From positions 1 through 20,052 of the IMG/VR virus record IMGVR_UViG_3300044622_000352: a stretch of DNA of 20,052 nucleotides. The stretch is one strand, 5' to 3'. This DNA is from a virus. A program made the translations under genes and the position numbers. Positions 1 through 20,052 of the stretch are shown here, piece by piece. Positions within the stretch are counted from its first letter, which is position 1. Every line of letters begins with the position of its first letter. The notes under the pieces were generated by a model. It was not told the origin of the DNA. It saw only the letters and a program-made list of their open reading frames with translations, and ran no database searches.

Positions 1-832
1 TCGACCGATCATGGATCTGGCCAACCGCGCTGCGCGTTATGCCAAGCTCTTCAGCAATCTTGCCTTGCGTCTTTTTAGGCGCTCCTAATCCGTGGTAGCT
101 GGCGACAATATCGCGATCCCGGTCGGCAAGGAATGACAACGCCAGCTGCAGCTGCTCGCAGTATTCCACGGACAACGAATCGTCATAAGGCTGATGATCG
201 TCAACGATCATGTCAACCAATGGCGACCCATCATCCCTGACCAGTTGATCTAGGCTGCTGTGCGGCACATTTCGCATAATGTGCGATTGCAGCTCGTGCT
301 GACTCATCTCCATTCGCTCAGCGCATTCTGCTGTTGACATCGGCCTGCCATGTTGCTGCAGATGCTCACGTTGCATCTTGGCAATCTTGTACGTGGCATC
401 CAGTACATGCTGCGGCACGCGGATCAGGCGCTCCTTGGTATCAATCGCGCGTGTAATCGACTGACGGATCCACCAGTAGCCGTAGGTGGAGAACTTGTAG
501 CCCTTGGTGCCATCGAATAGCTCAACGGCGCGGTTCAAACCGATGGCACCTTCCTGGATCAGGTCCATCAGTTCAAGGCCATTAGACTTGAGCCTGGTCA
601 CGTAGTTCTTGGCGATGTGAACTACCAGCCGTAGGTTGCAGTTCATCATGGTTTCACGCGCACGCTGACCGCGTCTGATCGCGCGCATCTCTTCTTTAGT
701 GCGTTCGCCTTCCATGGCTTGCAGTTCAATCATCCGCCGCACCTGGCGGGATAACTGGATCTCCTGCTCACCAGTCAGCAGCGGAAATCGACCGATCTCG
801 GTCAGGTAATCCTTAATGCTGTCAGTGCTCAT
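1..832 (-). CDS. RpoD-family (group 1/2) sigma factor, 3' end cut by window edge
   Basis: The reverse strand is open from the ATG at 832 to the left edge (277 codons, no stop). Residues 4-31 match the sigma region 1.2 pattern of cyanobacterial RpoD/Sig proteins (DSIKDYLTEIGRFPLLTGEQ). Regions 2.1-2.4 are intact at about 65-142, including NLRLVVHIAKNY, LMDLIQEGAIGL, FSTYGYWWIRQSI and RLIRVPQH. Region 3 follows, and region 4 starts near 230, with a -35 binding helix-turn-helix at about 255-275 (TQGKIAEELGITRSAVGQIH). It would bind host core RNA polymerase and direct it to promoters. Region 1.1 is absent, as in group 2 factors. The ATG overlaps the TGA of the preceding gene (ATGA), so translation is probably coupled. 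It is the last visible gene of a long minus-strand operon. The family call is very secure; the target promoters are unknown. Confidence 0.95.
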   Translation of the reverse strand, partial: MSTDSIKDYLTEIGRFPLLTGEQEIQLSRQVRRMIELQAMEGERTKEEMRAIRRGQRARETMMNCNLRLVVHIAKNYVTRLKSNGLELMDLIQEGAIGLNRAVELFDGTKGYKFSTYGYWWIRQSITRAIDTKERLIRVPQHVLDATYKIAKMQREHLQQHGRPMSTAECAERMEMSQHELQSHIMRNVPHSSLDQLVRDDGSPLVDMIVDDHQPYDDSLSVEYCEQLQLALSFLADRDRDIVASYHGLGAPKKTQGKIAEELGITRSAVGQIHDRS

Positions 833-1059
833 GGTTCAGGTTGTTGAGAGGCATCTTGATCGCCCAGACTGGCGAGCCATGATTCAAGTGATTCTCTCAT
901 GGGCAAGCCTTTCGGCAGCTTGAGAAATCGACGAAGGTCAGCAATGTCGCGCACAAACACGCTGGCACCACCTGAATAGGCGATGAAATACCGGCCGTTG
1001 TGATCACGGCTGGTTTCAATGAACTGGTGCTGACTGAGCCGCAAGGCATCACGCTTCAT
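829..1059 (-). CDS. Hypothetical protein, 76 aa
   Basis: This is a small soluble protein of mixed composition (no membrane segment) with a short beta-like stretch, YFIAYSGGASVFVRD, followed by an Arg/Leu-rich helix and an acidic, Gln/Pro-rich tail. I do not recognise a family. It sits between another small gene (11-nt overlap at its start) and the sigma factor (ATGA overlap at its end). The coupled junctions on both sides are the main support that it is translated. A sigma-associated role is possible from position only. Confidence 0.72.
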   Translation of the reverse strand: MKRDALRLSQHQFIETSRDHNGRYFIAYSGGASVFVRDIADLRRFLKLPKGLPMRESLESWLASLGDQDASQQPEP

Positions 1060-1216
1060 CGGTGTTGTCCCATTCGGGCATCAGCGTGGCGCTGAGGAAC
1101 TGAGCATCAGGGCACAGCTCCTTGCCACTGGTGATGGCGTGCGCAAGGTCACGGGCCATCAGGTGGAGCGGTGCGGCGTGGCTGAATGCCACGCGGTACA
1201 GCTGGAGTGGTTTCAC
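1049..1216 (-). CDS. Hypothetical protein, 55 aa, GTG start
   Basis: The open frame extends upstream to an ATG at 1267, but the GTG at 1216 is preferred. It overlaps the TGA of the upstream membrane peptide as GTGA, the junction type used throughout this operon, and it removes a long overlap with that gene. The product begins MKPLQLYRVAFSHAAPLHLM and ends in an acidic tail (EWDNTDEA). The YRVAFSH stretch looks like a beta strand; there is no membrane segment. No function can be assigned. Its 3' end overlaps the next gene by 11 nt. Confidence 0.62.
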   Translation of the reverse strand: MKPLQLYRVAFSHAAPLHLMARDLAHAITSGKELCPDAQFLSATLMPEWDNTDEA

Positions 1217-1326
1217 GGCAGCCTCAGCAGCAACGGCAGCAGGCGCACGAAGATCGCCTTGATGCACAGCTCAATCGCTGCGCCGAGGGCGAGCAGCAGG
1301 GCGAGGGCGAGCAGGGCGTCAGCCAT
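1213..1326 (-). CDS. Small single-span membrane protein, 37 aa
   Basis: ATG at 1326 and TGA at 1213-1215 give a 37-residue product that is nearly all Leu, Ala and Ile (MADALLALALLLALGAAIEL at the start), with one predicted membrane helix at about 4-20, then a Lys/Arg pair and a second Leu-rich stretch. The start overlaps the stop of the upstream gene by 8 nt, and the stop overlaps the GTG of the next gene (GTGA). This tight fit between two neighbours is the reason for calling so short a frame. A GC-rich composition with many GCC/CTC/CTG codons could also give such a frame by chance. Function unknown. Confidence 0.45.
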   Translation of the reverse strand: MADALLALALLLALGAAIELCIKAIFVRLLPLLLRLP

Positions 1327-1813
1327 CGGCGCCCTCCACTACAGGCACCGGCAGCGCCCCGTTGGGGAGCCAGCGTCGTTTGAAGCGCTTATCAAGGGAC
1401 GAGAGCGGCCTTAGCACCCATCTGCCGGGCTCGCTGTCGTAATCGCCAGTGTCACCCAACGGATAATCGTAAGCGGGCTCTTCGACCCATACTTCGCCAT
1501 CGTCGTTTACATCCTCCGGGCCAGGCATCCCCTCGCTCACCGGCACCGGCTCGATGGCGGGGCGGCCCCAGCGGGCTAAGACGGCGCGGGCTGTACGCAG
1601 ATCGTCTTCTGCTCCCATGTCGGCAGCAGCCTGATCGCCATAAAAGTGACGCACTGATGCCAGCAGCTCCTCATTCGTCGGCCCCTGCGGCTCGGGCTGG
1701 GCTAGGACGGCGCGGGCGCAGGTAACAAGATCGCACTCATGCCCTTCGTACAGCGAGGTGTGAGCGTGCAGTGCTTCCACCAGCTCAGCGCACAGCGCAC
1801 GAAAGTCAGTCAT
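1319..1813 (-). CDS. Hypothetical protein, 164 aa, acidic C-terminus; paralogue of the next upstream gene
   Basis: The start at 1813 (MTDFRALCAELVEAL) is chosen over the longer frame. It has a GGAG about 8 nt upstream, it aligns with the paralogue start MTNFRALCAEL, and it overlaps that gene's stop as ATGA. The layout is an N-terminal helix (1-20), then QPEPQGPTNEELL near residues 42-54, then TARAVLARWGRPA near 74-86. After this comes an acidic Pro/Gly/Asp-rich segment, and a basic C-terminus (LDKRFKRRWLPNG). The first 86 residues are shared with the neighbour, while the C-terminal half is unique to this gene. The function is not known. Confidence 0.75.
   Translation of the reverse strand: MTDFRALCAELVEALHAHTSLYEGHECDLVTCARAVLAQPEPQGPTNEELLASVRHFYGDQAAADMGAEDDLRTARAVLARWGRPAIEPVPVSEGMPGPEDVNDDGEVWVEEPAYDYPLGDTGDYDSEPGRWVLRPLSSLDKRFKRRWLPNGALPVPVVEGADG
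1556..1591. repeat. 36-bp direct repeat, copy 1 (within the 1319-1813 gene)
   Basis: This segment is identical over all 36 bp to 1831-1866. It is GC-rich (it begins GGCGGGGCGGCCCCAGCGGG) and encodes the ARAVLARWGRPA segment of each paralogue. A second shared block of 20 bp lies at 1680-1699 and 1949-1968, encoding QPEPQGPT. Perfect nucleotide identity in otherwise diverged paralogues suggests recent duplication or gene conversion. Confidence 0.9.
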
Positions 1814-2097
1814 TGTTGTTCTCCAGTAGTGGCGGGGCGGCCCCAGCGGGCTAAGACGGCGCGGGCGAAGTCCAACTCTCTTCTGTACTCTTCGACTTGG
1901 TAACAAGGTGTTGCTACTCGGTAGATGCGCAACAGCTCCTCATCCGTTGGCCCCTGCGGCTCGGGCTGAGCCAGTAAGTCGCGGGCGCGGTTGAGGCGAT
2001 CCTCTGTTACCCGCATCGGTCGATCATTGCTCCGCATTTCAAGCAACAGCTCTACGGAATCAGCCAGTTCAGCGCACAGGGCGCGGAAGTTAGTCAT
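1810..2097 (-). CDS. Hypothetical protein, 95 aa; paralogue of the downstream gene
   Basis: The start at 2097 (MTNFRALCAELADSVELLLE) aligns with the paralogue; the frame upstream of it looks like shadow sequence from the neighbouring gene. The order of blocks matches the paralogue: N-terminal helix, QPEPQGPTDEELL, a variable linker, then FARAVLARWGRPA, ending in a short polar tail. It is likely all-helical and contains no catalytic motif that I recognise. It overlaps the upstream gene by 8 nt and the downstream gene by ATGA. The tandem pair probably arose by duplication within the operon. Confidence 0.75.
   Translation of the reverse strand: MTNFRALCAELADSVELLLEMRSNDRPMRVTEDRLNRARDLLAQPEPQGPTDEELLRIYRVATPCYQVEEYRRELDFARAVLARWGRPATTGEQQ
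1831..1866. repeat. 36-bp direct repeat, copy 2 (within the 1810-2097 gene)
   Basis: Identical to 1556-1591, 275 bp away in the same orientation and reading frame; see that entry. Confidence 0.9.
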
Positions 2098-2332
2098 TGC
2101 CACCCTCCAGCTCGGCGGCGATGGCGAGAAACTTTTCGCGCACAGGATCGCGCTTTTCATACTGAAGCATTCTTCCGTCGGTCCACAAGTCCTCATAGCT
2201 GAGAGGCACCACCTGATCAGCAGCAGCTTTCAGGGCGGCGGCAGCAATCTCCCGTGAGTAGCATTCAGGGTTGATTTCGTACTGCATGGCAGCATCCAAC
2301 ACCGCCCTGGCGGCGGGGGAGAGTTCAATCAC
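2090..2332 (-). CDS. Hypothetical protein, 80 aa, GTG start
   Basis: The GTG at 2332 starts MIELSPAARAVLDAAM, a helical, Ala-rich N-terminus. It is followed by YSREIAAAALKAAADQVVPL and a charged C-terminal helix. The pattern of an amphipathic helix, then ALKAAADQV, resembles small phage accessory proteins but carries no named domain that I recognise. It overlaps the membrane peptide upstream by 8 nt and the following gene by 8 nt. Probably expressed as part of the clamp-to-sigma operon; function unknown. Confidence 0.72.
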   Translation of the reverse strand: MIELSPAARAVLDAAMQYEINPECYSREIAAAALKAAADQVVPLSYEDLWTDGRMLQYEKRDPVREKFLAIAAELEGGND

Positions 2333-2444
2333 AGCAGCACCTCACGACAAAGGCCATGACCATGGTCATCAACGCCAGCCAGGGATGATTGCCGATCGCC
2401 AGAAAGGCAGTCGCCATCATCAGCAGCCAGATCAAGTAGCCCAT
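2325..2444 (-). CDS. Small hydrophobic membrane protein, 39 aa
   Basis: ATG at 2444 and TGA at 2325-2327. The product (MGYLIWLLMMATAFLAIGNH at the start) has two hydrophobic stretches, about 3-17 and 22-34, separated by NHPW. It then ends in RCCCD. This reads as a helical hairpin in the membrane. Its ATG shares one base with the stop of the upstream 29-aa gene (TGATG), and its stop overlaps the GTG of the next gene by 8 nt. Those two junctions and the hydrophobic pattern support it as real despite its length. No function is implied by the sequence. Confidence 0.55.
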   Translation of the reverse strand: MGYLIWLLMMATAFLAIGNHPWLALMTMVMAFVVRCCCD

Positions 2445-2533
2445 CAGAACACGTCCTCCTCAACCTTGACGCGCGGCAGGAACTCAAACCGCTGCACGCT
2501 CAGCTCAGGCGGTGGGGTAATCGGATCAGTCAT
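2444..2533 (-). CDS. Short peptide gene, 29 aa
   Basis: ATG at 2533 overlaps the TAA of the clamp gene (TAATG), and its TGA overlaps the ATG of the next gene (TGATG), so it exactly fills the gap between the two. The peptide begins MTDPITPPPELSVQRFEFLP and ends in an acidic stretch. A Met-(Thr/Ser)-Asp-Pro-Ile-Thr-Pro-Pro-Pro start is, from memory, common among small cyanophage proteins; this should be tested by search. The function is unknown. Confidence 0.5.
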   Translation of the reverse strand: MTDPITPPPELSVQRFEFLPRVKVEEDVF

Positions 2534-3612
2534 TACCTCACCTGCACAGGCATGACCAAATACAGCTCGTTGTCGTTGCCGTCAGGCTTCATAACAACTG
2601 GAGTTGTTGGCCCGTTGGCTTTTATTTCAATAGACTCGCCTTCAAAGTGCTTAAGCGCATCCAGCAAGTATGTGACATTAACCGCCAGGTCTGGCAACGT
2701 ACCGCCACAAGTAATTGACTCTTGGCCGCTGCTTGCTTCGCATTCTGCCGTGATAGACAAAATGCCAATTGCTTCATCTGCTGTTAGTTTCACGATGTTT
2801 GTACCGCCGCTAGAGACAGCGGAGATTCGCTCTAGTGATTGAATCAACCTACGGCGATCAATACTTAAATGATGCTCAAACGTTTTCGGGATCAATTTGT
2901 CCACGCCAGGGAATGTTCCGTCTATTGTTCGACTGACAACGATGGTCCCGTCTTCGTCAACAATAGTGACCTGATGCTTGCTGGATAAGATTGAAACCTG
3001 CGCTGCATCCATCCTTAGCAGTTGCTGCATTGTTTTTGATGGCAACAGTAGATCTAAGTCGGGAGAATCGCATGGCAGTTTGCGAATAGCAAGTCGGTGT
3101 CCATCTGTAGCTTCGAGCCGCAATACCTTGTCATGCACTGTCAGGTGTACACCTGTCAATACTTGCTTGCATTCATCGGCGCTGCAGCAAGTCAAAACTG
3201 CCTTAAGCGCATCCGATATGGAAAGTTTTGTGGCAGCACCAGTGTCAACGACTGGCAGGTCTGGAAAGTCATCAGCAGGTGCTGTTGCGATCTTATACGT
3301 GCCCGCAGATGTCTTTAGGAATAGAAAGTCGTCTTTGTGTTGAACGCTGATAGCAGCATCCTGGTCAAGTCGGCTGACGATATCAGACAGTAGCTTGTAC
3401 GGCACTGCTGTTGCGCCTTTTTTATCAACAATGCTTAGCACTCCTGTTGTGATGCCAAGTTCTAAGTTGTACGCAGTGACTGACAAGTTGCTATCGTCAG
3501 CCTTAAGCAAGACGCTAGCCAGGATTGGATGATGTGACCTGCCGTTGCCTACGGCGCGACTCACAAGTTTCAGTGCTTGGTTTAAGTCACTTTGTGTTAG
3601 TGTCAGTTTCAT
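2533..3612 (-). CDS. dnaN: DNA polymerase III sliding clamp (beta subunit)
   Basis: This 359-aa protein is close to the usual 365-390 aa of the family. It begins MKLTLTQSDLNQALKLVSRA and includes the domain 1 pattern HPILASVLLKADDSNLSVTA, the domain 2 pattern EATDGHRLAIRK near 168-180 (diagnostic for DnaN), and a C-terminal LYLVMPVQVR ending like cyanobacterial clamps. A dimer of this protein encircles DNA and tethers polymerase and other replication and repair proteins. No polymerase gene is visible in the window, so it may serve host polymerase III or a polymerase encoded elsewhere in the phage. It is preceded by a 33-bp gap and overlaps the following 29-aa gene. Its codon use is AT-richer than the GC-rich small genes downstream, hinting at a different history. 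Confidence 0.95.
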   Translation of the reverse strand: MKLTLTQSDLNQALKLVSRAVGNGRSHHPILASVLLKADDSNLSVTAYNLELGITTGVLSIVDKKGATAVPYKLLSDIVSRLDQDAAISVQHKDDFLFLKTSAGTYKIATAPADDFPDLPVVDTGAATKLSISDALKAVLTCCSADECKQVLTGVHLTVHDKVLRLEATDGHRLAIRKLPCDSPDLDLLLPSKTMQQLLRMDAAQVSILSSKHQVTIVDEDGTIVVSRTIDGTFPGVDKLIPKTFEHHLSIDRRRLIQSLERISAVSSGGTNIVKLTADEAIGILSITAECEASSGQESITCGGTLPDLAVNVTYLLDALKHFEGESIEIKANGPTTPVVMKPDGNDNELYLVMPVQVR

Positions 3613-3645
3613 ATTGCAGTGTAGTGCTCAGGATGATTAACCGGA

Positions 3646-3855
3646 TCAAGCACTGGCGGCCTCCGCAAGAATGTTTACGATTGATTGATAGGTTTCTTGG
3701 AATGAAGCCACTAACTCAAGCGGAATCGGTTGACCGTCGTCTTGTGCATTATCACGGATGGCGCCAGCGTATGCCAGTGCTTGATCCATTGTTTCATGTA
3801 GTCGATTGATAACAGGCGTTTGCTTAGGTGCAATTACAAGCAGGGGCTCTCTCAT
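3646..3855 (-). CDS. Hypothetical helical protein, 69 aa
   Basis: The product begins MREPLLVIAPKQTPVINRLH and continues with a long predicted helix, ending ILAEAASA. It lacks a membrane span or recognisable motif. The ATG overlaps the stop of the upstream gene (ATGA). A 33-bp gap separates it from the clamp gene. I cannot assign a function; the clamp operon context suggests a replication-phase accessory protein, which is only an inference. Confidence 0.7.
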   Translation of the reverse strand: MREPLLVIAPKQTPVINRLHETMDQALAYAGAIRDNAQDDGQPIPLELVASFQETYQSIVNILAEAASA

Positions 3856-4166
3856 TGCTGTTCCTCTAGGTTGGCTTTAGCTTTTGCTTTGTGGTATTCA
3901 GACACAGCTTGGCAAGCTGCTTCTTGCCTTGTTTTGGCAATAAAGACTGACTCAGCCGTTTTATGCAGCAATTCTTCCAGTGGCCCGCAAATCCCAGTGA
4001 TTAACTCGTCGCCCCACGTCCATTCATCGTCTGAACTGAAATGGGACTTAGCAAAAGCCATTGCATTAGCAATAGCAATTAAATGATGAGTGATTTTCTT
4101 CAGCTCACTGTTGGCTTTTATGTGTTCTTGGTTGAGAACTTCGTAGTCAGTCGTGGTGGCAATCAT
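3852..4166 (-). CDS. Hypothetical helical protein, 104 aa
   Basis: The ATG at 4166 (MIATTTDYEVLNQEHIKANS) is preferred over an upstream TTG at 4172. The protein is mostly helical, with a central EWTWGDELITGICGPLEELL segment and a Lys/Ala-rich C-terminal helix that could form a coiled coil (residues about 75-104). It has no transmembrane segment. It is coupled to both neighbours (2-nt gap upstream, ATGA downstream). No family recognised. Confidence 0.72.
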   Translation of the reverse strand: MIATTTDYEVLNQEHIKANSELKKITHHLIAIANAMAFAKSHFSSDDEWTWGDELITGICGPLEELLHKTAESVFIAKTRQEAACQAVSEYHKAKAKANLEEQQ

Positions 4167-4168
4167 AA

Positions 4169-4360
4169 TCAAGAATGCCTCAGTTGTTGATGAAAATGAG
4201 TTTGCGGTCCATAGACCTGCATGATTTCAGGAAATGCCTGAAGTACACGGCGTCGGTTGTTCGGATCGGCTAAGAGCGTCGCTTCTGACAGTCGCTTGTA
4301 AAAGCCACCGCCGTATTCGATTGCCGTTTGAAGTGTCCAGTAAATGTCGTTATTGCTCAT
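4169..4360 (-). CDS. Hypothetical protein, 63 aa
   Basis: The product begins MSNNDIYWTLQTAIEYGGGF and has an all-helical look, ending QTHFHQQLRHS. The middle segment ADPNNRRRVLQAFPEIMQVY resembles the helical core of small phage proteins of about this size, but I do not place it in a named family. The ATG overlaps the stop of the upstream membrane protein (ATGA). Real by context, function unknown. Confidence 0.72.
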   Translation of the reverse strand: MSNNDIYWTLQTAIEYGGGFYKRLSEATLLADPNNRRRVLQAFPEIMQVYGPQTHFHQQLRHS

Positions 4361-4500
4361 GGCTTAAGATTTGTGTTGCAGGCGGGATGATTGTAGTGCG
4401 CCAGCGTGGCTTGATCGCGGCCACCGGCATATCCAACGGCGTAGATGGCGAACATTACTACCAGAACAGTGATGCGGTTAATCCAGTGATTGGTGACCAT
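4357..4500 (-). CDS. Small single-span membrane protein, 47 aa
   Basis: The ATG at 4500 lies 2 nt after the stop of the upstream gene, which favours it over the longer frame to 4581. The product starts MVTNHWINRITVLVVMFAIY and has one membrane helix at about residues 8-26 ending in YAGGR. A short polar tail with His, Asn and Cys follows. The Arg before the helix and the Arg after it leave topology uncertain. The stop overlaps the next start (ATGA). Role unknown; small membrane proteins in phage early operons often act on the host envelope or in superinfection exclusion, which is not shown here. Confidence 0.6.
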   Translation of the reverse strand: MVTNHWINRITVLVVMFAIYAVGYAGGRDQATLAHYNHPACNTNLKP

Positions 4501-4502
4501 GA

Positions 4503-5231
4503 TTAGAAAAGTTGAGCGAGGGTGTCTGCTGTTACTTGATAATGCTTTTGCATGCCAGGTGCATGCTCGATAAAGCTGCAATCAACAAGTCTTCGCAATG
4601 CGGAGGAAACTTGCTGCCGCCACCTGGGGCCGTTTTTGATTACTTCTAGATCTCCTTCCCAGAAATCATCAAAGTAATGATCCATGTAGCCATTGAAGGA
4701 AAGAGCCGAAAACGGCTTGACTTGGAATGTGCTGTTAGCACCGATGATTTTTGCAATTTCGTCTGCCCATTGGACGATAGACCTGTATGGCAGTTTCTTC
4801 TGAGCTTGATCTTGCGGTTGTGCTGCTGGCGCTTTATTAGATGCTGCCAGCAGTGTTTCTATGGTTGCCGCAGCTTCCCGCAGATATACGGGCATCAGTG
4901 ACATATCAATAACCACTGATTCTGTTTTTACAGGTGTATACAGCATCTCAAGTGGTTGCTGATTTAGCGGCAGTGCGGTGCCCTTGTATTCGCCGGGGTA
5001 CTTTTCGTTGTCGCATGGGCTGATTCGGCAAGCTTTTATCAGCGTGTCTTGTGCCACCTTTTCAAACCATTGTTCGCCATCTGGGGTAAATAAAATGCCC
5101 CTATACTCTTTGCCGTCATGCAAGAAGCTGCATTTTGCTTGCTGTGTGCCGTTAATAGTAGGATTTTTGCATAAGTACAAAAACTTTGCGGTTAGCTCAG
5201 TTGGTAACAATGGAAGTTGCTCAGAAGTCAT
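4503..5231 (-). CDS. Hypothetical protein, 242 aa, possible winged-helix C-terminus
   Basis: The ATG at 5231 is preferred over an in-frame TTG 15 nt upstream. The N-terminal half (about 1-100) is a mixed alpha/beta segment with KFLYLCKNPTINGTQQAKCS and GKEYRGILFTPDG. A low-complexity Ala/Gln/Pro linker lies near 130-148. The C-terminal half includes YRSIVQWADEIAKIIGANST and ends RWRQQVSSALRRLVDCSFIE followed by KHYQVTADTLAQLF, a layout reminiscent of a winged helix with a C-terminal wing. DNA binding is therefore possible but unproven. It overlaps the upstream 58-aa gene by 11 nt. No named family recognised. Confidence 0.75.
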   Translation of the reverse strand: MTSEQLPLLPTELTAKFLYLCKNPTINGTQQAKCSFLHDGKEYRGILFTPDGEQWFEKVAQDTLIKACRISPCDNEKYPGEYKGTALPLNQQPLEMLYTPVKTESVVIDMSLMPVYLREAAATIETLLAASNKAPAAQPQDQAQKKLPYRSIVQWADEIAKIIGANSTFQVKPFSALSFNGYMDHYFDDFWEGDLEVIKNGPRWRQQVSSALRRLVDCSFIEHAPGMQKHYQVTADTLAQLF

Positions 5232-5397
5232 CAGCCATGTCCTCAAGTGAAGTGATTAGTCCATCAAAGTCCTCGCTAGGCGGCAAGATTGAAGTCAGGG
5301 CATCAACTGCATCATCGCCGTAATCTTCTCGCAAAGAGTCAAGGTAGTCTTCGCGTGTTGCAAAACCGTTCTTTTCGTAGATTGTGAGTTCTGCCAT
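5221..5397 (-). CDS. Acidic small protein, 58 aa
   Basis: ATG at 5397, TGA at 5221-5223. The product begins MAELTIYEKNGFATREDYLD and is strongly acidic (about 16 Asp/Glu), ending LEDMADDF. Acidic small phage proteins sometimes mimic DNA or inhibit host enzymes, but no specific family is recognised. The segment GFATREDYLDSLREDYG followed by VDALTSILPPSEDFDGL reads as real protein. The start is directly preceded by leader copy A (CCGCTAC segment and hairpin), which strongly supports this start. Confidence 0.75.
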   Translation of the reverse strand: MAELTIYEKNGFATREDYLDSLREDYGDDAVDALTSILPPSEDFDGLITSLEDMADDF

Positions 5398-5406
5398 GGT
5401 TGTGTA

Positions 5407-5442
5407 TGTAGCGGTAGGTGCCAGATTGGGTGCGGCTCTGGC
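5407..5442 (-). promoter_or_regulatory. Conserved 5' leader element, copy A (hairpin plus CCGCTAC)
   Basis: Read on the minus strand this is a stem GCCAGA / TCTGGC (5437-5442 with 5420-5425, 11-nt loop), then ACCTACCGCTACA, then 10 nt to the ATG at 5397. The same hairpin plus ACC(T/C)ACCGCTAC order precedes the starts at 8435 and 9327, and a shorter form precedes 5894. Unlike the other copies, no GTGCA-N8-TATAGT block is present at the expected distance, so this copy is probably inside a transcript. It contains no Shine-Dalgarno sequence. Confidence 0.6.
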
Positions 5443-5454
5443 GGGCCGCGTAAG

Positions 5455-5712
5455 TCAAAGCTGATCCATGATGCCCATCAGCACTTCCTCTAGGTAAGTC
5501 TCTACATCGCGCAGCTTGCATAGAGCTGCTTGGCGTTCTGCGTATGCCTGGGAGTATGCGTCAGCCTCTTGTGGGTAGTAGTCACGGCCGTTGCAGGTTG
5601 CCTCGCAAAGAGAATCGATGGCAAACTTGACTGCTCTGTATGCGGTTTGGTATTCGCGGCGAAGGTCTTGTCCGCTGGTGCCGTTTAGGTGAATAGTTGG
5701 GATAGCGGTCAT
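5455..5712 (-). CDS. Hypothetical helical protein, 85 aa
   Basis: The ATG at 5712 overlaps the TGA of the upstream gene (ATGA). It replaces a much longer frame whose upstream part is a shadow of the membrane-HTH gene. The product begins MTAIPTIHLNGTSGQDLRRE, followed by long helices (YQTAYRAVKFAIDSLCEATC, then QAYAERQAALCKLRDVETYL). The opening IHLNGTSGxxLxxEY resembles a short family of phage proteins with the same N-terminal pattern; its role is unknown. It ends 57 bp before the next gene, in a gap holding leader copy A. Confidence 0.78.
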   Translation of the reverse strand: MTAIPTIHLNGTSGQDLRREYQTAYRAVKFAIDSLCEATCNGRDYYPQEADAYSQAYAERQAALCKLRDVETYLEEVLMGIMDQL

Positions 5713-5894
5713 GATGCAAGCACCTTGCAGACTTGATAGCGGGTGATACCCATGTGACTGGCGATGCGCCGTTGTGACCAGCCGTAGCCGCGTAAGCGGT
5801 GTGCGCGCTGACTGGTGGATTCTGTTGCCCATAGCAGCACCAGCAGCGGCAATAACAGCAGGGCTAGTAGCAAGGCGATGGTCGAAGCGGTCAT
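5709..5894 (-). CDS. Membrane-anchored helix-turn-helix protein, 61 aa
   Basis: Residues 4-23 form a clear Leu/Ala membrane helix (MTASTIALLLALLLLPLLVL). Residues about 32-60 have a resolvase-like helix-turn-helix pattern (GYGWSQRRIASHMGITRYQV), with the expected Ala, Gly and Ile positions. This would place a DNA-binding domain at the inner face of the membrane, an unusual design for so short a protein. The gene opens a transcription unit: promoter block B and leader B lie immediately upstream, and an intrinsic terminator facing the same way closes the unit before it. It could regulate host or phage genes, or tether DNA. Its targets are unknown. Confidence 0.72.
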   Translation of the reverse strand: MTASTIALLLALLLLPLLVLLWATESTSQRAHRLRGYGWSQRRIASHMGITRYQVCKVLAS

Positions 5895-5900
5895 GATTTG

Positions 5901-5927
5901 TGTAGCGGGGGAGGGCCGGTTGCCTCC
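5901..5927 (-). promoter_or_regulatory. Conserved 5' leader element, copy B
   Basis: On the minus strand: GGAGG stem (5923-5927) pairing with CCTCC (5910-5914) across an 8-nt loop, followed by CCCGCTACA, and then 7 nt to the ATG at 5894. It corresponds to copies A, C and D but lacks the ACC before the CCGCTAC core. If the associated -10 is used, the hairpin lies at the very 5' end of the RNA. Confidence 0.6.
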
Positions 5928-5936
5928 GATGTATCA

Positions 5937-5965
5937 ATAGTACATCACCATGCACAGGAAGTACA
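5937..5965 (-). promoter_or_regulatory. Promoter-like block B
   Basis: On the minus strand the -10-like hexamer TACTAT occupies 5937-5942, 43 nt from the ATG at 5894. GTGCA lies at 5951-5955, exactly 8 nt upstream of the hexamer, as in blocks C and D. A TGTACT lies at 5960-5965, with a 17-nt spacer. The segment also contains the inverted repeat GATGTA-N7-TACATC overlapping the hexamer. It precedes the membrane-HTH gene. Confidence 0.55.
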
Positions 5966-5987
5966 TACCTCAGTTACAAATCTGTAA

Positions 5988-6011
5988 CAAAAAAGCCGGG
6001 TTTCCCCGGCT
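5988..6011 (-). terminator. Intrinsic terminator after ssb
   Basis: On the minus strand a perfect 7-bp stem AGCCGGG / CCCGGCT with a GAAA loop is followed at once by TTTTTT. It lies 25 bp beyond the stop of the SSB gene and ends the resolvase-annealing-SSB operon. A new promoter block follows immediately, so the operons are insulated here. Confidence 0.9.
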
Positions 6012-6035
6012 GCGTCCACAAGTTGTTGGTGGTGT

Positions 6036-6362
6036 TCAGAACGGTGTTTCCAGCGGCTTTGCCTTAGGCGGCAGGCTGAAGTCATTTACCCGCAGCACGA
6101 TCTTGGCGCCTTTTTCGCCATCCTTGCGGTCGTACTGCTCGACATAACCATCGCCAGTCACGGTTACCTGTGATCCCTTGAAAAGGAAGTCACCGATCAC
6201 CTGGCAGCGTTTGCCCCATACAGAGCAATCCACCGCTGTCACGATGTCACCGTTCTTGCTTTTGCGATTGCACAGGATGGTGAAGTTTGCAACTTCGTTG
6301 TCGCCAACAGTTTTGATTTCAGGGTCGCGGGCAAGATTGCCCACAGCGGTCATGGTCAACAT
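6036..6362 (-). CDS. ssb: Single-stranded DNA-binding protein
   Basis: This 108-aa OB-fold protein has the SSB signature: GNLARDPEIKTVGDNEVANF near residues 8-27, then DCSVWGKRCQVIGDFLFKGS near 45-64, and VTVTGDGYVEQYDRKDGEKG. It coats single-stranded DNA in replication and recombination. It is shorter than host SSB (about 120-180 aa) because the low-complexity tail is missing, and it ends PLETPF in place of the usual acidic DDDIPF-type tip, so partner recruitment may be reduced or changed. It is encoded with an annealing protein and a resolvase, forming a recombination module. The start at 6362 (MLTMTAVGNL) could instead be the Met at residue 4. An intrinsic terminator follows. Confidence 0.93.
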   Translation of the reverse strand: MLTMTAVGNLARDPEIKTVGDNEVANFTILCNRKSKNGDIVTAVDCSVWGKRCQVIGDFLFKGSQVTVTGDGYVEQYDRKDGEKGAKIVLRVNDFSLPPKAKPLETPF

Positions 6363-6402
6363 GATTTGATAGCGTTTGGATGTGATGCGTAACCGTCAAG
6401 CC

Positions 6403-7131
6403 TTAACTAGACAGAAACGCATTGATGAACTCGACTTGGCCTTGTGTCTTGATCTCTTTAGACAGTGCTGCCTTTGAGTCAAGATCGTATTGCTTGCGGA
6501 ATGCTTTAGTTAGCTCCACAATCTTGTCTGGTGTGTTTTGATGCACTTCTGACAGCAGACCAATAACCAGGTTGTACTCCTCCTCAGTGATCGGCATATC
6601 TTTAGCACTGATTGCCGCTGGCGTGCTTGCGGAAGGCTCCGCTACAGGCTCCTGCTTTGCCTTAGCGGCTGGCTTTGCTTTGGCTTCTACTGGTGCCGCA
6701 GATGGTATTGCTGCAATCGTTGCACCGGCCTCTGCCACTTCTTCCTTTGCCCACAGTTCGTAGCCAAGCGACAACGTAAACGCAGCGCAAGCACAAAGCG
6801 CACGGCGGTGTGCATCGGTCAATGCGCGGGCACTGATCTTGTCAAACTGAATGGCATTGTTCCTGTTGTCCATGACAGGAAACGGAAAGTCAGCTGTTGC
6901 CTGATCGTCTGGACCTGTGAAGTAACCGACGAGATAGCCAGTACCGTCTGGTGCTTTCCAGATGTGGTCACGATCTGGTGATGGCTTTAGATGAAACTCC
7001 CAGCCTGGTGCATGTGTATGCAGGTGGTTTGCAATTCGTGCCCATGCAACATAAGAGGCTGCGTAGCTGCCGGTGCCTTTGCTATGTACGTCATCTTTTG
7101 TGATGACACCAGCAAGATTTGGATAGGTCAT
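6403..7131 (-). CDS. Single-strand annealing protein, Sak3/DUF1071-like
   Basis: The ATG at 7131 overlaps the resolvase stop (ATGA) and is preferred over an upstream start at 7149. Of the 242 residues, about 1-130 match the DUF1071 pattern: GTGSYAASYVAWARIANHLH near 19-38, then GYLVGYFT, then FPVMDNRNNAI near 85-94, then ALTDAHRRALCACAAFTLSL followed by GYELWAKEE. An Ala/Pro/Lys-rich linker spans about 131-185, and a helical C-terminal domain of about 55 residues follows. Such proteins anneal complementary single strands in phage recombination. The linker plus an extra C-terminal domain is not typical of the short versions and may mediate SSB or nuclease contact. It lies between RusA and SSB, as expected for a recombination module. 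Confidence 0.78.
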   Translation of the reverse strand: MTYPNLAGVITKDDVHSKGTGSYAASYVAWARIANHLHTHAPGWEFHLKPSPDRDHIWKAPDGTGYLVGYFTGPDDQATADFPFPVMDNRNNAIQFDKISARALTDAHRRALCACAAFTLSLGYELWAKEEVAEAGATIAAIPSAAPVEAKAKPAAKAKQEPVAEPSASTPAAISAKDMPITEEEYNLVIGLLSEVHQNTPDKIVELTKAFRKQYDLDSKAALSKEIKTQGQVEFINAFLSS

Positions 7132-7559
7132 TTGAGAAGAGGTGTGCATGTAATGATTGCGCCTGGGCGCTCGGTTGCAGAGCAGTAACGCTTGTATGCG
7201 TTGACTTCTACAACCTGTGAGTCGTCATCAAATAAGACAGTGGTAAGTGCATCAAGGATGGCGCGCACCAGCTTGTCGATATCACCAATGCTTTTGCTGG
7301 TAGCGCGAGCTGGTGATTTGGCCGCTAGCTCTCCCTTGCTGTTGTAATGCGACTTTGGCCGCAAGAAGCGAAATGCGATGCTGACAGACATGGGGGCAGT
7401 AGTCTCCCATGACGCTGGTCGATAATGCTGTGCTCCGTAGCGTACATCATGGCGCCAGCTTTTAATGTGCGGGCTTGCTTCAATCATGCGACCATTGCCT
7501 AATGATCGCTTGCTGCCTTGCGGTCGGCTGATGCCTTCCACAAAGAACGTTACAGTCAC
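7128..7559 (-). CDS. rusA: RusA-family Holliday junction resolvase
   Basis: The GTG at 7559 overlaps the upstream stop (GTGA) and starts MTVTFFVEGISRPQGSKRSL, the usual RusA N-terminus; a frame to 7583 exists but adds unrelated residues. With 143 aa the length fits (about 120-150). The active-site acids are present: GDIDKLVRAILDAL with D93 and D95, and LFDDDSQVVEV with D111-D113. The enzyme resolves four-way DNA junctions as a dimer. It sits directly upstream of the annealing protein and SSB in the same operon, a typical phage recombination arrangement. Confidence 0.92.
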   Translation of the reverse strand: MTVTFFVEGISRPQGSKRSLGNGRMIEASPHIKSWRHDVRYGAQHYRPASWETTAPMSVSIAFRFLRPKSHYNSKGELAAKSPARATSKSIGDIDKLVRAILDALTTVLFDDDSQVVEVNAYKRYCSATERPGAIITCTPLLK

Positions 7560-7861
7560 TTTTTCTTGGCATCGGTCACACAAATATAGGTGGTAACTTT
7601 TCTTTCAGCAGCGCCTGTGTGTTGCTCTTTTTCTTGTAGTGCCTTAACTGCTGGCGAATAACCCCATGTAGTTCTTGACCGGCGCTCGATCTTTACGGCA
7701 CCAACAACAGCATTGCCGCTGTCGTCAATGTATTCGTCAAGATCGCCAATTGACCAGGCAACAGAAAGCTGGCTGATCAAATCAGATTTTTCAGCCTCTA
7801 GTTCTTTAATGGATGCAGAAATCAATGCGACCCGTTGGGTCATTTCTTGAATGGCTGTCAT
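7556..7861 (-). CDS. Hypothetical coiled-coil protein, 101 aa
   Basis: The ATG at 7861 is chosen; the longer frame to 8014 runs through the upstream gene and looks like shadow. Residues about 3-35 form a coiled coil (TAIQEMTQRVALISASIKEL). Beyond it lies RRSRTTWGYSPAVKALQEKE, then AAERKVTTYICVTDAKKK, a C-terminal pattern (W.YS.AVK.LQE.E....A...TT) seen in short proteins next to phage recombinases, from memory. It is probably an accessory factor of the recombination module. No named domain is claimed. Confidence 0.75.
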   Translation of the reverse strand: MTAIQEMTQRVALISASIKELEAEKSDLISQLSVAWSIGDLDEYIDDSGNAVVGAVKIERRSRTTWGYSPAVKALQEKEQHTGAAERKVTTYICVTDAKKK

Positions 7862-7877
7862 GATGATTGGCGAATAG

Positions 7878-8063
7878 TTATTCTTCCGTGTATCCGTAGA
7901 ACCATGGGCCCTTACCGTATCTTTTGAGCAGCTCTTGGTCTTTTGTTGTACTGCTGCTGGTTTTTGGATCACGGCAAATTGCTTGTGCCTCATCAAGAGA
8001 TAGGTTGCTAGCAATTCTTATACTGGGTTTGTCAAAGCTATAGCAGAAAACTGCATAAGTCAT
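7878..8063 (-). CDS. Hypothetical protein, 61 aa
   Basis: The product begins MTYAVFCYSFDKPSIRIASN and has a beta-rich N-terminus, a short helix (LSLDEAQAICRDP), a Ser/Thr-rich turn and an aromatic C-terminus (GPWFYGYTEE). The composition is that of a small folded domain. The ATG overlaps the stop of the upstream gene (ATGA), and 16 nt separate it from the next gene. Function unknown. Confidence 0.7.
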   Translation of the reverse strand: MTYAVFCYSFDKPSIRIASNLSLDEAQAICRDPKTSSSTTKDQELLKRYGKGPWFYGYTEE

Positions 8064-8239
8064 CTGATTGATTGATTGCGTTTGTGGAAGTCAGCTGTGA
8101 GCTTTGCGTCTAGCTTGTAAATTGCATCTGCATATGAGTTGGGTTCTGGCTGCTTGGTGTAGTCGCCATTGCGCAGTGCAATTGACTCGAGGCGGGTAAG
8201 ACCATACAGCAGGTCTAGCTCGTGTGATGTCAGCTCCAT
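8060..8239 (-). CDS. Hypothetical helical protein, 59 aa
   Basis: ATG at 8239 and TGA at 8060-8062. The product begins MELTSHELDLLYGLTRLESI and forms a helix-rich chain with a basic end (DFHKRNQSIR). The start follows the stop of the upstream gene by 1 nt and the stop overlaps the next ATG, so it fills the gap between two genes exactly. No family recognised. Confidence 0.68.
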   Translation of the reverse strand: MELTSHELDLLYGLTRLESIALRNGDYTKQPEPNSYADAIYKLDAKLTADFHKRNQSIR

Positions 8240-8240
8240 A

Positions 8241-8435
8241 TCAGCGGCCCATCTTTTCTTTAAGTAGCCTGCCGAAGATGTTGCGCTGCTTGGCCAGCTT
8301 GCGCTTGGCTTCCATCATCTCTTCAAGACGGCCAGCCGCAAAGTGCTGCTGATAGGCAAGATCGTGTTCTTTGATCAATTGCTTGGCGAAGGCAAGCTGG
8401 TCTTCGATTGTGTTGAGGCAGGGCTGAAGTGCCAT
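8241..8435 (-). CDS. Basic coiled-coil protein, 64 aa
   Basis: The product begins MALQPCLNTIEDQLAFAKQL and continues as one long Lys/Arg/Glu-rich helix ending RLLKEKMGR, probably a coiled coil. It is the first gene of the recombination operon (this gene through ssb). Promoter block C and leader C lie directly upstream, which supports the start. It may act as a nucleic-acid-binding or adaptor protein; this is not evident from motifs. Confidence 0.75.
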   Translation of the reverse strand: MALQPCLNTIEDQLAFAKQLIKEHDLAYQQHFAAGRLEEMMEAKRKLAKQRNIFGRLLKEKMGR

Positions 8436-8441
8436 GAGTTC

Positions 8442-8468
8442 GTAGCGGTGGGTCAGGGTTGTGCCCTG
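8442..8468 (-). promoter_or_regulatory. Conserved 5' leader element, copy C
   Basis: On the minus strand: stem CAGGG / CCCTG (8464-8468 with 8454-8458, 5-nt loop), then ACCCACCGCTAC and 6 nt to the ATG at 8435. The layout is the same as copies A, B and D. No Shine-Dalgarno sequence lies between the hairpin and the ATG. Confidence 0.65.
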
Positions 8469-8476
8469 ATGTATCC

Positions 8477-8505
8477 ACTATACACCATGGTGCACAAGGT
8501 ATGCA
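8477..8505 (-). promoter_or_regulatory. Promoter-like block C
   Basis: On the minus strand TATAGT occupies 8477-8482, 42 nt from the ATG at 8435. GTGCA is at 8491-8495 (8-nt gap to the hexamer). TGCATA is at 8500-8505 with a 17-nt spacer. An inverted repeat TGTAT-N5-ATACA (8470-8484) overlaps the hexamer and may be an operator. It drives the recombination operon by inference. Transcription would begin near 8470, placing the leader hairpin at the RNA 5' end. Confidence 0.6.
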
Positions 8506-8529
8506 TTGCCTAGTCGCGTGTTAACACTT

Positions 8530-9132
8530 TTATTTTTCCGTCATACCAAGGGAAAGCTGTTCAACAACTGCTGGCAACACCATGGTACCCCATTGGTGCG
8601 CCATGGCATTTGCAATGCCCTGATAAGTGCGGCTGCGATCTTTCCATCTGTTAGGGCCAGGTGGCATCCGATGTACCTTGGCTTCGCGGCCTTCAACCAC
8701 CTGCGTCGGCTTCAAGCGTGGCAGGTTCTTGAGCCATAAGCAGGTTGCCTTGGTTTCACCATGACCGAACTGCCACGGCTGGATGATCTGATGGGGGGGG
8801 GTAATCGCGCTGCTGATAATGCTGACAGGATTCTCAATGCACCAGCGGTCGATTGGCGCCGCCATCAGCAGCCGCACGAAATCTAGCGCTTCCGCTTGCT
8901 CGCGCTGTTTGCGGTGGAAATGCCTGCTGCCGGATACCGCCAAATGCGTGCATGGTGGATGGGCAATCATCAGATCCCAACCGTTGCCGAGCACCTCCTC
9001 GACTGGCTGTTGCAAATGCCATTGCGGATCGCCTTCGCATGGCAGCAGATCGCAGCTAAAAGCAAAATGCCCGCAACGCCTAAAGGCATCACGGACACGA
9101 GCGCTGTATTCGCAGGCAACAAGAACGCGCAA
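8530..9132 (-). CDS. DNA cytosine C5-methyltransferase-like protein
   Basis: This 200-aa protein has an N-terminal MRVLVACEYSARVRDAFRRC typical of Rossmann SAM-binding motif I in a phage methyltransferase-like family. It has IAHPPCTHLAVSG near 56-68 with a Pro-Pro-Cys at 59-61 (candidate for the catalytic cysteine), and IENPVS at 99-104 (ENV-like motif). It also has IIQPWQFGHGETKATCLWLK near 116-135. The full target-recognition domain of Dcm-type enzymes is missing, so activity and specificity are uncertain. The family is common in phages and may act in host evasion. Its gene contains a run of nine C residues on the coding strand (8793-8801). It lies 3 bp after the upstream gene and ends about 24 bp before promoter block C. 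Confidence 0.78.
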   Translation of the reverse strand: MRVLVACEYSARVRDAFRRCGHFAFSCDLLPCEGDPQWHLQQPVEEVLGNGWDLMIAHPPCTHLAVSGSRHFHRKQREQAEALDFVRLLMAAPIDRWCIENPVSIISSAITPPHQIIQPWQFGHGETKATCLWLKNLPRLKPTQVVEGREAKVHRMPPGPNRWKDRSRTYQGIANAMAHQWGTMVLPAVVEQLSLGMTEK

Positions 9133-9135
9133 GGG

Positions 9136-9327
9136 TCAGAGGGTTGCGGCGTAGGCAGTCATGGCAGCTTGGCGGGCATTGGTGGCGGCGATCATGGCAG
9201 CCTGCAGCTTGGTGTACTTGGCAGAAGGCTTGTTGCCGGGCTTGGCTTCGATGGCGTGCAGCGCATAGAAGGCATCCTTGGCAGCTTTCTCGGCGGCTTT
9301 GAACTGAAGAACGTTTTGAAGGGTCAT
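9136..9327 (-). CDS. Ala-rich helical protein, 63 aa
   Basis: The ATG at 9327 (MTLQNVLQFKAAEKAAKDAF) is chosen because leader copy D lies just upstream; the frame to 9381 would read through promoter and leader. The protein is one Ala/Lys-rich helical chain (about 30% Ala), likely a coiled coil or helical hairpin around a Gly-Asn-Lys-Pro turn. It opens the unit that contains the methyltransferase-like gene. No family recognised. Confidence 0.72.
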   Translation of the reverse strand: MTLQNVLQFKAAEKAAKDAFYALHAIEAKPGNKPSAKYTKLQAAMIAATNARQAAMTAYAATL

Positions 9328-9332
9328 GGATG

Positions 9333-9361
9333 TGTAGCGGTAGGTCAGGAGCTGCCTCCTG
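9333..9361 (-). promoter_or_regulatory. Conserved 5' leader element, copy D
   Basis: On the minus strand: stem CAGGAG / CTCCTG (9356-9361 with 9346-9351, 4-nt loop), then ACCTACCGCTACA, then ATCC and the ATG at 9327. It matches copy A over the whole ACCTACCGCTACA stretch and shares the hairpin-core-ATG order with all copies. The stem includes GGAGG-like bases, but these would be sequestered and too far upstream for a normal ribosome site. Confidence 0.65.
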
Positions 9362-9369
9362 ATATGACT

Positions 9370-9397
9370 ACTATACACCACAATGCACTGCTATGCA
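9370..9397 (-). promoter_or_regulatory. Promoter-like block D
   Basis: On the minus strand TATAGT occupies 9370-9375, 43 nt from the ATG at 9327. GTGCA lies at 9384-9388, exactly 8 nt upstream of it. TGCATA lies at 9392-9397 with a 16-nt spacer. The shared stretch TGGTGTATAGT is identical to block C. It would start RNA near 9363, next to the leader hairpin. Confidence 0.6.
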
Positions 9398-9407
9398 CGC
9401 GGGTGTT

Positions 9408-9587
9408 TTACTTCCCGTAATCTTTGCGGGCAACCTTCTTGACTTTTGTGGTGTTCGATCCCTTTGCCCGTTTGCGGCCATCTCGCTCGTACCTAGCGGT
9501 TGTCATCGCAACAGCATCTTCATATGCCTGATCGCGACCTGGGGGCTCTGGTATGCCTGCGTCGCGCAATATCTTTGTCCAGTTCAT
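9408..9587 (-). CDS. Basic small protein, 59 aa
   Basis: ATG at 9587 shares a base with the upstream nuclease stop (TGATG), and TAA is at 9408-9410. The product begins MNWTKILRDAGIPEPPGRDQ and ends in a strongly basic tail (RYERDGRKRAKGSNTTKVKK onward), suggesting nucleic-acid contact. The pattern ILRDAGIPEPPGR resembles short cyanophage proteins seen next to replication genes, from memory. It is coupled to the nuclease and is probably a partner of it. Confidence 0.7.
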   Translation of the reverse strand: MNWTKILRDAGIPEPPGRDQAYEDAVAMTTARYERDGRKRAKGSNTTKVKKVARKDYGK

Positions 9588-10201
9588 CAGAAAGGCAGCT
9601 CAGTCATTATCTTGTGAATTGACAGCTTATCTTCCCATGCAGCAAAACATGCGTCCGGCTCTTCACTGATAACCTTTGCCCTACCAGGACCAATCACAAC
9701 TGTACAGCATTTGTCAACGCTAATCATTGGCTTGTTGATGTTGAGCCCATGAAGATAGCCGCCAAGCTGAGCAGTGGCTGGCTTTCTAGCATCTACAGCT
9801 TTATCGGTTTGCACGGTCTTAAAGTCAAGCAGCACAACCGCACCGTCTGAAGTTTTGATCAAGCCGTCAAATGTGCCCGCTACTTCATGATGCGGAATCA
9901 CAACGCCAAACTCGGCGGCTATTGTTTTGGCGCCTTCCAGCAACCAGCAACTGCGCAAGGCATCAACCCATGGCTTGTAGTCGCCTTCTTCAGGCTCAAG
10001 GCCAAGCAGTAACGCCTCTGCTGCGGTATGCACATAGTTGCCACGTGGCTCCCAAACATGCCGTGTTTCTTCAAAACGCATTCGCTGTTCAGGTGTTGTC
10101 GGCTGCGCAATGCGGCTAACGCTGTACCGCAGCCAATTCCCGCGATATCTGTACCGGTGAATGTCGGCGTGAAACTCAAGATCAACCAATGGTGAAAGCA
10201 T
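9587..10201 (-). CDS. PD-(D/E)XK nuclease (RecB/Cas4-like phage exonuclease)
   Basis: The ATG at 10201 has a GAGG about 5 nt upstream; the longer frame to 10258 overlaps the divergent gene start. In 204 residues the nuclease core is complete: GNYVHTAAEALL with H58, AGTFDGLI with D112, VLLDFKT with D126 and K128, and ATAQLGGYL with Q145. This order (H, D, DxK, QxxxY) is that of RecB-family and phage exonucleases. It probably resects DNA ends to feed the annealing protein and SSB encoded further along the same arm. It is the first gene leftward from the divergent centre and is coupled to the 59-aa gene. Confidence 0.88.
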   Translation of the reverse strand: MLSPLVDLEFHADIHRYRYRGNWLRYSVSRIAQPTTPEQRMRFEETRHVWEPRGNYVHTAAEALLLGLEPEEGDYKPWVDALRSCWLLEGAKTIAAEFGVVIPHHEVAGTFDGLIKTSDGAVVLLDFKTVQTDKAVDARKPATAQLGGYLHGLNINKPMISVDKCCTVVIGPGRAKVISEEPDACFAAWEDKLSIHKIMTELPF

Positions 10202-10234
10202 CTGCCTCTGGCCTGTGGTTTCATTGTACACTGG

Positions 10235-10247
10235 TGTGGCACCCACA
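10235..10247. promoter_or_regulatory. Inverted repeat in the divergent intergenic region, possible operator
   Basis: TGTGG-CAC-CCACA is a perfect 5-bp inverted repeat in the 55-bp gap between the nuclease start (10201) and the ribbon-helix-helix start (10257). A TACAAT hexamer on the minus strand lies at 10223-10228. A small symmetric site here is what the adjacent ribbon-helix-helix protein could bind, but a 5-bp repeat may arise by chance. Confidence 0.35.
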
Positions 10248-10256
10248 TGCACAACC

Positions 10257-10415
10257 ATGCCAAGAGTCGTTGTAGACGTCAGTCAAGAAATGCTTAACTG
10301 GCTGCAGTCCCAGCAAGGAGACTGGAAGCCAAGGACCGCTGTCCTGCGCGAAATCATTGAGGAAGCAATGGTCGCTAGCGGCTCTCAAGCGACCAAACCT
10401 GACCAGCAAAAATAA
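10257..10415 (+). CDS. Ribbon-helix-helix (CopG/Arc-like) regulator, 52 aa
   Basis: The start at 10257 gives MPRVVVDVSQEMLNWLQSQQ: a beta strand (RVVVDVS) followed by two helices (residues about 9-19 and 26-39, with RTAVLREIIEEAM). This is the classical ribbon-helix-helix layout, which dimerises and inserts the strand pair into the DNA major groove. The upstream frame to 10215 would overlap the intergenic region and is rejected. Position at the divergence between left-arm and right-arm genes suggests it controls one or both arms. The tail (SGSQATKPDQQK) is polar. A hairpin follows at once. Confidence 0.75.
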   Translation: MPRVVVDVSQEMLNWLQSQQGDWKPRTAVLREIIEEAMVASGSQATKPDQQK

Positions 10416-10418
10416 AAA

Positions 10419-10447
10419 GCTCGGCAGCGCCTCCACGCATACCGAGC
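10419..10447 (-). terminator. Hairpin with T-run on the minus strand
   Basis: GCTCGG (10419-10424) pairs with CCGAGC (10442-10447) over a 17-nt loop. On the minus strand the stem is followed by TTTTTATTTTT, the form of an intrinsic terminator. No minus-strand gene lies upstream of it, so it may end an antisense transcript from within the replication gene, or the plus-strand hairpin may simply separate two genes. Confidence 0.45.
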
Positions 10448-10484
10448 AACCAGCTCAACGCTGAAGCACATGGACTGACACAGT

Positions 10485-11282
10485 ATGCCACGAATTAGGT
10501 CAACAGGGTTCTCAATCTGTCCACACGAGATCATGGATCAGATTGCAGAACCAGGCGGCAAGCAGCGCGTATGCGTTTACCTGCTGCTTCATCGCCACGG
10601 CAACGGCAGCCCAGATGGCTGCTACGCATCGGTCACAACGCTCTCACATGAACTTGGCAGCAGCCGTAGAGACGTCATGGCGGCCATCCAGTGGCTGATC
10701 ACCAATGGCTGGGCTACCTACGTCTACGACGACCACTGCAGGCGGCACATCTACCTCAACGTTGATCGCCGCAAGCAGCGCACCACCAGTGCCCAAAAAG
10801 GCACCAATACCAAAGAGCCAAAAAGGCACCGTGGTATCCAAAAAGGCACCGGGAGTAATAGTGCCTTTTTAGACACCGACCCTGGTATCCAAAAAGGCAC
10901 CCAATCAAGATCCCATGAACAAGATCCCTCTATCTCTTCCATAGGTACTAACGTACCTATAGAATCGATAGATGCCGATTTACCTGAAAAAAGGGTCGAA
11001 ACGAAGACCAAGCCAATGGCACCAGACCTTGAGCCGCACAGGGATCTGGTAACAGCTTTCTGGAAAATCAAGAAAGGCTCCAAGGGGGACATAGCTTGGA
11101 AGCTTTTGTGCACAGAGCTGTTAAAGTTTCACCACAACCTCGGTCCATGTGCAGTCGAGGAGCAGCTCACGCTTGCGATCAACGGCAAGTGGGCTGGCAT
11201 CAGCTACAGCCGTCACCTGCAGTTCAATCCGCACCTCGTTGAAGCCACTGCGGCATCCGCACCACAGTTCGTGATCCGCTAA
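10485..11282 (+). CDS. Winged-helix replication initiator-like protein
   Basis: In this 265-aa protein residues about 25-95 form a winged helix: QRVCVYLLLHRHGNGSPDGC, then ASVTTLSHELGSSRRDVMAA, then IQWLITNGWATYVYDDHCRR and HIYLNV as the wing. Residues about 96-180 are low complexity (Gln, Lys, Gly, Thr, Ser). The C-terminal domain, about 185-265, is helical (RDLVTAFWKIKKGSKGDIAW onward). This domain order parallels phage replication proteins of the lambda O type, in which the N-terminal domain binds origin iterons located in the middle of the gene; here repeats occur at the same place. It opens the right arm. The fold is clear but the initiator role is inferred. Confidence 0.72.
   Translation: MPRIRSTGFSICPHEIMDQIAEPGGKQRVCVYLLLHRHGNGSPDGCYASVTTLSHELGSSRRDVMAAIQWLITNGWATYVYDDHCRRHIYLNVDRRKQRTTSAQKGTNTKEPKRHRGIQKGTGSNSAFLDTDPGIQKGTQSRSHEQDPSISSIGTNVPIESIDADLPEKRVETKTKPMAPDLEPHRDLVTAFWKIKKGSKGDIAWKLLCTELLKFHHNLGPCAVEEQLTLAINGKWAGISYSRHLQFNPHLVEATAASAPQFVIR
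10793..10901 (+). repeat. Iteron array inside the initiator gene, probable replication origin
   Basis: The 13-mer CCAAAAAGGCACC occurs perfectly at 10793-10805, 10818-10830, 10838-10850 and 10889-10901. The inverted core GTGCCTTTTT is at 10861-10870. The third and fourth direct copies are preceded by TGGTAT. The copies do not all share a reading frame: three encode QKGT, one encodes PKRH and the inverted one encodes SAFL. DNA identity is therefore conserved rather than protein. Spacing is 25, 20 and 51 bp between starts. A 20-bp palindrome lies 40 bp downstream. This is the arrangement expected of an origin bound by the encoded protein. Confidence 0.75.
10941..10960. repeat. 20-bp perfect hairpin next to the iterons
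   Basis: ATAGGTAC-TAAC-GTACCTAT is a perfect 8-bp inverted repeat with a 4-nt loop, in an AT-rich stretch downstream of the iterons (through about 10990). It lies in codons for GTNVPI, so it is not explained by protein constraint. It could be a second protein site or an unwinding structure of the origin. Confidence 0.6.
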
Positions 11283-11578
11283 TGGAATTGTTTGACACAC
11301 GCCTTGCCAATGCCTACATCTGGGCTTGCAGCGAAAAAAAGGACCGCTCGTTTCCGCCAAAGCAAGTGTTTCGCGGCACTCAGGGACCATCGTTTGACAA
11401 GCTGGCCATTGACCACAACCAAATCGGTGACTACCCGATTGGTCGCTATGACGAGCTTGGTCGCTACCACACCTACTGCCCGCCACTGCCAAATGTGGCT
11501 GGTGGGCTTGGTCGCTATATCATGCACCCACACGCCTACGACGCATACGCAGCAGCCGTTACAGAGGCGCGTCGATGA
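11282..11578 (+). CDS. Hypothetical protein, 98 aa
   Basis: The ATG shares one base with the stop of the initiator gene (TAATG). The product begins MELFDTRLANAYIWACSEKK and is rich in Tyr, Gly and Arg. It includes DHNQIGDYPIGRYDELGRYH and a C-terminal HPHAYDAYAAAVTEARR helix. I do not recognise a family; the Arg/Tyr-rich middle and small size are compatible with a nucleic-acid-binding accessory protein. It ends in an ATGA overlap with the next gene. Expressed with the initiator by inference. Confidence 0.72.
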   Translation: MELFDTRLANAYIWACSEKKDRSFPPKQVFRGTQGPSFDKLAIDHNQIGDYPIGRYDELGRYHTYCPPLPNVAGGLGRYIMHPHAYDAYAAAVTEARR

Positions 11579-11844
11579 CACTTCAGCCGTTAGGTACCTT
11601 CGATGGCATAGGTGATACACTGGCCAGAATGGTTGCCAAAGGCCGTTGCACCATCAACGATCTTGACAATGCAGCGCCAGGATCTCCAGCGACCTACCAG
11701 CCACGCAACCTGCTTCGAGATTGGATTTCTGTCAATGCCATCAAATGGCAGCAAATCCAAGACGAGTACAACTTTAAGCCGGAGCCAGCAGTAGAAGCTG
11801 GCCCATCACCACGCGACTTTCAGCCAAACGATCTTCCTTTCTGA
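11575..11844 (+). CDS. Hypothetical protein, 89 aa
   Basis: The product begins MTLQPLGTFDGIGDTLARMV and includes GRCTINDLDNAAPGSPATYQ, then PRNLLRDWISVNAIKWQQIQ. It ends in DFQPNDLPF. The short acidic/hydrophobic end (PNDLPF) resembles the C-terminal tip motif of single-strand-binding proteins, a resemblance only. The 5' and 3' ends overlap the neighbours as ATGA and TGATG. No named family. It may act with the initiator; this is an inference from position. Confidence 0.7.
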   Translation: MTLQPLGTFDGIGDTLARMVAKGRCTINDLDNAAPGSPATYQPRNLLRDWISVNAIKWQQIQDEYNFKPEPAVEAGPSPRDFQPNDLPF

Positions 11845-12128
11845 TGCCACGCCTTTTCAACCGCAAAGTCGAAATCCGCTTTGATGACGAGTCCCTTGAA
11901 AAAATTGACACCGCTGCAAAGGTCTACGGACTGTCTCGCGCTGAGTTCATACGCTCTACCGCATTGGCTCGCCAGGAGACGCCTAGCAGCGTCTCTAAGG
12001 CGCCTCTGACACCTGATCAGTATCTGTCACTGGTTCAGCACGTTTACCGCCTCCTGGGCGGCTCTGTGGGCCGATCAACAGCAGAAATATGCGTTGCGGC
12101 AACCTTGCGCAAGCTGTATAACCGATAA
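11844..12128 (+). CDS. Ribbon-helix-helix protein (CopG/MobC-like), 94 aa
   Basis: Residues about 9-44 show the ribbon-helix-helix pattern: KVEIRFDDESLEKIDTAAKV followed by YGLSRAEFIRSTAL, including the strand (VEIRF), first helix, Gly-Leu-Ser turn and second helix (SRAEFIRSTAL). A helical C-terminal extension of about 50 residues could mediate dimer or partner contact. It resembles MobC/relaxosome accessory or transcriptional regulators in layout, but no relaxase is present, so a regulatory role is more likely. It is coupled to the upstream gene (TGATG). It is the second such regulator in the centre of the window. Confidence 0.75.
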   Translation: MPRLFNRKVEIRFDDESLEKIDTAAKVYGLSRAEFIRSTALARQETPSSVSKAPLTPDQYLSLVQHVYRLLGGSVGRSTAEICVAATLRKLYNR

Positions 12129-12148
12129 CAACACGGGTGCATGGTGTA

Positions 12149-12358
12149 ATGCAGCATCGTTTTCAGCTCAGAACAGCCGTTGGTGCGTACGAGTTTTCGT
12201 ACGACTTAAGCTCGCGCAGCCTTTGCCTTGTGCGTTGGCCAGATGGCCGCTCAGCAATGCGCATTCTTGCCGCTGGTTTGCCAAAAACAATTGAAGATGC
12301 CACTATTGCTGCAACAAACCACATAAGGTATATTGAAACCGACTACCAAAGTTGTTAG
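12149..12358 (+). CDS. Hypothetical beta-rich protein, 69 aa
   Basis: The ATG at 12149 (MQHRFQLRTAVGAYEFSYDL) is preferred over an in-frame GTG at 12137. The sequence alternates short beta strands (FQLRTAVGAYEFSYD, RSLCLVRWPDG) and ends in a helix (TIEDATIAATNHIRYIETDY). Its stop overlaps the possible GTG start of the ParB-like gene. Function unknown. The N-terminal nucleotides contain a stretch similar to the minus-strand promoter block, but at an unsuitable position. Confidence 0.62.
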   Translation: MQHRFQLRTAVGAYEFSYDLSSRSLCLVRWPDGRSAMRILAAGLPKTIEDATIAATNHIRYIETDYQSC

Positions 12359-12366
12359 TGCTATCA

Positions 12367-13170
12367 ATGCTTCCGTTTGACGAGGTATCCACAGATCCCG
12401 TTGTCACATCAATAAAGGATCTGAAGCACGATCATAGAAATGCCAGGCGACGGACTGATCGCAGCAGCAAGCTTATTGCTGAATCGCTAAAACGTTATGG
12501 GGCCGCTAGGTCAATTGTCATCGACGAAGACAACCGCATCCTTGCAGGCAATGGCACCATCGAAGGTGCAAAGGCCGCTGGTATTAAAAACATTCGTGTC
12601 ATTGAAACCGATGGCTCTGAAATTATTGCCGTAAGGCGCACTGATCTTTCAGAAGATGACAAAATTGGACTTGCGCTTGCTGATAACCGCACCAGCGATC
12701 TTAGCGAATGGGATGGCGCCATGCTGCATCAAATCAGCGAAGAGCATGACATCAGCACATGGTTTGACAAGGAAGAATTAGACGAGCTGTTCGGAATTGA
12801 AGAAACAATAGACGAGGACAGCCCTTACACAAACAAAACAACTGCACCAATTTATGAGCCAAGTGGCACGCAATACAAGCCCGAACACCTTTACGATGCA
12901 ACGAAAACAAATCAGCTTATTGCTGAAATCCAAATCGCTGACATCCCTGATGACATCAAGGTTTTCTTGACCTTAGCGGCACATCGTCACACAGCATTTA
13001 CCTACAGCAAGATTGCTGATTACTACGCAACCGCACCAAAAGAAATCCAGTCGTTATTTGAAGACTCGGCTCTTGTCATTATTGACTTTGAGCAAGCCAT
13101 AGAAAACGGCTTTGTGCGCCTTGATGAGCGCGTAGAACAATCTTTTAAACAGGATCATCCCGATGCGTAA
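12367..13170 (+). CDS. ParB/sulfiredoxin-like domain protein, 267 aa
   Basis: Residues about 14-85 match the ParB-like nuclease fold: SIKDLKHDHRNARRRTDRSS, then AESLKRYGAARSIVIDEDNR, then ILAGNGTIEGAKAAGIKNIR. The 'GNGT' replaces the GxxR box of plasmid ParB. Middle residues (95-165) include LSEDDKIGLALADNRTSDLS, a typical extension of phage-encoded ParB-like proteins. The C-terminal part includes YEPSGTQYKPEHLYDATKTN and SALVIIDFEQAIENGFVRLD, known to me from proteins that sit next to or are fused to phage DNA-modification enzymes. A GTG at 12358 is an alternative start. It overlaps the next gene by 8 nt. Its precise role (nuclease, ATPase or guide for base modification) is uncertain. Confidence 0.82.
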   Translation: MLPFDEVSTDPVVTSIKDLKHDHRNARRRTDRSSKLIAESLKRYGAARSIVIDEDNRILAGNGTIEGAKAAGIKNIRVIETDGSEIIAVRRTDLSEDDKIGLALADNRTSDLSEWDGAMLHQISEEHDISTWFDKEELDELFGIEETIDEDSPYTNKTTAPIYEPSGTQYKPEHLYDATKTNQLIAEIQIADIPDDIKVFLTLAAHRHTAFTYSKIADYYATAPKEIQSLFEDSALVIIDFEQAIENGFVRLDERVEQSFKQDHPDA

Positions 13171-14023
13171 CGACTTCTGTATCTTTATCTTGTCAAACCG
13201 CAGGCCGGATAACATCAAAACCCTTGATACACTTCAAAAGTGTGGCTACACCGGCAAGTGGTTTATCGTCATTGACGATGAAGACCCAACGGCCGAGCAG
13301 TACAAAAAACAATTTGGTGACCGCGTACTTGTCTTTTCAAAAGCAAAGGTTGCTGAAATCACAGACTCATGCGATACATCTAAGGATCGCCGTACTCCGT
13401 TGTGGGCGCGTAATGCTTGCTGGGATCTAGCCAAGCAGGTCAAGTGCCGGTTCTTCTGTCAACTAGACGATGACTACACCTGGTTCGGTCACAGACGTAT
13501 GGCCAAAATAAATTCATCACCAAACCCTAAATATGTAAACTGCGTTTCGGAAAGCATTGATATTATCTTTGACGGTACGGTGGAGTTTCTTGAAAATACG
13601 CCATCGGTTTCAAGCATTGCCTTCTCACAAGGAGGCGATTACAACACAAGTCCTGAAAAAGCTAAACGGGTATTGCGTAAAGCAATGAACTCATTCTTTT
13701 GCGATACGCAGCGCCCTTTCAAATTTATCGGCAAATTCAACGATGATGTCAATACCTACATTGCTCATGGAGCCACTGGGAAGCTCTTTTTTACATACTG
13801 TCCTTTCCAGCTCAATCAAGCAAAAACACAGCAAAACGCTGGTGGTATCACGGAGGCTTACAAGGAAAATGGCACCTATGTCAAATCCTTCTACACAGTT
13901 ATGATCTCGCCATCCTCAACCTGGATCGAACTGATGGGGCACTCCAACCCACGCCTTCACCACACACATGACTGGAATAAAGTATGCCCAAAAATCATTC
14001 ACGAGAAATATCGACGCCAATAG
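13163..14023 (+). CDS. TAGT-like (TET-associated) glycosyltransferase, 286 aa
   Basis: The protein starts MRNDFCIFILSNRRPDNIKT and has the nucleotide-sugar-binding pattern GYTGKWFIVIDDEDPT near 28-43. The metal-binding DxD-type motif CQLDDDYTWF is near 99-108. Further on are WARNACWDLAKQ and a C-terminal half with FIGKFNDDVNTYIAHGATGK. This matches the GT-A-like glycosyltransferases found near base-hydroxylating TET/JBP enzymes in phages, which add sugars to hydroxymethylated bases. No TET/JBP or hydroxymethylase gene is in the window. It overlaps the ParB-like gene by 8 nt, so the two probably act together. The family call comes from memory and the sugar substrate is unknown. Confidence 0.72.
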   Translation: MRNDFCIFILSNRRPDNIKTLDTLQKCGYTGKWFIVIDDEDPTAEQYKKQFGDRVLVFSKAKVAEITDSCDTSKDRRTPLWARNACWDLAKQVKCRFFCQLDDDYTWFGHRRMAKINSSPNPKYVNCVSESIDIIFDGTVEFLENTPSVSSIAFSQGGDYNTSPEKAKRVLRKAMNSFFCDTQRPFKFIGKFNDDVNTYIAHGATGKLFFTYCPFQLNQAKTQQNAGGITEAYKENGTYVKSFYTVMISPSSTWIELMGHSNPRLHHTHDWNKVCPKIIHEKYRRQ

Positions 14024-14040
14024 TCCATATATGCTATACA
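14011..14040 (+). promoter_or_regulatory. Possible late promoter before terminase
   Basis: TCGACG (14011-14016) and TATACA (14035-14040) with an 18-nt spacer lie at the end of the glycosyltransferase gene and in the 46-bp gap before the small terminase. The match to a sigma-70 consensus is moderate, and the gap is AT-rich (TCCATATATGCTATACATGA). It could drive packaging and head genes, but only by position. Confidence 0.3.
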
Positions 14041-14069
14041 TGATCGACAATTGGTTGCTGGCTGCATAA

Positions 14070-14393
14070 ATGGCTCCTAAACGTGGACCAAAAGCTGAAA
14101 CCCTTGAACGCGCTGAACGCTTTGCGCGCATCATTGCCAATGGTGGCAGGCGCTCGGATTGCATCCGCTACGCCAGGGAAAACTGGGGGGTAAAAGACGA
14201 TGCCTGCGATCTTTACCTGCGGCTTGCACGCGAGAAACTGAAAGCTGACTGGGACATCGAGCGCCCGCAAATGGTGGCTGATCTGCTGTCGCAGTGCAGC
14301 ACCTTGCAGATGGAAGCAAGACGTGCTGGGCAATATCACATCGCATTGGGTGCTATCAATACCGCAGCCAAGCTGGCACAACTCTGCTCATGA
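14070..14393 (+). CDS. terS: Terminase small subunit
   Basis: This 107-aa protein begins MAPKRGPKAETLERAERFAR with a basic N-terminal helix. It continues with ANGGRRSDCIRYARENWGVK, then DDACDLYLRLAREKLKADWD, a helix-turn-helix-like DNA-binding layout, and ends with a helical oligomerisation segment (TLQMEARRAGQYHIALGAIN). Small terminase subunits recognise the packaging site and feed DNA to the motor. The gene overlaps the large subunit as ATGA, the strongest support for its identity. No close named family is claimed from sequence alone. Confidence 0.82.
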   Translation: MAPKRGPKAETLERAERFARIIANGGRRSDCIRYARENWGVKDDACDLYLRLAREKLKADWDIERPQMVADLLSQCSTLQMEARRAGQYHIALGAINTAAKLAQLCS

Positions 14394-15739
14394 GCATCCT
14401 GGCTGTAGCGCGTGAAGGGCATGTGCTGCAGCAACTTGGTCAGCACGGTGACGCGGTAGATGTTGCCAAACTGATCGCTCGTATCCAAAGTGACCTGCAC
14501 CCTGGGCAGCTTGCGTTCGTAGATGACACCGCAACGCAGATCCTTGGTATCAGCGCTGGCTATGGCGCTGGCAAGACCAGGGCACTATGCGCTAAGGCCG
14601 TGATGCTGGCGGCAGTCAATCAGGGTTTCATCGGCTGCGTGATGGAGCCGACCGGGCCACTGATCCGGGACATTTGGCAGACGGACTTTGAGGCGTTCCT
14701 TGAGGCGTACGACATCCCGTACACATTTCGCGCGTCACCGCTGCCGGAGTACATGCTGCACCTGCCGGGCGGCGATACCAAGATCCTGTGCCGATCCTTT
14801 GAGAACTGGTCGCGCATTATCGGTCTGAACCTTGCATGGGTGCTGGCTGATGAGATCGACACCGTGACGCCCAGCATTGCTAACAAGGCATTCCCTAAGA
14901 TCCTCGGCCGTTTGCGCTCGGGCAATGTGCGGCAGTTTGGCGCGGCATCAACGCCAGAGGGCTTCCGGTGGATGTGGAACACATTCGGCAGCGATGATGC
15001 CAAGCAGCGGCCAGACCGGCAGCTAATCAAAATGCGCACGGCGGACAATCCACACCTGCCACCGGACTTCATCGAACGGCTGCAGGCGAACTACGACCCG
15101 AGCCTGCTGCGGGCATACCTCGACGGCGAGTTCGTCAACCTGACGACTGGGCAGGTATATGACAGGTTCAATCGGGCAAAGCATGTTGCCGCCACAGTGC
15201 CGGACGTCGCCCGCGAGCCAATCCGCGTTGGTATTGACTTCAACGTGGGCAACATGTCTGCCGTGATCGCCGTGCGGCTTGGCAATGGCCTGCTGGTGAT
15301 TGACGAGATCGCCGGTGCGCATGACACCGACGCATTGGCGCAAGAGATCCGCAGGCGGCACCCGCAGCAGCAGATCTACATCTACCCAGACGCAAGCGGC
15401 GGCAGCCGCAGCACCAACGCCAGCCAAACCGACATCCAGATCCTGGAGTCCTACGGCATGTCAAACCAGTCACCACGCAGCAACCCGCCAGTGCGCGATC
15501 GGGTATCAGCTGTGCAGGCGCTGCTGGAGAACGGCAAAGGGCAGGTGCGGCTGCAGGTGGCGCAGGGTTGCCGCCGCGTGATCGAATGCCTAGAGCTGCA
15601 GTGCTACAGCGACAAGGGCGAACCTGACAAGGATGCAGGGTTCGATCACATGAACGACGCGCTCGGCTACCTGGTGTGGCGTGAGTTCAACCCATTGCAC
15701 GCCGGTGCTGGCCGCAGCACTGGCATCAGGCTCTACTAG
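14390..15739 (+). CDS. terL: Terminase large subunit
   Basis: The ATG at 14390 overlaps the small subunit stop (ATGA); the longer frame to 14294 lies inside that gene. The 449-aa product has the ATPase: adenine-binding HPGQ at 37-40, Walker A SAGYGAGKT at 55-63, Walker B VLADEID at 151-157 and coupling motif GAASTPEG at 184-191. The RNase H-like nuclease has GIDFNVG at 281-287 (D283), YPDASG near 332-337 (D334) and FDHMNDALGY near the end. This is the motor that cuts and packages DNA into the prohead. All catalytic positions are present, so it looks functional. A 56-bp gap with no convincing gene follows. Confidence 0.95.
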   Translation: MSILAVAREGHVLQQLGQHGDAVDVAKLIARIQSDLHPGQLAFVDDTATQILGISAGYGAGKTRALCAKAVMLAAVNQGFIGCVMEPTGPLIRDIWQTDFEAFLEAYDIPYTFRASPLPEYMLHLPGGDTKILCRSFENWSRIIGLNLAWVLADEIDTVTPSIANKAFPKILGRLRSGNVRQFGAASTPEGFRWMWNTFGSDDAKQRPDRQLIKMRTADNPHLPPDFIERLQANYDPSLLRAYLDGEFVNLTTGQVYDRFNRAKHVAATVPDVAREPIRVGIDFNVGNMSAVIAVRLGNGLLVIDEIAGAHDTDALAQEIRRRHPQQQIYIYPDASGGSRSTNASQTDIQILESYGMSNQSPRSNPPVRDRVSAVQALLENGKGQVRLQVAQGCRRVIECLELQCYSDKGEPDKDAGFDHMNDALGYLVWREFNPLHAGAGRSTGIRLY

Positions 15740-15795
15740 ACAGCCCATCAATGACTGAAGCCGTAAACTGATGGCATTCTCAGCGGTTAGCGCTC

Positions 15796-17175
15796 GTGTA
15801 TAGCGGTTACAACTTCTATGACCGGCCGCTAGCGCAGCGCACCGTAGCAAAGGTCAACGACCCGAATACGAATTGGTATGCGCAAGAGCCGCACTGGCTG
15901 CTGATTGAAGATCTGCTGCAGGGCACCTATGGCATGCGCAAGAAGCATCGCCGCTACTTGCCGCAGGAGCCACGCGAACTGGATGAGTCCTACGACAACC
16001 GCCTATCCCGTAGCGTCTGTCCGCCGTACTACATCCGCCTTGAGCGCATGCTGGCGGGCATGCTCACCCGCAAGCCAGTGAGGCTGGATGACACCGCCGA
16101 CATCATCCGTGAGCAGCTGTTTGATGTAGACCTGCAAGGCAATGACCTCAACGTGTGGACGTATGAAGCCGCCCGTAAGATGGTGCGATATGGCCACATT
16201 GGTACGTTGGTAGATGCCCCGTCTGATGGCGGCAGACCCTACTGGGTGACATACACGCCCCGGCAGATCCTTGGCTGGCGCACCGAGACGCAAGAAGGCA
16301 AGCAGGTGCTGACCCAGCTGCGGCTGGCGGAAGTGGTCACGGTGCCAGATGGCGAGTTTGGCGAGAAAGCCGTCGAGCAGGTACGTGTGCTGACGCCTGG
16401 CGAGTACCGCATCCATCGCAAGGCCGACAGCGGTGAGTTCACCGTCGTTGATGAAGGCCGCACGAGCCTCAATCAGATCCCGTTCACCATTGCCTATGCG
16501 CAGCGTCATGGGTTCATGGAATCCCGCCCGCCGCTGGAGGATATCGCAGAGCTGAACCTCAAGACCTATCAGGTGCAGTCGGACCTTGATAACCAACTGC
16601 ACATCTCAGCCGTACCGATGCTGGCGTTCTACGGGTTCCCGTCAGCAGCCGAAGAGGTATCAGCCGGACCCGGCGAAGCGATCGCATTTCCCGCTGAAGG
16701 CCGCGCCGAGTACATCGAGCCAGCCGGTCGCAGCTTTGACGCGCAATTCCGCAGGCTTGAGCAGCTTGCGCTGCAAATCAATGAGCTAGGACTGTCCGCA
16801 GTGCTAGGTCAGAAGCTGAGCGCCGAGACAGCTGAGGCAAAGCGCATTGATCGCAGCCAGGGCGATAGCACCATGATGGTGATTGCGCAGAATATGCAGG
16901 ACATGATCGACAACTGCCTGCAGTTTCATGCGCAGTACCTGGGCAATGCAACTGCTGCCGGTAGCAGCTATGTCAACCGCGACTTCCTTGGCGCACGCCT
17001 TGAGCCGCAGGACATCACTGCGCTGCTATCGCTCTACACCGCTGGCACCATCAGCCAGGAAACCCTGCTGCGTGAGCTGGCTGAAGGCGATGTGCTAGGC
17101 GATAACTTTGACGTGGACGAAGAGCTGGATGCCACATCCAATGCGGGGCTTGATCTACCGTCTGATGGACAGTGA
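15796..17175 (+). CDS. Portal protein (DUF4055-like), GTG start
   Basis: A GTG at 15796 is the first usable start after an in-frame TGA at 15769. In 459 aa the DUF4055 features are CPPYYIRLERMLAGMLTRKP near 76-95, then YEAARKMVRYGHIGTLVDAP, then PYWVTYTPRQILGWRTE, then LAEVV. After these come IPFTIAYAQRH near 229-239, ADLNLKTYQ-like ELNLKTYQVQSDLDNQLHIS, and the helical ETAEAKRIDRSQGDSTMMVI region near 350-370. Twelve copies form the ring through which DNA enters and leaves the capsid, joining terminase and tail. It directly follows the terminase and is coupled to the next head protein (GTGA). Confidence 0.88.
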   Translation: MYSGYNFYDRPLAQRTVAKVNDPNTNWYAQEPHWLLIEDLLQGTYGMRKKHRRYLPQEPRELDESYDNRLSRSVCPPYYIRLERMLAGMLTRKPVRLDDTADIIREQLFDVDLQGNDLNVWTYEAARKMVRYGHIGTLVDAPSDGGRPYWVTYTPRQILGWRTETQEGKQVLTQLRLAEVVTVPDGEFGEKAVEQVRVLTPGEYRIHRKADSGEFTVVDEGRTSLNQIPFTIAYAQRHGFMESRPPLEDIAELNLKTYQVQSDLDNQLHISAVPMLAFYGFPSAAEEVSAGPGEAIAFPAEGRAEYIEPAGRSFDAQFRRLEQLALQINELGLSAVLGQKLSAETAEAKRIDRSQGDSTMMVIAQNMQDMIDNCLQFHAQYLGNATAAGSSYVNRDFLGARLEPQDITALLSLYTAGTISQETLLRELAEGDVLGDNFDVDEELDATSNAGLDLPSDGQ

Positions 17176-18377
17176 GCACACCAGAAGCGCTATATCGTAA
17201 CGTTATCGACCTGAACAGGTACAGCAATAGCGTTGCGCGTCGCATCATTAACGCCTACAACGACATCATCATTGATGCAGTTAATCAACTGCGAACCATT
17301 GACGAGCTTGCTGCACCTGTAAAGGCAGCCAGGCTGCGGGCAATCCTTGCGCAGTTAAAGGACAGCCTCGGCACATGGGCAGGGGATGCAACTGAGATTA
17401 CGGCGGCTGAGCTGCAGGGCATCGCGCAGCTGCAATCCGAGTTCGTGACCGATCAGCTTCGCAAAGCGCTACCGGCTGGCGCACGGGATGTGGTCAACAC
17501 CGTGGAGATCAGCCCGCAGTTTGCGCAGTCGGTTGTTACCACCGACCCGACACAGATCAACGTAGTGGCGCTGAGTGATGACCTATTCGCTGCAGTGCAA
17601 GGCGCCCCGGCCACGTTCAATCTGACCGCTGCGCAGGGCGCCACCATCACTCTGCCTAATGGCGAGGTAGTCACTAAGGCTTTCAGAGGTATCGCTGTTG
17701 ATCAGGCCGAGCGGTTCAGCCAGGTGGTGCGGCAGGGACTGCTCACTGGTGAGCCGACGCCATCCATTGCCAAGCGGTTGATCGGCAGCCTGCAATTTGG
17801 CGAAGAAGCCAAGACCGTTAAGCAGCTCATCGCTGCAGGCGGGCAGGCAACAGCAGTGGCAGACAATCAAGTCATCACCCTGATACGCACCAGCATTAAC
17901 CAAGTAGCCAACACCGCCAGCCAGCAGGTCTACGAGGCCAATCAAGACATCACGCCGCGCTACAGGTACGTTGCCACGCTCGACACTCGCACCAGCGCGA
18001 TCTGCCGAGCGCTTGACGGCAAGGAGTTTGAGTACGGCAAAGGCCCGATGCCGCCGCAGCACTTCAACTGCCGCAGCACCACTGTGCCAATCATTGATCC
18101 AGACATCCTGCCGCCGTCAACGACAGCTACTCGCGCCAGCAAGGACGGTCAGGTGCCAATCGACACCACATACGGCAAATGGCTTAAAGACAAGATGCCA
18201 GGCGAAACCAATGCAGACGTGCTGGCGCGGCAGCAGCAGGCATTAGGCAGCAAGGCACCCTACTTCCGTAGATTGGCGGATAAGTACGGCCCCGATGCCG
18301 CCATCGCCAAGCTGGTACGCGATGATGGGTCAGAGTTAACCTTAGAGCAACTCCGCAAACGATATGGACCTGCCTAA
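17172..18377 (+). CDS. MuF-like head morphogenesis protein
   Basis: The GTG at 17172 overlaps the portal stop (GTGA). Of 401 residues, the first 250 are helical (SNSVARRIINAYNDIIIDAV onward). The MuF signature follows: ATLDTRTSAICRALDGKEFE near 268-287 and MPPQHFNCRSTTVPII near 293-308, with the HFNCRS stretch diagnostic. A tail domain (ARQQQALGSKAPYFRRLADK) follows. Such SPP1 gp7/Mu F-like proteins are minor capsid proteins ejected or involved in head assembly, always next to the portal. The context here fits exactly. No toxin domain is evident at the C-terminus. Confidence 0.9.
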   Translation: MSTPEALYRNVIDLNRYSNSVARRIINAYNDIIIDAVNQLRTIDELAAPVKAARLRAILAQLKDSLGTWAGDATEITAAELQGIAQLQSEFVTDQLRKALPAGARDVVNTVEISPQFAQSVVTTDPTQINVVALSDDLFAAVQGAPATFNLTAAQGATITLPNGEVVTKAFRGIAVDQAERFSQVVRQGLLTGEPTPSIAKRLIGSLQFGEEAKTVKQLIAAGGQATAVADNQVITLIRTSINQVANTASQQVYEANQDITPRYRYVATLDTRTSAICRALDGKEFEYGKGPMPPQHFNCRSTTVPIIDPDILPPSTTATRASKDGQVPIDTTYGKWLKDKMPGETNADVLARQQQALGSKAPYFRRLADKYGPDAAIAKLVRDDGSELTLEQLRKRYGPA

Positions 18378-18681
18378 TCTGCGGCACTTTCGCAACGAGG
18401 GACTGTTTACTGTCAGCTCAGATCCTGTTAAAGCATTGGCTGGCGAGGCATGGGTGCCAGCGATTTACACCGACAAAGGATGGGCGACAGCAGACGGCGC
18501 TAGCCTGCTGGTAGGCATTGAGGAATGGCGGCATGGCAAAGAAGCCGATCAAGGCGGACAAGAAAGTCGCCAAGGTGATGGGCGAGTTCAAGCAAGGGAC
18601 ACTGCAAAGCGGCAAGCCAGGCCCCGGCAAGGGACCAAAGGTCAAAAGCCGCAAGCAGGCAATGGCCATTGCTCTATCTGA
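18364..18681 (+). CDS. Hypothetical protein, 105 aa, C-terminal half overlapping the next gene
   Basis: The ATG overlaps the end of the MuF-like gene by 14 nt. Residues 1-56 (MDLPNLRHFRNEGLFTVSSD and on to GIEEWRHGKEADQ) read like a real small domain. Residues about 57-105 lie in a different frame of the next gene and look like a shadow (Arg/Gln/Gly rich). The true product may end early by frameshift, or be fused by slippage to the following frame; this cannot be decided from sequence. Function unknown. Confidence 0.5.
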   Translation: MDLPNLRHFRNEGLFTVSSDPVKALAGEAWVPAIYTDKGWATADGASLLVGIEEWRHGKEADQGGQESRQGDGRVQARDTAKRQARPRQGTKGQKPQAGNGHCSI

Positions 18682-18718
18682 AGCCGGTAAGTCCCGCAAA
18701 CTCAAAGGTAAAAAGTGA
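18533..18718 (+). CDS. DUF6496-like basic protein, 61 aa
   Basis: The ATG at 18533 (MAKKPIKADKKVAKVMGEFK) is preferred over a TTG at 18518. The pattern KVMGEFKQGTLQSGKPGPGK, then KVKSRKQAMAIALSEAGKSR, matches a small Lys-rich family common in phages and plasmids (DUF6496 by memory), with the SRKQAxAIALSEAG core. It is strongly basic and probably binds nucleic acid. It opens a tight chain of tiny genes: TGATG to the 22-aa gene, then ATGA to the Tudor-like gene. Confidence 0.8.
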   Translation: MAKKPIKADKKVAKVMGEFKQGTLQSGKPGPGKGPKVKSRKQAMAIALSEAGKSRKLKGKK

Positions 18719-18786
18719 TGCCTAAGTACACCGGACCAGCCAAGCCTCAAAAGCCCATGCCCAAGAAGGGGGGCAAGAAGAAATGA
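18718..18786 (+). CDS. Lys/Pro-rich micropeptide, 22 aa
   Basis: ATG at 18718 shares a base with the stop before it (TGATG), and its TGA overlaps the ATG after it (ATGA), so the frame fits exactly between two genes. The peptide, MPKYTGPAKPQKPMPKKGGK plus two Lys, is highly basic. Its position and coupling suggest translation. A protein of this size cannot be assigned; it may bind DNA or simply couple translation. Confidence 0.45.
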   Translation: MPKYTGPAKPQKPMPKKGGKKK

Positions 18787-19004
18787 AACGCGGCGACCGG
18801 GTTAGCTGGAGCTATCAAGGCACGCGCACGTTTGGCGTAATCACCAGCATTGGTGGCGAACGTGCGACCATCTCAACGCAAGGTGGCGGTAGCGTTACCC
18901 GTGTCGGCAGCATGGATGATCCGATCGTACGAATCAAATCCGAGTCAACCGGCAACGCGGTCATTAAAAAGCGGTCAGAGTTGAAACCTGCACCACGGCG
19001 ATGA
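18783..19004 (+). CDS. Tudor/SH3-like protein (DUF2945, Hva1_TUDOR), 73 aa
   Basis: The protein begins MKRGDRVSWSYQGTRTFGVI and includes TSIGGERATIST, PIVRIKSESTGNAVIKKRSE and LKPAPRR. This is the KxGDxVSW...G.V... strand pattern and the 'VRIKSESTGN' motif of the DUF2945 family, a small beta-barrel. Its cellular role is not established, though members occur in bacteria and phages. It sits in the chain of small genes between the MuF-like gene and the scaffold-like gene. Coupled on both sides by ATGA. Confidence 0.8.
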   Translation: MKRGDRVSWSYQGTRTFGVITSIGGERATISTQGGGSVTRVGSMDDPIVRIKSESTGNAVIKKRSELKPAPRR

Positions 19005-19273
19005 TCACCTATCGCGGCGAGCAGTTTGAGGGTTACAACAAACCCAAGCGGACGCCAGGCCATCCGACCAAATCACATGCGGTACTAGCCAAGGAAGGCG
19101 AGACTGTCAAACTGATCCGGTTCGGTCAGCAAGGCGTTAGCGGCAGCTCGCCGCGCAAAAACGAGTCAGCAGCGGACAAGGCCAGAAGGGCATCATTCAA
19201 AGCAAGGCACGCTAGCAACATTGCTCGCGGCAAGATGTCTCCGGCATATTGGGCGGACAAGGTGAAGTGGTAA
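19001..19273 (+). CDS. Conserved phage protein (KLIRFGQQG-type), 90 aa
   Basis: The product begins MITYRGEQFEGYNKPKRTPG and contains HAVLAKEGETVKLIRFGQQG, then a basic segment (ADKARRASFKARHASNIARG) and the end KMSPAYWADKVKW. The FGQQGxxG, SFKARH and AYWADKVKW elements recur, from memory, in short proteins of cyanophages and other phages next to head genes; the function is not known. Basic charge in the middle suggests DNA contact. The 3' end overlaps a possible minus-strand gene by 62 nt. Confidence 0.78.
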   Translation: MITYRGEQFEGYNKPKRTPGHPTKSHAVLAKEGETVKLIRFGQQGVSGSSPRKNESAADKARRASFKARHASNIARGKMSPAYWADKVKW

Positions 19274-19472
19274 CCGCTTCTTGACAATGAATCCAGTCCT
19301 TTAGCTCGGCAACGTACCACCGCAGATCCTGAGCTTTAGCCGCATGCCAGCCATTGCCGCTACTGCGGTACAGATGCTCATGGCGATCTACTGCATCAAT
19401 GCACTGCTTAATCAGCAGATTCCATGGCTCACGGATTGGGGTGTCCCATTCACGCTTTGACACGATCACCAC
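19212..19472 (-). CDS. Possible minus-strand gene, 86 aa
   Basis: A frame with GTG at 19472 and stop at 19212 reads MVIVSKREWDTPIREPWNLL, then IKQCIDAVDRHEHLYRSSGN, then WHAAKAQDLRWYVAELKDWI and HCQEAVTTS. The amphipathic helices and the YVAELKDWIHCQE motif look like genuine protein (a similar 'LK.WIH.QE' motif occurs in small phage early proteins). If real, it runs against the head operon and its last 20 residues overlap the previous gene. No leader or promoter block of the left-arm type is present. No Shine-Dalgarno sequence is clear. Confidence 0.5.
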   Translation of the reverse strand: MVIVSKREWDTPIREPWNLLIKQCIDAVDRHEHLYRSSGNGWHAAKAQDLRWYVAELKDWIHCQEAVTTSPCPPNMPETSCREQCC

Positions 19473-19514
19473 GCGCCATTACGATGCCAGCGTAATTAAG
19501 CCTGCGGCTTATCC

Positions 19515-20052
19515 ATGTCTGATGAAACACAAACCCAAGAGCCTGCGGCTGTTGGGGGCGACAACAACGATGCACTGCAACGCAGTGTAGAGGCGCTTGA
19601 GCGCAAGAATAAAGAGCTGATCGCTGAGCTACGCGCTGCCAAGAAAGCGCCAGCGTTGCCAGATGGTGTTGATGTCAATGAGCTATTGGAGTTCAAGCGC
19701 AACCACGAGCAACAGCAGCTTGAATCACAAGGCAAATATCAAGAAGCGCGACAGGCTCTGGAGCAACAGTTCCGTGAGGCGACGACGGAGAAGGACCAGC
19801 GCATCGCAACCCTTGAAGCGCGAGTCCGCGAACTGGAGCTGGTCACACCAGCAGTAACGGCGCTGGCTGACATCGTGCATGACCCCGACATGGTGCTAAA
19901 GACCAAGCTGAGCGCCGACCAGATCGAGCGCGATGCTGATGGCACTGTGGTAGTGGTTGACGGCTACCAGCGCACGCCTGTCAGTGAATGGGCGAAGACG
20001 CTGCCAGCATGGATGCAAAAGCAACCCAAGCCACAAGGCAGTGGCGCACCAT
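19515..20052 (+). CDS. Scaffold-like head protein, 3' end cut by window edge
   Basis: From the ATG at 19515 the frame is open to the right edge (179 codons). The N-terminus is acidic (MSDETQTQEPAAVGGDNNDA), followed by a coiled coil at about residues 20-105 (LEALERKNKE-like RSVEALERKNKELIAELRAA, then an ELLEFKRNHEQQQLE stretch and REATTEKDQRIATLEARVRE). After that come LELVTPAVTALADIVHDPDM and KQPKPQGSGA near the edge. Acidic coiled-coil proteins at this place, between MuF-like and capsid genes, are usually scaffolding proteins that shape the prohead. The major capsid gene would be expected just to the right of the window. Confidence is limited by the missing end. Confidence 0.78.
   Translation, partial: MSDETQTQEPAAVGGDNNDALQRSVEALERKNKELIAELRAAKKAPALPDGVDVNELLEFKRNHEQQQLESQGKYQEARQALEQQFREATTEKDQRIATLEARVRELELVTPAVTALADIVHDPDMVLKTKLSADQIERDADGTVVVVDGYQRTPVSEWAKTLPAWMQKQPKPQGSGAP

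Follow-up and report, generated by a model that had tools for sequence, protein, structure and literature searches.

The window, that is, the whole stretch of 20,052 bases analysed here from an incomplete viral record, carries a gene for a replication-initiator-like protein at the point where its leftward and rightward gene blocks diverge. The virus had been taken for a cyanophage from its sequence alone and this assignment holds: among 958 terminase records, the eight best matches listed all come from phages of Synechococcus and Prochlorococcus, with identities of 73-79%. Between the code for the winged helix and that for the C-domain lie five dyad iterons, two boxes and a hairpin, and the features of the locus are as follows.

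10257 to 10415, plus strand: small RHH-like open reading frame just upstream of the initiator gene (sequence pattern)
10485 to 11282, plus strand: initiator gene, 265 residues (open reading frame; HTH_36 at E 2.4e-7; PHROG replication initiation profiles; AF2 model)
10524 to 10757, plus strand: winged-helix DNA-binding domain, residues 14-91, with the HTH_36 match at 31-76 (AF2, VIA-align)
10770 to 11006, plus strand: linker, residues 96-174, predicted disordered (pLDDT below 50), whose DNA holds the entire putative origin
10788 to 10805, plus strand: iteron 1, AGTGCCCAAAAAGGCACC (sequence repeat)
10813 to 10830, plus strand: iteron 2, in another reading frame (PKRH; sequence repeat)
10833 to 10850, plus strand: iteron 3 (sequence repeat)
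10860 to 10877, minus strand: iteron 4, inverted, in the third frame position (sequence repeat)
10884 to 10901, plus strand: iteron 5, adjoining the boxes (sequence repeat)
10904 to 10914, plus strand: box 1, ATCAAGATCCC, repeat of a putative unwinding element, one base off AACAAGAWCCC (sequence repeat)
10918 to 10928, plus strand: box 2, AACAAGATCCC, 14 nt past box 1 and in another frame (sequence repeat)
10941 to 10960, strand not applicable: perfect 8-bp inverted repeat with a 4-nt loop, ATAGGTAC-TAAC-GTACCTAT (sequence; clade-wide compensatory change)
11022 to 11186, plus strand: helical C-domain, residues 180-234 (FWxxKKG ... AIxxxW; AF2; conserved across iteron types)

The AF2 model of the initiator protein, which has low overall confidence (pLDDT 60.6, pTM 0.36), consists of a winged helix, a low-confidence linker and a helical C-domain. 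Ten-residue mean pLDDT is 75-92 over residues 11-90, and VIA-align matches the model to winged helices across about residues 6-96 with Z up to 9.3. The recognition helix is placed at about residues 61-73. The low-confidence linker coincides with the putative origin DNA, which was counted in favour of an in-gene origin. Fold searches returned varied winged helices from the PDB, none at E<=0.001 and many of those listed being transcription factors, and 50 viral proteins from BFVD at E<=0.001 with high rmsd, many of them unnamed or described only as helix-turn-helix and a few as initiator, replisome organizer or GpO N-terminal. A sequence search of solved structures gave none that matched lambda O or the family profile A2.

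The protein had been described as not recognisably O-like, and this is only partly the case. HTH_36 is its sole Pfam match above cut-off; Phage_rep_O (PF04492), which matches lambda O at E 5.7e-36, phi80 gp15 at 6e-25 and P22 gp18 at 6.9e-38, is absent from its Pfam matches at E<=1, and a comparison with lambda O by hhalign is likewise negative. On the other side, three PHROG profiles named 'replication initiation O-like' match it (phrog_391 at 1.1e-7, phrog_345 at 7.4e-6 and phrog_678 at 3.1e-4), and all three also match lambda O, with phrog_391 aligning the two proteins largely to separate stretches of itself. This O-like match is weak for the window protein and stronger for its relative L027 (phrog_678, 3.1e-19). 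A DnaD-type profile, phrog_186 (8.4e-6), matches residues 6-149, hence outside the C-domain, and Pfam DnaD gives no match. As the in-gene layout and the O-like PHROG profiles are common to both proteins and Pfam fails, the window protein would work like lambda O without being a Phage_rep_O member, and remote kinship with lambda O is probable; remote homology to the O-like initiators is likelier than convergence, if short of proven.

The iteron core CCAAAAAGGCACC occurs exactly at 10793, 10818, 10838 and 10889 on the plus strand and, with two mismatches, as an inverted copy at 10860-10872. The window holds seven matches with up to two mismatches, compared with a mean of 0.53 and a maximum of 3 in 100 dinucleotide shuffles, and the remaining two, at 5677 and 6105, stand isolated. 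The four perfect direct copies and one inverted core that were first noticed in the linker-coding part are thus confirmed beyond dinucleotide shuffles. Copies 1, 3 and 4 share a reading frame (QKGT), copy 2 lies in another (PKRH) and the inverted copy in the third. When codons were shuffled synonymously with the protein fixed, 0 of 100 shuffles reached the observed five copies of the best 12-mer; as a control, any 12-mer has at most 2-3 copies in 10 other window genes. With three frames and both strands in use, the conserved unit is the DNA and not the peptide, as had been argued from the sequence. The unit reads better as an 18-bp imperfect dyad, five in all, with start-to-start spacings of 25, 20, 27 and 24; iteron 1 is the best dyad (AGTGCC-CAAAAA-GGCACC), and dyad self-matches are 8 to 10 of 18 in the window iterons and 8 to 14 of 18 in lambda's four.

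Past the last iteron there are two CAAGATCCC repeats, at 10906 and 10920. The box pattern AACAAGAWCCC has 77 sites in 45 initiator genes (including L056) and none in the remaining 455,435 bases of the same loci, many of them related and so not independent in their flanks. Boxes recur across iteron types, with at least two in 37 of 44 genes at a spacing of 14 or 15 nt, and a spacing of 14 nt puts neighbouring boxes in different frames. The KBS-type genes carry a related AATAAAAACCC form instead; L017 and six KBS-type genes have one box match each with the patterns used. The AT-rich zone proposed for this region is modest: the 60 nt past the last iteron are 40% GC, compared with 53% for the whole initiator gene.

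The perfect 8-bp hairpin at 10941-10960 likewise stood up to analysis. Across 12 sequences of the window's clade (9 distinct), six of nine pairs have changed on both sides and three are invariant; 93.8% of cells are paired, compared with 70.3% when shuffled (0/500) and 22-38% in slid structures, controls that correct only in part for relatedness. Dinucleotide shuffles reach the hairpin 0-5 times in 300 in each of 11 genes of the clade, and the fixed-protein null is weaker, with the hairpin reached by 22 of 500 shuffles for the window and by between 1 and 42 for six other genes. In relatives outside the clade, none of the hairpins reaches significance by itself in a scan that misplaced the region in three KBS-type genes; in dinucleotide shuffles of known origins, the 7-bp hairpin of P22 is significant (2/300), and those of lambda (36) and phi80 (280) are not. 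Since the sequence changes while pairing is kept, the hairpin is likelier to work as a folded strand than as a fixed protein site.

Relatives were collected from viral contigs by scanning with the window protein (14 loci), profile A1 (15 loci, 3 of them new), the KBS-S-2A protein (15 loci) and profile A3, of which the best 80 of 89 loci were used. When genome contigs were scanned with profile A3, none of the 48 pattern matches proved to be a relative, and the scan thus yielded no prophage host. Among cultured phages the nearest relative found is the cyanophage KBS-S-2A, at 26.5% identity over 96% of the protein. Its homologue, CPKG_00028 (annotated hypothetical, 16.3-17.1 kb), resembles the window in lying at a like divergent junction and in having in-gene iterons, a repeat and an inverted repeat. 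The iterons, which differ in sequence, are of the CCCCAAAAGGTGG type with 16- and 24-nt spacing in two frames, the repeat is a 15-nt AAAACCCAGTA and the inverted repeat is AGGCGC-AA-GCGCCT. No origin is annotated among 59 of the 64 KBS-S-2A features, and the KBS2A genome announcement names none (PMC3751600). The annotated initiator of MED4-184 has no comparable repeat array.

The complete winged-helix relatives whose linker was read have repeats at the same place and of different sequence. The iteron type is GGTGYCCAAAAAGGCACC in the window's clade, GGTCGAAAACGACC in L026-L029, TACCGGATCCGGTA in L030, GGTTCAAAAATGAACC in L031 and CCCCT..CAAAAACG..AGGGG in L057-L063, while in L021, L024 and L025 the sites are four degenerate CCAAAA cores that occupy the same positions as in KBS-S-2A, with spacings of 16, 24 and 24. 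With the protein fixed, synonymous shuffles matched the observed count 0 times in 100 in eight genes of a 22-gene set, 1-3 times in six and at least 8 times in eight, and in a second set of 21 genes 0 times in 40 in 16 and 1-3 times in five. The eight non-significant genes (L004, L007, L008, L010, L011, L021, L024 and L025) have mostly same-frame or degenerate copies; the sensitivity of this test is limited, since P22 and L021, L024 and L025 fail despite having sites. The best 12-mer falls in more than one frame in 13 of the 22 genes (L021 and L025 uncounted, their words being due to chance) and in 20 of the 21.

Across these relatives the iterons switch together with the N-domain. The 44 distinct genes were compared for N-domain identity, for C-domain identity and for the 8-mers they share, counted separately in the part of the linker that holds the iterons and in its box/hairpin part. 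Sharing of iteron 8-mers tracks the N-domain with the C-domain controlled (partial rho 0.77, 0/999 permutations, without phylogeny correction and with pairs that are not independent), and its partial rho with C-domain identity is -0.27 in the same genes. Box/hairpin sharing follows the N- and C-domains about equally (0.34 and 0.38). Moreover, 22 pairs (21 genes) with C-domains at least 85% and N-domains at most 70% identical share a mean of 0.003 of their iteron 8-mers, compared with 0.464 in 26 pairs alike in both. The set includes the window itself (L016) and L052, which was outside the shuffle tests. Left out were genes with same-contig or identical proteins (L001, L009, L022, L023, L032, L044, L049, L060, L066, L068, L070, L072, L077 and L079, with protein identity checked for L001, L009, L022, L023, L032, L049 and L060 and the others judged by contig name), L071, which differs from L069 by a single residue, L056 with its internal deletion, L073 with its broken frame, the spurious L034, the partial genes L012, L018, L019, L033, L064, L065, L078, L081 and L082, and loci with another or no N-domain (L013, L014, L043 and L083-L116). 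Linkage in recombination contributes to the co-switching, as the iterons adjoin the N-domain code, and the simplest reading of the pattern is that the N-domain binds the iterons.

The proposed parallel with lambda, an origin inside the initiator gene, is supported by these same-place repeats in relatives and by their co-variation with the N-domain. In published descriptions the lambda ori lies inside O and has four 18-bp iterons (PMC3349717, PMC5043065); they adjoin an AT-rich region (PMC3349717, PMC7466680, PMC5043065), whose length is given as 38-40 bp (PMC3349717, PMC5043065). Lambda O and phi80 gp15, taken with their annotated sites, resemble the window in the in-gene position and the A-rich-centred dyads; lambda's four 18-bp dyads occupy several frames, and iteron spacing is 20-24 nt in lambda and phi80 and 20-27 in the window. 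The 16-bp in-gene dyad of phi80, TTCCCGAAAACGGGAA, has the same design as AGGTCGAAAACGACCT of the relatives L026-L029. Unlike lambda, the window has no Phage_rep_O match or hhalign similarity, its box region is less AT-rich and no P-like gene was found in it. Phi80 differs in having a Phage_rep_O protein and a P-like neighbour, and neither a 14-nt box repeat nor a hairpin was found there. P22 gp18 also contains an annotated in-gene origin, with a 12-nt sequence directly and exactly repeated at 14 nt and, to its right, a 7-bp hairpin; it differs in its Phage_rep_O protein, in a next gene noted as similar to DnaB and in iterons too degenerate for the 12-mer test. To the right of the lambda iterons, a CAAAAGA repeat scores 9 of 12 at a spacing of 15 nt, and a spacing of 22 nt scores equally well. 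A link between the boxes and lambda-type origins is therefore suggestive only: the likeness is clear in P22, weak and tied in lambda and missing in phi80.

Similarly, oriL of SPP1 is described as lying within gene 38, with gp38 binding direct repeats beside an AT-rich element (PMC6316719). By this published description SPP1 resembles the window in having initiator repeats in the initiator's own gene, and it differs in encoding its own loader gp39 and helicase gp40 (PMC6316719). The same 12-mer script finds three copies each in lambda and phi80, with 2 of 100 shuffles as high, and fails in P22 (73/100); it finds 5 and 6 copies (0/100 shuffles) in genes of the Pseudomonas phages phi2 (L038:2929-3675) and PotUPM1 (L039:2929-3792). 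These two genes, annotated as O-like and hypothetical, contain strong unannotated in-gene repeats in three frames, followed by AGAACC repeats, and phi2 has a 10-of-12 repeat at 12 nt.

Several replication partners are encoded in the window, namely a beta clamp, an SSB, a Sak-type annealing protein, RusA and an exonuclease-family (phrog_298) protein. The clamp gene is at 2533-3612 (DNA polymerase III beta clamp, phrog_947 at 2.1e-68), and phage S-H1 also has an annotated one. Pfam finds no helicase, primase or loader, including a P-like one, among 20 window proteins; none was found among 10 early proteins of KBS-S-2A either, and its annotation, covered for 59 of 64 features, likewise lists no helicase, primase or loader; distant loaders could be missed by these searches. 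This suggests reliance on the host helicase, an argument that incomplete records and divergent loaders weaken. Cyanopodoviruses without a DNA polymerase gene are described as perhaps recruiting host polymerase III (PMC9860041). In S-H1, whose terminase is 76% identical, a large protein near the same junction (L118:5093-7684) is primase/helicase-like by sequence reading, so replication modules seem to be exchanged within the group. Other genes in the window include a member of the PHROG 'DNA methyltransferase' family at 8530-9132 (phrog_757, 2.4e-68; no Pfam match at 0.01) and a TET-associated glycosyltransferase-like gene at 13163-14023 (Pfam TAGT, 4.5e-30), whose place beside a ParB-like gene suggests hypermodified phage DNA.

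Taken together, the locus is best read as a phage replication origin that lies within the gene for its initiator protein and is bound by that protein's winged helix, a reading to which we give a probability of roughly 0.87. The winged helix would bind the iterons, probably as a dimer per dyad, and the array would wrap the DNA and open the adjacent box region. The C-domain, which stays constant when the iterons change, is proposed to be the part that recruits helicase or replisome; it would bring in the host replicative helicase, directly or through the host loader, a step proposed because no phage helicase or loader was found. Phage SSB and beta clamp could then support the host polymerase. 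The hairpin may serve as a single-strand loading or priming structure, which is the least certain step. With an origin where the gene blocks diverge, replication forks would be able to move in the same direction as transcription on either arm. Cumulative GC skew, suggested earlier as a check, did not bear out the location: it peaks near 9.4 kb and has no minimum at the candidate origin. It is no clearer in KBS-S-2A, and GC skew was set aside as of no use as an origin marker in either.

The alternative that survives best, though it is improbable, is that the repeats are operator sites through which the winged-helix protein or a neighbouring regulator controls transcription of the initiator gene, without origin function. 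Winged helices are common repressors, transcription factors are numerous among the fold matches listed, in-gene repeats could act as roadblocks and the upstream RHH-like ORF is regulator-like. This ORF has no Pfam match above cut-off and no PHROG match at E<=0.05, with a longer reading reaching phrog_4738 'transcriptional repressor' at 0.055; it is possibly a regulator and probably lies outside the origin. The co-switching of iterons with the N-domain is compatible with an operator as well as with an origin. However, the sites are some 300 nt into the gene, far from its start, the profile matches are to phage initiators, the iterons are followed by a hairpin and by boxes that recur across iteron types, and the lambda and phi80 controls with annotated sites look just like the window. 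A partition, packaging or recombination site of another phage protein is a still poorer candidate. A ParB-like gene (12352-13170; phrog_620, 6.5e-34) does start 1.1 kb downstream of the initiator gene, but the iterons follow the initiator's own N-domain in 44 genes and a separate protein would have to switch in step. The least credible explanation, that the DNA repetition is a by-product of a low-complexity QKGT-type peptide in a flexible linker, could draw on L007, L008, L010 and L011 (four copies in one frame, a count reached by 8-24 of 100 synonymous shuffles), but it is ruled out for the window by the frames, the strands and the fixed-protein shuffles, and 26 of the 27 genes tested from L026-L031 and L045-L080 read the same DNA word in two or three frames.

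The winged helix also appears to have been exchanged altogether. The N-terminus-reaching members of L083-L116, together with L013, L014 and Marine virus AG-345-A17, have the same C-domain and a different, short N-domain, and L043, with the same C-domain and an RHH-like head, groups with them. The head is RHH-like as a reading of the sequence pattern; an RHH fold is unproven, as none of 8 proteins searched has a Pfam match above cut-off and VIA gives a single match, with Z 3.0 over 34 residues. AF2 predicts two helices after an N-terminal segment. Directly before the start codon, 13 of 24 RHH-type loci tested (out of the 34 loci L083-L116) have periodic repeats (9-11 or 18-23 nt, p<=3/300), several of these 13 being near-duplicates, and in the other 11 periodicity is absent at that threshold. 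In L109, for example, CCAAACGGCG occurs exactly four times at 10-nt intervals, and a variant flanks the series at either end. Such repeats could be either origin iterons or operators. Some RHH-headed genes also carry short AT-rich direct repeats in the linker (L090, L100 and L109), and a similar linker hairpin, of the TTCTTCTTCT / AGAAGAAGAA type, is present at L107:5964-5991, L090:6006-6033 and L109:1289-1322. In the window's clade a separate small RHH-like ORF lies upstream of the initiator gene, a possible source of head fusions.

A tentative extension, which we consider less probable than not by a good way, is a two-part initiator whose halves evolve separately, with a constant loading half and an exchangeable origin-recognition half. 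The loading half, made up of the C-domain and, in winged-helix forms, the 14-nt boxes, might engage the host helicase without a phage loader. The heads would comprise several winged-helix types with in-gene iterons and an unrelated RHH-like head with 10-11-bp upstream repeats, so that a swap to the latter would shift the binding array from inside the gene to a place upstream of it. The boxes and the hairpin might then belong to a single device for opening and loading, which P22 and perhaps lambda would have as well.

To summarize, we infer an in-gene origin of the lambda layout in a cyanophage family, together with its binding, unwinding and replication. What is gained over the sequence-only reading is that the iterons follow the DNA-binding head, that boxes and a compensating hairpin accompany them and that the head has apparently been swapped. 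No assigned replication start was found for this cyanophage group, and a search of the open-access literature, mostly at listing level, gave no paper that locates an iteron-type origin in any cyanophage. Beyond the iterons, such origins would include the boxes and the compensating hairpin, which merit mutation tests. Dozens of matched recognition helices and iterons occur naturally in this family, several of them with C-domains that hardly differ, as in L028, L030 and L031 (95-98% identical), which makes origin specificity directly testable, and loader-free helicase loading by a phage initiator in a cyanobacterium also becomes testable.
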